The notes under the pieces are model-generated. The model searched no databases, was not told the origin of the DNA, and saw only the letters and a list, made by a program, of their open reading frames with translations. A program made the position numbers and the translations under genes. This document shows positions 1-54,099 of a stretch of 54,099 nucleotides of DNA, piece by piece; within the stretch, counting starts at the first letter, position 1, and each line of letters begins with the position of its first letter. The stretch spans positions 1-54,099 of the forward strand of contig NZ_ASSJ01000034.1 of the NCBI RefSeq assembly GCF_000473895.1, in the 5' to 3' direction. Origin of the DNA: Rubidibacter lacunae KORDI 51-2. Lineage in GTDB: Bacteria > Cyanobacteriota > Cyanobacteriia > Cyanobacteriales > Rubidibacteraceae.

Positions 1-130
1 CCAAGGCTCCAACAGCAGGGTTCTTATCTAGAATGACTGTTTTCAAATCCGCACGCGAGGTGTACAAGTCACAACTACAACCTGCCGGACCTCCGCCAAT
101 AATTACGACGTCGAATTCAAGGGTTTCCAA
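1..130 (-). CDS. Gene 14: thioredoxin-reductase-like FAD oxidoreductase, N-terminus only (partial)
   Basis: Only the first 43 codons are in the window; the gene runs off the left edge. The translated start reads LETLEFDVVIIGGGPAG, a classic FAD-binding Rossmann motif (GGGPAG after a hydrophobic strand), followed by a segment ending VILDKNPAVGAL, in the style of cyanobacterial thioredoxin-reductase-like NAD(P)/FAD oxidoreductases. No in-frame ATG lies nearby; the likely start is the TTG at 130-128, with GGAG about ten bases upstream. It has the same orientation as the biosynthetic genes but is separated from the MbtH gene by 188 bp, so membership in the cluster is uncertain. It could be a housekeeping reductase or a tailoring or iron-release flavoenzyme; the visible part cannot decide. 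Confidence 0.72.
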   Translation of the reverse strand, partial: METLEFDVVIIGGGPAGCSCDLYTSRADLKTVILDKNPAVGAL

Positions 131-318
131 AAGATATATACTCCAATAATCTAACTCATATCGATAATATCCTGTTATGGATCTCCTCGTCTTTCTATGT
201 ATGCAAGTGCGGCAGTAAGTATGTGAGATCGCGCATCATACGATGCCTGTTTCAACTATTGCTATTCGCCGAACAAGCAAAGGGAAAGGAGCTTTGGCAA
301 GCCTAAAAGAGGTGATGG
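131..318. other. Intergenic gap between MbtH gene and flavoprotein gene
   Basis: This 188-bp AT-richer stretch separates the end of the biosynthetic gene series from gene 14. On the minus strand it contains a weak CAAAG/CTTTG pairing around 283-304 but no following U-run, so I do not call a terminator. It could hold the promoter of gene 14. No coding sequence or repeat was recognised. Confidence 0.4.
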
Positions 319-540
319 CTAGGAACCCTGCTTTCCGTCCATCTGCTGACGCAGACTCAGCGGGCGCATGTCCGTCCAGTTCTCCTCAATATAATCAAGA
401 CATTCTTGCTTAGTGCCACTGAGGCCAGCATCATTCCAACCGAGGGCATTCTCACGGTCTGCAGGCCAAATCGAGTATTGCTCCTCGTGGTTGCAGACAA
501 CTTTATAGCGTTGGGATTCACTAGAGTTTTCAATAGTCAT
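319..540 (-). CDS. Gene 13: MbtH-like protein
   Basis: This is a 73-residue protein with the full MbtH family pattern: [10 protein letters not shown] near residue 17, a conserved GW, then [18 protein letters not shown] at the C-terminus. MbtH proteins bind NRPS adenylation domains and are needed for solubility or activity of many of them; they have no catalytic role. It starts 49 bp after the stop of gene 12 and is the last gene of the tightly packed series, so it most likely serves the A domains of this cluster (genes 3, 4, 7, 9, 11 and 12). The ATG at 540 is the only reasonable start, though its Shine-Dalgarno sequence is weak. Length is typical for the family. Confidence 0.95.
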
Positions 541-589
541 GGGCTATTCTTTTAAATTTGGTTGCAGAGTAAGTGAGAATTCAGAAAAG

Positions 590-3500
590 CTAAAGCATAG
601 ATACCGGTGTGGGCAGAAAGCCACTTTCGACAAAGTAGTGAAAGTAGGCCTCAAGTAACTTGGAATTAACCGGCGAGCAGCGAACAGTTGTTTGCTCCAA
701 TGCTTGCGAGGCATTGGAGCAGTCAAATTGTTGCGCCAACCGAACAGCTTTTGTTGCTGATGGCATCTGTTCGGGGAATCGGGTCAAAAACGGGTAAAGC
801 GCGTTTGCCTCTGCATCAGTTGCAGCTTGAACCAGTTTTTGTCGCCAGAGATCGTAGTTTACTGTCTGTATCTCATATCCCGATTTTTCCATTAGCCAGT
901 GACTTAACTGAGCGACTGACATAGGGGCGGGATTGATTAGGTGGAAAATTTGGCCCATTGCATCCGGCTGTAGGGAAATTTCCACAATCCCTTGACTGAC
1001 ATAATCCACTGGAGTCAGGTCAACCGGATCGCTAGCGTTCTGCGGCTCGTAGATATTGCCGAGCTGAATGCAGCCCTTGAGCATACTGGTAATGAAATCG
1101 CCAGCATTCGCCTGTCCGGTTTGACTGTGGCCGGTGACACGGCCCGGTCGATAGATGGCGACGGGCAAGCCGCGATCGCGTGCTTGCAGGGCGAGTTGCT
1201 CGGCTACCCACTTGCTTTGGGAATAACCACTCTGGAGCAGGTGGCTTTGCTCGGGAGGATCGGTTTCATAAACGGTTACTTTGTCGCGGCGATCGCCACT
1301 AGAAAACACGGCGACTGTAGAAATCAGATGAACGGGTTTGGCTATTTCACCACTGCAGGCAAGGCGCAGGACTTCTTGGGTACCGAGGACATTAGCTTCC
1401 TTGAGGGTTTGGTAGTCCGCCAAGAAATTCACCCAAGCCCCATTGTGGTAAATAACCTGAATTTCTCGGGCGAGGGTGTCGAATTCGTCTTGACTGAGAC
1501 CCAATAATGGTTTGGCCAAATCCCCTAAAACGGGAATAATCCGCGTGCCGCGATCGCGATCCCAAAGGTTATAAGTTTCCAAATTGGCTTTGAGCTTAGC
1601 CGCTCCTCGCTCCATACTGTCCGCCCGAACGAGGCAGTACACGCGGGCGTTGGTTTTTGCTAAGAGGTCGGCTAGCAAGAAAGCACCCAGGAAGCCAGTT
1701 GCACCGGTTAGAAAGATACGCTCGGATATATCGACTGGGGAAGTAGCAGGGGGAGATATTTCCGGAGCGAGGACGGCTTCGCGGACGAGGTCGGGACGAT
1801 TGCCGAGATCGAGGTCGATGCTTTGCTGAGCTGCATCGAGCAACTCGCCTTGAGCTTGAAGGGTCGCTCGGTTGAAAAGACTGCGCAGCGGAATCGAGAC
1901 CTTATAGGTGTCTCGCACTTGAGTTAAGAGGCGAATTAACACGAGTGAATGGCCGCCAAGATCGAAGAAATTATCATTGCGGCCCACAGTGTCCAATTCG
2001 ACGGAGAGCAACGCCGCCCACAACTTGGCGAGCTGCCGTTCGGTGTCCGTTTGTGGAGCCAGGTAAGGCGTCGTTCTTGCCAGACTCGGGTGCACGTCCG
2101 GAGTAGGTAGGGCGCGGCGATCGACTTTGCCACTAGGGGTGAAGGGGAGTCGTTCGAGGCGAACAAAAGCCCCCGGCAGCATGTAATCGGGGATCCGGGT
2201 CTGCAGCCAGTCTCGCAAACTAGCCAGGGTTGGTTCATTCTCGCCTGCTAGCACGCCGTAGGCCACAAGGCGATCGCCCGCGGTTGTCGCGCGTACGGCA
2301 ACCGCGGCTTGTTGTAGGTCGGGATGTGTTTGTAATTTGGTTTCAATTTCCCCAAGTTCGATGCGGAAGCCGCGCAATTTCACCTGGCTATCGCTGCGAT
2401 CGAGGTATTCCAGTACCCCTGTGGGCAAATACTTGACCAAATCGCCAGTTTTGTAGAGACGCTCGCCAGGGCGAGTGCTGTAGGGATTGGGAATGAAGCG
2501 CTCGGCTGTAAGGTCCGGACGCTGTAAATAGCCGCGTGCCAACCCCCGTCCACCAAGGTACAACTCCCCCGGCACGCCCACGGGTACGTGGTGCAAGTGT
2601 GAATCCAGGACATAAGCTTGCAGATTGGCGATGGGTTGGCCGATGGGGATAGACAGGCCGATGGGCTCCCTCCCACAAGTCCAGGCTGTTGCGTCGATAC
2701 AGGTTTCGGTGGGGCCGTAGAGGTTGTGTAACTCGGCGTTGACCAGGCAGGTAAAGAAACGCTTCACCAGATCGGTGGGTAAGGCTTCGCCACCACAGAA
2801 AACCTGTCGTAGCGTTCGACATGTGCTAATTTCGGGATGCTCCAACAAGGCCCGGAGCAAACTCGGGACGAGCTGCAGAATAGTCACCTCGCGATCGCGA
2901 ATTGTCCGCACCAAATAGTCCATATCCTGATGACCGTCTGGTGCGGCCATTTCAAGCTGAGCGCCCACGAGCAACGGCACGTAAAACTCCCAAACGGAGG
3001 CATCGAAACTGAAGGGAGTTTTCTGCAGAATGCGATCCTCTGACGTCAGAGGGAACGCACCCTGGAACCATGCCATGTGGTTGTTTAGAGCTCCATGGGG
3101 TATCATTACGCCTTTGGGCTGCCCTGTCGAACCGGAGGTGTAGATAATGTAGGCCAGGTTTTGGGCGGTGAGAGGAGTCTCGAGATTGCGATCGCTCTGG
3201 GTAGCAATTTCTGGAGCTGCCGTATCGAAACAGATAGTTGTGCTGCTAAAGTTTGTAAACTTCTGGCTCGTGGGGGAATCCGTCAGCAGGAGCGCGGCCT
3301 TGGCGTCGTTCAGGATGAAATCCAGCCGCGCTTGAGGGTAGCTCGGATCGAGGGGCACGTAAGCTCCACCAGCTTTGAGAATGGCAAGAAGAGCAACGAC
3401 GAGATCGTTTGAGCGCGTCAGTGCTAAGCCGATGGCCACCTCGGGCCCTAGTCCACGGGTTTGCAGATAACAGGCCAGTTGATTGGCGCGGGCGTTGAGT

Positions 3501-4975
3501 TCGCCATAGGTTAGGGAGCCGTTGGGGTCGCTGACAGCGATGGCTTCAGGTGTGCGGGCAGCTTGCGCTGCGAACTGCTCGTGAATGCAGCCCTCGGGGA
3601 AGGATCGCTGGGTTTGGTTCCACTTTTGCAGGATGCGATCGCGCGTGTTGGGGCTCAGACCCGTCCAGCAAGACAACGGCCGCTCGGCAGCGGTGGGCAA
3701 CTGGGCGAGCAGTTCGGTGAAGACGTCGAGGTACTGCTCGATTTGGGCGGCTGAATAGCGATCGCTGCAGTAGTTGAGGTCGAGGCGCAGGCATTCGCCA
3801 TCGATCGCGAGCAGGTTGAGGGGATAGTGGGAGTAGCCGATGGCGTCGGAATCGAGGATTTCCAGAGACTGTTCCCCCTCTGTATCGGCGCGTTCGGCGG
3901 GGTAATTTTCAAAGATCGCCAAGCTCTCGAACAGAGGTGTCCCTGCTGGTACATCGCTCCAGGACTGAATTTCCGTCAGCGCGCAGTGCTCGTACTGGCG
4001 CATGGCAACCTGTTGGGCTTGGAGAGCTTGCAGCCAGTCGAGCAAGGGTTGCTGACCCGGCAGCTTAACCCGCAGGGGTAAGGTATTGATCAGCGGACCG
4101 ATGATGCGTCCGGATTGGGGGAGTTGGGGCGGTCGGCCCGAGGAGGTGACGCCAAAGATGACATCGGTTTCCCCAGCAAATTTCCCCAGCAACATGCCCC
4201 AAGTTGCCATGACGAGGGTATTGAGAGTGAGGTTGTGCTTGCGGGCAAAGGTCTGCAGCGCGTTGGTTTGGGCGACGGACAAATGGCGGTGCTGCTGTTG
4301 AAAGGAGTTTCGCTCGGTCCCGGCGGCCAAGTCGCCACTCAAACGGGTGGGGGCGACGATGCCTTGGAGTTGCTGCTGCCAATAGGATTTGGCTTGCTGG
4401 GGATCTTGCTGGCGCAGCCAATGGATGTAGGTGCGGAAGGGGGGAGATTCCAATGGCGGCGCAACGCGATCGCTTGCCAGCGCTTGATAGGTAGCAAAAA
4501 TCTCTTGGTACAGGAGCATCCGCGACCAGCCATCTATCAAAATGTGGTGGCGGCTGAAGATAATCTGGGTCGTGTCGGCTGCGAGACGGATCGCCACGAT
4601 ACGAAATAGGGGTGCTTGGCCGAGGTCGAAGCCGCGAGCGCGATCGGCTTGTAGCCAAGCGTGTAATTTGGCCGCGCGATCGCCTGGAGCTACCTCAGAC
4701 CAATCCTCGGTGTGCCAGGGCAGGGTTAGATCTTTACGTACAACCTGAACGGGTTGCTTGAGATTTTCCCAATGGAACGAGGTGCGGAGGATGGCGTGGC
4801 GCTCGAGAGCTTGCTGCCACGCTTGGCGGAAGCAATCAAGCTGCAGCGGGCCTCGAATGCAAATGCTGTGCTGATCGAGGTAGGCACCGCTTTCGGGTTC
4901 GTAGAGAGCGTGGAATAGCAGCCCCTGCTGTAGCGGGGAAAGGTCGTAAATGTCGGCGATATTTTTGGCTTTCAT
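590..4975 (-). CDS. Gene 12: terminal NRPS, C-A-PCP-thioester reductase
   Basis: This 1461-residue protein is the last module and the release step. C domain (about 1-430) has an intact HHILIDG near residue 146 and begins in the YDLSPLQQGLLFH style of domains that follow an epimerase, which fits gene 11 ending in E. A domain has YTSGSTGQPKG near 615; the pocket residues I read are D-A-W-Q-F-G-L-I-D, closest to glutamine-type signatures. PCP has LGGHS near 1007. The C-terminal third is a short-chain-dehydrogenase-type thioester reductase: FLTGATGFLG near 1092 and GYSQSKW (Tyr/Lys pair) near 1251. The chain should therefore leave as an aldehyde or alcohol, not by a thioesterase. The reading frame is open further upstream to 5083, but that overlaps the real end of gene 11; the ATG at 4975, 8 bp after that stop, gives the proper C-domain start. 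Confidence 0.93.
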   Translation of the reverse strand: MKAKNIADIYDLSPLQQGLLFHALYEPESGAYLDQHSICIRGPLQLDCFRQAWQQALERHAILRTSFHWENLKQPVQVVRKDLTLPWHTEDWSEVAPGDRAAKLHAWLQADRARGFDLGQAPLFRIVAIRLAADTTQIIFSRHHILIDGWSRMLLYQEIFATYQALASDRVAPPLESPPFRTYIHWLRQQDPQQAKSYWQQQLQGIVAPTRLSGDLAAGTERNSFQQQHRHLSVAQTNALQTFARKHNLTLNTLVMATWGMLLGKFAGETDVIFGVTSSGRPPQLPQSGRIIGPLINTLPLRVKLPGQQPLLDWLQALQAQQVAMRQYEHCALTEIQSWSDVPAGTPLFESLAIFENYPAERADTEGEQSLEILDSDAIGYSHYPLNLLAIDGECLRLDLNYCSDRYSAAQIEQYLDVFTELLAQLPTAAERPLSCWTGLSPNTRDRILQKWNQTQRSFPEGCIHEQFAAQAARTPEAIAVSDPNGSLTYGELNARANQLACYLQTRGLGPEVAIGLALTRSNDLVVALLAILKAGGAYVPLDPSYPQARLDFILNDAKAALLLTDSPTSQKFTNFSSTTICFDTAAPEIATQSDRNLETPLTAQNLAYIIYTSGSTGQPKGVMIPHGALNNHMAWFQGAFPLTSEDRILQKTPFSFDASVWEFYVPLLVGAQLEMAAPDGHQDMDYLVRTIRDREVTILQLVPSLLRALLEHPEISTCRTLRQVFCGGEALPTDLVKRFFTCLVNAELHNLYGPTETCIDATAWTCGREPIGLSIPIGQPIANLQAYVLDSHLHHVPVGVPGELYLGGRGLARGYLQRPDLTAERFIPNPYSTRPGERLYKTGDLVKYLPTGVLEYLDRSDSQVKLRGFRIELGEIETKLQTHPDLQQAAVAVRATTAGDRLVAYGVLAGENEPTLASLRDWLQTRIPDYMLPGAFVRLERLPFTPSGKVDRRALPTPDVHPSLARTTPYLAPQTDTERQLAKLWAALLSVELDTVGRNDNFFDLGGHSLVLIRLLTQVRDTYKVSIPLRSLFNRATLQAQGELLDAAQQSIDLDLGNRPDLVREAVLAPEISPPATSPVDISERIFLTGATGFLGAFLLADLLAKTNARVYCLVRADSMERGAAKLKANLETYNLWDRDRGTRIIPVLGDLAKPLLGLSQDEFDTLAREIQVIYHNGAWVNFLADYQTLKEANVLGTQEVLRLACSGEIAKPVHLISTVAVFSSGDRRDKVTVYETDPPEQSHLLQSGYSQSKWVAEQLALQARDRGLPVAIYRPGRVTGHSQTGQANAGDFITSMLKGCIQLGNIYEPQNASDPVDLTPVDYVSQGIVEISLQPDAMGQIFHLINPAPMSVAQLSHWLMEKSGYEIQTVNYDLWRQKLVQAATDAEANALYPFLTRFPEQMPSATKAVRLAQQFDCSNASQALEQTTVRCSPVNSKLLEAYFHYFVESGFLPTPVSML

Positions 4976-4983
4976 GGGTTTTT

Positions 4984-7900
4984 CTACAGGAGCTGCGCCA
5001 TCAACTGGTCTAAATCGTCGCCATCGAGGTCGGCGTCGGGGAAATCGGAGGGGGTAAAGCCGCCCGCATCGGGATCCTGGCAATGGGCGATCGCCCGTTC
5101 CAGGCTATCGAGGTACCCCTGGGCAAGGGCTTCAATGGTGTTGCGCCGGAACATTTCGCTGCTGTAGCGCCACTGCAAAACGAGCTGGCCGTCCCGAACA
5201 ATACCGACAATGTCTACGGCGTAGAGCCGCTGGCTCGATGGGGCGCGGCCCACCCCAGTCTCGAGAGGGGCTGCAGACACTGCGGTGGTAGTTGCCGCTA
5301 GCGAGCGATCGCCTTGACCGAGGTAGTTAAAGCGGATCGGGGCGGGTGCCACATCCTGAAGTGCTTGTAGTTTGGGGCGAGTGTCGGGGTTGAGGTAGCG
5401 CAGCAAGCCATAGCCGATGCCCTGTTGGGGCACCTGACGGAGAGTTTCTTTGATGGTTTTGATGCTGCTTCCCAGGTCTTGGGGCGCGTCCAGCCCCAGA
5501 GCCACGGGATATAGGGTGGTAAACCAGCCCACCGTACGCGAGATATCGATATCGGAGAAAAGATCTGGACGACCATAGCCTTCGAGGTCGAGGCGCAGTT
5601 GGTACTGGCCCGTCCATTGCCCCACCGCCAACACCAAGGCCAGAAGCAACAAATCATCGATTTGGGTTTGATAAACCACGGGGACCTCCTGCAGTAGCTC
5701 CTGGGTTAGGTCCGCCGAGAGGGCGCATTCCAAACTGCATTGGTGGCTCAGGTCGCGTTCGCACTTCGGAAAATCCTGCGGTAGTGGCGGGCAGGGGGCT
5801 TGCAATTGGGCTTGCCAATAATCCAGTTCGCGGCGGAGGGTTTCGGATTGGGCGTAGTCTTGAAGTTGGGTGGACCAAGCTTGGAACGAGGTTGTTTTAG
5901 GTGGTAAGGCGGGTGCTCGACCGGCCTGGCATTGCTGATAGGCCGCGAGTAAATCCGTTAGGAGAATCGGCCAGGAGACACCATCGATTGCGAGGTGGTG
6001 ACAGACCAGGAACAAATATTCCGGTTGCTGGGGACCGAGGACAAAAATACCCGCCCGCAGCAACGGACCATCGGTCAAGTTCAGACCGGTTTGCAGTTCG
6101 GCAGTGCCACTTTTGAGAGCTTGCTGCTGCGCGTCTGGGCTCAGTGCGGAGAGGTCGAAGACCGACACAGCGGGCTCGGGCACCTCGGCCGCGACCTCTT
6201 GCTGCCAGCCGTTGGGGGTTTGACGATATTGCGATCGCAGGCTGTCGTGGTGGGCCAAAATCGCCTGCAGGGCCGCAGTCAGCGTCGAAATATTCAACGG
6301 TTCCGCGCTCTGCAGGAAAACGGCTTGGTTCCAATGGTGGCGATCGGGATTGTCTTGGGCGAAGAACCACTCCTGAATGGGCGTCAGGAGGACTGGCCCG
6401 CTTACCAAGCCTTGCTCGGCTGTGATGGCTGTAGCGGTTTCGACAACGGTCGCCAGCTCGGCGATGGTGGGGCAATCGAAGAGCTGTTTGGGGGTAAAAC
6501 GCAGGCCCAAGGGCGTTGCGCGACCGACCATTTGAATACAGAGAATCGAATCGCCACCGAGGGCGAAGAAATTATCGTGGATGCCAATCGCGTCGCGACC
6601 CAAAACCTCTTGCCAGAGTTGAGCTAGGATTCGTTCCGACTCATTGCGGGGCGGCTCGTAAGCGGCAGCGGCCACTGGGAGAGGACGGGCAGCTAAGTTC
6701 CGACGATCGCATTTGCCATTAGCTAGTCGTGGCAGGACATCGAGGCTCGCGATCGCGGTGGGGACCATCTGTTCGGGCAAGCGGGCTTTGAGAGCAGCCT
6801 GCAGGTCGTCGGTGGAGCATTCGGTATCTGCTTCCGGAACGATGTAGGCAATGAGTTGACCGTGGCCGTTGCCTTCTGGGGTTGCCAGTACTACGGCGGC
6901 TTCGCGCACGTTCGTTTCTGCCAGTAATGCGGCTTCGATTGCCCCCAGCTCGACGCGGAAGCCCCGGACTTTTACCTGGTTATCCTGGCGGCCGAGGAAT
7001 TCAATCGCCCCGTCGTAGCGGTAACGGGCGCGATCGCCAGTAGCATAGAGCCGCGCGCTGGGCGTATCGCTAAAGGGATCGTCAATGAAAACGGCGTCGG
7101 TCAAGTCAGCTCGTTGCCAATAGCCGCGCGCGACACCAGCGCCGCCGATGTAGAGTAGGCCGGGGACACCGGGGGGCAACGGTTGCAAATCGTTGTCGAG
7201 GATGTAAGCACGGGCATGGGCCAAGGGCCGTCCGACGGGCACAGTGGCCGTATCGCGGGGGCCGTCGATGTCGGCATCGCCCCAAACCAGGGCGCCGACG
7301 GTCGTTTCCGTGGGGCCATAGTGGTTGAGGATTTTGCAATTGCCCAGTTCCCGAATACGATCGACTAGCGGCCAATCGAGGGCTTCGCCACCGGAAATCA
7401 GCTGCCAGCGCGGGAGAACGGCGCGATCGCCAGCCAGCAGTCCGCGCAAATGGGCGGGAACGATTTTCAGCACGTCAATTTGCCATTTGGCCATGTCTTC
7501 CGCGAAGGCCACTTCGTCCAAGCAGCGCTCGGGGGCGAGCAGGTGCAAACTATGACCCGAACACAGGCAGGGGAAAACAATCGTGTGACCCAAATCTGCG
7601 GCCAGGGTCGAAGCCAAGGCCCAACGCCCGGCTTCCGGGCACTCGATATGCTGGCTGATGCTGTGGATGTAATGCGCGAGTTGGCGGTGCTCGATCGCCA
7701 CGCCTTTTGGTTTGCCAGTGGAGCCGGAGGTGAAGATGATGTAGGCCAGATTCTCCGAAGTTGGTGCCACCGCTGGTGCTGTTGTCGGTTGTTCGTCCAG
7801 CAGAGCCCCGTCGCGATCGCAGCACAGGGTCGGCATCTCGGTCGGCAGCCGGTCGAGATAAGCTGTCGTCGTGATGGCGAGTTTGGGGGTAACGAGGTCT

Positions 7901-9492
7901 AGGCGCTGCTGTAGGGCGGGTGCGGGAGTGCCCGCATCGATAGGTACGTAGGCCGCTCCAGCTTTGAGGATGCCGACAATCGCCACAATGAGATCGACAC
8001 TGCGATCGCCGTAGAGAACCACCCGATCTTCGAAGCCAATGCCAAGGCTCTGAAGATGGTTCGCGATTTGGTTGGCGCGACGGTCTAGCTCAGCATAGGT
8101 GAGAGTTTGAGTGAGATCGACGACCGCAGGGCGATCTGGGGTACGGGTTGCTTGGGCTGCGAGCCAGGCAGTGACCGTTTCAAAAGGGACTGGCGAGGTT
8201 AATTCCGGTTGGGTGGGGAGCTTGCCTGGGATGCTGAGTTGCGCCAGCGCTCGCTCCGGGTCGGCAACGGCAGCGTTGAGGAAAGCTACGTACAGCTCGG
8301 CGATTTGAGCAATCCCTGCAGCTGTGAATTTCCGCTCGTCGTAAAGCCATTCCAGATGCAAGCCATCCTCATGGCGATCGCAGTGTAGCTGCAGTGCCAA
8401 GGGCTCGGGGTCGGTAGTTTGCAGTAGCGGTCGCCAGGTTGGGGATTCCCCAGCAAGCCATTCGGCGTACCCGAAGCCAATCTGGGGCAGCTCGGTGCCA
8501 GGAGCTAAGTATTCCTGATAGCCTTCGAGTTCTTGGAGTTTTTGCTCGACGGCCTGGAGGCGATCGCGAAACGACACGCCATCCTTTATTTCGACCGGAT
8601 ATGGGGCAAGTTTGGCGATCGGGCCTGCAACTTCTGCGAGTTCGGCGTACTTGCGCCCGTCTAGGGTCAGGGCGAGATGGAAGGTTTCTGCACCACTCAG
8701 CCCCGCCAGTAATAATTCCCAAGCGGCCAAACAAATTCCTCGCAGGGAAATGGCTGGGTCTTGGGTCAGACGATTGAGTTCGGGAATGGTGTCTAGCTGC
8801 AGGGTTTTGGTGAGGCATTCGGGCTTGTTGCCCAACCCCAGAGAATCCTGCAGGGTAAACGGCAGTTGTAGTGGCACGAATTTCTGGGGTTGGGTTTCCC
8901 AGTAGGCTCGACCCGATTCCGTTTCTTCCTCTTCCAGGAGTTCGTGCTGCCACTCGGCGAAATCGGCATATTGCATCGGCTCCTCGGGCAGCTCGTCGGC
9001 AGCAGCAGCGTACAACAGACCGAGTTCCCGGCCCAGGAGCTGCCAGGTGGCCGCATCCGTACAGGGGGCTGGTAAGGCCAGCACCAAAAGTTGCGATTCT
9101 TCCCAAGGGAGCAGCCTGACTTGCAATCCAGAGCTCGCTAGTAAGTTCGGTGGTGTCGCGGGCCAGGTGCGGAAGAATTGGCGCAAGCTGGCGCGATCGC
9201 AGGCTTGCCCGGCAGGGAATGCTGGCAACTGGGGAATCTCAGCAATAGGCGCGATCTCCTCAATCACCTGCAGCGGCATCGCCATGCTTTCCAGGGCTTG
9301 GAAACTGGTGTGGAGAATTTCATGGCGTTCGAGCAGGGCGTTGAGAGCAATCCCCAAGCGCCCCGCATCCAAATCCCTCGGGCAAACCAGCGCGCAATGG
9401 CTCCAACATGGCCAGTGTGGGCGATCTTGTTGGCGTGCGAAGAGATGATGCTGTTGGGGAGATAGCCCAAAGCCATCGAGCTGTACGGACAT
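4984..9492 (-). CDS. Gene 11: NRPS, interface-type C domain-A(Asp)-PCP-E
   Basis: This is a 1502-residue protein. The first 430 residues are condensation-like, but where HHxxxDG should be (near 147) the sequence is PAPCTDAATW, so it cannot act as a normal C domain. It resembles the 'interface' members of the C superfamily proposed to dock a hydroxylase onto an Asp-loaded carrier. A domain has FTSGSTGKPKG near 590; pocket residues D-L-T-K-I-G-H-V-G match aspartate signatures. PCP has LGGDS near 979. A complete epimerization domain follows, HHLAIDGVSW near 1166, so the residue should be converted to the D form. The start ATG directly abuts the stop of the hydroxylase gene 10 (TAA then ATG), and AGGAGGTG sits six bases upstream at 9499-9506. 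The condensation for this module is presumably done by the C domain at the end of gene 9. Confidence 0.92.
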   Translation of the reverse strand: MSVQLDGFGLSPQQHHLFARQQDRPHWPCWSHCALVCPRDLDAGRLGIALNALLERHEILHTSFQALESMAMPLQVIEEIAPIAEIPQLPAFPAGQACDRASLRQFFRTWPATPPNLLASSGLQVRLLPWEESQLLVLALPAPCTDAATWQLLGRELGLLYAAAADELPEEPMQYADFAEWQHELLEEEETESGRAYWETQPQKFVPLQLPFTLQDSLGLGNKPECLTKTLQLDTIPELNRLTQDPAISLRGICLAAWELLLAGLSGAETFHLALTLDGRKYAELAEVAGPIAKLAPYPVEIKDGVSFRDRLQAVEQKLQELEGYQEYLAPGTELPQIGFGYAEWLAGESPTWRPLLQTTDPEPLALQLHCDRHEDGLHLEWLYDERKFTAAGIAQIAELYVAFLNAAVADPERALAQLSIPGKLPTQPELTSPVPFETVTAWLAAQATRTPDRPAVVDLTQTLTYAELDRRANQIANHLQSLGIGFEDRVVLYGDRSVDLIVAIVGILKAGAAYVPIDAGTPAPALQQRLDLVTPKLAITTTAYLDRLPTEMPTLCCDRDGALLDEQPTTAPAVAPTSENLAYIIFTSGSTGKPKGVAIEHRQLAHYIHSISQHIECPEAGRWALASTLAADLGHTIVFPCLCSGHSLHLLAPERCLDEVAFAEDMAKWQIDVLKIVPAHLRGLLAGDRAVLPRWQLISGGEALDWPLVDRIRELGNCKILNHYGPTETTVGALVWGDADIDGPRDTATVPVGRPLAHARAYILDNDLQPLPPGVPGLLYIGGAGVARGYWQRADLTDAVFIDDPFSDTPSARLYATGDRARYRYDGAIEFLGRQDNQVKVRGFRVELGAIEAALLAETNVREAAVVLATPEGNGHGQLIAYIVPEADTECSTDDLQAALKARLPEQMVPTAIASLDVLPRLANGKCDRRNLAARPLPVAAAAYEPPRNESERILAQLWQEVLGRDAIGIHDNFFALGGDSILCIQMVGRATPLGLRFTPKQLFDCPTIAELATVVETATAITAEQGLVSGPVLLTPIQEWFFAQDNPDRHHWNQAVFLQSAEPLNISTLTAALQAILAHHDSLRSQYRQTPNGWQQEVAAEVPEPAVSVFDLSALSPDAQQQALKSGTAELQTGLNLTDGPLLRAGIFVLGPQQPEYLFLVCHHLAIDGVSWPILLTDLLAAYQQCQAGRAPALPPKTTSFQAWSTQLQDYAQSETLRRELDYWQAQLQAPCPPLPQDFPKCERDLSHQCSLECALSADLTQELLQEVPVVYQTQIDDLLLLALVLAVGQWTGQYQLRLDLEGYGRPDLFSDIDISRTVGWFTTLYPVALGLDAPQDLGSSIKTIKETLRQVPQQGIGYGLLRYLNPDTRPKLQALQDVAPAPIRFNYLGQGDRSLAATTTAVSAAPLETGVGRAPSSQRLYAVDIVGIVRDGQLVLQWRYSSEMFRRNTIEALAQGYLDSLERAIAHCQDPDAGGFTPSDFPDADLDGDDLDQLMAQLL

Positions 9493-10581
9493 TTAGGACA
9501 CCTCCTGTTGCAACTTGGGAACGTCTTCAGCAACCGCGTCTGGCACGCCACCTGCGGCGGAATAGGGATCGGCCATACCTGCCAAAACTCGGCGCGGCCC
9601 CGAAAAAGGTCGGCGACCGTGGGCGACGGCCATGTTGTCGAGTAACAGTACGTCACCGGCTTGCCAGGGGAATACCACTGTTTCTGCAGCAAAGGCTGCG
9701 CGAATGGCCTCTAGGATCTCTTCCGAAATCTCGCCACCGTCGCCGAAATAAGCATTGCGCGGCCAACAGATGGGATCGAAATTGGCTTTCAAATACTCTT
9801 GAGCCGCACCGGCATTGGAGATGTGGAAGAGATGGGACTGATTGAACCAGACAGCCTTGCCGGTGTGGGGATGGGTGGCAATGGCCTGACAAACCTGTCG
9901 CGTGCGCAAGCGATCGTCACCCCACCACTCAAAGTCAATTTGGGCATCATGGCAAATGGTTTCGACCTGTTGGCGGCTTTGAGTTTGGAACACCTCTTGC
10001 CAGGGCAGATCTAGGCCGTCGCCATAGTTGCGAACGTAGCAAATGCCGCGATTGGCAAATTCTTGGCGAATAACCTCAGGAATTTGCGCGAGAACCCGGT
10101 GGCTGTCAGCGATGGGGGTCTCGCCTTGTTCGGTAGCTGGTTGTTGGCAATGAAAGGCCAACATCATCGGCCACTGACGGGCATAGGCCATTTCGTTGTG
10201 GAGAGGGATGGTTCGGTCTGCCGGATATTCTGTGGAGGTGTAGACCTTGCCATGCACCTGGCTGCGGGGCGTTGAGCGGTAACTGTAGGTCATGGGCTCC
10301 GTGGAAATGGCCGCGACAAACGCTCCAAAATCCTCGGCATCCCGCACTTGGAAGCCCCGCAGCAAAACACCGCCGTAGGTGTGCAGCCGCGAGAGTAGCC
10401 GATCGCGATTCTGCTGCGCCCAGATCGTGAGGCGTAACTCGGCAGCGACAGGCTCGATCGATAGCGGCAAGGATTGGCTGTCAAACAACGGCGTCTCGCG
10501 CACCAAGTCCGCTGCCGAAAGTTGCACCCGACGGCGGCGGTTTTTGAGGGATTTCAGCGACGGTTTTTCTGTCGGATTCAC
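9493..10581 (-). CDS. Gene 10: free-standing TauD-type Fe(II)/2-oxoglutarate hydroxylase, probable Asp beta-hydroxylase
   Basis: This 362-residue TauD/SyrP-type dioxygenase shows the iron triad as H128-N-E130 (HxE instead of the commoner HxD) and distal H321 in VAHGRRPFSGPRR, with arginines 330/331 placed to bind 2-oxoglutarate. Enzymes of this group hydroxylate the beta carbon of carrier-bound Asp in siderophore pathways. It lies between gene 9, which ends in a C domain, and gene 11, which opens with an interface-type domain and an Asp A domain, so Asp on the gene 11 carrier is the expected substrate. The start is GTG at 10581, overlapping the gene 9 stop as GTGA, with AGGAGG at 10589-10594. 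Its N-terminus carries a basic linker and a LSAADLVR segment resembling the linker ahead of the TauD domain in gene 6, so the two hydroxylases are close relatives. Confidence 0.9.
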   Translation of the reverse strand: MNPTEKPSLKSLKNRRRRVQLSAADLVRETPLFDSQSLPLSIEPVAAELRLTIWAQQNRDRLLSRLHTYGGVLLRGFQVRDAEDFGAFVAAISTEPMTYSYRSTPRSQVHGKVYTSTEYPADRTIPLHNEMAYARQWPMMLAFHCQQPATEQGETPIADSHRVLAQIPEVIRQEFANRGICYVRNYGDGLDLPWQEVFQTQSRQQVETICHDAQIDFEWWGDDRLRTRQVCQAIATHPHTGKAVWFNQSHLFHISNAGAAQEYLKANFDPICWPRNAYFGDGGEISEEILEAIRAAFAAETVVFPWQAGDVLLLDNMAVAHGRRPFSGPRRVLAGMADPYSAAGGVPDAVAEDVPKLQQEVS

Positions 10582-13500
10582 GACTGGTCCTCCTGGGGGG
10601 CGATCGCTCGGCGGCGAATGCGTTTGAGCTTTTGCAAACTGCTAGCCTTTAACGATTGCTGTTGTTGTGCCTGTTGCTGTTGTTGTTCGGCAGACAAATC
10701 GCTGAGGTGCTGTCCGAGCGTGATGTCGGGTTGCTCGGTCATGCGTTTCAAAATCCCCACAAGCCGGTCTAACCAGGATTCGATTTGCGTGCGTTCGAAC
10801 CGGGTCAAATCCACCAACATATCTAACTTCACAGCATTACCAGGCTTACACCGAAATGTCAGTGGATAGTTATTATTGGGTGTTGCTTGAAAATCTCGCA
10901 ACTTCAGGTTGGTATTGAGAGTGTTAAGTGCCTTAGTATCGATGGGGAAATTCTCAAATACGATCAGGTTTTCAAACAATGGCGTTCCCTGGGGGATATT
11001 ACTAACTCTCTGAATTTGGGCCAGGGAACTAAAGTCATATTGACGGGAGGTAATTTGTTGCTCTTGCAAATGTTGGAGCCAAGCAGAAAGCGTTTGCTCG
11101 GGATCGATACGAATGCGTACGGGCAGCGTGTTGATAAACACGCCCACCATTTCTTCAGCACCAGACAGGTTAGGCGGACGCCCCGAACCAGTAGCACCAA
11201 AAACCAAGTCGACCTCGCCAGTGACGTGGCTCAGGAGCAGCGACCAGGCCCCCTGCACGAGGGTATTGAGGGTCAACCGCGATCGCCCAGTCAGGTTTTG
11301 GAGAGCGGTGGCTGTGTCTGCAGACAGTGTTCGTTCGAGGCAAGCGTAGCCATGCTTTTGTTCGGCACGGCTGCCGGTAGCGGGGGCGGCAGTAGACCGG
11401 GTTGGCATAGAGGTTGGACGGGCGAACCTAGCGAGGTACTGCTGCCAATACGCCAGGGCTTCGGAGCGATCTTGGTGGGTCAGCCACTCGATGTAATCGC
11501 GATAGGGCCGGGGAGCTGGGATAGAGCCAGCACTGCCGGCAGCGAGTGCCACGTAGTCTTGGGAGACCATTTTCAGAACTTGGGCGAGCGACCATCCATC
11601 CAAAATCAGATGATGGAAACTCCAAATCAGCTCGTAGAGGTTGGTCTGGAGGCGGATGAGGGTTAGCCGCATGAGCGGTGCTCGTTCTAGGGCATAGCCG
11701 CGCGCGCGCTCTTCAAAACGAATTGCCTGGAGACGCTCTTCAAGACTGTCTGCCGACAGCTCGGATAGGTCGACAGTCGTCCACGGTAGCTCCACCTGCG
11801 GCATGACGTACTGCAGCGGCTCGTCCAATCCTTCCCAGACAAATGCCGTTCTGAGGGACGGATGGCGAGCGATGGCGGTTTGCCACGCCTGCTGTAGGGC
11901 AGGAATATCTAAATCTCCCTCAAGGGTGTAGGAAAACTGCGTAGTGTAAAGGCCGCGATCGGCCGAATAGAGACCGTGGAATAAGAGGCCTTCTTGGGTT
12001 GGTGAGAGCCGATACAGGTCCGAGATTGCGGTTCCGTTAGCGGTAATGAGGCGATCGAGCTGGGGCTGTTTGAGGGTAGCAAGGGGGAAATCTGCCGGAG
12101 TATAGCCATGGGTTTCCGGCCGGAGGCAATGGGCGATAAGCGATCGCACATCTCGCTCGAATTCCGCTGCAAGCTGTTCGATGGTTTCCCGCTGATATTG
12201 AGCTTGACAGTAACCAAAGCGAATTGAAAGTTGCCCCGCAACAACTTCAGCATCAATCGCGAGCTGGTGCGTGGCAAGATCGGTCGTTTCTGGGAGTAAG
12301 CCGATGGCTTCAGAATCGATCAGGGACAACCCTTCAGCATCCAGTTCGAACGGTGCCAAGTAATTGAACTGAATAGGGGCTGGGGTCTTTGCTGCTAGGT
12401 CTTTATCGGCTGCGAAGAAGCGCAAGACACCGTAGCCCAAACCGCGATCGGGAACCTGGTGAAGCTGCTCTCTAATTGCTTTCAGGCTGGCATCACAACC
12501 GTTGATGCCTGTCAGGTCGAACTGGAGGGGATAGCGGGTATCGAAGCAACCAATGGTGTGGGAGAGATCGAGACCCAAATCGACACGGCCATCGCCGACG
12601 ATATCGATATAAACCTGGGGGTTTTCCGACCATTGTGCGATCGTTCGTGTCAGAGCAGTTAGTAGCAGCTCGGGCACTTGAATGCGGTAGGCGCTCGGGA
12701 CTTGCTGGAGCACGATCGCCGTGTCTGCCACGGAAAATTGCAGGGTGAGATGGTCGCGCTCGGAATCGGGCCGCGCAGCTTTGAGGAAATCGGTTGGGAG
12801 CGCAGTTACTACGGTGCCCTGCTCCAGCCAAAATTCTCGTTGGGGTCCGGCATCGTAACTCTGGAGGCGATCGCTCCACTGCCGGTAAGAACAGGTTTTT
12901 GCTGGGAGGTCTCGCTCTTGCAGTAGGGCTTGTAAATCTTCAAGGAGGATTTGCCAGGACCCGCTATCGATTTCCAAGCGGTGAACGACAATTGCTAAGT
13001 GCGAGCCGGTTGCCGTTTGAAATAGGGCAAAGTGGAGCAAAGGACCGGCGGTTAGGTCAAGGCTCGCGCGCAGCTGCCCGATTGTTGCAGCCAGCGCTGC
13101 GGTTTGTTCCTCGGCAGGCAACTGGGTTAGGTCGTACTCTTGGCAGGGAATGTTCTCTAGAGGCCCGACAAAGGTTTGCGTCCAAGTGGATGTTGTTTGG
13201 GTGAAGTGCGATCGTAGGACGTCATGTTGTTCTAGAAGTTTTTCTGCGATCTGACGGATTCTATCGAAAGTTAATGGTGCCGCTGCTTGCAGCAAAACCG
13301 CCTGACTCCAATGGTTCTGCTCGGGGAGATTGCGATCGAAAAACCAATGCTGAATGGGCAAAAGCGGACTCTCACCAGTAACCGCACCCTGTTCGGCTTG
13401 AATCGAAGTTACGGTAACGGCGACCTGTGCCAAAGCGCGAATAGTTTGATGTTGGAAAAGCTGTTTGGGAGTTAGATGGAGATCCGCCTGTGTGGCGCGC

Positions 13501-16500
13501 AACACCATCTGCAAACTAAGGATTGAGTCGCCTCCCAACTCAAAGAAGTTATCGTCAATGCCAACCGATTCAATTCCTAATAATTGCGACCAAATTGTCG
13601 CGAGTTTCTTCTCTGCTGCAGAGTGCGGTGCCTCGAAAGGCTTATCCGATAAAGTTGCCCCCGTATCGGGTGCCGGTAGTTCCCGCCGGTTGACTTTGCC
13701 GCTTGGTGTTAGTGGCATGCGCTCTAACCAGACAAAAGCGGCGGGAATCATATAGTCCGGCAGTTGTGTTTGCAGCCACTGGCGCAATTCACTAACCGTG
13801 ACCTGAGATTGCTCTGGACTAGTGCTCTGGGCTGTGAGATAAGCCACCAGGCGCTTCTGGCCGGGGCTATCTTCCCGCACCATAGCCACTACCGCTCGTA
13901 CCCGTTCGTGGCGGCTTAAAACCGATTCAATTTCTCCTAGCTCGATGCGGAAACCGCGAATTTTGACCTGGTTGTCGAGCCGCCCCAAAACTTTAATCGA
14001 GCCGTCAGGACGAAAGCGAGCAAGGTCGCCGGTTCGGTAGAGGCGATCGCCAGGAATTTGGCTAAATGGATGGGGGATAAATCGCTCGGCGGTTAAGCCA
14101 GGGCTGCGGCGATAGCCCCGCGATAAGCCCGGACCGCCAATGTACGCTTCCCCTGGCACCCCGACCGGCACGGGGTTGAGGTACTCATCGAGTAAATACA
14201 GTTGAATATTACTGAGTTGAGTCCCGACGGCGATATCATCACTCGTGGAAATTTGTTGTTCGGTCGACCAGATCGTGGTTTCTGTCGGACCATACAAATC
14301 CCAGAGGGTGGCACAGCGTGCGAGCAAGGCATCGGCAAGATCGGGCGGCAAGGCTTCGGCCCCGCAGAGTACCGTAAGATCTGGTTTCCCTGACCAGTCA
14401 GCTAACAGCAACAACCGCCAAGTGGCCGGGGTTGCTTGTAAATAGGTAATCTGTTGGGTGTCAAGCTGTTCGGCCAATAGTCGACCATCTAAGGCCATCT
14501 CGCGGCTGGCTACGACGATCCGGGCTCCCACAATTAGGGGTAGAAAAAGGTCTAAAACGGAAATATCAAAGCAGATTGAAGCGACGGCCAGCAGACAATC
14601 ATCTTGGGTCAGGCCCAAGCGTTCGCTCTGAGCTTGTAAAGAATTGACGACACCGCGATGGGTAATTTGTACGCCCTTGGGTTGTCCGGTAGAACCCGAG
14701 GTATAAATGACGTAGGCTAGATTTTCCGGTCGTAGGGTTGAAGGGGCCTTTTCATCAACAGCGACTGGCTCTGGTAAGGGCTCATCCAAGTAGAGTCGCT
14801 GACCTTGGTAATCCGGTAGTAAATGGGAAAGTTGGGATTGACTTAACAGGACATCAATTTTGGCATCCTCAACCATATAGGCCAAGCGCTGCTGTGGATA
14901 ACCCGGATCCAAGGGAACATAAGCACCCCCAGCTTTCAGTACGGCCAAAAGCGCCGTCACCATTTCTAGCGATCGCTCCAGACAAATCCCCACCAAACGC
15001 TCTGGACCGACGCCAATCCCGCGCAAACACTTAGCGAGCAAATCGGCGCGTTGGTTGAGTTCGTAATAGGTGAGAGAATCCGCGCCATAGGTGACGGCAA
15101 CAGCCTCGGGAGTTCTCGCCACTTGGGCTTCAATGAGGTGGTGCAGGCAGCCATCAATGGCGAACTGGCCGGGGTTTTGATTCCATGCTTCGATCTGCTG
15201 CCATTCCGGTGAGGTGAGTAGGGAAAACCCGTGGATTGGCGTATCGGGTGCCGCAACCACGGTATCCAAAAGTGTTTGGAAATTGCCGATCAGTCGCTCG
15301 ATGGTTGGGGGATCGAACAGATCGACATTGTATTCCAATATACCTTCTAGACAGTCCTCCTTTTCCATCATCGTCAACGTCAAATCAAATTTGGCCGTTG
15401 CACCCAATAAATCCAAGGCTTCAAAGCTTAATCCCGATAGTTCGAAGTGACGAACGGGAGGATTCTGTAGGATAAACATCACCTGGAACAAGGGAGTATG
15501 GCTCAAGTTCCGGGGCAACTGCAGCACCTCAACTAATTTGTCAAAGGGTAAATCCTGATGGCTGTAACCACCAAGAGCGACTTCGCGCACGCGGGCAAGG
15601 AGGTCCCGGAAAGTCGGATTTCCACTCAGATCGGTGCGTAAAGCTAAGGTATTCAAAAATAACCCCATTAACCCCTCAATCGCCGCCTGATTGCGATTGG
15701 CGATCGGAGAACCCACGGTAATGTCGGCTTGCCCGCTGTAACGACTTAAAAGCAACTTAAACCCTGCTAACAGCACCATAAAGGGCGTGGCATTGGCTTC
15801 TTGACCGAGAGTCTTGAGAGCTGCAGTTAGTTCTGGGGGAAGGATGAAGGTTTGGGTGCTACCGTTAAACGTCTGTACGGCTGGGCGCGGACGATCGGTG
15901 GGAAGTTGTAAAAGTGGTGGTGGTGTCGCGAACTGCTGTTGCCAATAGTCAAGCTGCGTTTGCAGGCGATCGCCTTGAAGCATCTGCCGCTGCCAAAGCG
16001 TGTAGTCGGCATATTGAATGGGAAGCGTGGGGAGAGGGTCAGGTTTTCCCTGGCTAAAGGCATGATAGAGGGTAGCCACTTCTTGTATCAATATGGTCGT
16101 AGACCAGACATCCGAAATAATGTGGTGTAAGGTGACCAGCAAAACAAATTCATCGGCAGCCAGGGTTAGCAAGGTTACCCGCAGAAATGGCCCCGAATGC
16201 AAGTCGAAGGGACGCCCAGCTTCTTCCCGAGCGATATGTTTGACCTTGCTCCACAATACATCGTTTGAAGCTGAAGATAGGTCGATTTTCTCCAGGGTTA
16301 CCGCACCCCGATCGTGAATAATTTGCTGGGGTTCGCCCGATGCATTGTCAATCGTCGTGCGGAGAATTTCATGACGTCGAACGAGAGCTTGAAACGCCCG
16401 CTCCAAGAGAGAGACATTAAGCTGACCTCTCAGGTGTAGGGCAAAGGGGACATTGTAAAATGGGCTATTGGGCTCGAATTGGTTGAGAAACCAAAGACGT

Positions 16501-16652
16501 TGCTGGGAGAAAGAAAGTGGTACTGGAGTTTTAGGATCGCGCTGTGGAATGGTAGGACGCTGACTCGCACCCTTCCCTCGCAAGCGCTTGGCTAGAAGGG
16601 CTTGCTTGGCTGCCGATAGTTGGGACTTGCGGTTGGAATTGTTCCGATCCAT
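10578..16652 (-). CDS. Gene 9: NRPS, C-A(Gly)-PCP-decayed E-C
   Basis: This is a 2024-residue protein. C1 reads HHIISDV near 179 (the Gly of HHxxxDG is Val). A domain: YTSGSTGQPKG near 654, pocket D-I-L-Q-L-G-L-I-W, the established glycine signature. PCP: LGGDS near 1039. Next is an epimerase-family domain opening with LLPIQHWFF whose catalytic motif reads HRLEIDSGSW near 1225 (second His to Arg, Gly to Ser), so it is probably inactive; glycine has no stereocentre to invert. The last domain is a C domain of the post-epimerase type (LYRLSPTQEGLLFHGLY) with intact HHLILDG near 1682. The protein ends in a glutamine-rich stretch (two Gln runs) and a basic tail. The final C domain has no A or PCP behind it and should serve the Asp module of gene 11. 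ATG at 16652 is preferred over the GTG one codon earlier. Confidence 0.92.
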   Translation of the reverse strand: MDRNNSNRKSQLSAAKQALLAKRLRGKGASQRPTIPQRDPKTPVPLSFSQQRLWFLNQFEPNSPFYNVPFALHLRGQLNVSLLERAFQALVRRHEILRTTIDNASGEPQQIIHDRGAVTLEKIDLSSASNDVLWSKVKHIAREEAGRPFDLHSGPFLRVTLLTLAADEFVLLVTLHHIISDVWSTTILIQEVATLYHAFSQGKPDPLPTLPIQYADYTLWQRQMLQGDRLQTQLDYWQQQFATPPPLLQLPTDRPRPAVQTFNGSTQTFILPPELTAALKTLGQEANATPFMVLLAGFKLLLSRYSGQADITVGSPIANRNQAAIEGLMGLFLNTLALRTDLSGNPTFRDLLARVREVALGGYSHQDLPFDKLVEVLQLPRNLSHTPLFQVMFILQNPPVRHFELSGLSFEALDLLGATAKFDLTLTMMEKEDCLEGILEYNVDLFDPPTIERLIGNFQTLLDTVVAAPDTPIHGFSLLTSPEWQQIEAWNQNPGQFAIDGCLHHLIEAQVARTPEAVAVTYGADSLTYYELNQRADLLAKCLRGIGVGPERLVGICLERSLEMVTALLAVLKAGGAYVPLDPGYPQQRLAYMVEDAKIDVLLSQSQLSHLLPDYQGQRLYLDEPLPEPVAVDEKAPSTLRPENLAYVIYTSGSTGQPKGVQITHRGVVNSLQAQSERLGLTQDDCLLAVASICFDISVLDLFLPLIVGARIVVASREMALDGRLLAEQLDTQQITYLQATPATWRLLLLADWSGKPDLTVLCGAEALPPDLADALLARCATLWDLYGPTETTIWSTEQQISTSDDIAVGTQLSNIQLYLLDEYLNPVPVGVPGEAYIGGPGLSRGYRRSPGLTAERFIPHPFSQIPGDRLYRTGDLARFRPDGSIKVLGRLDNQVKIRGFRIELGEIESVLSRHERVRAVVAMVREDSPGQKRLVAYLTAQSTSPEQSQVTVSELRQWLQTQLPDYMIPAAFVWLERMPLTPSGKVNRRELPAPDTGATLSDKPFEAPHSAAEKKLATIWSQLLGIESVGIDDNFFELGGDSILSLQMVLRATQADLHLTPKQLFQHQTIRALAQVAVTVTSIQAEQGAVTGESPLLPIQHWFFDRNLPEQNHWSQAVLLQAAAPLTFDRIRQIAEKLLEQHDVLRSHFTQTTSTWTQTFVGPLENIPCQEYDLTQLPAEEQTAALAATIGQLRASLDLTAGPLLHFALFQTATGSHLAIVVHRLEIDSGSWQILLEDLQALLQERDLPAKTCSYRQWSDRLQSYDAGPQREFWLEQGTVVTALPTDFLKAARPDSERDHLTLQFSVADTAIVLQQVPSAYRIQVPELLLTALTRTIAQWSENPQVYIDIVGDGRVDLGLDLSHTIGCFDTRYPLQFDLTGINGCDASLKAIREQLHQVPDRGLGYGVLRFFAADKDLAAKTPAPIQFNYLAPFELDAEGLSLIDSEAIGLLPETTDLATHQLAIDAEVVAGQLSIRFGYCQAQYQRETIEQLAAEFERDVRSLIAHCLRPETHGYTPADFPLATLKQPQLDRLITANGTAISDLYRLSPTQEGLLFHGLYSADRGLYTTQFSYTLEGDLDIPALQQAWQTAIARHPSLRTAFVWEGLDEPLQYVMPQVELPWTTVDLSELSADSLEERLQAIRFEERARGYALERAPLMRLTLIRLQTNLYELIWSFHHLILDGWSLAQVLKMVSQDYVALAAGSAGSIPAPRPYRDYIEWLTHQDRSEALAYWQQYLARFARPTSMPTRSTAAPATGSRAEQKHGYACLERTLSADTATALQNLTGRSRLTLNTLVQGAWSLLLSHVTGEVDLVFGATGSGRPPNLSGAEEMVGVFINTLPVRIRIDPEQTLSAWLQHLQEQQITSRQYDFSSLAQIQRVSNIPQGTPLFENLIVFENFPIDTKALNTLNTNLKLRDFQATPNNNYPLTFRCKPGNAVKLDMLVDLTRFERTQIESWLDRLVGILKRMTEQPDITLGQHLSDLSAEQQQQQAQQQQSLKASSLQKLKRIRRRAIAPQEDQS
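10589..10594 (-). promoter_or_regulatory. Strong Shine-Dalgarno for the hydroxylase gene 10
   Basis: AGGAGG on the minus strand lies seven bases ahead of the GTG at 10581. It sits inside the end of gene 9, whose TGA overlaps the GTG. It supports separate, coupled translation of the hydroxylase rather than a frameshifted fusion with gene 9. Confidence 0.85.
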
Positions 16653-16783
16653 CACACTCTTCGCCTACTGTATCTTTCTCCGAGCGTCTTGCTCGTGCAT
16701 TGGTTTATCCCCGTTGATGAAATCTTTGTAGCTCGCAGGACAGGTGCAGTGGTTGCCAAGACCCATTTTCCTGTCTGATTTCA
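16653..16783. other. Gap between the broken PanD copy and gene 9, with a small hairpin
   Basis: About 130 bp without coding sequence. A perfect 5-bp inverted repeat with a 5-base loop (CGAGC at 16681-16685, GCTCG at 16691-16695) can form a hairpin ahead of gene 9. On the transcribed strand it is followed by GAGAAAG, not a U-run, so it is at most a weak attenuator or an RNA-processing point. No promoter was recognised with confidence. Confidence 0.35.
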
Positions 16784-17125
16784 TCATAGGTACTTAACAA
16801 ACTGGTTGCTACCGTCCACTAAGATTGCTTTCGGCTCGATTATCTGGTTAGAATCTCCGAATGCAATGATGATAACTTCCTAACCTGCTTTAATAAGGTG
16901 AGATGCTGCGCCGTTTATACAGATTTTGCCCGAATTTTCCGGGCCTTCTGTAACATAGGTTTCTAACCGATGGCCGGAGGTGTTGCTAACAATAAGCACC
17001 TTTTCATAAAGATCGATGTCCGATTTTTCCAATAAGGTTTTATCAATTGTGATGCCGCCGGTGTTACTGGCATCAGAGTGAGTGACCGTTGCTTTATGAA
17101 TTTTTGAGCGCATAAATGTTCTCAT
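16784..17125 (-). pseudogene. Gene 8: second PanD-like aspartate decarboxylase copy, broken
   Basis: From the ATG at 17125 (GGAGAG at 17133-17138 is its ribosome site) the frame reads MRTFMRSKIHKATVTHSD and follows gene 5 residue for residue. After NGAASHLIKAG it meets an in-frame TAG whose lowest base is 16880. Past the TAG the same frame continues with EVIIIAFGDSN and ends in VDGSNQFVKYL followed by TGA at 16784, the same C-terminus and the same 113-codon length as gene 5. The self-cleavage site is also lost: gene 5 has Gly-Ser before ITID, this copy has Gly-Gly, so no pyruvoyl group can form. Two independent lesions make it very likely a dead duplicate. An 81-residue product could still be made and might bind gene 5 protein, but it cannot decarboxylate by the known mechanism. 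Confidence 0.88.
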
Positions 17126-17185
17126 TGGTTTTCTCTCCATTTGCGTATTGAGAATGCTTGGGTTTGTACAAACGTGATTTCGGAA

Positions 17186-20100
17186 TTAGCCCACTCGATC
17201 GAGGGTCTCCTGGACTTCTTCTTCGCTGAGAGATTCAACCTCGGCTATCAGAATTTCTTCAACAATTTCGGCGATATCAGCGATTGTGCGCGCGTCGAAT
17301 AACCGCTGCAGTGGTAATTCAATTGTGAAGGTTTCTTGCAGGCGCGATAGCACCTGGGTGGCTAACAACGAATGCCCGCCGAGCTCGAAGAAGTTATCGC
17401 GCACGCCGACTGTTTCGAGTTGTAAGACTTCGCACCAAATTTCCGCGATTGCCTCTTCAAGTTCCGTGCTGGGTGCGACGAAGTTTGGGCTGAGTTCTGG
17501 GCGTACTTTTTCCGGTGCGGGCAGTGCTTGCCGATTGACTTTGCCATTGGGGGTCAGCGGCAGCGCTTTCAGTGTCACAAATAGACTCGGAATGGCATAT
17601 TCGGGTAATTGGCCTTGCAAATACTGGCGAAGGGCGGTGCTATCAAAAGAAGTCCCGTCCGAGGCTGGCGTTACGTAGGCTACTAGTATTGGGTTGCCCA
17701 GACGATCTTCGCGCACCACGGCAGCAACTTCACTAATGGCCTCGTTGCGACCGAGAACTGTTTCAATTTCTCCAAGTTCGATACGGAAGCCATGCAACTT
17801 CACCTGTCGATCGACCCGCCCGAGGAATTCCACCGTGCCATCGGGCAACAACCGCACGCGATCGCCGGTTCGGTAGAGTTTCACCGCCGTTGCACCGTTC
17901 GTACCAGCAGTACTGAGCGCTCCACTATCCCCCGGGCAAACGCAGTCGATGAAGCGCTCGGCATTGAGTTCGGGGCGTTGGAAATAGCCGCGACTGAGGG
18001 TCGCGCCGCCGATATACAGCTCCCCCGGTACGCCCACGGGCACGGGCTTCAGCTCGGTATCTAAGGCATAGGCCTCCACTCCGGCTAACGGTTTGCCGAT
18101 GGGGACTGTGGCAGCAATCGCGTCCGTCACTGCTGCTGCGGTCACAGGGTGGGCAAAGGCGCCGACGGTGGTCTCGGTGGGACCGTAATGGTTGAAGATT
18201 TGGCAGCTCGGCTGCTGGGCCAGGATGGTTTCAATTAGTGGCCAGCGGCAAGCTTCACCGCCGAGAATCAAACGCTGGCGCGGCAATACCGCCCCCGGAT
18301 CTGGTCCCTGCAGGAGTACCTGCAAGTGCGAGGGGACAATTTTGAGGCAATCAATGCCGTGCTCCTGGCAGTAACTGGCAAAGGCCCGACTATCGCTGGC
18401 GCGGACTCCAGTTAACAGGTGTAGCGTTCCCCCTTGCACCAAACAGGGAAACACCATCGTATGGCCGAGATCGGCTGCCAGGGTGGATACTACAGCGTAA
18501 TTGGCATCAGCCGGTAGCTGCAGGCGAGCGATCGCCGCTCGCGTGTAGGCCATTAACTGGCGGTGCTCGACGGCCACAGCTTTGGGCTCGCCAGTGGAAC
18601 CGGAGGTGTAGAGCAAGTAAGCTAGCTGTTTGCCCGCGTGGCTCGAGTCTGGTGGCGTCTCGGGGTAGCCCGCGCTAGCCTCAGCATCCAGATACAGGGC
18701 AGGTGGAGCATCCTGGGGCAAGCGCTCCGATAGGCTGGTTTGGGTAATTACCAGGGGCACGTCAGCATCCTGTAGGCGGCGGGCAACCCCAGCAGCAGGC
18801 AGGGCCGGATCGATGGGTAAATAAGCACTTCCCGCTTTGAGAATTGCTAGCATTGCTACGATTGCTGCCGCCGTTCGCTCCGCGTAGAGAGCAATGGGCA
18901 CCTCCGGGCCGGCCCCCTGCGCCACCAGGGCATGGGCGAGTTGGTTGGAACGGCGATCGAGTTCGCTATAGGTGAGTCGCTGAGTTTCGTCTGCCACAGC
19001 GACGCGGTCGGCACAGTCGGTCGCAACGCGCGCAAAGGTCTGCAGGATATTGGGCTCCACAGGAATGGTGGCGGGAGCGGTAGGACTGGTGATGGTCGTG
19101 GGGAACCCATCGCCGAGCAGGGAAATTCGGCTCAGTGACAGTGTTGGATCCGAACTTATCCAGGTGACAGCGGTTTGCCATTGGTCTGCAATCGCCCGGA
19201 CGGCGGCTAGAGAGATCGCTGTGGGGTCGTAATGGAGTTCGGCCCGTAGGGTTTCGTCCCGGGCAATACACCTCAAGCGGAGGGTATTGCGATTGCTGGG
19301 GCTCCAAGTACGCGAGATCTCGAACTCGACGTCGCCAGCATTGAGATTCGGAACCCGCACGAATTCAAAGCCAACAGGCAGATCGACGCTCTCGGGCTGG
19401 AAATAATCCTGCCAGCTATCCATCTGCTGCCAGGTTTGCCCGACCTGCCGTGTCAGGGCAGCAACGGTCATGTCCGTATCCAGCTGGACCTGCAATGGCA
19501 TCTGCACTTGGAACGCCCCCAGGCCTTCGGCGAGGGCTTCATCCGATCGCTCCCAGTTCCGCACGCCGATGGCGAACTCTTCTCGTTCGGTTTGTCGCCA
19601 GAGCACCACCAGCCAAGCTGCTAAAAGGATTGCAGCGGTTTCGGAGTTATCGCCGATTTCCCGACAGGAGCCCTGCCAAGGCCAACCCAGCATCTGCATC
19701 TGGGTTGGCCCTGGTTTATCGGCTAGCGTTTTGGGCTTAGTCAGGGGAGCGGACAGGGGCGGACTCGCGATCGCCGACCAAAAGGCGCGACCGTTGGCGG
19801 TATCATCCTCCTCGGCCAGTTCCTGTTGCCAGGCTACAAACTGGGGATACTGAACCACTTCGTCAGCAGGAATGAGATCGCCCGAGCGATCGCCGTAAAC
19901 CCCGGCTAATTCCAGGGCAAGATTATGCAAGCTTTCAGTATCGGCGCAGATGGCCGGCACCGAAACGAGCAACCAGTGCTCTTCAGGGGCGCGCTGGCCC
20001 AAAACCGCCCGAACCAGTGGCAAGGTCTCGAGGGATTGGAACTGCTGGCATGCGGCTTGGCGGCACGCAGCGATCGTCCGCTCTAGATTTTCTTCGGCAC

Positions 20101-20365
20101 CCCAATCGACAGATTCCCAAGCCACACCCCCTTGGGGTTCGACAATCTGTAGGGGCACGGTCAAGGTGCTGGGCTGACAAAACTTCGTCCGCAAACTCTC
20201 GTGACGTTCGACAACAACATCGAGCGCGCGTGCCAACCGATCGCGATCCAACGGGCCGCGCAGGCACAGCAGCAAATGATTAATGGTGGGACTGCCCGGC
20301 AGTGACTGAAGATAACGCTGCTGCGATGAAAGTGGATAGCCGCTAATATCGGTGTGGCTCAACAT
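17186..20365 (-). CDS. Gene 7: NRPS, interface-type C domain-A(Asp)-PCP
   Basis: This is a 1059-residue protein. Residues 1-430 have the condensation fold signature (YPLSSQQRYL start) but the HHxxxDG site reads SVPAICADTESL near 139, so it is catalytically dead as a C domain and resembles the interface-type domain of gene 11. A domain: YTSGSTGEPKA near 588, pocket residues D-L-T-K-I-G-H-V-G, matching aspartate. PCP: LGGHS near 997. The usable C domain for this module is the one inside gene 6, followed there by a fused hydroxylase. The start ATG at 20365 lies 39 bp after the gene 6 stop; no strong Shine-Dalgarno is visible. The natural reading is that Asp is loaded here, beta-hydroxylated by the gene 6 TauD domain docked on the interface domain, and condensed by the gene 6 C domain. 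Confidence 0.91.
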   Translation of the reverse strand: MLSHTDISGYPLSSQQRYLQSLPGSPTINHLLLCLRGPLDRDRLARALDVVVERHESLRTKFCQPSTLTVPLQIVEPQGGVAWESVDWGAEENLERTIAACRQAACQQFQSLETLPLVRAVLGQRAPEEHWLLVSVPAICADTESLHNLALELAGVYGDRSGDLIPADEVVQYPQFVAWQQELAEEDDTANGRAFWSAIASPPLSAPLTKPKTLADKPGPTQMQMLGWPWQGSCREIGDNSETAAILLAAWLVVLWRQTEREEFAIGVRNWERSDEALAEGLGAFQVQMPLQVQLDTDMTVAALTRQVGQTWQQMDSWQDYFQPESVDLPVGFEFVRVPNLNAGDVEFEISRTWSPSNRNTLRLRCIARDETLRAELHYDPTAISLAAVRAIADQWQTAVTWISSDPTLSLSRISLLGDGFPTTITSPTAPATIPVEPNILQTFARVATDCADRVAVADETQRLTYSELDRRSNQLAHALVAQGAGPEVPIALYAERTAAAIVAMLAILKAGSAYLPIDPALPAAGVARRLQDADVPLVITQTSLSERLPQDAPPALYLDAEASAGYPETPPDSSHAGKQLAYLLYTSGSTGEPKAVAVEHRQLMAYTRAAIARLQLPADANYAVVSTLAADLGHTMVFPCLVQGGTLHLLTGVRASDSRAFASYCQEHGIDCLKIVPSHLQVLLQGPDPGAVLPRQRLILGGEACRWPLIETILAQQPSCQIFNHYGPTETTVGAFAHPVTAAAVTDAIAATVPIGKPLAGVEAYALDTELKPVPVGVPGELYIGGATLSRGYFQRPELNAERFIDCVCPGDSGALSTAGTNGATAVKLYRTGDRVRLLPDGTVEFLGRVDRQVKLHGFRIELGEIETVLGRNEAISEVAAVVREDRLGNPILVAYVTPASDGTSFDSTALRQYLQGQLPEYAIPSLFVTLKALPLTPNGKVNRQALPAPEKVRPELSPNFVAPSTELEEAIAEIWCEVLQLETVGVRDNFFELGGHSLLATQVLSRLQETFTIELPLQRLFDARTIADIAEIVEEILIAEVESLSEEEVQETLDRVG

Positions 20366-20404
20366 TGTTTGGATACCGTTAATTTTATTATTTATAAGAA
20401 GTGG

Positions 20405-23400
20405 TTAACCAATCATAGAAAGGCGATCGCGCTGTATCATTTCCCCCAAGGCTACGACAATTTTGCGCGGTCCTTGGAAAGGATTGCGCCCGTGAGCCAT
20501 CAACATGTTGTCAAGCATCAATAGATCGCCTTTTTGCCACGTGAATTGACGCGCGCAAGTTTGATAGGCGGCATCAACCTCTTCCAGGACTTCAGGTTCG
20601 ATTTCCGAGCCATCACCGTAGTAAACCTGACGGGGCAAACAATCCTCTCCCAAAAGGGAACGGATGGACGCTTGGGTATTGGGATCGATGTAGGAGAAAT
20701 GGTGGAGTTGAAGCTGATTGAAAAAGACTAAATCCTGCGTATGGGGATGGCGGGCAATTGCTTGACGAACTTGACGCGTGCGCAGGCGACCATTCTCCAA
20801 CCAAGTCCATTCAACGCCTTCGGCTTCGCAGCGACGCTCGACTTCCGCGCGATCGTCAGTTTTAAAGAAATCGCGCCAATCTACATCCAAGCCCGGCACA
20901 AAATTCCGCTCGTACATCAGTTGCTTGGTAGCAAAGCGATCGCGCGTTTCCGGACGCAAAGTCTGGTAGAGCTGCCGACAATTAACAATTGGAGTTTCGC
21001 CCCCCACCGGAGATGGCTGGACGCAGAAGAACCAAATCTTCATCGGCCATTTCTGTAGGTGCGAGCTTTCGTTATGGAACAAAATAGCTCGATCTTCGGG
21101 ATAGGGGGTCGAGCCATACACCTTGCCGCTTACTCCCGTTCGAGGGAGGTCGCCATAGTTGCCAAACAGTTCCGGACAAATTGCCCCAGAAACGGTTTCA
21201 AATGCTCGCGCGTCGGGTAGGTCGAAGCCCCGAAAAAGTAGCGCTCCCGATGTCTGAAGTTGTCGCTCTAGAGCGGCACGATTCTCGGTGGCCCAGGCAG
21301 CTAAATTTGCAGCCGCAACTTGGGGTTCGTAGAGGCCGATGCCGATGGGGTGTTGGCTAAACCGCACCACTTCAGTGGCTGAGACGCGGACGGCTTTGGG
21401 TTTAACTTTCTGAAAGCGCTTGCGTTTCGGTTGAGGCGAGATCGCGCCGGGGCTAAAGCGATCGGTCATGGTTTCTATCGGCGTATCGGGGTTGGCAATT
21501 AGGGCTTGTAAGAGGTCGAGATATTGTTGGGCTAGCTGGTCGACCGTTGCAGTTTCAAAGACATCGGTTTTGTAATTCCATGTCACCGTTAGTCCGGCAG
21601 CAGTTTCTCGCACAAACAGGGCTAAATCGAACTTCGCGGCATGATAATCCGGCTCCGCTGGCACTAGGGTCAGACCCGGCACTTCTAACGCAGGCAGTGG
21701 TGCATTTTGCAGGACGAAGAGCACCTGAAATAAGGGCATCAAGCCATCTTGACGCTCTGGTTTCAGCACATCGACCAACTTTGCAAAGGGGACATCCTGG
21801 CGATCGTAAGCATCGAGGGTGACCGTCCTGATGCGCTGCAGTAGCTCGCGAAAGGTTGGGTTTCCAGAAAGATCTGTTCGCAGTACCAGTAAATTAATAA
21901 AAAAGCCGATCGCGGCTTCGACTTCTTGCCGGTTTCGATTGGCCAAATCGGTGCCCACAGGAATATCGCGCTGGGGCGTATAGCAGCATAACAACAACTT
22001 AAACGCCGACAGCAAGGTCATAAACAACGTTACGTTTGCTTCTCGGCCAAGCTGCGCTATGGAGGTCAGGATTTCTGGTGTGATGACGGTCGCGATTGCC
22101 GCACCGCGATCGCTCCGTTGTGCGGTCCGAGGCTTATCTAAGGGCAGTTGCAATGTTGGCAAATCGCCACCAAGTTGCCGCCGCCAATAGGTAAGCTGTT
22201 CGTGCCAATCCTGCTGGCGCTGCCAAGCAGCAAAGTCGGCATATTGAATCGGCAACTCTGGCAAAATGTTGGCAGCCTCACCCGCCTTAAATGCCGCATA
22301 TAGCTGCGAAATTTCGTGAATTAGAATGCCATAGGACCACCCATCAATAACGATGTGATGGGCGGCGAAGAGAGCCAGATGGCGATCCCCGCTCAAACGC
22401 AAGATCTTCACCCGCAGTAGCGGGCCGGCAGTGAGATCGAAGGGCTCCCGGGTATGAGCCGTGGCAAGTCTTTCTAGCTCCCGCTCCTGGGCGGTGGGGT
22501 TAAGGTTACAGAGATCGATGAGGGGCAGCGCGATCTCCAACTTTTCAGCAATTCGTTGTACGGGGTGGCCCCCTGCCTGGGGAAAAGTCGTCCGTAGAAC
22601 TTCGTGACGGGCCACAATGGCATTCAAGCTTGCCTGCAATGCCGCTAAATCTAGATCGCCCAGAAGTTCCAGGCGTGCGACTTCGTTGTAGGCGCTATTG
22701 CCCGGCGAAAGCCGATCCAACAACCATAAGCGCTCCTGGGCAAAGGACAGCGGTAGAGCCTCGGTGCGATCGCAAGGCTCGATAGCTGCCAGGGCTTGGG
22801 GGGGTTGTGCTGTCTCGATGCGAGTGGAAATCGCAGCAACAGTTGGCGACTCAAAGAAGGCCCGCAGGGATAGCTCGACGGGAAATCGATTACAAATCCG
22901 GGCGACGACCTGAGTTGCCAGCAGCGAATGTCCCCCGAGTTCGAAGAAGCTATTGTGAATGCCAATTTGCTCCACGGGCAAGCTCAGAATTTCAGCAAAA
23001 ATCTGCGCGAGGGCGATTTGGAGTGGCGTGTTGGGGGCAACAAAACTGGTGTCGCTAAGGCGATCGTTTTCGAAGCTCGTTAGCGCGTTGCGATCGAGTT
23101 TCCCGTTCGGAGTTAACGGTAAGGACTCTAACGCAACAAACGCGCTCGGCACCATGTAATCCAGTAAGTTTCGCTTGAGATATGTTCGTAATGCTTCGCT
23201 ATCCAACTCAGCATCGCTAACGATATAAGCCACCAAGCGACGATCTCCCGAACTCACCTCGCGCGCCATGACGGCACATTCCCGAACGTCGGGATGGTTG
23301 CCGAGTGTAGTTTCAATTTCACCGAGCTCTACACGAAAACCGCGAATCTTTACCTGATTATCCCTGCGCCCCAGAAACGCAATCGTGCCATCGGCACGGT

Positions 23401-23743
23401 AACAAGCCCAATCTCCTGTTTTGTAGAGCCGTCCCTCGCCAAAGGGGTTGGCAATGAATTTCTGAGCCGTCATCTCGGGGGAGTAAAGATAGCCTAGAGA
23501 TAAGCCCATGCCGCCAACATACAGCTCGCCAGGTACGCCGATGGGCGTCGGCTGTAAATGCGGATCGAGGATGTAGATTGCGGTATTCGCAATCGGTCGC
23601 CCGATAATTGAGCGATCGAAATGCCTTGCCAAACCTGCTTGCACGGGCAACTGCTCGGTAGGCCAAGACAGGGGTTCGTACCCCAATGCCTTGAGGCGAT
23701 TGTTGAGGAGATTCTGCCTATCTTGCGTGAGGAAAGTATCCAT
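20405..23743 (-). CDS. Gene 6: NRPS, A(back half only)-PCP-C-TauD hydroxylase
   Basis: This 1112-residue protein opens not with a full A domain but with its last part: GRPIANT near residue 47, GELYVGG near 72, then TGDWAC, LGRRDNQVKIRG and NGKLDRN near 215 (motifs A6-A10). Motifs A1-A5, including the ATP-binding STGKPKG loop, are absent. A normal PCP follows (LGGHS near 268), then a C domain with HHIVIDG near 464, then a fused TauD-type Fe(II)/2-oxoglutarate hydroxylase from about 790 to the end, with H-N-E near 889 and MAHGRNPFQGPRK near 1083. The missing A-domain front is at the end of gene 4, beyond gene 5. A longer frame begins at TTG 23767, but the ATG at 23743 has GAGGG seven bases ahead. 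The TauD domain most likely hydroxylates Asp on gene 7. Confidence 0.91.
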   Translation of the reverse strand: MDTFLTQDRQNLLNNRLKALGYEPLSWPTEQLPVQAGLARHFDRSIIGRPIANTAIYILDPHLQPTPIGVPGELYVGGMGLSLGYLYSPEMTAQKFIANPFGEGRLYKTGDWACYRADGTIAFLGRRDNQVKIRGFRVELGEIETTLGNHPDVRECAVMAREVSSGDRRLVAYIVSDAELDSEALRTYLKRNLLDYMVPSAFVALESLPLTPNGKLDRNALTSFENDRLSDTSFVAPNTPLQIALAQIFAEILSLPVEQIGIHNSFFELGGHSLLATQVVARICNRFPVELSLRAFFESPTVAAISTRIETAQPPQALAAIEPCDRTEALPLSFAQERLWLLDRLSPGNSAYNEVARLELLGDLDLAALQASLNAIVARHEVLRTTFPQAGGHPVQRIAEKLEIALPLIDLCNLNPTAQERELERLATAHTREPFDLTAGPLLRVKILRLSGDRHLALFAAHHIVIDGWSYGILIHEISQLYAAFKAGEAANILPELPIQYADFAAWQRQQDWHEQLTYWRRQLGGDLPTLQLPLDKPRTAQRSDRGAAIATVITPEILTSIAQLGREANVTLFMTLLSAFKLLLCCYTPQRDIPVGTDLANRNRQEVEAAIGFFINLLVLRTDLSGNPTFRELLQRIRTVTLDAYDRQDVPFAKLVDVLKPERQDGLMPLFQVLFVLQNAPLPALEVPGLTLVPAEPDYHAAKFDLALFVRETAAGLTVTWNYKTDVFETATVDQLAQQYLDLLQALIANPDTPIETMTDRFSPGAISPQPKRKRFQKVKPKAVRVSATEVVRFSQHPIGIGLYEPQVAAANLAAWATENRAALERQLQTSGALLFRGFDLPDARAFETVSGAICPELFGNYGDLPRTGVSGKVYGSTPYPEDRAILFHNESSHLQKWPMKIWFFCVQPSPVGGETPIVNCRQLYQTLRPETRDRFATKQLMYERNFVPGLDVDWRDFFKTDDRAEVERRCEAEGVEWTWLENGRLRTRQVRQAIARHPHTQDLVFFNQLQLHHFSYIDPNTQASIRSLLGEDCLPRQVYYGDGSEIEPEVLEEVDAAYQTCARQFTWQKGDLLMLDNMLMAHGRNPFQGPRKIVVALGEMIQRDRLSMIG

Positions 23744-23750
23744 AGAGTTG

Positions 23751-23755
23751 CCCTC
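23751..23755 (-). promoter_or_regulatory. Shine-Dalgarno that fixes the start of gene 6
   Basis: GAGGG on the minus strand stands seven bases before ATG 23743. It favours this ATG over the in-frame TTG eight codons upstream. It also shows that the gene with half an A domain has its own translation signal, so it is not just a broken tail of gene 4. Confidence 0.7.
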
Positions 23756-23776
23756 GAATGAATTCAACCCCAGTCC

Positions 23777-24118
23777 TTACAGGTACTTGACAAATTGATT
23801 GTCACCATCGACCAAAATAGCTGTCGGCTCTACCGGCACATTGGAGGTCTCGAACGCCATAATGATGACTTCTTCACCTTTTTTGATTAGGTGGGCAGCA
23901 GCACCATTCATGCAAATGACCCCCGACCCTTCAGGACCTTCAATCGCATAGGTTTCTAATCGTTGTCCTGATGTATTGCTGACAACGAGGACTTTCTCAT
24001 GGAGACAGATATCGGCCTTTTCCAGCAAAGTTTTGTCAATGGTGATGCTGCCCACATAACTAACATCAGCTTGGGTGACGGTTGCTTTGTGGATCTTCGC
24101 TCTCAGTCGCGTTCTCAT
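23777..24118 (-). CDS. Gene 5: PanD-like aspartate 1-decarboxylase (beta-alanine supply)
   Basis: This 113-residue protein is of the pyruvoyl-dependent aspartate 1-decarboxylase family, which makes beta-alanine from L-aspartate. AKIHKATVT carries the lysine equivalent to Lys9 of the E. coli enzyme, YVGSITID holds the Gly-Ser self-cleavage site that yields the pyruvoyl group, RLETYAI has the Arg, Thr and Tyr of the active site, and NGAAAHLI is the conserved binding loop. It is slightly shorter than the E. coli protein (126). The ATG at 24118 has AGGAG six bases upstream (24125-24129). It sits exactly between the two halves of a beta-alanine-type A domain (genes 4 and 6), so pathway-dedicated beta-alanine supply is the best reading. 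A general role in pantothenate synthesis cannot be excluded if the genome lacks another panD. Confidence 0.9.
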   Translation of the reverse strand: MRTRLRAKIHKATVTQADVSYVGSITIDKTLLEKADICLHEKVLVVSNTSGQRLETYAIEGPEGSGVICMNGAAAHLIKKGEEVIIMAFETSNVPVEPTAILVDGDNQFVKYL

Positions 24119-24173
24119 GGCTTTCTCCTACAGTTTGAGATGATGATAAATTGATGTTGGCTCTAGAAACCAT

Positions 24174-27100
24174 CTACAATTGCTGCAGAATGCGAGCAAT
24201 TGTGGCGACTTTCCCGGGTTCGGGCTCATGTTCTTTAAGCAACTTGACAAGTTCGCGAATGGTCGGGGCGCGATATAAGCTCTCCCTAGGTAAAGGGATG
24301 CCGAATAGATAATGTAGGCGTTCGATCGTCAAATTTGAAAGATAATTGTTGCCTCCTACCTCGAAAAAGTTGTCATCGATCCCAACCCATTCGAGCTGAA
24401 GCACGTCTTTCCAGATCTCAGCCAAGGCTTTTTCCTCCGGTTGCTGAGGTTCGGTCAACCGACCCCGAACAGAGGAATCCGGGAACTCAACAGACGCCAA
24501 TTCAATAGGTGATGGATCTACCTTTGAATGCCAAGTTTCGTGATGCGTAACATCTGCCGAAACTTCTGAAGATCCATAGAGATTAATCAAGAAACTATTG
24601 GGGATTTTATCATAGAATTCTTTGCATAAGTTGGTCTCTAGAGTCTCACCACTGGTTACCCAATACTTTAGGTGGGGAAGTTTATCCTTTAACTCACTGC
24701 CAGTCTCTAGTATTGCCCGCAGTAGAGAAGGAACCAGAACGATCCGGGAAATCTGATGGGTGCTTAAAGTATCGATCAGATGTGGGGGATCTTTGACAGT
24801 TTCAGCAGGGATAATTACAGTTGGAATCCCCTGAAGCAAGCCCCCAAAGAATTCCCAAACCGAATCGACGAAACTCAAGGAAGTCTTTTGGCAGCAACGC
24901 TCGTTGGGCTCAAAGGGATAGGTCGTCCACATCCAATACAGTCGATTGACAGTCCCTTGATGGAGTCCTTGCACCCCCTTAGGTTTGCCGGTAGAACCGG
25001 ATGTATAGATGACGTAGGCGACGCTATCTGGCGTTACCTCAGAAGTCGGGTTTTCAGTACTATGGGGCTGAATTTTGGAGGTCCAGTCAGTATCCAAACA
25101 AACCGTCTTGGCCTGATGTTCGGGTAGCCGATCGGCGATCGCATTTTGTGTAATCAAAAATGGTACCTGGCTGTTTGCAAGCATGTATTCCAGACGTTCC
25201 GGGGGATAGCTCGGATCGAGGGGGACGTAAGCCCCACCGGCCTTAAGAATCCCCAGAACACTGACAAGTGCATCGAGAGACCGCTCGACACAAAGGCCTA
25301 CCAGTATCCCGGGTTTTACACCGAATTCTTGCAGGGCATGGGCGAGTCGGTTTGCGCGCGCATTCAGGGTGAAATAGTTAATGGATTCAGCACCATAGAT
25401 TGCCGCGATCGCTTCTGGAGTGCGATCCGCCTGATATTCAAATAATTGGTGAATGCAGTTGTCTAGGGGGTAATCGACAGCTGTATTATTCCAGTCCGTG
25501 AGAATTTGTTGGCGCTCCCGGGAAGTCAGCATGGGTAGCGTTGCCACCGGTTGGCGAACATCTGCCACCATACTGCGAAGGAGCATTTCAAAATGGGTGG
25601 CCATGCGCGCGATGGTTTCGGCAGTAAAGAGTTCGCTGTCATATTCCCAACGCCCGGAAAACCCGCGATCGCCCTCTTGCAAGGAAAGGGTTACGTCAAA
25701 CTTGGCAGCGACAGTTTCGACCTCCAGGGGCGTGAGAGTAATCCCTTCAAGTTCTAGGGATGCTGTCGGGACGTTTTGCAAAATAAACATCACCTGGAAT
25801 AGCGGCGTGTGAGCCAAGGTGCGTTCGGCAGCGACGGCTTCAATAATCCGCTCGAAGGGTACATCCTGGTGGGCGTAAGCATCTAATGCCGTGTGGCGCA
25901 CTTGCTGTAACAAATCGGCGACCGTCGCAGTTGGATCGATCGTGGTACGCAAGGCCAAGGTATTCACGAAAAAGCCAATTAGCCCCTCGACTTCGGGATG
26001 ATTTCGATTTGCGATTGGGCTGCCGACGACGATATCTTGCTGTGCACTGTAACGAGCGAGTAAAAGCTGGAATGCAGTCAAGAGCACCATGAATGGGGTG
26101 ACTTCTTGCTGCTGGGCAAGGGTCTTGACGGCGGCGGTTAATTCTGGCGGGAGTGCGATATTTTGAACTCGGCCTTGGAACGATCGCCGTGCTGGACGAG
26201 GATAATCGGTGGGCAATTCTAATAGGGCTGGCACCCCAGCAAGCTGTTGCTGCCAATAGTTCAACTGCCGTTCTAAGACTTCTCCCTCTAGCCATTGGCG
26301 CTGCCAGACACCGTAGTCAGCGTACTGAACGGGCAAAGGAGCTAGCTCCGTCGACTCTCCCGTGCGATAGCCCTGATAAAGGGTAATGATTTCGCGAATG
26401 AAAATCCCCGAGGACCAACCATCACTGATGATGTGGTGCATCACCACCGACAAAATATTTTCGTTGGGCGCAAGCTGTATTACTTTGACGCGCAGGAGCG
26501 GACCAGTGGCCAGGTCGAACGGTTGTTGAGTTTGGCGAATTAACCAGTCTTCTGGGATGCAATCGAGGTCGACAGCGCTAACAATTTCCAGGGGAACATG
26601 GAGATGTGGCAGCACGCACTGTACGGCGCTGTCGCTGCCATCCCTCAGGGGGAAATAGGTCCGTAAGCTCTCATGACGAGCGACTAGCGCATCAAGGGCC
26701 TGCTGCATGGCATCAAGATCCGCAACGCCCTCAATCCGGAAGCTGCCAGGGATGTTGTAGGTAGCCGAGCCGCCTTCGAAACGATCCAAAAACCACAGAC
26801 GCTGCTGGGCAAACGATAGCGGTAGATTCGCCGGATCCCGTTCGGTGGCAGGCAGGGGAACGATCGCGGGCAGGGCTTGTCTGGCAGTTTGGCTTTGCTC
26901 TAAAGCGGCGATCGCTCGATCCAAATCCGCAACCGTGGTTGCTTCGAACAGTACCTTGAGGGGAATCTCGACACCGAAGGCCTGCCGCAGGCGCGAGATC
27001 AATTGGGTCGCAAGTAGGGAATGGCCGCCAAGATCGAAGAAGTTGGCGTGCAGACCCACGCGCTCCGGTGGCAAATCAAGAACCGCAGCAAACTGCGCCG

Positions 27101-30100
27101 CGATCGTCTGTTGGCGCTGGGTTTCTGGGACTACGTAGGGTTGGTTAGCGGTTAGCGCTTCCCCAGAAGGGACGGGCAGTGCTTTGCGATCGATTTTGCG
27201 GTTGGGGGTGAGGGGAAAGTCTGGCAGCCAGGTAAACCAAGCGGGAATCATATACTCCGGGAGTTGCTGGCGCAGCCATTGTTGCAATTCCGTGGCGGGC
27301 AACTCGGTCTCCCCTTGCAGGTAAGCCACGAGGGTGTCGCCATGGGCACTGACGACACCCTGAGCGATCGCGGGATGGTCGTGCAAGCAGGCTTCAATTT
27401 CTCCCAGCTCGATGCGGAAACCCCGGACTTTTACTTGGTAATCGATGCGTCCCAAATGTTGCAGTGTGCCGTCGGTACGGTAGCAAGCTAGGTCGCCAGT
27501 GCGATACATGCGCGCGCCGGGCTCGGTCGCAAACGGATCGGGCAAGAAGCGCTCCGCCGTCAAGCCCGCCCGCCCCTGATACCCCCGCGCCAACCCCAGG
27601 CCGCCGATAAATAACTCCCCGGCAACCCCAACGGGAGCTGGTTGCAACTGGGTGTCGAGGACGTAGGTTTGAGTGTTGGCAATTGGTCGTCCGATGGCAA
27701 CGGATGCGTCGTTTTGTATCTGCTGCTGCGCCGACCAAATCGTGGTTTCTGTGGGGCCGTATAGGTTCCACAACTCGGAGCCACGATCGGTCAGGGCGGC
27801 GGCCAAGTCCGGGGGCAATGCCTCGCCACCGCAAAGAATTTTCAGTCCCGGCTGCCCGTCCCAACCCGAGGCCAACAGCAAGCGCCACGAGGCGGGGGTT
27901 GCCTGCATCATTGTGGCTCGCTGTAGCAGTTGGGCGAGCTGCGCGCCATCGAGGGTAGTTTCGTGGCTGGCAAAGAGCAGCGTCGCGCCGTAGGTCAGGG
28001 GCAATAATAATTCCAGAACGGCGATGTCGAAAGACAACGATGTGACCGCCAGCAATGTGTCTTGGGGGGTAATGCCTGGCGATCGCCCGTGGGCGTTGAG
28101 GAAGTTGGCGACGGCTTGGTGGGGGATTTGGACGCCTTTGGGTTTGCCAGTGGAGCCGGACGTGTAGATCAGGTAGGCCAGTTGGGCGGGGTGGGGTGTC
28201 TGAGCGGGGTTTTCCGCCGATTGCTGGGCAATCGCATCTGTCTCGGCAAGCAGGTCGATAACGACAGGTACGCCAGCCGCCAGGGCCATCTGGGCCAAAT
28301 CGTCATTCCCTCGGACGATCGCGAGATCTGCTCCCGCATCAGTTAGGGCGTATTGCAAGCGCTCGGCAGGGTAGGCTGGGTCGAGGGGAATGTAGGCTCC
28401 GCCAGCTTTCAGGACCGCCAACAGTGCGATAAGGGTTTCGGCGGTGCGATCGAGCAGCAGACCGATGCGGGTTTCGGGTTCGACCCCGCGCGCGCGTAGA
28501 TACGCAGCCAGGCGATTGGCTCGGGCATTAAGCTCGGCGTAGGTGTAGCGTCGATCTTCGAACTCCAACGCGATCGCCTCTGGGGTCCGAGCCACCTGCG
28601 CTTCAAAGCCACCATGCATGGTGTGCCAATTCGGCAACGGCGTTTGCGTCGCGTTCCAATCCCGAATTCGCTGCCGTTCGTCTCTGTTCAGCAGCGGCAA
28701 ACGATCGATGGGCGTGTCGGGCTCAGCGATCGCGGCTGCCAATAGCCCTTGCCAATGGCGCGCCCAGCGTTCGACGGTGGTCGCATCGAAGAGATCGCAG
28801 TTGTAAACAAAGGTGCCCTGCACCCCTTGGGAACTCTCAAACAGATCCAAAAAGAGATCGAATTGGGTGGCGCCCAAGTTTGAGGCCAGAGGTGTAATTT
28901 CGAGATCCCCAGCGGAAAACGGTTGGTGGGGATCGGCCTGCAAACCAAACATCACCTGCAATAGCGGCGCGTGACTCAACGATCTCTCCGGGGCCAAGAC
29001 CTCAATTAGTTTCTCGAAGGGCAAATCTTGGCGATCGCTCGCTGCCGTTACCACCGACCGCACTTCGTCGAGGAGTTGACGGAAGCTCCATTGGGGCTGC
29101 AGCCGCACTCGCAGTGCCAGGGTGTTGATTAAAACGCCCACGAATCCTTCCGTTTGCACGCGGTTGCGATTGGCGACGGGCGTTCCCACCAGCAAATCCT
29201 GACGACCCGTGTAGCGGTAGAGCCAGGCAAAGTAGGCGGCCAAGCCGACCATGAACGTCGTGGCTTGGCTCTGGCGGCTGAAGGTTTGCAGGTGTTGGAC
29301 CAGTTCGCCATCGAGGCGCACGGCCACGCGATCGCCGCGGCCGCTCTGGCGTGCCGGACGGGGGCGATCGACGGGCAAATCCAGCACTTCTGGCACGTCC
29401 CGCAACTGCTCCTGCCAAAAATCGAGCAGTCCAGTCAACTTCTCGCCCTGCAGTTGTTCGCGCTGCCAAACGGCATAGTCGGCGTATTGGATAGCGAGGG
29501 ATGGCAAGCTGGCGGGCTGCGATCGTACCTGGGCTTCGTAAAGCTGGACCAGCTCGCGAATTAAAACGCCCAAGGACCAACCATCGGCAATGATGTGATG
29601 GATGTTGAATAGCAGGACGTGGTATTCCGGGGCCAGGCGTAACAGCGTCGCGCGCAGCAACGGCCCGTAGGCCAAGTCGAAGGGTTCCCGCGCCGCTGCG
29701 ACGGCCAGCCGCTCGACTTCGGCATCCCGAACGGCCCCATCCAAGTGCTGCAGATCTGTCACCGGCAAATCGATTTCCAATTCCGGCAAAATCTTTTGCA
29801 GGGGTTCGCTCGCGGCATTCGGGACAAAGACCGTCCGTAGGGGCTCGTGGCGATCGCCCAAGGCCTGGAAGCTTTGGAGTAAGGCCTCTACCTGCAGCGG
29901 TCCCGCAAGACGCACGGCCGCCGGAACGTTGTAAACGGGACTATCCGGATCTAGCTCGTGCAACCACCACAACCGTTGCTGGGCAAAAGATACCGGTAGC
30001 GGTTGCTCCCGAGACTGGGTGGGGATAGCTGGCTTAGTGGGATTTTTCCGCACGCGCTTGGTCAAGCGCGCCAGTTGCTCGGGGGAGAGTTGGGAAATCC

Positions 30101-30119
30101 GCTTGGCAAAATCGGTCAT
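24174..30119 (-). CDS. Gene 4: NRPS, C-A(Gly)-PCP-C-A(front half only, beta-Ala type)-PCP lacking Ser
   Basis: This is a 1981-residue protein. Module 1: C with HHIIADG near 176; A with STGKPKG near 653 and pocket D-I-L-Q-L-G-L-I-W (glycine); PCP LGGHS near 1030. Module 2: C with HHIISDG near 1229; an A domain with A1-A5 present (STGKPKG near 1706, SFVDSVWEFF near 1750, LYGSSEVSADV near 1850), whose pocket V-D-W-V-V-S-L-A-D closely follows the beta-alanine signature. The sequence then jumps to a carrier-like end: motifs A6-A10 are missing, and the carrier motif reads DDNFFEVGGNNYLS near 1922, Asn in place of the phosphopantetheine serine. So module 2 has no functional carrier here and half an A domain; the complementary pieces are in gene 6. 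The ATG overlaps the gene 3 stop (ATGA). Confidence 0.92.
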   Translation of the reverse strand: MTDFAKRISQLSPEQLARLTKRVRKNPTKPAIPTQSREQPLPVSFAQQRLWWLHELDPDSPVYNVPAAVRLAGPLQVEALLQSFQALGDRHEPLRTVFVPNAASEPLQKILPELEIDLPVTDLQHLDGAVRDAEVERLAVAAAREPFDLAYGPLLRATLLRLAPEYHVLLFNIHHIIADGWSLGVLIRELVQLYEAQVRSQPASLPSLAIQYADYAVWQREQLQGEKLTGLLDFWQEQLRDVPEVLDLPVDRPRPARQSGRGDRVAVRLDGELVQHLQTFSRQSQATTFMVGLAAYFAWLYRYTGRQDLLVGTPVANRNRVQTEGFVGVLINTLALRVRLQPQWSFRQLLDEVRSVVTAASDRQDLPFEKLIEVLAPERSLSHAPLLQVMFGLQADPHQPFSAGDLEITPLASNLGATQFDLFLDLFESSQGVQGTFVYNCDLFDATTVERWARHWQGLLAAAIAEPDTPIDRLPLLNRDERQRIRDWNATQTPLPNWHTMHGGFEAQVARTPEAIALEFEDRRYTYAELNARANRLAAYLRARGVEPETRIGLLLDRTAETLIALLAVLKAGGAYIPLDPAYPAERLQYALTDAGADLAIVRGNDDLAQMALAAGVPVVIDLLAETDAIAQQSAENPAQTPHPAQLAYLIYTSGSTGKPKGVQIPHQAVANFLNAHGRSPGITPQDTLLAVTSLSFDIAVLELLLPLTYGATLLFASHETTLDGAQLAQLLQRATMMQATPASWRLLLASGWDGQPGLKILCGGEALPPDLAAALTDRGSELWNLYGPTETTIWSAQQQIQNDASVAIGRPIANTQTYVLDTQLQPAPVGVAGELFIGGLGLARGYQGRAGLTAERFLPDPFATEPGARMYRTGDLACYRTDGTLQHLGRIDYQVKVRGFRIELGEIEACLHDHPAIAQGVVSAHGDTLVAYLQGETELPATELQQWLRQQLPEYMIPAWFTWLPDFPLTPNRKIDRKALPVPSGEALTANQPYVVPETQRQQTIAAQFAAVLDLPPERVGLHANFFDLGGHSLLATQLISRLRQAFGVEIPLKVLFEATTVADLDRAIAALEQSQTARQALPAIVPLPATERDPANLPLSFAQQRLWFLDRFEGGSATYNIPGSFRIEGVADLDAMQQALDALVARHESLRTYFPLRDGSDSAVQCVLPHLHVPLEIVSAVDLDCIPEDWLIRQTQQPFDLATGPLLRVKVIQLAPNENILSVVMHHIISDGWSSGIFIREIITLYQGYRTGESTELAPLPVQYADYGVWQRQWLEGEVLERQLNYWQQQLAGVPALLELPTDYPRPARRSFQGRVQNIALPPELTAAVKTLAQQQEVTPFMVLLTAFQLLLARYSAQQDIVVGSPIANRNHPEVEGLIGFFVNTLALRTTIDPTATVADLLQQVRHTALDAYAHQDVPFERIIEAVAAERTLAHTPLFQVMFILQNVPTASLELEGITLTPLEVETVAAKFDVTLSLQEGDRGFSGRWEYDSELFTAETIARMATHFEMLLRSMVADVRQPVATLPMLTSRERQQILTDWNNTAVDYPLDNCIHQLFEYQADRTPEAIAAIYGAESINYFTLNARANRLAHALQEFGVKPGILVGLCVERSLDALVSVLGILKAGGAYVPLDPSYPPERLEYMLANSQVPFLITQNAIADRLPEHQAKTVCLDTDWTSKIQPHSTENPTSEVTPDSVAYVIYTSGSTGKPKGVQGLHQGTVNRLYWMWTTYPFEPNERCCQKTSLSFVDSVWEFFGGLLQGIPTVIIPAETVKDPPHLIDTLSTHQISRIVLVPSLLRAILETGSELKDKLPHLKYWVTSGETLETNLCKEFYDKIPNSFLINLYGSSEVSADVTHHETWHSKVDPSPIELASVEFPDSSVRGRLTEPQQPEEKALAEIWKDVLQLEWVGIDDNFFEVGGNNYLSNLTIERLHYLFGIPLPRESLYRAPTIRELVKLLKEHEPEPGKVATIARILQQL

Positions 30120-33100
30120 GTTTGCTCCCCTCCTTCGGTTTCCAACTCGTCGAGCAGATCCCCGTCAATTTGCTCGGCCAAGGCTTGGGCGACGGCTAAG
30201 GCCAAGGCAGCGACGGTAGGCTCGGCAAACAACGCTTGCAGCGACACCTCAACGCCAAAGGTTTCCCGGACGCGGGCCATCACCTGGGTTGCTACTAGCG
30301 AATCGCCGCCGAGCTCGAAGAAATTATCTTCTACCCCCAATTCCGTCACGCCCATCGCCTCTATCCAGATGGCCAAAATCGCTTCTTCCAGGGGATTGCG
30401 CGGTGCCACAATCTCTCGGGCAGTCTCCGTTTTCGGCCAGAGCGCTGCTAGGGCCTGGCGATCGACTTTGCCATTCCCTGACAAGGGCATCGCCTCTAGG
30501 GGCAAGAAGCGGGGAGGCACCATGTAGCTCGGCAGGTGCTGGGCCAAAAAGTCTTGGAGCGGCTTGGCTTGGAACCCCCGAACCGTTGTCGGTCCCTGGG
30601 CCATCAACACGTCAAAGCCCAACCAGTCGGCGAAGGTGCCGGTTTGGGGAAGCAGCTGTACCTTGGAGAAGCCGTGGGTTTGCAGGGCTTCGGTCCATTG
30701 CTGCCGCGAGAGCAGCGGGTGTTTGGGACGCAAGCTCAGATCGATCGCGCGATCGAAACCTTGCTGCAGGCCCATGGTCAGATCGAAGGGAGGATGGAAT
30801 TGAGTTTCTTCCAAAATTAGTAAGATGCCGCCGGGCCGCAGCAAGCGCCGCAGATGGGTCAGGGTCTCGGCAATATCGCGGGTAGCATGGAGGACGCTCG
30901 AGGCCACGATCGCATCGTAGGCATGGCAGGTATACCCTTGAGCTTCGGGAGCCACTTCCAAATTCAACAGGCGGTGTTCCAGGAACGAGTAAGCCTCAAA
31001 CTCCTTTCGTGCCCGTTGTAAGAAGTAAGCGGAAATGTCCGTGAAGCAGTAGCGAATCCCCTCCGCAGGCAAACGGGGCAGGATGTGCCGCGTTGTAGAA
31101 CCGATGCCCGCACCCACCTCAAGAATATGCAGGGGCTCGCCCGCCCGCATCTGTACCCAATGGACGAGGGCGTCGGCAATCAGCTCGTTGCAGCCGACAA
31201 ATTGCTTTTCATAGACCTCGGGGATCTCCTGGGCGGTGTAGATTTCGGCTGAATGCTGGCGTTCTGCAAGCAAGTCCGCGAGATTTTCCACCGTTCGCAA
31301 TAGCAAATCTGTGGAAGCGGGGCTCAAATCCATGGCGGCAGCGGCTCCTGCACGCACGCGTTCGATCGCCTCTGGCTCTATGGCTGTCGGCAGCGATCGC
31401 GCCGCAAAACGTTGGCCCTCCCGCACGCACCAACCTTCTTCAGCGAGTTGTTCGCAGGCCCGTTGCAACCACTGTTGGTAGCGCGGCAAAATTTGGCCGC
31501 GTTGGCGCAGTTGCTCCACATTTAGAGCCTGCCCGTCGTTGGGGAAAACGCCCAGTTTGTGGAGAGCAACTCCAGCGCCTTGGCGGTACAGCGCCTGAAG
31601 ATGGGTCGCAAACGCATGGAATTCCGTCAGATCCTGGGGTTGCGTGCGGGTGCGGGCACTTTCAAGGCCAGCTGCCACCAGTTGCTCCCAAAGTGATGCC
31701 GCACTGTCCAGGGATTCCCAGGGAAATACGGTGGTTTCGACAGTAGCTTCGACAGTGCTCTGGGTCGGGGTCACCAGCGCCCCTAGGTAGCGATTGCCTT
31801 CTCCTTCGCCCACGACGAGGGTTGCTGCTCGCCCGACTTCCAGATGGCGTTCGAGGGTGGATTCAATGTCCCCCAATTCGATCCGGTAGCCCCGCAGTTG
31901 GACTTGATTGTCTTCCCGACCCAGAAATTCGATCTCGCCTGATGGCAAGTGACGGCCCAGATCGCCGGTGCGGTAGAGGCGATCGCCTGTGGTGGGATGG
32001 GTGATGAAGCTGGCTGCTGTTTTCTCGGGATCTTGCCAGTAGCATTGAGCCAACCCGATGCCGCCAATGAAGAGTTCTCCCGGCACCCAGGCGGGGCAGG
32101 GTTCGAGCTGAGCGTCAAGAACGTAGAAGCTTTGGTTGGTTAGGGGCCGACCGTAGGGCACGCTTTTCCAAGCGGGGTCGATTTCCCCAATGGGATAGAA
32201 AATCGACCAAATCGAGGCCTCCGTCGCGCCACCCAAACTGACTACCTCAGCCCCAGGCCACAGCCGCCGAATTTGGCTCGGCAGGGACAGAGGAATCCAA
32301 TCGCCACTCATCATGACCAAACGCAGCGAACCCAACTCCGGCACCTCGCGATCGCCAATTTGAGTCACCAACATCTGCATCAGCGCCGGGACGGAATTCC
32401 ATACCGTCACACCATGGGCGGCAATAAGCTGCAGCCAAGTCGCCGGATCCCTAGCAGCATCGGCAGGTGGCATCACCAGCGTGCTCCCAGCCGCAATAGC
32501 TCCGAAAATGTCATACACCGACAGATCGAAGCTCAGCGAGGATAGGGAAAAAACGCGATCGGCCTCGCCAACGTTAAAACGCTGGTTGATATCCGCGAAT
32601 GTATTGACCGCACCCCGATGGTCGATCGCGACACCTTTCGGACGTCCCGTCGAACCCGAGGTGTAGATGATATACGCGAGATCGCCCGGCTGGCGGGAAA
32701 CGGAGAGAGGTGCGTCCGAGGCTTGTTGCAGTGCCGGATTGTCGAGAGCTACCACCTGCGCAAAGTCCGGCCAGGTTAGTTCTTCCTGCAAAGCTTGAAG
32801 TGTCAACACCCAGGTCGTCCCTGACTGTTCCAGCACGTCGGCGCGGCGATCGCCGGGTAAATCCGGTGCGAGGGGCACGTAGACTCCGCCAGCTGCCAAA
32901 ATGCCGTAGGCCGCCACGACTTGCTCCCAACCCTTGGGTAGCGAGATCGCCACCAGTTGACCCGGCTCGACCCCCGACACCTGCAGATGCTGGGCGACGC
33001 GGTTGCTCTCCCGGTACAGCTCGCTGTAGGTCAGGGTGCGATCGGGCGCGATAACCGCCGGTCGTTCCGGGTGTTTTGCCGAACCTACAGCCAGATCGGC

Positions 33101-36100
33101 GTGCAGTAGGCCGCTCGGGATGGGGGCAGTAGTCTGGTTGTACTCCTGTTGAAGCGTTTGCTGCCAAAGGGGAAGGTGCAGTGGGCGGGTTTGTTGCCAA
33201 GGGTTGATGTCGGCATTGGTATTGGCAGCCAATGCTTCGAGGAGCTGCCGATAGGCCGCGAACATATCCGCCACCAAGCCTTCGGGGAAGAGTTCGGCAA
33301 CGACATCCCAGTTGTAGACGAGGTCGCCGTCTTCTTCATAGACCTGGTGATCGAGCCAAACCTGAGGAGTTTGTGCCACACCAGTTACCAGCTTGCCCAG
33401 CCAATCCGTGCCAAACCCAGTCTCAGCTTGGTTCGGGGCCGTTGCCAGCAAACTGGTGAATACCACCGGCATCATTTGCGGGCGATCGCCCTGGTGTGCC
33501 ATGTCTCGCATCACTCGCAGGCCGCTGACATAGCTGTGTTCGAGGTCTTGCCAGAGTTGCTGCTGCACTGCCCGGGCGCGATCGCCAAATCCAGCGGTAT
33601 CGCGATAATCGATTGCCAGCAGGGCCAAGTTAGTGAAATCTCCCACCAGATCGCGCACCTGGGGGTGCAGGGGTAAGCGATTAAAGGTAGTTAAATTCAG
33701 GCAAAACTGGCGCTGCTTACTCCACGCAGCTAACACTTCTGCAAAGGCAGCTAAGAGCAATCCCGAGGGGGTCAAGCCCTGTTTGTTGGCCTGCTGCTGG
33801 AGTGGTTTCCAGGTCGCGGCGGGCAAACGACCGGTCAGGCGCTGGAAGTGCGGCTGAGTCACGCTTGCTGGCGCGACGGCCAGGGGTAAATCCGGCCCAG
33901 CGGGGAGGGCGTCTAGGCGCTCCTGCCAGTAGTCGCGCGAGCGCGCCTGCAAGGCGGAATCTTCTAATTCCTCCAGGGACAGGACGTAATCCCGGAAAGT
34001 TACCTCTAGGGAAGGCAAAACCGCATCAAGATCTTGGTAAAACTGTCCCCACTCTTGGCAAAGCAACTGCAGACTAGAGCCATCCACCAAGAGGTTATCA
34101 ACACTCATTAGCACCCGCAGATCCGTTGGCTCCAACCGCACCACCAATACGTCGAATAGCGGCCAAACCTCTGGATTGCGGACTTCGTGGGAGAGGCGAT
34201 CGCGGTGTTCTTGCAGTTGCTGCTCGCGCTCGGCGGCGGGCAGTTCGCTCAGGTCGAGGACCTGGATTTCATAGATAGGCACTTCGGTAAGCACCTGTTG
34301 CTGGCCTGTGGGCAATACAACCGTTCGCAGCGCATCGTGGCGGGCAATCGTGTGCTGGAAGGCTGCCTGCAGACGAGCGCAGTCCAGCCCGGGGCTCAGG
34401 TATTCGGCAAAGACATGAGCCGCGACGTTACCCAGCTCGAAGCTCGCACTTCGACCCAGCCAGTAAGCCTGCTGAATTTCATTCAGTGGGAACGGTTGGT
34501 GGCGATTATCCACATCGGGCTTTAGCTCTGGCAGGTCCACTGGAGTTGAATCCTCCAAGCCCACCACAATCCCGTCTGCCAAGGCTGCAATTGTCGGGCT
34601 GGCTAAAAATGCTGCTAGCTCAACACTGCTACCGAGGACCTTTTCGAGATCGAACTTGAGTTCGAGAGCAACGATCGAATCCAATGCCAATGCCTGCAAA
34701 GGTGTTTCTGGGGTGATGCGACCGCCTTCGACTCCAAGAGCCAAGGCCAAACGAGCCGTCAGATAAGCTGCCAGGTGGGGCGACCGCTCTTCGGGAGCCA
34801 GTTCGGTCAGGGGCTGCAAATCTGGTAGGGCAAATGGTGCTTTAGCCGATACGGAAGTTGCAGCTGCGGGTTGTAGTTGAGCCCCCTGACCTGCTGCCAC
34901 ACTCCAGTAACGCTGGCGCTGGAAAGGATAGGTGGGGAGGGGGAGGCGCTGGCGCGAATAGTCGCGATCGAACCCGCTCCAATCGACCTTTGCCCCTTGC
35001 TCATATAGGGCACTCAAGCTTCCTAGCAGGGTTTGCCAAACGGACTGACCAAGTGCCGCGCTCGCCAACCAGCACTCGTTCGGTGCCATACCGGTAGGCA
35101 TCGCGTCACTGGCTACCAAGAAGACTGGGTTTTCGAGATCCTGCGGAAGTTGGATCCCATCAGACGTCGCCCTGTCAGCCGACCGAGTGAAAAGTGTTTG
35201 TGGCTCCAAGGGTTGCCCCGTTTGGCTGCAATACAGGGGTATGGCCGTCGATTGCAGATCCGTTACCCGGGGGTGAGAGTCGCGTGCGGCCCATTGCAGA
35301 GCGCGGTCGAGGGGAACCGCCCCGGCCATCCAGGCTGCCAGTAATTCGCTTCCTGGCAACACGAGAATACCTGCAGGCTCGATCCCCCAAGAGCGCCACA
35401 GCTCCACCAGGGCTACTTGCAGGGCAAATCGCGCCACTGGCGAGGGACGTTCGTTCGGACCGAATTCAATGGGGGGCAGGTTGCCTGGACAGTCGCGGCA
35501 GCGTGCGATCGTGGATTGGAAGGCCGGTTGGGTGCGACCGAGCTGTGCCCCTAGATCCCAGAGACGATTCCACAGGTCCGCTGAGGGTACCGAAGCAACA
35601 AAGATCGGCGCGAGCCGGACCGGCAGGGCCTCGGCGGCGATCTCCACCGGGGTGGCTTCAGGTTCTGGAGTGGCTTGGAAATAGGATGCGATCGCCGCTC
35701 TCAGTTCGGTCACGCTGGCAGCTACGGCACTCCAACGATGCTGGAAGTGCGCTCGGCCTAACGCCGCCGTAAAGCAGAGATTTCCTAAGTCCACCTCGGG
35801 ATGGTTTGCTAAGTAGCGATCGTAGCGCTGCAGCAATTCCCAAAGCGCTCGTGGGGTTTTTGCCGTTAGGGGCAATAGGTGTAACGGGCGATCGCGCTCT
35901 GGTGTTGCGAGGTCTGGTATTAGTGGAGCCTCTGCCAAGATGGCGTGGGCGTTGGTGCCGCTCATGCCAAAGGAGTTCACCGCCGCCAAACGACTTCCCG
36001 CCGTGCCCGGCCAAGGTGTGAGTTGGGTTGGGATCTTGGCTGGAATGTCGTCTAAGTCGATCTCTGGATTGAGGGTTTGGAAGTGCAAATGGGCTGGCAG

Positions 36101-37315
36101 TGCTTGGTGCTGCATCGCCAACATCACTTTGACTAAGCTGGCCAACCCGGAAACTACCTCGGTGTGGCCGATGTTGGTTTTCACCGAAGCTAGGAACAGA
36201 GGATTTTGCGGGTCGCGGTCTTGCTTGTAGACCTGTCCCAAGGCGGTTACCTCAATCGGATCGCCCAGGGGGGTACCGGTACCGTGGGCCTCGACGTACT
36301 GGACATCTGCCGGCTTAACCCCTGCCTGTTCTAGGGCTTGGCGCGCGACGGTTTGCTGGGCGGCGCCACTGGGGACGGTGAGCCCCGCGCCCGCACCGCA
36401 GTGGTTTGTTGCGGTCCCTTTGACGAGAGCGATGATATTGTCGCGATCGCGCTGGGCATCGCTCAAGCGTTTGAGCATCAAGACCGCACACCCTTCTGCC
36501 CGCACGAAGCCATCGGCGTCAGCGTCAAAGCTGCGGCAGCGGCCCTGGGCCGAGAGGATATTCGTCGCTGAGAACGTCAAGTTTGAGTCCGGGGACAAGA
36601 TCAAATTGACGCCCCCGACTAAAGCTTGGGCGCACTCGCGGGCGCGCAGGCTTTGGCAGGCCAAGTGTAGAGCAATCAATGACGACGAACAGGCCGCATC
36701 CAAGGCAAAGCTCGGTCCTTGGAGTCCCAGAACATAGGACAAGCGCCCGGCGGTAAAGCAAAACCCATTGCCGGAGCCGGTGTAGGCATCGATGTCTTCC
36801 AATCGGTGCGATCTCGCCTGGAGGTTGGCATAGTCGCCAATCCCGATCGCGACGTAGACGCCGGTGGTGCTACCTTCCAACGCTTCCGGAGCATAGCCTG
36901 CCCGTTCTAAGGCTTCCCAGCCAACCTCTAGCAACAGGCGTTGCTGCGGGTCCATGGCCAAGGCTTCGCGGGGGCTGATGTTGAAAAATTCCGGATCGAA
37001 GCGATCGACGTCGTCGATGAAACCGCCGCGTCGCGTGTAGGTTTTGCCCGCCACGCTGGGATCGGGATCGTAGAAGTCTTCCACATCCCAACGATCGCGC
37101 GGCACCTCAACGAGAGGATCGCGCCCCGAGGCCAGCAGTTGCCAATAGGAGTTTGGATCGACGACACCGCCAGGGAAGCGGCAACCCATGCCGATAATCG
37201 CGATGGGTTCGTTTTGGGCTTGCTGGAGGCTTTCGAGCTGCTCGTTGAGCTCGTAAGCCAGTAGAGCCAGCCGTTTGGGGGATAGCGATTGAATTCGCCC
37301 GAGAAAATCACTCAT
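30116..37315 (-). CDS. Gene 3: PKS/NRPS hybrid, KS-decayed AT-ACP-Cy-A(Cys, embedded MT)-PCP
   Basis: This is a 2399-residue protein. KS (about 33-460) keeps its Cys (DAACSSS near 206) and both His (EAHGTGT near 341, NIGHTEV near 382). The following AT region is shortened; where GHSxGE is expected (near 653) it reads LPGSELLAA, and no HAFH motif is seen. ACP: LALDSI near 877. A cyclization domain follows, PLNEIQQAYWLGR near 947 and DNLLVDGSS near 1073 (DxxxxDxxS in place of HHxxxDG). A domain: STGRPKG near 1553, pocket D-L-Y-N-M-S-L-I-W, cysteine type. A methyltransferase-like domain (ILEVGAGIGSTT near 2068) is inserted between A8 (near 1802) and A10 (near 2283). PCP: LGGDS near 2336. It should build a thiazoline. 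ATG 37315 overlaps the gene 2 stop by 8 bp; the frame is open up to 37366. Confidence 0.92.
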   Translation of the reverse strand: MSDFLGRIQSLSPKRLALLAYELNEQLESLQQAQNEPIAIIGMGCRFPGGVVDPNSYWQLLASGRDPLVEVPRDRWDVEDFYDPDPSVAGKTYTRRGGFIDDVDRFDPEFFNISPREALAMDPQQRLLLEVGWEALERAGYAPEALEGSTTGVYVAIGIGDYANLQARSHRLEDIDAYTGSGNGFCFTAGRLSYVLGLQGPSFALDAACSSSLIALHLACQSLRARECAQALVGGVNLILSPDSNLTFSATNILSAQGRCRSFDADADGFVRAEGCAVLMLKRLSDAQRDRDNIIALVKGTATNHCGAGAGLTVPSGAAQQTVARQALEQAGVKPADVQYVEAHGTGTPLGDPIEVTALGQVYKQDRDPQNPLFLASVKTNIGHTEVVSGLASLVKVMLAMQHQALPAHLHFQTLNPEIDLDDIPAKIPTQLTPWPGTAGSRLAAVNSFGMSGTNAHAILAEAPLIPDLATPERDRPLHLLPLTAKTPRALWELLQRYDRYLANHPEVDLGNLCFTAALGRAHFQHRWSAVAASVTELRAAIASYFQATPEPEATPVEIAAEALPVRLAPIFVASVPSADLWNRLWDLGAQLGRTQPAFQSTIARCRDCPGNLPPIEFGPNERPSPVARFALQVALVELWRSWGIEPAGILVLPGSELLAAWMAGAVPLDRALQWAARDSHPRVTDLQSTAIPLYCSQTGQPLEPQTLFTRSADRATSDGIQLPQDLENPVFLVASDAMPTGMAPNECWLASAALGQSVWQTLLGSLSALYEQGAKVDWSGFDRDYSRQRLPLPTYPFQRQRYWSVAAGQGAQLQPAAATSVSAKAPFALPDLQPLTELAPEERSPHLAAYLTARLALALGVEGGRITPETPLQALALDSIVALELKFDLEKVLGSSVELAAFLASPTIAALADGIVVGLEDSTPVDLPELKPDVDNRHQPFPLNEIQQAYWLGRSASFELGNVAAHVFAEYLSPGLDCARLQAAFQHTIARHDALRTVVLPTGQQQVLTEVPIYEIQVLDLSELPAAEREQQLQEHRDRLSHEVRNPEVWPLFDVLVVRLEPTDLRVLMSVDNLLVDGSSLQLLCQEWGQFYQDLDAVLPSLEVTFRDYVLSLEELEDSALQARSRDYWQERLDALPAGPDLPLAVAPASVTQPHFQRLTGRLPAATWKPLQQQANKQGLTPSGLLLAAFAEVLAAWSKQRQFCLNLTTFNRLPLHPQVRDLVGDFTNLALLAIDYRDTAGFGDRARAVQQQLWQDLEHSYVSGLRVMRDMAHQGDRPQMMPVVFTSLLATAPNQAETGFGTDWLGKLVTGVAQTPQVWLDHQVYEEDGDLVYNWDVVAELFPEGLVADMFAAYRQLLEALAANTNADINPWQQTRPLHLPLWQQTLQQEYNQTTAPIPSGLLHADLAVGSAKHPERPAVIAPDRTLTYSELYRESNRVAQHLQVSGVEPGQLVAISLPKGWEQVVAAYGILAAGGVYVPLAPDLPGDRRADVLEQSGTTWVLTLQALQEELTWPDFAQVVALDNPALQQASDAPLSVSRQPGDLAYIIYTSGSTGRPKGVAIDHRGAVNTFADINQRFNVGEADRVFSLSSLSFDLSVYDIFGAIAAGSTLVMPPADAARDPATWLQLIAAHGVTVWNSVPALMQMLVTQIGDREVPELGSLRLVMMSGDWIPLSLPSQIRRLWPGAEVVSLGGATEASIWSIFYPIGEIDPAWKSVPYGRPLTNQSFYVLDAQLEPCPAWVPGELFIGGIGLAQCYWQDPEKTAASFITHPTTGDRLYRTGDLGRHLPSGEIEFLGREDNQVQLRGYRIELGDIESTLERHLEVGRAATLVVGEGEGNRYLGALVTPTQSTVEATVETTVFPWESLDSAASLWEQLVAAGLESARTRTQPQDLTEFHAFATHLQALYRQGAGVALHKLGVFPNDGQALNVEQLRQRGQILPRYQQWLQRACEQLAEEGWCVREGQRFAARSLPTAIEPEAIERVRAGAAAAMDLSPASTDLLLRTVENLADLLAERQHSAEIYTAQEIPEVYEKQFVGCNELIADALVHWVQMRAGEPLHILEVGAGIGSTTRHILPRLPAEGIRYCFTDISAYFLQRARKEFEAYSFLEHRLLNLEVAPEAQGYTCHAYDAIVASSVLHATRDIAETLTHLRRLLRPGGILLILEETQFHPPFDLTMGLQQGFDRAIDLSLRPKHPLLSRQQWTEALQTHGFSKVQLLPQTGTFADWLGFDVLMAQGPTTVRGFQAKPLQDFLAQHLPSYMVPPRFLPLEAMPLSGNGKVDRQALAALWPKTETAREIVAPRNPLEEAILAIWIEAMGVTELGVEDNFFELGGDSLVATQVMARVRETFGVEVSLQALFAEPTVAALALAVAQALAEQIDGDLLDELETEGGEQT

Positions 37316-40300
37316 TGCGGTCTGACCTCGCAAATTTTTCAGCAAATAGCCGGTCGACTTCGTCATCCGAGAGGCGATCGATCCGAGTCATGGCATCGAC
37401 GGGTTCGTCTTGGGGCTCTGCCAACGGGGGTATCTCCAGTGCTGCCAACTGCCAACCAAGAATGTCGGTTGCCAGATACCCCGCAAGGGCCGTAATGGTG
37501 GGATATTCGAAAGCCGCAACCGCCGGAATCTTGCAGCTGAGGTTTGATTCCAAGCGATTCTTCAGCTCGAGGGCCATCAGGGAATCCATCCCCAGTTCGA
37601 AGAGGCTCCGCTCGCAGTCGAGACGCTCGGCAGGGGTAATGCCCATGACGCTGGCTGCTTCGGTCCGGACGTAAGTCACCAGTACGGGCAGACGGGCTTC
37701 GGGGGCAAGGGCCAGCATCTCTTGCTGTACCGCTCCGACAGCAGCAGCGGGAACGGTTTGCTTGCCAGCGGTCGTTGCCGGGCAGGTGCTCGCTTCCTGA
37801 GGGCGACGCAGGGCCGCAACGTCAGCAGCATCAGGGTCGGCAACCCGAGCTAAAACCATGCCTTGTTGGGCAAGGGGGGAATCCGGTGCTGCCGCCGTCA
37901 TGATTTCCACGGCGGGGAAGCCGATCTCGGGCAGGATCTCCTTCCACTGGTGGTAGGTCAACAACGGATAATCCGGGCGCAGGTCCGCATCCGCAAAGGC
38001 CCACCAGCCCGGGGTCATCCCGAAAATTAGATCGACCCAAGCCTGGGGCTGCATGCCTTCGAGGAGCACCAGTAGCCCGTCTGGAACCAGGAGCTGCCGC
38101 ACGTGGCCGAGGGTTCGCCGCATGTCGGCGGTGGCATGGAGGACGTTGGCCGCAAGGACAATGTCGTAGTGGTAGGCCTCCAACCCTTGCTCGTGGGGGC
38201 TTCTCTCGATGTCAAGAACCCGGTAATCGAGGAAGGGATAGTCCTTAAATTTCTGCTCGGCCTGGGCGACAAACAAGTGAGATACGTCTGTGAAGGCGTA
38301 CTCGCTACGATCCCGCGGCAGCAGCGACAACATCGACGCCGTCGTACCGCCGGTCCCGGCCCCAATCTCTAAAATTCGCAAGGGGCGATCGACCGGGAGT
38401 GTTTCCAAAGCCTTCGCAACGGCATCCTGGACCCACTGATTGGCGATTTTTGCGGCCGGGGAATGTCGGTAGAGCGCCTCAAGATTGGCGAGAGACCCTT
38501 CCGAGAAGAGAAGTTCCAGTGCGCTTTGCCGGCCCTGGAGAACTGCCGCCAGCGCCCCACCACATTTGCCGAGTAATTGCAATTCAGCATCGCAGGCCGG
38601 GTAGATTTTCCGGAGCGCCTGTAGGGCTTGCTCGGGGTCGGTCTTGCCCGGGGCCTGCCGCACTTCCCATGTGTCGCCGTCGCGAGCCAACGCTCCGGCC
38701 TCCTGGAGAATTTGTAAGACGCGCTGCCACAGCCGTTGGTGTTCCGGCACGATCTGACATTGGCGATCGAGTTCGGCGGCGGTATGGCGTTGTCCCATAG
38801 ATAACCCGACCCCCATCTGCGCCAACGCCGTCAGGCAATAGCCGCGGCTCAACTCGGCCAGGGCCGGGAGTAATTGCCGGTAGAACTCTAGTTTTGATAG
38901 CTGTTCTAAGGCGATCGTGCGCTCCCGCACCCAGGCTCCGAGGGCCACCGGGGCCGGCAAGAAGTCAGCGCGAAGTTGGGCGAGGAGGTCGCTTTCAGGT
39001 GCTTCGGTGCCGGGTGCAACTTGCTGGAATTGCAGGCCTTCAACTTTCAGTAAAACGGTGCCATCGGGAGCAAAGATGCTCACCTCCCCAGTCAGGTTTT
39101 GGCGATCGTCAGTTAACAGCAGCGTGGCATGGCTCCAAACTTCTGCCGGCAATGCCCCATAAACCCGAACTCGACCGACGCCCACACCGAGGTAGCGCGG
39201 GGCACCGGCATGCATGAATTCAGCCGCCGGGAGTGCTGCCCAGCAAACTTGCAAACAGGCTTCCAGGAGAGCCGCAGGCAGATCGTTTGCAGCCGCGGGT
39301 TGGGCTCCATCAGGGAGTTGCAGGCGGGCGATCGCCTCACCTTGACCCCGCCATAGCTCTTGGATGCCGCGTCCCTCCCCATCGACTTCAACACCCAAGG
39401 TTGCTAGCTGTTGGTAGTAGTCTGGCCCGGCCATTGCTGCCGTGCAACGCTGTTGCAACGGGGTTAGGGCCACGGCTGTTGGCGACTGGATCGCGATCGG
39501 AGTCGCGCGATTTTCGGTAGACCTTACTGCCGCTGAGGGCAGCACGACATCCAAAGACTCGCAAGCTTCCCGCAAGCGGTTGAGATGGGGGAGTGCTTCC
39601 AGAACCAGATCGGGATGGGGACCAAAGTCCAGAAGACAGCCCAATTCATTGACCCCGATTTTGGCTAGCTCCTGCACCAAGGGGAAGCAAGTTTCGGGCG
39701 TTCCCAAGAGCACCCGGCGATCGCGAACGAGGCGCTCGAAGACCATCGCCGTTGCTTGATCCATATCCTCTTCCGAGAGAGCTGTCAGATCGACTTGACT
39801 CCCCCGGCTGTAACTCAATCCGCTCAGGAAGGGAATGTAGGCGCGGATGTAGTCGCAGTAGGGCTGGCGCACCTGTTCGCAGACCGTGTCAAAGTCAGCC
39901 CCAATAAAGGTGGGCAGGGTGACGGTGACGTTCCCGGTGGCCGGATCGTAGCCGGCATCGGCCCGGGCTTCGCGATAAAGCGCGATTTTCTCGGCTAGCG
40001 CATCGATATTTTGATCGAACAGGTGAGTGAGGAGATTGGCTCCGATTTTCCCGGCGGTAATGCAGGTTCTGGGGTTGCCAACGGCAGTCATCCACACGGG
40101 CAACTCCGGCTGGACCGGCGTTGGGTACGAGCGGATCTCGTGCATTTCGCCGTCCCCGCCCAGCACCTCAATGGTCTCGCCGCGCCAAAGGCGACGCACG
40201 GTTTGGATGCCATCAACCAGGCGCTCCCAGCGTTCTGAATAGCTATCTGGCGCCGTGGCAAAATCCGCTGGATTCCATCCCGAGGCAAAGGAAACCCCCA

Positions 40301-43300
40301 CCCGACCCCCGGACAGGTTATCCACCATTGCCCATTCTTCGGCAACTTGTAGTGGATGGTGGATGGGCATCACCACGCTGCCTGCCTGCAGGCGAATCTG
40401 CTGGGTTTCGCGGGCTAAGGCCGCATGGAGTACGGCCGGGTTGGGATACAAGCAGCCGAGAGCGGTATAGTGGCGCTCGGGAATCCAGATGCGGCTAAAG
40501 CCGTTGCGATCGACGGAACGGCTCCCTTCCATCACCAAGCGATAGCGATTACTGGCGAGATCCACCTCGCCACTGGCGAAATACATGATTCCGAAGTTGA
40601 GGCCGCGCTGGATTTTTACATTCTGGGACTGTGCAACCGAATGGGGAAAGGTCGGCACGGCGGCAACGAGTTCGGTTGGGGCGGACCGCACATTTGCGGT
40701 CGCATGGAGCGTCCAATCAGTTGCTGCCTCCAGTTCGCGACTATGAACTTGGAATTGGGCGCTGCCATCTTCGCCAGCAATCCAGACTGCTTGGAGGACT
40801 CGCCTGCGCTCGCCCGTGACAAAAAGCGGCTTGGAGAGTTGTAAATCTTCAACCTGGCGATTGCCCTCTCCCCAAGCAATCCGTGCGGCGGCCAAGGCCA
40901 TGTCTAAATAAGCCCCAGTCGAAAGCACGGACGTCCCTTCAGCGCGATACCCCCGCAAACCCGGCAAGGTGTTGAGATCCAGCGACCGCTCCCAAGTTAA
41001 TTCGCCGGGGCGATGGGCCGAGGCGGGCAGGCGAGTGCCCAAGAGAGGATGTTCGAGGGATGGAAGGGCTGCAGGGGTTGCAGGCGCAATGGGTTCGGCA
41101 GCCAACCAATGGTGCTGGCGCTGGAAGGGATAGGTGGGAAGAGAAATAGCCCGCTGCAGGGGCTGGTTGCGATCGAAGGCTTGCCAATCGGCCGCAACCC
41201 CAGCGGCGTATAACTCGCTCAGGCTCTGCAGTAACTGCCCGCTCTGGTTCGGTCTGAGACTGGGTAACCAGAGGCCATCGTCTGTTGGCAGGCACTGCCG
41301 CCCCATACCCAACAGGATGGGCTTAGGCCCGCATTCCAGGAAGCACTTCACTCCCAACTTCTGCAACGTTGCCATACCGCCAGCAAAGTTTACTGAGGCC
41401 AGGACGTGCTTTACCCAATACTCGTGAGTAGCGACGTCATCGCCAGCCACCTCGCCGCTGACATTGGAGACAAATTTCAGTTTTGGAGTTGCGTAACTTA
41501 TCTGCTGGGCCACAGCTTCGAACTCGCCCAACATCGGCTGCATCAAGGGCGAGTGGAAAGCGTGGGAGACGTTCAACTCGATCGTTTTGATTCCCTGAGC
41601 AGACAGCTTCTCGACAATCGGCCGTACGGCTTCAGTTGCACCGGAGATAACGGTGCTCTGGGGGCCATTAATCGCGGCGATCGCCACACCCGGTTGCTCG
41701 CCAATGGTGCTTCGGACCGTTTCAACTGGGGCCAGGGTCGAGACCATGGTGCCGCCGACCGGAAGTTGCTGCATCAGGCGACCCCGAGCGGCAATCAACT
41801 TGAGGCCATCTTCCAGGGAGAAGACACCTGCAATACAAGCCGCGACGTATTCTCCAACGCTATGGCCCATCACCACTTGGGGTTGGATGCCCCAAGATAG
41901 CCACAGTTGGCACAGGGCATATTCGATGGCAAAGAGGGCGGGCTGGGTGTAGCCGGTTTGGTTCAGAAGTGCTGCGTCTGCAGCTGCACGATCGGCGGGG
42001 TAAAGAATCTCAAGAAGGGATTGCTCCAGGGAGTACTGCAGAATTTCATCGCAGCGGTCTAAAGCTTGCTTGAAGGTGGGCTGAGTTTCGTACAACTCCC
42101 GACCCATCTCAAGGTATTGCGAACCCTGGCCGGTAAACAGCATGGCGATGTCCTTGCCAATTGCTGCGGGAGTGCTTTTGTCCCCAAGCTGCCAAGCACG
42201 CAACTGCTCAAGAAAATCATTCGTATCATGTCCCACCAGAGCTAGCCGCGACTCGAAATGGGTCCGGCCGGTGCGGCTGTAGTAGCAGGCCGCTGCCAAG
42301 TCGTCTGTAGGCAACGCTTCTAAGTATTCGACATACTGTTTGACCTGCGCTTCGAGGGCGGTCGGTCCCTTGGCAGAGAGGGTCAATAATTGCTGCGATC
42401 TTTTAGGGGCTTCGGCCTCGGGCGTTTCACGCAGCGGTGCCTCCTCGAGGATGACGTGAGCGTTGGTGCCGCTGAAGCCAAAGGAACTCACTCCAGCTAA
42501 GCGAGGGGATTCGCTCCGGGGCCAAGGAATAGCTTTAGTGGGGATCTCTACGGGAAATTGGTCCCAGTCAATGTAGGGGTTGGGGTTTTGCAAATGAAGG
42601 TGAGGGGCAATTTCCTCGTGCTGTAGTTGCAGGACCACTTTGATCAGTCCAGCAATCCCAGCCGCGCCTTCCAGGTGGCCGATATTGGTTTTTGCCGACC
42701 CCACGTGCAGCGGTGTGGCGTCAGTTCGCTGGGGACCGAATACGGCTCCCAGCGCACCCATCTCAATCGGGTCGCCGAGGGACGTACCGGTTCCGTGGGC
42801 TTCGACATAGCCGATCTCGCTGGGATTCAAGTTGCCAGATTTCAGAGCCTGGCGAATGACTTCCTGTTGGGAGGGGCCGTTGGGGACGGTCAAGCCACTG
42901 GTATGCCCGTCTTGGTTAATTGCCGAGCCGCGTAACAGAGCCAGAATGTTATCGCCATCCCGTTGGGCATCGGAGAGTCGCTTGAGGACCAAGACGCCAC
43001 AGCCCTCGCCGCGCCCAAAGCCATCGGCACTGATATCAAAGGTTTTGCAACGGCCATCGGCGGCCATCATCCGGGCCTTACAGAAGTTGATGGTGTTGAT
43101 GGGGGAGAAAATCCGATTGACGCCAGCGGCCAAGGCCACGTCGCTTTCTCCATTGCGGAGCGAGGTGCAAGCCAAATGCACCGCTACTAACGAAGAACTA
43201 CAGGCCGTATCCACCGACAAACAGGGGCCGGTAAGCCCGAGCAAATAAGAGAGCCGACCGGCAGCCGTACTGTGGCTATTGCCCGTTGACAAATAGGCAT

Positions 43301-43811
43301 CGATACCTTCGAAGCCCCGCTGCATCAGGTGTTGGCTGTAGTCGTTGGTGCAAATGCCGATGTAGACCCCCGTGGGCGTATTGGTCAGGGCCGTAGTGGG
43401 GAGGTTGGCGGTTTCCAGGGCTTCCCACACAACTTCCAATAACAGGCGCTGTTGGGGATCTAAAGACTGGGCTTCCCGGGGGGTAATCCCAAAGAAATCC
43501 GCATCGAACTCTTGGAGGCCATCGACGAAGCCGCCGTTGCGCACGTACATCTTGCCGGGGGCATTAACATCCGGGTCGTAGAAGTGATCGAGACTCCAGC
43601 GATCGCTCGGAACTTCCGTAATCGCATCGGTACCCTGCTGCAGAAGCTGCCAATAGGCGTCTGGGTCAACCGCACCGCCGGGGAAACGACAGCCCATGCC
43701 CACGATCGCAATCGGTTCGGTGCGGGCGCGATTGGCGACGTTTTGCTCGTGTTGCAGCTTCTTGACCAGAAGCATCGCTTTTTGTAAGGGGGTCAGGTCA
43801 GTGGTGGCCAT
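37308..43811 (-). CDS. Gene 2: PKS, KS-AT-DH split by luciferase-like monooxygenase-MT-ACP
   Basis: This is a 2167-residue type I PKS module. KS 30-455: DTACSSS near 203, EAHGTGT near 337, NIGHLEG near 377, all catalytic residues present. AT 555-870: GHSVGEY near 650 and HAFHSP near 751, the malonyl-type motif. From about 920 a dehydratase first half begins (HPLLGTRLP) but the catalytic His motif has decayed (LRGYRAEGTSVLSTGAYL). At 1060-1410 comes a flavin-dependent luciferase-like monooxygenase (LNFGIMYFASGEVD, SGGRVGVSFASGWNP). The second DH half resumes near 1460; its HPALLDAALQ counterpart is LPAALLEACLQ. Methyltransferase: ILEIGAGTGGTT near 1814. ACP: LGMDSLMA near 2074. There is no KR or ER, so the beta-carbon should remain a ketone, with oxidation and C-methylation possible. 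It starts 6 bp after gene 1. Confidence 0.92.
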   Translation of the reverse strand: MATTDLTPLQKAMLLVKKLQHEQNVANRARTEPIAIVGMGCRFPGGAVDPDAYWQLLQQGTDAITEVPSDRWSLDHFYDPDVNAPGKMYVRNGGFVDGLQEFDADFFGITPREAQSLDPQQRLLLEVVWEALETANLPTTALTNTPTGVYIGICTNDYSQHLMQRGFEGIDAYLSTGNSHSTAAGRLSYLLGLTGPCLSVDTACSSSLVAVHLACTSLRNGESDVALAAGVNRIFSPINTINFCKARMMAADGRCKTFDISADGFGRGEGCGVLVLKRLSDAQRDGDNILALLRGSAINQDGHTSGLTVPNGPSQQEVIRQALKSGNLNPSEIGYVEAHGTGTSLGDPIEMGALGAVFGPQRTDATPLHVGSAKTNIGHLEGAAGIAGLIKVVLQLQHEEIAPHLHLQNPNPYIDWDQFPVEIPTKAIPWPRSESPRLAGVSSFGFSGTNAHVILEEAPLRETPEAEAPKRSQQLLTLSAKGPTALEAQVKQYVEYLEALPTDDLAAACYYSRTGRTHFESRLALVGHDTNDFLEQLRAWQLGDKSTPAAIGKDIAMLFTGQGSQYLEMGRELYETQPTFKQALDRCDEILQYSLEQSLLEILYPADRAAADAALLNQTGYTQPALFAIEYALCQLWLSWGIQPQVVMGHSVGEYVAACIAGVFSLEDGLKLIAARGRLMQQLPVGGTMVSTLAPVETVRSTIGEQPGVAIAAINGPQSTVISGATEAVRPIVEKLSAQGIKTIELNVSHAFHSPLMQPMLGEFEAVAQQISYATPKLKFVSNVSGEVAGDDVATHEYWVKHVLASVNFAGGMATLQKLGVKCFLECGPKPILLGMGRQCLPTDDGLWLPSLRPNQSGQLLQSLSELYAAGVAADWQAFDRNQPLQRAISLPTYPFQRQHHWLAAEPIAPATPAALPSLEHPLLGTRLPASAHRPGELTWERSLDLNTLPGLRGYRAEGTSVLSTGAYLDMALAAARIAWGEGNRQVEDLQLSKPLFVTGERRRVLQAVWIAGEDGSAQFQVHSRELEAATDWTLHATANVRSAPTELVAAVPTFPHSVAQSQNVKIQRGLNFGIMYFASGEVDLASNRYRLVMEGSRSVDRNGFSRIWIPERHYTALGCLYPNPAVLHAALARETQQIRLQAGSVVMPIHHPLQVAEEWAMVDNLSGGRVGVSFASGWNPADFATAPDSYSERWERLVDGIQTVRRLWRGETIEVLGGDGEMHEIRSYPTPVQPELPVWMTAVGNPRTCITAGKIGANLLTHLFDQNIDALAEKIALYREARADAGYDPATGNVTVTLPTFIGADFDTVCEQVRQPYCDYIRAYIPFLSGLSYSRGSQVDLTALSEEDMDQATAMVFERLVRDRRVLLGTPETCFPLVQELAKIGVNELGCLLDFGPHPDLVLEALPHLNRLREACESLDVVLPSAAVRSTENRATPIAIQSPTAVALTPLQQRCTAAMAGPDYYQQLATLGVEVDGEGRGIQELWRGQGEAIARLQLPDGAQPAAANDLPAALLEACLQVCWAALPAAEFMHAGAPRYLGVGVGRVRVYGALPAEVWSHATLLLTDDRQNLTGEVSIFAPDGTVLLKVEGLQFQQVAPGTEAPESDLLAQLRADFLPAPVALGAWVRERTIALEQLSKLEFYRQLLPALAELSRGYCLTALAQMGVGLSMGQRHTAAELDRQCQIVPEHQRLWQRVLQILQEAGALARDGDTWEVRQAPGKTDPEQALQALRKIYPACDAELQLLGKCGGALAAVLQGRQSALELLFSEGSLANLEALYRHSPAAKIANQWVQDAVAKALETLPVDRPLRILEIGAGTGGTTASMLSLLPRDRSEYAFTDVSHLFVAQAEQKFKDYPFLDYRVLDIERSPHEQGLEAYHYDIVLAANVLHATADMRRTLGHVRQLLVPDGLLVLLEGMQPQAWVDLIFGMTPGWWAFADADLRPDYPLLTYHQWKEILPEIGFPAVEIMTAAAPDSPLAQQGMVLARVADPDAADVAALRRPQEASTCPATTAGKQTVPAAAVGAVQQEMLALAPEARLPVLVTYVRTEAASVMGITPAERLDCERSLFELGMDSLMALELKNRLESNLSCKIPAVAAFEYPTITALAGYLATDILGWQLAALEIPPLAEPQDEPVDAMTRIDRLSDDEVDRLFAEKFARSDRNE
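41288..42145 (-). repeat. AT-domain repeat, copy in gene 2
   Basis: This stretch of about 0.86 kb, coding the acyltransferase of gene 2, is nearly identical in DNA to 49,081-49,943 in gene 1; long runs differ by only scattered bases, and the constant offset (about 7.79 kb) shows almost no indels. Flanking KS and DH sequences are much less alike. The direct repeat points to recent duplication or gene conversion between the two ATs. Confidence 0.85.
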
Positions 43812-43817
43812 GCGTCT

Positions 43818-46800
43818 CTAGTCCTCTAGCCCGGATAACAATTCGCGATCGAGTAGCTGCTCGATCTCTGCTTCAGAGAGCGCCCCGACCTCAGCAGACC
43901 ATTGCTGCTCTAGGGACGCATCTCCTTCGTCTTGTGGTGGGGGCACCGGCGCGATCGCCGCGGCCTCCACCGTTGCCTCTGGCTGCAGGAGCCGGTCTGC
44001 CAAAAATTCCAACAATGCCGCGAGGGTGGGGTAATCCATCAAAGAAGTCGCAGCAATCGAAATCCCCAACCCGGTTTGTAGGCGATTGCGTAGCTCGACC
44101 GCCGTCAGCGAGTCCATCCCCAAGTCAAAGAACCCCGCCTCTGCATCGATCGCTTCGGGATCGGCCATGCCAAGGACCTGAGCCACTTGCTGGCGGACGA
44201 AGGTTGCTAAGAGCGCGCGTTGCTCCGGAGCTGGAGCTTGTTGGAGCTGCTGGACGAAGGAGGCGATCGCGGTGTCGCCTTCTGGAGACATCTCTGCCCC
44301 GCTCGCGGCAAAGTCTGCAAGGTAGGGCCAAGCCCGCCACTGAGGGGAGAGTCGGGCTGCTGTCGTCCAATCAATGGCAGCCAAGCCCACCTGGGGGATC
44401 TCGGGTTGACGCAGCACCCCCTCCAGAGCGACTAACACCTGTTGGGGGTTGATGCTCCCCATTCCCTGGCGCTCTCCGCGGCGATCGGCCCCGCGCTCGG
44501 CGGCTTCGCCCACTTGGCCGACGATCCCCAGTTGAAAGCTCTGGCCAGGTAGCCCCACCGATTGGCGGTAGTGGGCCAATCCGTCTAGGAAGGCGTTGGC
44601 TGCCGAGTGATTGGCTTGACCGGCAGAGCCCAGCAGCGACGCTGCCGATGAAAAGGAGACAAAAAAGTCCAGGGGGTCTGGCTGGGTTAGGCGATGCAGA
44701 ATCCAAGCGCCCTGCACCTTCGGACCTAGGACGGTCGCGAACTTCTCCCAGGTTTGTTGTTGCAGGGTGCCATCATCGAGGGCGCCCGCACTATGGATGA
44801 TGCCCTTGAGGGGCCAGGGCGATCGCCGGATTCGCTCCAGGGCCGCCGCCATTGCGTCCTCGTCGGTAACATCGGCTTGGATGACGTCAACCTTGGCACC
44901 GCGCTCCTCCAGTAGTGCTAACTTTGCTTGCACTGTTGCATCGGAGCCGCGGCGGCTCACCAATGCCAGGTGGCGTACTTGATGCTTCACTAGCCACTCG
45001 GCAACCAAAAGGCCGAGACCGCCCAAGCCACCGGTAATTAGGTATGTCCCCTCGGAAGACAGGGACAATTCCGCTGGTGGTTGTGCTGGCGTGACGACGA
45101 TCTTGCCGATATGTTGGGCTTGCTGCATGCAGCGGAAGGCAGCGATGACGTCCTCAGCGGGGAAGACCCGAACGGGGGTTGGGGTGCGATCGGCCAATTC
45201 AAGCTGCTGCGAGATCTGCTCCAGTAACCGCTGGATAGTCTCAGGTTGCTCTCGTGAGAGCCGCACCATATCTAAAACGGTGTAGGCGGCATCCGGACGT
45301 ACCTGCTCGACGCGCTCTGTGGTCCACACTGCGCGCTTGGCAATCTCTACAAAGCAGCCGCCAGGACTCAAGGTTGAGAGACTAGCTTCGACGAAGCCCT
45401 CTGAAGTTAGCGAGCTCAGGATGACATCCATCCCTTTCCCGTCGGTGAGGGCAAGGAACTCCTTGGCAAACTCTGTGGTGCGAGAGCTAGCGATGTGGCG
45501 CACGCCCAGGGCGCGGAGGGTATCCCATTTGCCCGGACTGGCGGTGGCAAAGACTTCCGCACCAAGTTGTTGGGCGATCCGGACGGCGGCCATGCCCGTA
45601 CCGCCAGCAGCAGCGTGGATCAGTACGCGCTGGCCGGGAGCCAACCGTGCGATCTCCTGCAGGGCATAGCTAGCGGTGAGGAAATTGACGGGAATAGCTG
45701 CGGCTTCCTCGAAGCTCAGACTCGATGGCTTGGGGGCAACGGCCTCCGCGCCAACGGTGACGAAGCTGCCAAAGGCACCGGGGGCGAGGGCCACCACTGC
45801 ATCGCCAACGGCAACAGTTGTCACCTCCGCGCCGACAGCCGCGACGACCCCCGCGCATTCACCCCCGAGGACACCCATCGCTTTGAGTTCTGCTTGGGAA
45901 ACCCCGTCTACTTCGGAGGGAATCAGGTCTAGAGCGGCCACAACATCCAAGAAATTCAGGCCCGTGGCCCGCACTTCGATTTCGATTTCCTTGGGTCCGG
46001 GAGCCTGGCGAGGGGCCGCAACCCACTGCAAGCTATCGAGCAAACCGGGTTGGGTTGCTTCAAGCCGACACGGCCCCACTGGCAGCTCGGTGCCTGCTGC
46101 TGTCTGCGCGATCGCTAAATTCTGATTTCTTACCAAGCGCGCGACGAAACGATGGTCCTGTCGGAGGGCCACCTGGTCTTCAGGATCTCCCGATCGCACC
46201 TCGGCCCATAATTGCCCGGCTTGGGCCGAAATCGCCAAATTAGCATCAAGATCGATGCGGCTACAGCGAAGTTCGGGATGCTCCAGAGCGATCGCTTTCC
46301 CCATACCCCACAGAGAGGCCTGGCTGACACCGGAAAGAGTTACCAAAGATTCGCCCGCTGGTTGGGCGGCACGAGTAACCAGCCATAGCCTGGGAGCAGA
46401 GAGCTCGGACTCCGTCCCCTGACCGCGTATCAAAGCCTGGACTAGAGTTAAAACCGTTCCGCAGCCTAACCGCGAAGCCGCAGCCAGGGCTGGGGCATCC
46501 ATCGCTTCTGCTACTGGGGCATCCAACCCCCAACAATGCACGATGCCTTGGAGTCCGGCCCCGCGTTCTTGCAGCCGATCGAGCAAACGGTCGGTGCTGC
46601 CCGGGTCTTGCGGATCGAGCTGTAGGGTTGAGATGTCCGCAGTGGGATCGGGTGGGGTATCCCGATACACCAATGTGCAAGTTTCGCCATCGGCGTGCAG
46701 GCGCTCGGCCAAGTTCCGGGCGATGCCATCGGTATCGGCAAAAATCACCCAATCCCCAATGGGTTTGGGTGAAGGTTCCATGCTCTCATCCGCACGAGCC

Positions 46801-49800
46801 ACGATCGCGGCTTGGCCCAATTCGGGTTCGGCAGGCAGAGTCGCAACCGAGCTAAATCCAGTCTCGAGTAACACCTGTTGCCACTGAGAGGCCGCCAACA
46901 GAGGATGGTCGGGACGCAGCTCGCGATCGCTAAAGCGCCACCAGCCCTCAAGTAAACCAAAGATCAGGTCGACCCAACGCTGTTTGTGGGTACCTTCCAA
47001 AAGCACCAGCATGCCATCGGGAGCCAGCAATTGCCGGACGTGGGCGAGGGTTTGCCGTAAATTCTGGGTCGCGTGAAGGACGTTGGCTGCCACCACTACG
47101 TCTTGTTGGTAAGGTTCGAACCCTTGATCGCTTGGATCCCGTTCGATGTCTAGGACCTTGTAGTTAACAAAGGGATAGTCGCGACCGAACCGCTCCTGGG
47201 CTTCTCGCACGAACAACGCGCCCACATCCGTGAAGCAGTAGCGCGTTTGCCGCTCCGTGAGGTGAGGCAACATCGCACTAGTCGTTCCGCCTGTGCCCGC
47301 ACCAATTTCCAAGATGCGCAGGCCGCGAGCGGGGGGAAGGCCAGCTGCCGCGGCGGCGATCGCCTGCTGTACTAGAGAATTGAACCCGCGCGATGCCGGA
47401 CTGTCTTGGTAGAGACGGGTCGCCGCGCTGAGGTCGCCAGCGGGGAAAACCAACTGCACCGGATCGATCGCACCGCGCAAAACCCCAGCCAATTTGGAGC
47501 CACAACGTTCCAACAACTGCCACTCCGCCGAGTCAACGTCTAAAGCGTCGGCTGGGGGAACCGGACTGGGCAGCGGTTGGAGAACCTGCCAGCGATCGTC
47601 TTGTCGAGCCAGGATCCCGTCCTCAGCCAGCATTTCCAGCAGGCGACCCAGCAAGCGCTGGTGTTGGGGAACGACGCGGAGGCGCTGAATTGCACTCACT
47701 AATTGCAGAGATTCCCCCGCTTGGTAATTCCAACCCAGCTGATGCAGCGCCGCGATTGCAAATTGTCCGCTGGCTGCTTCGAGCAAAGGCAGTTGTTCTT
47801 GTCGCTGCCGATTCAGCTCGGGATTGTCGAGCAAGAGGGCGCGGACCTGGGGTTCGAGGGCAGCCGCGATCGTGGCGGGCTCGGGAATAAACTCAGGTGC
47901 CTTCAGACGGCCAAAGCGACCTTGGGGCCTCCAAGCCACACCGTAAAGATCGCGTGCGAGGGAGTGGGATTGCCCCATCAGGGCGCTAGCACTGGCCGGT
48001 CGTAGCTGGAGACCCGCAATATGGGCAACCACAGCACCGGTCTCGTCCAGCAGGTGGATTTGCGCCTGAGGGTGTGCGCCCGCGACTTGCCACTCGCCGA
48101 TTGCCCAAAGGTTGGTGCCCGGTCGACGGTAGAGTTCGAGGCGATCGACCGCTACAGGTAAATAAGTGGAGCCGGTCTCATCCTCAGCAAGGGCAAACAG
48201 CACCTGCAGGGCGGCATCGAGGAGGGCCGGATGGAAGGTGTAATGAGCTGCCTCAGGGACGAGAGAATGGGGTAACTGCAAGCGAGCGAGGGCTTTATCG
48301 GAGCCGCGCCAGAGTTGCTGGATGCCTTGGAAGGTGCTGCCGTAATCAATGTGCTGCTGGCGACAGCGGCGGTAGTGTGCGGCCACCTCCAGAGCTTGGG
48401 AGCACTCAGTCTGACAGTCAGCGAGGGAAATTTCGGGAATTGGAGAATCTTGGGATAAACGACGGACGATTCCCTGGCTATAGCGCTGCCAAGTGGGATC
48501 CGCTCCCGGTTCGTCGGTGTCGTTGGGGATAGCACTGAAGATTTCGAAGCGGTAGGTCTCACTGTCCTCAGACGCGATCGGTGTCTGCAGCACGACCGAC
48601 TCAGCCTCAGGTAAAACAAAGCCTCGCTCGATGGCGATCTTCTCGATCGCGAAGGACCGTTCGGGGAAGAGCTGCTGCCCGGCGGCCAAACCAATTTCCA
48701 AATAAGCTGTGGTCGGAAATAGAGGCCGCTCGAAAACGCGATGGTCGCTCAAATAGGAAAGCTGCCGAATGCTAAAGAATGATTCGAAATAACCCTGGGC
48801 ATTCGCGAGGGCAATTTTGCGACCGAGTAGCGGATGTTGCAAGGATTGACGATAACCGGCGGGACTTGATAGGGAGAATGCCGGAATATCCAGCCAATGG
48901 CGCTGGCGCTGGAACGGATAGGTGGGGATGGATACGTCACGCCGCTTCGGGTAGTTACGCTCGAAACCCTGCCAATCAATTGCGATACCCCGCACGTGTA
49001 GCTCGCTGAGGCTTCCCAATAACTGTTGCCAGTCGCTTTGCCCCGGCCTGAGGCTGGGCAACCAGACACCAACATTTGCTGGCAAACATTGCCGCCCCAT
49101 ACCCAACAGGACGGGCTTAGGCCCGCATTCGAGGAAGCACTTCACTCCCAACTCCTGCAACGTTGCCATGCCACCAGCAAAGTTTACTGGGGCCAGGACG
49201 TGCTTCACCCAATACTCGGGAGTAGCAACGTCATCGCCAGCCACCGTGCCGCTGACGTTGGAAACAAACTTCAGTTGTGGGACTGCATAGCTTATCTGCC
49301 GAGCTACAGTTTCGAACTCAGCCAGCATCGGCTGCATCAGCGGCGAGTGGAAAGCGTGGGAGACCTCTAGTTCGGTGGTCTTGATGCCCTGGGCGGTTAG
49401 CTTCTCGACAACAGCTCCCATGGCTTCGACTTTGCCTGAGATAACTGTGCTTTCGGGGCCATTAATAGCGGCGATCGCCACACCGGGTTGCTCGCCAATG
49501 GCGCTTCGGACCGTTTCAACTGGGGCCAGGGTCGAGACCATGGTGCCGCCGACCGGGAGTTGCTGCATCAGGCGACCCCGAGCGGCAATCAACTTGAGGC
49601 CATCTTCCAGGGAGAAGACACCTGCAATACAAGCCGCGACGTATTCCCCAACGCTATGGCCCATCACCACTTGGGGTCGAATGCCCCAAGATAGCCACAG
49701 TTGGCAGAGGGAATATTCAATCGCAAAGAGGGCGGGCTGGGTGTAGCCCGTTTGGTGCAGGAGTGTAGGGCCTGCGGTTGTGGGATCGGTGGGGTAAAGG

Positions 49801-52800
49801 GTCTCAAGGAGGGATTGCCCCAGGGAGTCCTGCAGAATGTCGTCGCAGCGGTCCAAGGCTTGCTTGAAGGTGGGCTGGGTTTCGTATAGCTCCCGACCCA
49901 TCTCAAGGTATTGCGACCCCTGGCCGGTAAACAGCATGGCCACGACAGCCTGCTGTTGGAGCGGAACGCTACCGGCGATCGCGCGCCCTGGAACGCTCTG
50001 GCGATCGCGCAGCCAGTTCTCGAGTTGGGATTGTAGTTGGCAGTTATCTTCAGCGACCAGGGCCAGACGATGGGCAAAGGTCGTGCGCCGAGTGTTGGCC
50101 GTGAAACAAAGGTCGGCCAATGAGGTATCGGGAGAGGTGCTCAGATGCCGGACATAACGTTGGGCTAGCGCTTGCAAGCCCTTTTCATTGGGGGCCGAGA
50201 GCGTTAATACGTGTAGGGGCCGAAGGAGATCGCTCGGCTTAGCGGGCACTACCATTGGTGCAGTGGGCGGGTCGGACAAAACAATGTGGGCATTAGTGCC
50301 CCCAAACCCGAAGGAGCTAATCCCCGCCAAACGCGGTCGATCTCCAATCAGCCAAGCTTGTGACTGGGTCGCGATTGCTAACGCCGAACCATCTAGATCG
50401 ATGGAGGGATTGAGGGTTTGGCAGTGGAGTTGGGGCGGAATTTCCTCATGCTGGATGGCCAGGACGGTTGCGATCGCACCGGCAATTCCAGCGGCAGCTT
50501 CGAGATGGCCGATGTTGGTTTTCACCGAGCCAATCGCACAGGGTTGTTCTAGCGTTCGCTCCTCATCGAGGACGGCACGCAGGGCCGCAATTTCGATCGG
50601 ATCGCCAAGGGGGGTACCCGTGCCGTGGGCCTGGACGTACTGAATGTCCGCCGGGGCAACGCGTGCGTCGGCCAAGGCCTGACGTATGACCGCCTGTTGG
50701 GCGCGACCATTCGGGGCGGTAATACCGTTACTGCGACCATCTTGATTGATGGCCGAGCCGCGGACCACGGCCAAGACGCGATTGCCATCGCGCTGCGCCG
50801 CGCTTAGGGGTTTGAGCACCATCAGGCCGCAGCCTTCGCCGCGTCCGTAGCCATCGGCATCGGCAGAGAAGGTTTTACAACGTCCGTCCGCCGCCAGCAT
50901 TTGCGCTTGGGCAAAGATCGCCGTCAGCGTCGGGGAAAGAATGGCATTGACACCTCCGGCAATCGCGAGATCGCATTCGCCCCGCCGCAGGCTCCGGACC
51001 GCTTGATGAATGGCTACCAGTGATGACGAGCAAGCCGTGTCCACCGCCAAGCTGGGGCCGCGTAGATCCAAGAAATAAGACAGGCGGTTCGCCGCCATAT
51101 TCGCAGCATTACCAGTTCCGGCATAGGGACCGACACCGTCCGGGGTTTGCGCTACCTGACGGCCATAATCGCTGCCGCTAATGCCGACGAAGACCCCCGT
51201 ATTGCTCCCAGTCAAATGCTCTCGCGTTAGACCCCCCCGCTCGCAGGCCGTCCATGCCACTTCTAGTAATAAGCGCTGCTGGGGGTCGAGGTGTTCTGCC
51301 TCGCGCGGCGAGATCCCAAAAAAAGCCGCATCAAAGCGATCGATTGCGTCGAGAAAACCGCCCGCCTGGGGAATCTGCGGCAGGTCGCCCCATTGACGAT
51401 CGCTCGGCACGCTCGCGATCGCATCGACGCCATGTTTGAGTAACTGCCAAAATGCTTCCGGGCTCTCGGCACCAGGGAAGCGACAGTCGAGGGCAACGAT
51501 TGCAACTTCAGTCGTGTCGGTATCCGATCCCGAGCAAGGTATTGGCTGAGGTTGGGAAGCAGAGGCTTCAGCACCCTCGTCCGCTAGATACTGGGCTAGC
51601 TGGCGAATGGTTGGGTAGTCGTAGAGGACAATTGGCGATAAGCGCCGTTCCAACCAAGCTTCAAGTTCTCCCGAAAGGGCGACCGTCGTAGCGGAATCAA
51701 GACCCAAACTGGCAAACTCGGCGTTGGGGTCAATTTCGGTGGCGGGGATCTGCAAGCGTTCGGCAACCCGCGCGACGATCTCTGCTTCGAGCGCTCCTAC
51801 CGAGTATCCGTTTGCATCCGGCTCGGTCAAAGATTGGGTAGATGATGCGGGGCGTTCGGATCGATCGGTTGCTGAGGGCGACGCGTGAGTACCCTCATCT
51901 GCGGTCCAAGTGGCGATGGCTTCTAGAGTGTCATCGACGACTCCGTCCCGACAGGCATGCCGCTGGACCTTGCCACTGGAGGTTGTTGGGATGCTGCCGG
52001 GCTTGAGCAGCATAAGACTGTGGAGTTGTAGATCGTGGGTTTTGGCAATTGCTTGGCGTACCGCTGCAGCAATTTCCAGCACATTCGGATTGCGGCGGTG
52101 CTGGCGCTCCAGTTCCTGCACTACAACGAGCTTGTCAGCTCCAGAAACTTCGATGGCAATCGCCGCACTAGCATTGGGGCGCAGAGCATCATGGGCGGCG
52201 GCAACGGTCCGTTCGATGTCCTGGGGGTAGTGGTTTTGCCCCCGAAAGATCAGCAAATCCTTGAGGCGACCCGTCACGTACAATTCGCCCTGCTGCAAAA
52301 AGCCCAGATCCCCCGTGCGCAAAAACGGCCCTGACTCGGAACCGGGTAGCTGTGCGCCAAAGGTTTCCTGGGTGAGTTCGGGGCGCTGCCAATAGCCTTG
52401 GGCGATGCTTGGCCCCGCGACCCAAATCTCACCAACGCGATTGGGTCGGCAGGACAACCCCGTGGTTGGATCGACAATGACAAGCGTTTGGTCGGGTACC
52501 GTGTAGCCGCTGCTCACCAACACGCGCGCGTCTGCCGCCCCAGGCGTTCCGGACATGATGCAGCGATTGCGTAGGGCTGCAGCATCCACATGCAACTCGT
52601 GCGGGCGGGCACTGCAGTCTCCTCCTGCGACGAGCAGAGTCCCCTCCGCCATGCCATAGCAAGGATAAAACGCCTGTGGGCGAAAACCGCAACTTGCAAA
52701 GGTTTCGGCAAAACGCTTGAGGGTGCTAGACCGCACGGGCTCGGCCCCGGTAAAGGCCACTTGCCACCTGCTCAAGTCGAGCTGCGATCGCTCCTCGGGG

Positions 52801-53714
52801 GTAATGCGCCGAACGCAAAGGTCATAAGCAAAATTCGGAGCACCGCTAGTGGTGGCGCGAAATCGCGAAATCGCCTGCAGCCACCGTAGGGGCTTCTGGA
52901 GAAAATCAACGGGGGCCATTAACGTAACCTTGCCGCCGCAATAGAGCGCCTGCAAAATCCCGCCGATCAAGCCCATGTCATGGTAAGGCGGCAACCAAAT
53001 GACCCCTTGCAACTCGGGTGTATGACCGAATTTCCGGGCGATCCATTTCAGGTTGTGGATTAAGTTGCCGTGGCTGACCATGACACCCTTAGGCGCACCG
53101 GTAGAACCAGAGGTGTATTGCAAAAAGGCCAAATCCTCGGGAGCTGGCTGGTGGGGCTGCCAGTCTGGATCGGTCGTAGTGTCGTAGAGCTCGCGATCGC
53201 AAGCAATCCAAGTCAACTCTTGGAGATCCGTCAGAGCAGCAACTTTAGGTTGCAACCGTTCCAAAACCTCCGGGGTCGTCAGTGCGACAGTTGGCTGCGC
53301 GTCCGCCGCGATCGCTTGGAAGCGCTCCAAAGACCGGTTCGGACGCGGCGGGTAGGTGGGGACGGCGATCGCGCCAGCGTACAAACATCCAAAGAATGCG
53401 GCGATGTAATCCAATCCCGCTGGGAACACCAACAGCACGCGCTCGCCCCGGGCATCGCAGGCTAAGAGTCGCGCCGCAATCGCGCGAGCCTTGCGGTCTA
53501 ATACTTGGTTTGAAAGGAGATCGAGCCGATCCTCGCCATCAACCCAGAATGCGTAGGTTTCGCCTTCGGGGGTGGCATTTGCTCGCATACCGAGTAGTGC
53601 CACCAAATCAGTCGCGGTGTCAAGAAGCCCCAAACTTTGTTGTGTCACTCTCTCGTACGCCTCAACAAACAACCGTTCGCATGGTGAAGCAGGCAAATCT
53701 CTAGCCGAGGTCAA
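43818..53714 (-). CDS. Gene 1: FAAL-ACP-KS-AT-DH-MT-ER-KR-ACP, loading and first extension module
   Basis: This 3298-residue protein starts the assembly line. Fatty acyl-AMP ligase 1-590 (YTSGSTGAPKG near 201, LPPYHDMGLIGG) activates a free fatty acid. ACP1: LGLDS near 670. KS 738-1165: DTACSSS near 893, QAHGTGT near 1030, NIGHLE near 1068. AT 1260-1570: GHSVGEY near 1353 and HAFHSP near 1455, malonyl type. DH 1625-1900: DHRVFERPLFP near 1657 and HPALLDAALQ near 1831, apparently intact. Methyltransferase: ILEIGAGTGGTT near 2139. A structural KR half precedes ER (2555-2870; HAAAGGTGM near 2705). KR: TGGLGGLG near 2895 with LDD motif; the usual catalytic Tyr position reads QANHSAAN. ACP2: LGMDS near 3200. 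The longest frame starts at TTG 53714 with poor ribosome signals; GTG 53648, behind GAGAGA and just before the FAAL core, may be the true start. Confidence 0.92.
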   Translation of the reverse strand: MTSARDLPASPCERLFVEAYERVTQQSLGLLDTATDLVALLGMRANATPEGETYAFWVDGEDRLDLLSNQVLDRKARAIAARLLACDARGERVLLVFPAGLDYIAAFFGCLYAGAIAVPTYPPRPNRSLERFQAIAADAQPTVALTTPEVLERLQPKVAALTDLQELTWIACDRELYDTTTDPDWQPHQPAPEDLAFLQYTSGSTGAPKGVMVSHGNLIHNLKWIARKFGHTPELQGVIWLPPYHDMGLIGGILQALYCGGKVTLMAPVDFLQKPLRWLQAISRFRATTSGAPNFAYDLCVRRITPEERSQLDLSRWQVAFTGAEPVRSSTLKRFAETFASCGFRPQAFYPCYGMAEGTLLVAGGDCSARPHELHVDAAALRNRCIMSGTPGAADARVLVSSGYTVPDQTLVIVDPTTGLSCRPNRVGEIWVAGPSIAQGYWQRPELTQETFGAQLPGSESGPFLRTGDLGFLQQGELYVTGRLKDLLIFRGQNHYPQDIERTVAAAHDALRPNASAAIAIEVSGADKLVVVQELERQHRRNPNVLEIAAAVRQAIAKTHDLQLHSLMLLKPGSIPTTSSGKVQRHACRDGVVDDTLEAIATWTADEGTHASPSATDRSERPASSTQSLTEPDANGYSVGALEAEIVARVAERLQIPATEIDPNAEFASLGLDSATTVALSGELEAWLERRLSPIVLYDYPTIRQLAQYLADEGAEASASQPQPIPCSGSDTDTTEVAIVALDCRFPGAESPEAFWQLLKHGVDAIASVPSDRQWGDLPQIPQAGGFLDAIDRFDAAFFGISPREAEHLDPQQRLLLEVAWTACERGGLTREHLTGSNTGVFVGISGSDYGRQVAQTPDGVGPYAGTGNAANMAANRLSYFLDLRGPSLAVDTACSSSLVAIHQAVRSLRRGECDLAIAGGVNAILSPTLTAIFAQAQMLAADGRCKTFSADADGYGRGEGCGLMVLKPLSAAQRDGNRVLAVVRGSAINQDGRSNGITAPNGRAQQAVIRQALADARVAPADIQYVQAHGTGTPLGDPIEIAALRAVLDEERTLEQPCAIGSVKTNIGHLEAAAGIAGAIATVLAIQHEEIPPQLHCQTLNPSIDLDGSALAIATQSQAWLIGDRPRLAGISSFGFGGTNAHIVLSDPPTAPMVVPAKPSDLLRPLHVLTLSAPNEKGLQALAQRYVRHLSTSPDTSLADLCFTANTRRTTFAHRLALVAEDNCQLQSQLENWLRDRQSVPGRAIAGSVPLQQQAVVAMLFTGQGSQYLEMGRELYETQPTFKQALDRCDDILQDSLGQSLLETLYPTDPTTAGPTLLHQTGYTQPALFAIEYSLCQLWLSWGIRPQVVMGHSVGEYVAACIAGVFSLEDGLKLIAARGRLMQQLPVGGTMVSTLAPVETVRSAIGEQPGVAIAAINGPESTVISGKVEAMGAVVEKLTAQGIKTTELEVSHAFHSPLMQPMLAEFETVARQISYAVPQLKFVSNVSGTVAGDDVATPEYWVKHVLAPVNFAGGMATLQELGVKCFLECGPKPVLLGMGRQCLPANVGVWLPSLRPGQSDWQQLLGSLSELHVRGIAIDWQGFERNYPKRRDVSIPTYPFQRQRHWLDIPAFSLSSPAGYRQSLQHPLLGRKIALANAQGYFESFFSIRQLSYLSDHRVFERPLFPTTAYLEIGLAAGQQLFPERSFAIEKIAIERGFVLPEAESVVLQTPIASEDSETYRFEIFSAIPNDTDEPGADPTWQRYSQGIVRRLSQDSPIPEISLADCQTECSQALEVAAHYRRCRQQHIDYGSTFQGIQQLWRGSDKALARLQLPHSLVPEAAHYTFHPALLDAALQVLFALAEDETGSTYLPVAVDRLELYRRPGTNLWAIGEWQVAGAHPQAQIHLLDETGAVVAHIAGLQLRPASASALMGQSHSLARDLYGVAWRPQGRFGRLKAPEFIPEPATIAAALEPQVRALLLDNPELNRQRQEQLPLLEAASGQFAIAALHQLGWNYQAGESLQLVSAIQRLRVVPQHQRLLGRLLEMLAEDGILARQDDRWQVLQPLPSPVPPADALDVDSAEWQLLERCGSKLAGVLRGAIDPVQLVFPAGDLSAATRLYQDSPASRGFNSLVQQAIAAAAAGLPPARGLRILEIGAGTGGTTSAMLPHLTERQTRYCFTDVGALFVREAQERFGRDYPFVNYKVLDIERDPSDQGFEPYQQDVVVAANVLHATQNLRQTLAHVRQLLAPDGMLVLLEGTHKQRWVDLIFGLLEGWWRFSDRELRPDHPLLAASQWQQVLLETGFSSVATLPAEPELGQAAIVARADESMEPSPKPIGDWVIFADTDGIARNLAERLHADGETCTLVYRDTPPDPTADISTLQLDPQDPGSTDRLLDRLQERGAGLQGIVHCWGLDAPVAEAMDAPALAAASRLGCGTVLTLVQALIRGQGTESELSAPRLWLVTRAAQPAGESLVTLSGVSQASLWGMGKAIALEHPELRCSRIDLDANLAISAQAGQLWAEVRSGDPEDQVALRQDHRFVARLVRNQNLAIAQTAAGTELPVGPCRLEATQPGLLDSLQWVAAPRQAPGPKEIEIEVRATGLNFLDVVAALDLIPSEVDGVSQAELKAMGVLGGECAGVVAAVGAEVTTVAVGDAVVALAPGAFGSFVTVGAEAVAPKPSSLSFEEAAAIPVNFLTASYALQEIARLAPGQRVLIHAAAGGTGMAAVRIAQQLGAEVFATASPGKWDTLRALGVRHIASSRTTEFAKEFLALTDGKGMDVILSSLTSEGFVEASLSTLSPGGCFVEIAKRAVWTTERVEQVRPDAAYTVLDMVRLSREQPETIQRLLEQISQQLELADRTPTPVRVFPAEDVIAAFRCMQQAQHIGKIVVTPAQPPAELSLSSEGTYLITGGLGGLGLLVAEWLVKHQVRHLALVSRRGSDATVQAKLALLEERGAKVDVIQADVTDEDAMAAALERIRRSPWPLKGIIHSAGALDDGTLQQQTWEKFATVLGPKVQGAWILHRLTQPDPLDFFVSFSSAASLLGSAGQANHSAANAFLDGLAHYRQSVGLPGQSFQLGIVGQVGEAAERGADRRGERQGMGSINPQQVLVALEGVLRQPEIPQVGLAAIDWTTAARLSPQWRAWPYLADFAASGAEMSPEGDTAIASFVQQLQQAPAPEQRALLATFVRQQVAQVLGMADPEAIDAEAGFFDLGMDSLTAVELRNRLQTGLGISIAATSLMDYPTLAALLEFLADRLLQPEATVEAAAIAPVPPPQDEGDASLEQQWSAEVGALSEAEIEQLLDRELLSGLED
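49081..49943 (-). repeat. AT-domain repeat, copy in gene 1
   Basis: This is the partner of the 41,288-42,145 repeat. Both encode GQGSQYLEMGRELYETQ through GHSVGEYVAACIAG to HAFHSPLMQPML. The near-identity at third codon positions suggests homogenisation at DNA level, not only protein constraint. Confidence 0.85.
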
Positions 53715-54099
53715 CCGAACTCAAAACGAACACAAATACGGCAATCTCCTGTCGTTTCAACTAAGCCCAAGGCAGAACTTGACGAGCGGCTTATCAGAAG
53801 CAAGTTGCCACAGCAGAAAGGCCTCATCCCTGAGAAGTCCAGCAAAACCACAGCTCCAAACCCAGGCGGATCTGGCAATCCAGATCTCTTTTCTAGTTTT
53901 TAGACACTACTGAGAATAGATCTCTTTAAGGAAAATTGCAACAGGGAAAATAATTCGCGCTAGAACAATCTGCAAATCGATGATTTGACCGCGAAATTCA
54001 GTCATTTTGCTGGGTAGAGGAGTAGAACTGACCTCGAGAATTGACGCTAATCGTAGCCATCTAGGTAGATTTGATAACAAAAGCTAATATCAAATGGGA
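53715..54099. other. Leader and upstream region of the cluster
   Basis: These 385 bp contain no convincing gene on either strand and are AT-richer than the coding part. They hold the candidate promoter at 53,913-53,941, a long leader of roughly 190 bases before gene 1, an inverted repeat AACTTG/CAAGTT (53,776-53,781 and 53,801-53,806) within that leader, and another inverted repeat TTGATA/TATCAA (54,071-54,076 and 54,088-54,093) at the far end. Confidence 0.5.
53913..53941 (-). promoter_or_regulatory. Candidate sigma-70-type promoter with a Fur-like half site
   Basis: On the minus strand TTGCAA (53936-53941) and TATTCT (53913-53918) are separated by exactly 17 bases, a reasonable -35/-10 pair reading toward gene 1. 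The -10 overlaps ATTCTCA, similar to one arm of the Fur box (TGATAAT type). The second arm is poor, so iron control is only suggested, mainly by the siderophore-like nature of the cluster. Confidence 0.35.

Follow-up and report, generated by a model that had tools for sequence, protein, structure and literature searches.

The window, by which we mean the whole stretch of 54,099 nucleotides analyzed here (contig NZ_ASSJ01000034.1), comes from the marine cyanobacterium Rubidibacter lacunae. Its genes 4, 5, and 6 lie on the minus strand, as do all features described below, where an earlier note on this DNA had placed them. Gene 4 (30119-24174) has the domain order C-A-T-C-A(N half)-carrier. The C domain of the split module (residues 1099-1540, 25500..26825; Pfam PF00668) is followed by the N half of an A domain (residues 1545-1865, 24525..25487), which contains A3 (YTSGSTGKPKG), A4 (FVDSVWE), and A5 (NLYGSSE), with A1 and A2 recognized only by eye in the alignment, and then passes into DNFFEVGGNNYL. 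Pfam PP-binding matches two stretches in gene 4, and the second carrier-like domain, T0 (residues about 1891-1957, 24249..24449; also found by phmmer), has GG-N-N where carriers show GG-H-S or GG-D-S. Without the phosphopantetheine serine, T0 cannot be loaded. The gene ends with the tail PGKVATIARILQQL (24177..24248), a possible docking element.

A Gly-Ser self-cleavage site is typical of PanD, and gene 5 (pan1, 23777..24118) carries one in YVGS. Pan1 fits PF02261 over its full length (profile positions 3-114 of 115, E 5.4e-40) and is predicted to be a PanD-like aspartate 1-decarboxylase, in line with the earlier note. Gene 6 opens with a leader of some 40 residues (23618..23743; residues 9-50 of the listed open reading frame, beginning at the probable ATG codon). 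The C half of an A domain follows (residues 51-240, 23048..23617) with the G-motif IIGRPI, A6, A7, A8, A9, and A10 (NGKLDR), then a carrier with an intact GGHS (FFELGGHSL, 22808..23020; PF00550), which would be the one to be loaded, and finally a C domain and a fused TauD-type hydroxylase (20405..22759; PF00668 and PF02668). Translation of gene 6 more likely starts from ATG at 23743 than from TTG at 23767, since its homologue in G571 (described below) begins at the position matching the former. The motifs bear out the claims that gene 4 ends with A1-A5, a beta-Ala-like pocket, and a carrier and that gene 6 begins with the remaining motifs and a carrier, with the leader now recognized ahead of them. 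The missing serine of T0, a decayed second panD, and an uninterrupted counterpart in cyanochelin B (the latter two described below) are additions to that note.

The motifs of one A domain are spread without loss over these two neighboring genes, A1-A5 in gene 4 and the G-motif to A10 in gene 6, and the cut separates A5 from the G-motif within A_core. The cyanochelin B protein BAU16013 is one uninterrupted chain across this point, in its Gly module. When aligned with it, gene 4 ends at residue 1842 and gene 6 picks up at residue 1848; 5 residues separate the aligned ends, and hardly anything is lost or covered twice. The two halves complement each other as parts of a single A domain, the N half matching GrsA 19-333 by sequence and the C half matching GrsA 354-530 by structure. 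An AlphaFold2 fold and PDB matches were obtained for each half, while T0 was not resolved in the AlphaFold2 model; the PDB sequence search returned general A domains and no beta-Ala match. The chain stops after T0, a separate panD follows, and a new start opens the C half, so that the insert is not within the same polypeptide. A simple frameshift was rejected, as a whole gene stands between the halves.

Pocket positions of the N half were assigned by motif with what we take to be the GrsA code. They read V-D-W-V-V-S-L-A-D, and the G571 counterpart reads IDWVVSLAD. Both fit VDW(V/I)(V/I)SLAD, presumably a code for beta-Ala, and the pocket of gene 4 is on this basis predicted to be beta-Ala-like. 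In the open-licence literature searched, the string VDWVISLAD was not found, and searches on the pocket code or on PanD within NRPS clusters gave nothing useful.

The split recurs on a second cyanobacterial contig

On an independent cyanobacterial contig, G571:C400, the cut, the serine-less carrier, the PanD, and the leader all recur in a different assembly line. The contig is 6.9 kb long and its genome is 82% complete in 610 contigs, and the family assignment of G571 could therefore be a binning error. The three-gene layout is repeated, and each lineage has motifs A3-A10. Identity between the window and G571 is 64% for the N half, 62% for the C half, and 72% for PanD, with YVGS in both PanD proteins. 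For the N half, pS is 0.83, pN is 0.22, and pN/pS is 0.27 (0.22-0.32); for the C half, the values are 0.79, 0.23, and 0.30 (0.23-0.37). As synonymous sites are saturated between the two lineages at these ratios, both halves have been under selection since the cut. The pN/pS values of T0 (0.47; 0.35-0.63) and of the leader (0.53; 0.35-0.76) are also below 1. T0 of G571 has GGDK and is followed by the tail PGKAATIARLLKQI; among 11 carriers compared, each of the two T0 domains has the other as its best hit, and 15 of 42 leader residues are common to both lineages. The occurrence of the cut in a second lineage suggests that the halves cooperate and are not a broken relic, with the split layout known from these two examples only.

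In the N-half tree, the window and G571 are sisters (100/98) within a 24-row clade (100/100); the motif anchors and length filter left out the A domains leading to loci L073 and L074. A quick tree of the C halves gave no resolved grouping, and a grouping of both C halves was not rejected (p-AU 0.58). With A8-A10 alone, G571 ranks fourth after the window itself, indicating that the C halves may not share their whole history. In the reading favored here, the division of the set would predate the divergence of the Rubidibacter and G571 copies.

PanD genes and searches for further cases

Besides pan1, the host carries two further PanD genes, and its own PanD was rejected as the source of pan1 (42 to 46% identity, other clade). 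A second panD in the cluster, panD2 (16787..17125), is decayed, with an in-frame TAG and Gly in place of the cleavage-site Ser. Copying of the gene 7 carrier along with panD2 was also rejected, the nearest relative of that carrier being a cyanochelin carrier (59%). No panD was found near the intact related A domains in the 20 places fetched. Because of this and because of the two other PanD genes of the host, modules of this kind need no local PanD, which counts against the reading favored in the Discussion. A CrpG-like PanD on plasmid pNsp_c of Nostoc ATCC 53789, which we take to belong to a cryptophycin cluster, is another PanD homologue in a cyanobacterial NRPS/PKS cluster and is 58% identical to pan1. 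Unlike pan1, it falls in a separate PanD clade and does not lie between A halves. A methylated Asp may be the substrate of a CrpG-like relative found in a cryptophycin-like cluster.

A PanD alignment was searched in overlapping sets of 388 (order), 27 (G571 family), 388 (class), 217 (G663 family), 14, and 20 genomes. Besides the window, 12 distinct PanD places were found at E <= 1e-36, and the neighborhoods of all 12 were examined; one, that of G571, is split. Some of these neighborhoods are short: the contig of G984 measures 5 kb, and contig ends lie close to G426 and G491, leaving about 0.9 kb and about 2 kb on one side, respectively. In a phylum search with a single PanD sequence (E <= 1e-25), 40 of 386 genomes had matches, the own genome included; the three of these matches viewed as 3.3 kb loci showed no NRPS. 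A contig scan with two patterns gave at least 80 loci among the matches listed, and the viral contig scan gave one PanD. Of the 81 loci checked (80 among the matches listed and the viral one), 3 had NRPS sequence nearby and none was split, an absence that means little at this number of loci since the patterns are common to ordinary PanDs. The N-half search had matches in 21 of 388 genomes; with scoring limited to 5 candidates per genome, split cases may be missed. Twenty of the 21 N-half places (own and G571 excluded, G203 left out) contained no panD.

Relationship to the cyanochelin B line

The window has the order of a cyanochelin B-type line: a FAAL/PKS start, a Cys module, beta-OH-Asp modules with fused and free hydroxylase, and a terminal reductase. 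The synthetase from Leptolyngbya NIES-3755 (AP017310.1; PMC12628792) likewise combines FAAL/PKS and a Cys module with Asp modules, fused as well as free beta-hydroxylases, and a terminal reductase. BAU16013 aligns over both gene 4 and gene 6 and is 52% identical to gene 6 residues 51-1110. Its module is a single chain with a Gly-type pocket, whereas that of the window is split, beta-Ala-like, and accompanied by PanD. Residue 3 of cyanochelin B is Gly, and the main text of that source mentions neither alanine nor a decarboxylase (PMC12628792). Among the first four modules of cyanochelin B, for which pocket codes were compared, positions 2 and 3 are Phe and Gly; the window has Gly-type and beta-Ala-like codes there, so that the line is of the same type but predicted to make another product.

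The C domain of the split module resembles cyanochelin B more than G571, with 79 sites agreeing only with the former and 44 only with the latter. The N half and A6-A8 are of mosaic origin. The earlier note had considered a relic of unequal recombination, which is partly right as to origin. Recombination did carry foreign sequence into a cyanochelin-type line, but the imported sequence looks like a set that was already split.

DISCUSSION

Our results favor the assembly of the two halves in trans into one working beta-Ala A domain, to which we assign a probability of roughly 0.7. The P-loop and the substrate pocket would come from gene 4; the barrel subdomain, the carrier to be loaded, and the mobile A_sub, which contains the A10 lysine, would come from gene 6. 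The PanD encoded between the halves would provide beta-alanine, and the loaded residue would enter a siderophore-like peptide. T0 plus its tail and the leader of gene 6 are inferred to act as adaptors that keep the halves together, although T0 and the leader could be tolerated leftovers. The split set would have recombined into a cyanochelin B-type line, displacing another, probably Gly-type, A domain, and would travel with its own substrate supply.

The earlier note had weighed assembly in trans against a relic that is skipped. If the split module were dead, the C domain of gene 6 would accept the chain from the first module's carrier in gene 4 and the product would lack the residue. A carrier without its serine, a decayed second panD, and the mosaic origin of the block are consistent with this, but constraint on both halves has persisted since the cut, with synonymous divergence saturated, a second lineage keeps the same cut, and the catalytic motifs and the PanD cleavage site are kept in both lineages; we therefore regard a relic as unlikely. 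It is still less probable that the halves are used separately, with another A domain or N half serving the half and carrier of gene 6 and a different role for the half in gene 4. Taken alone, the C half gives no signal of close kinship with a single partner, and its A8-A10 part is not nearest to G571. Nevertheless, the halves adjoin in both lineages, their motifs are complementary, and no other A domain without a C half was seen in the window.

NRPS repeats are readily misassembled, and a draft that joined them wrongly could hide an intact A domain. The genome is indeed a 99-contig 454 assembly (PMC3910548). However, an unrelated assembly has the same layout at 62 to 72% protein identity for the halves and PanD, and a full gene flanked by two full open frames lies at the site, which makes such an error highly improbable. 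A sequencing artifact was rejected because G571 agrees.

Assembly in trans has a parallel in corallorazine Crz1/Crz2, where a Gly A domain lies on two neighboring genes and is active only with both proteins mixed (PMC11342130). In the part of that source available, the cut is before A9, a methyltransferase lies in the A domain, no gene stands between the halves, and a serine-less carrier is not reported. The window has its cut between A5 and the G-motif instead of between A8 and A9, with panD in the gap and T0, and thus represents a different variant of the split A domain. No earlier report of a cut at this site with PanD between was found in the open-licence literature searched. The cut does fall inside the N-terminal domain, which the earlier note had considered very unusual for working halves, but it lies at the G-motif, a subdomain border that works in engineered A-subdomain swaps (PMC10212144). 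In A_core subdomain recombination, specificity is altered when much of A_core is exchanged and A_sub is largely retained, and the block border near A8 in the window similarly suggests a kept A_sub; the examples described in PMC8097286 are continuous domains, whereas the window has two genes and a supply gene. Interrupted A domains, with a methyltransferase or other domain inside, also tolerate foreign sequence between motifs, but their insert is in frame in one chain as described there (PMC8097286), whereas in the window one chain ends and a new one starts.

This raises the possibility of a mobile, self-supplying two-piece A domain, in which A(N half)-pseudocarrier, panD, and leader-A(C half) move between unrelated lines as one cassette, giving a beta-Ala module together with its enzyme, and in which a novel kind of docking pair, made up of the serine-less carrier and the leader, joins one catalytic domain across two chains. 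We advance this only tentatively and at somewhat less than even odds, lowered slightly because G571 is not the best A8-A10 match and some fetched relatives are absent from the tree. If true, A_core itself could be built from two chains, in a second natural split that lies at the border of engineered swaps and was kept over saturated synonymous divergence. The cassette would be a natural plug-in that alters NRPS specificity along with precursor supply, and it would offer a direct test of whether a serine-less carrier can be reused as a docking part.

A cyanochelin-B-type assembly line

The NRPS/PKS genes of the window form a single assembly line, all on the minus strand: a FAAL/PKS gene (53714-43818), a PKS gene with a luciferase-like domain (43811-37308), a KS-C-A-MT-T gene (37366-30116), gene 4 (30119-24174), panD (pan1, 24118-23777), gene 6 (ending at 20405 and starting at 23767 or, with greater likelihood, 23743), gene 7 (20365-17186), a decayed panD2, gene 8 (16655-10578), a free TauD gene (10581-9493), gene 9 (9492-4984), and gene 10 (5083-590), which carries a terminal reductase-type domain. 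The genome of Rubidibacter lacunae KORDI 51-2T is a 454 draft of 4,153,658 bases in 99 contigs (excerpt of PMC3910548), of which the window spans contig C34 in full.

The module order is that of the cyanochelin B line of Leptolyngbya NIES-3755, whose product runs acyl-methylthiazoline, Phe, Gly, beta-OH-Asp, Ser, beta-OH-Asp, and ethanolamine (excerpt of PMC12628792). In a comparison based on part of the cluster (AP017310.1), with pocket letters computed identically for both lines, window modules 1 to 7 gave DLYNMSLIW, DILQLGLIW, VDWVVSLAD (the split module), DLTKIGHVG, DILQLGLIW, DLTKIGHVG, and DAWQFGLID, and the first four cyanochelin B modules gave DLYNLSLIW, DAWTIAAVC, DILQLGLIW, and DLTKIGHVG, by module order Cys, Phe, Gly, and beta-OH-Asp. 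Judged by the shared order and pocket letters, the window holds a line of the cyanochelin B type in which the second position has a Gly-type code and the third a beta-Ala-like one. We take the pocket VDW..SLAD to mean beta-Ala. Positions 590-54099 are predicted to encode a cyanochelin-B-like siderophore line of R. lacunae, whose residues would run Cys, Gly, beta-Ala, OH-Asp, Gly, OH-Asp, Gln-type, followed by reductive release.

Intact A domains of other cyanobacteria carry the exact variant VDWVISLAD, a string not found in the open-licence literature searched. Intact VDW(V/I)(V/I)SLAD domains occur in many cyanobacteria (loci L070-L089), and several of these loci have A domains of the Cys type (DLYN..) and the Asp type (DLTK..) nearby, so modules of the beta-Ala-like kind seem to be common among cyanochelin-like lines.

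An A domain divided between two genes

The earlier note had described a beta-Ala-like A domain split between genes 4 and 6 with panD between them; this is borne out, and more strongly than sequence alone could tell. BAU16013, the single intact cyanochelin B counterpart, aligns over 4-1842 with residues 5-1861 of gene 4 and over 1848-2922 with residues 51-1110 of gene 6, which places the cut after A5 and before the G-motif, with next to nothing lost. The flavodoxin-like subdomain is described as ending at the G-motif, which also serves as the cut point in engineered A-subdomain swaps (excerpt of PMC10212144). Inserted at the cut are T0 (a carrier-like domain) and a stop on the gene 4 side, then panD, and on the gene 6 side a start and the N-terminal leader. 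T0 reads GG-N-N where carriers have GG-H-S, and its sequence indicates that it cannot be charged.

AlphaFold2 models, from alignments of window sequences only, had pLDDT values mostly of 80-98 for the N half (T0, <60) and 70-95 for the C half with its carrier, with dips near 50 and a low leader. The N half model matched NRPS A domains at Z 37-41 (e.g., 1amu, 307 aligned, 2.0 Å); its end point was taken from sequence alignment (GrsA 19-333), because the structural range enters the low-confidence tail. The C half model matched GrsA 354-530 (Z 17.8, 161 aligned) with an rmsd of 11.5 Å, which we put down to free A_sub orientation. Given these GrsA matches, the two halves are, as modeled, complementary parts of a single A domain.

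A second lineage with the same split

When the N half was searched against 388 genomes of the order, its nearest relative lay on a 6.9-kb contig (G571:C400) of a genome assigned to a different family. This contig shares the window's layout: ACP-C-A(N half) ends in a serine-less carrier (GGDK), panD comes next, and the gene after it opens with a similar leader and runs through the G-motif, A6-A10, a normal carrier, and a C domain into the beginning of a further A domain. Between the two lineages, the PanDs are 72% identical, the leaders have 15/42 residues in common, and the T0 domains are reciprocal best hits among 11 carriers compared (46% over 80 residues). The N halves are sisters (100/98) in a 64-row tree, enclosed in a 24-row clade (100/100). 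In 21 of the 22 other rows of this clade the C-half anchor follows 228-244 residues on in the same open frame; it was not recovered for L076_3. The stretches retrieved around related A domains at 20 of 21 other places contained no panD.

Mosaic origin of the N half and A6-A8, and the PanD genes

We counted sites where the window matches just one of two relatives, cyanochelin B or G571. Flanking C domains favored cyanochelin B (144 versus 87), and G571 was favored in the early N half (22 versus 8; p 0.00028), the pocket part (70 versus 9; p 4e-16), A6-A8 (21 versus 4; p 9e-6), and weakly A8-A10 (14 versus 7; p 0.018); the carrier was even (5 for cyanochelin B versus 4; p 0.73). GC content is 0.49 at 23.6-25.6 kb versus 0.61 at 26.6-30.1 kb. 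From the site counts and GC drop, we read the early A domain to about A8 as a putative foreign block, which fits natural swaps reported to alter A_core and retain A_sub (excerpt of PMC8097286). Against a simple block story, the pocket signal is partly due to the different substrate, the C-half tree gives no resolution, and over residues 151-245 G571 ranks just fourth after the window itself. Over residues 50-150 it is the best match (73.7%; next, 69.7%). Holding both C halves together was not rejected (p-AU 0.58), which is no proof.

The cassette PanDs (pan1, pan2, G571) form one clade (SH-aLRT 97) amid PanDs of other phyla, in a tree of 114 columns with 26 of 56 inner branches below 80. CrpG-like cyanobacterial PanDs form a separate clade, and the host's two other PanDs lie outside the cassette clade, 42-46% identical to pan1. 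We infer that the pan1-type PanD is a separately acquired beta-alanine supply. This PanD is strictly speaking dispensable, as further PanD genes are present in the host, and its substrate may be other than Asp.

Another NRPS end in the host genome (L044, G000:C90, 2-3430) has two thioesterase-like parts and an A domain fragment reading NLYGSTEITADAT; a PanD ~450 bases past the fragment is 88% identical to that on contig C79. Among the matches listed, Williamsia, Gordonia, and Mycolicibacterium (L120, L129, L163) have PanD near NRPS genes, with nearby A domains not split. On an IMG/VR viral contig (L170, 5001-5339) lies a PanD that shares 58% identity with the query.

Constraint on the split module

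The strongest case against a dead relic comes from selection. Between the window and G571, pS is 0.71-0.83, saturated or nearly so, and pN is 0.22 for the N half, 0.23 for the C half, 0.15 for PanD, 0.36 for T0, and 0.43 for the leader. The corresponding pN/pS values (upper bootstrap bounds) are 0.27 (0.32), 0.30 (0.37), 0.20 (0.30), 0.47 (0.63), and 0.53 (0.76). The normal gene 6 carrier gives 0.52, so T0 is constrained about like a working carrier. Because the cut is present in both lineages, along with T0 and the leader, it is the earlier event, and both halves were held under constraint after it. These values are averages, compatible with recent function loss in one lineage. What such loss looks like in this cluster can be seen in panD2 (16787-17125, minus strand), which adjoins gene 7 and is 73% identical to pan1: it has an in-frame TAG, a replaced cleavage-site Ser, and a branch length of 0.42 versus 0.019 for pan1, and from its sequence is a decayed duplicate.

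Among precedents, the corallorazine pair comes closest: its second gene carries A9 and A10, and A-domain activity appeared upon mixing both proteins (excerpt of PMC11342130); the open-licence literature searched yielded no other split A domains. The best-supported reading of the sequences is that R. lacunae has a two-protein A domain that would assemble and work in trans, along with a beta-alanine supply of its own.
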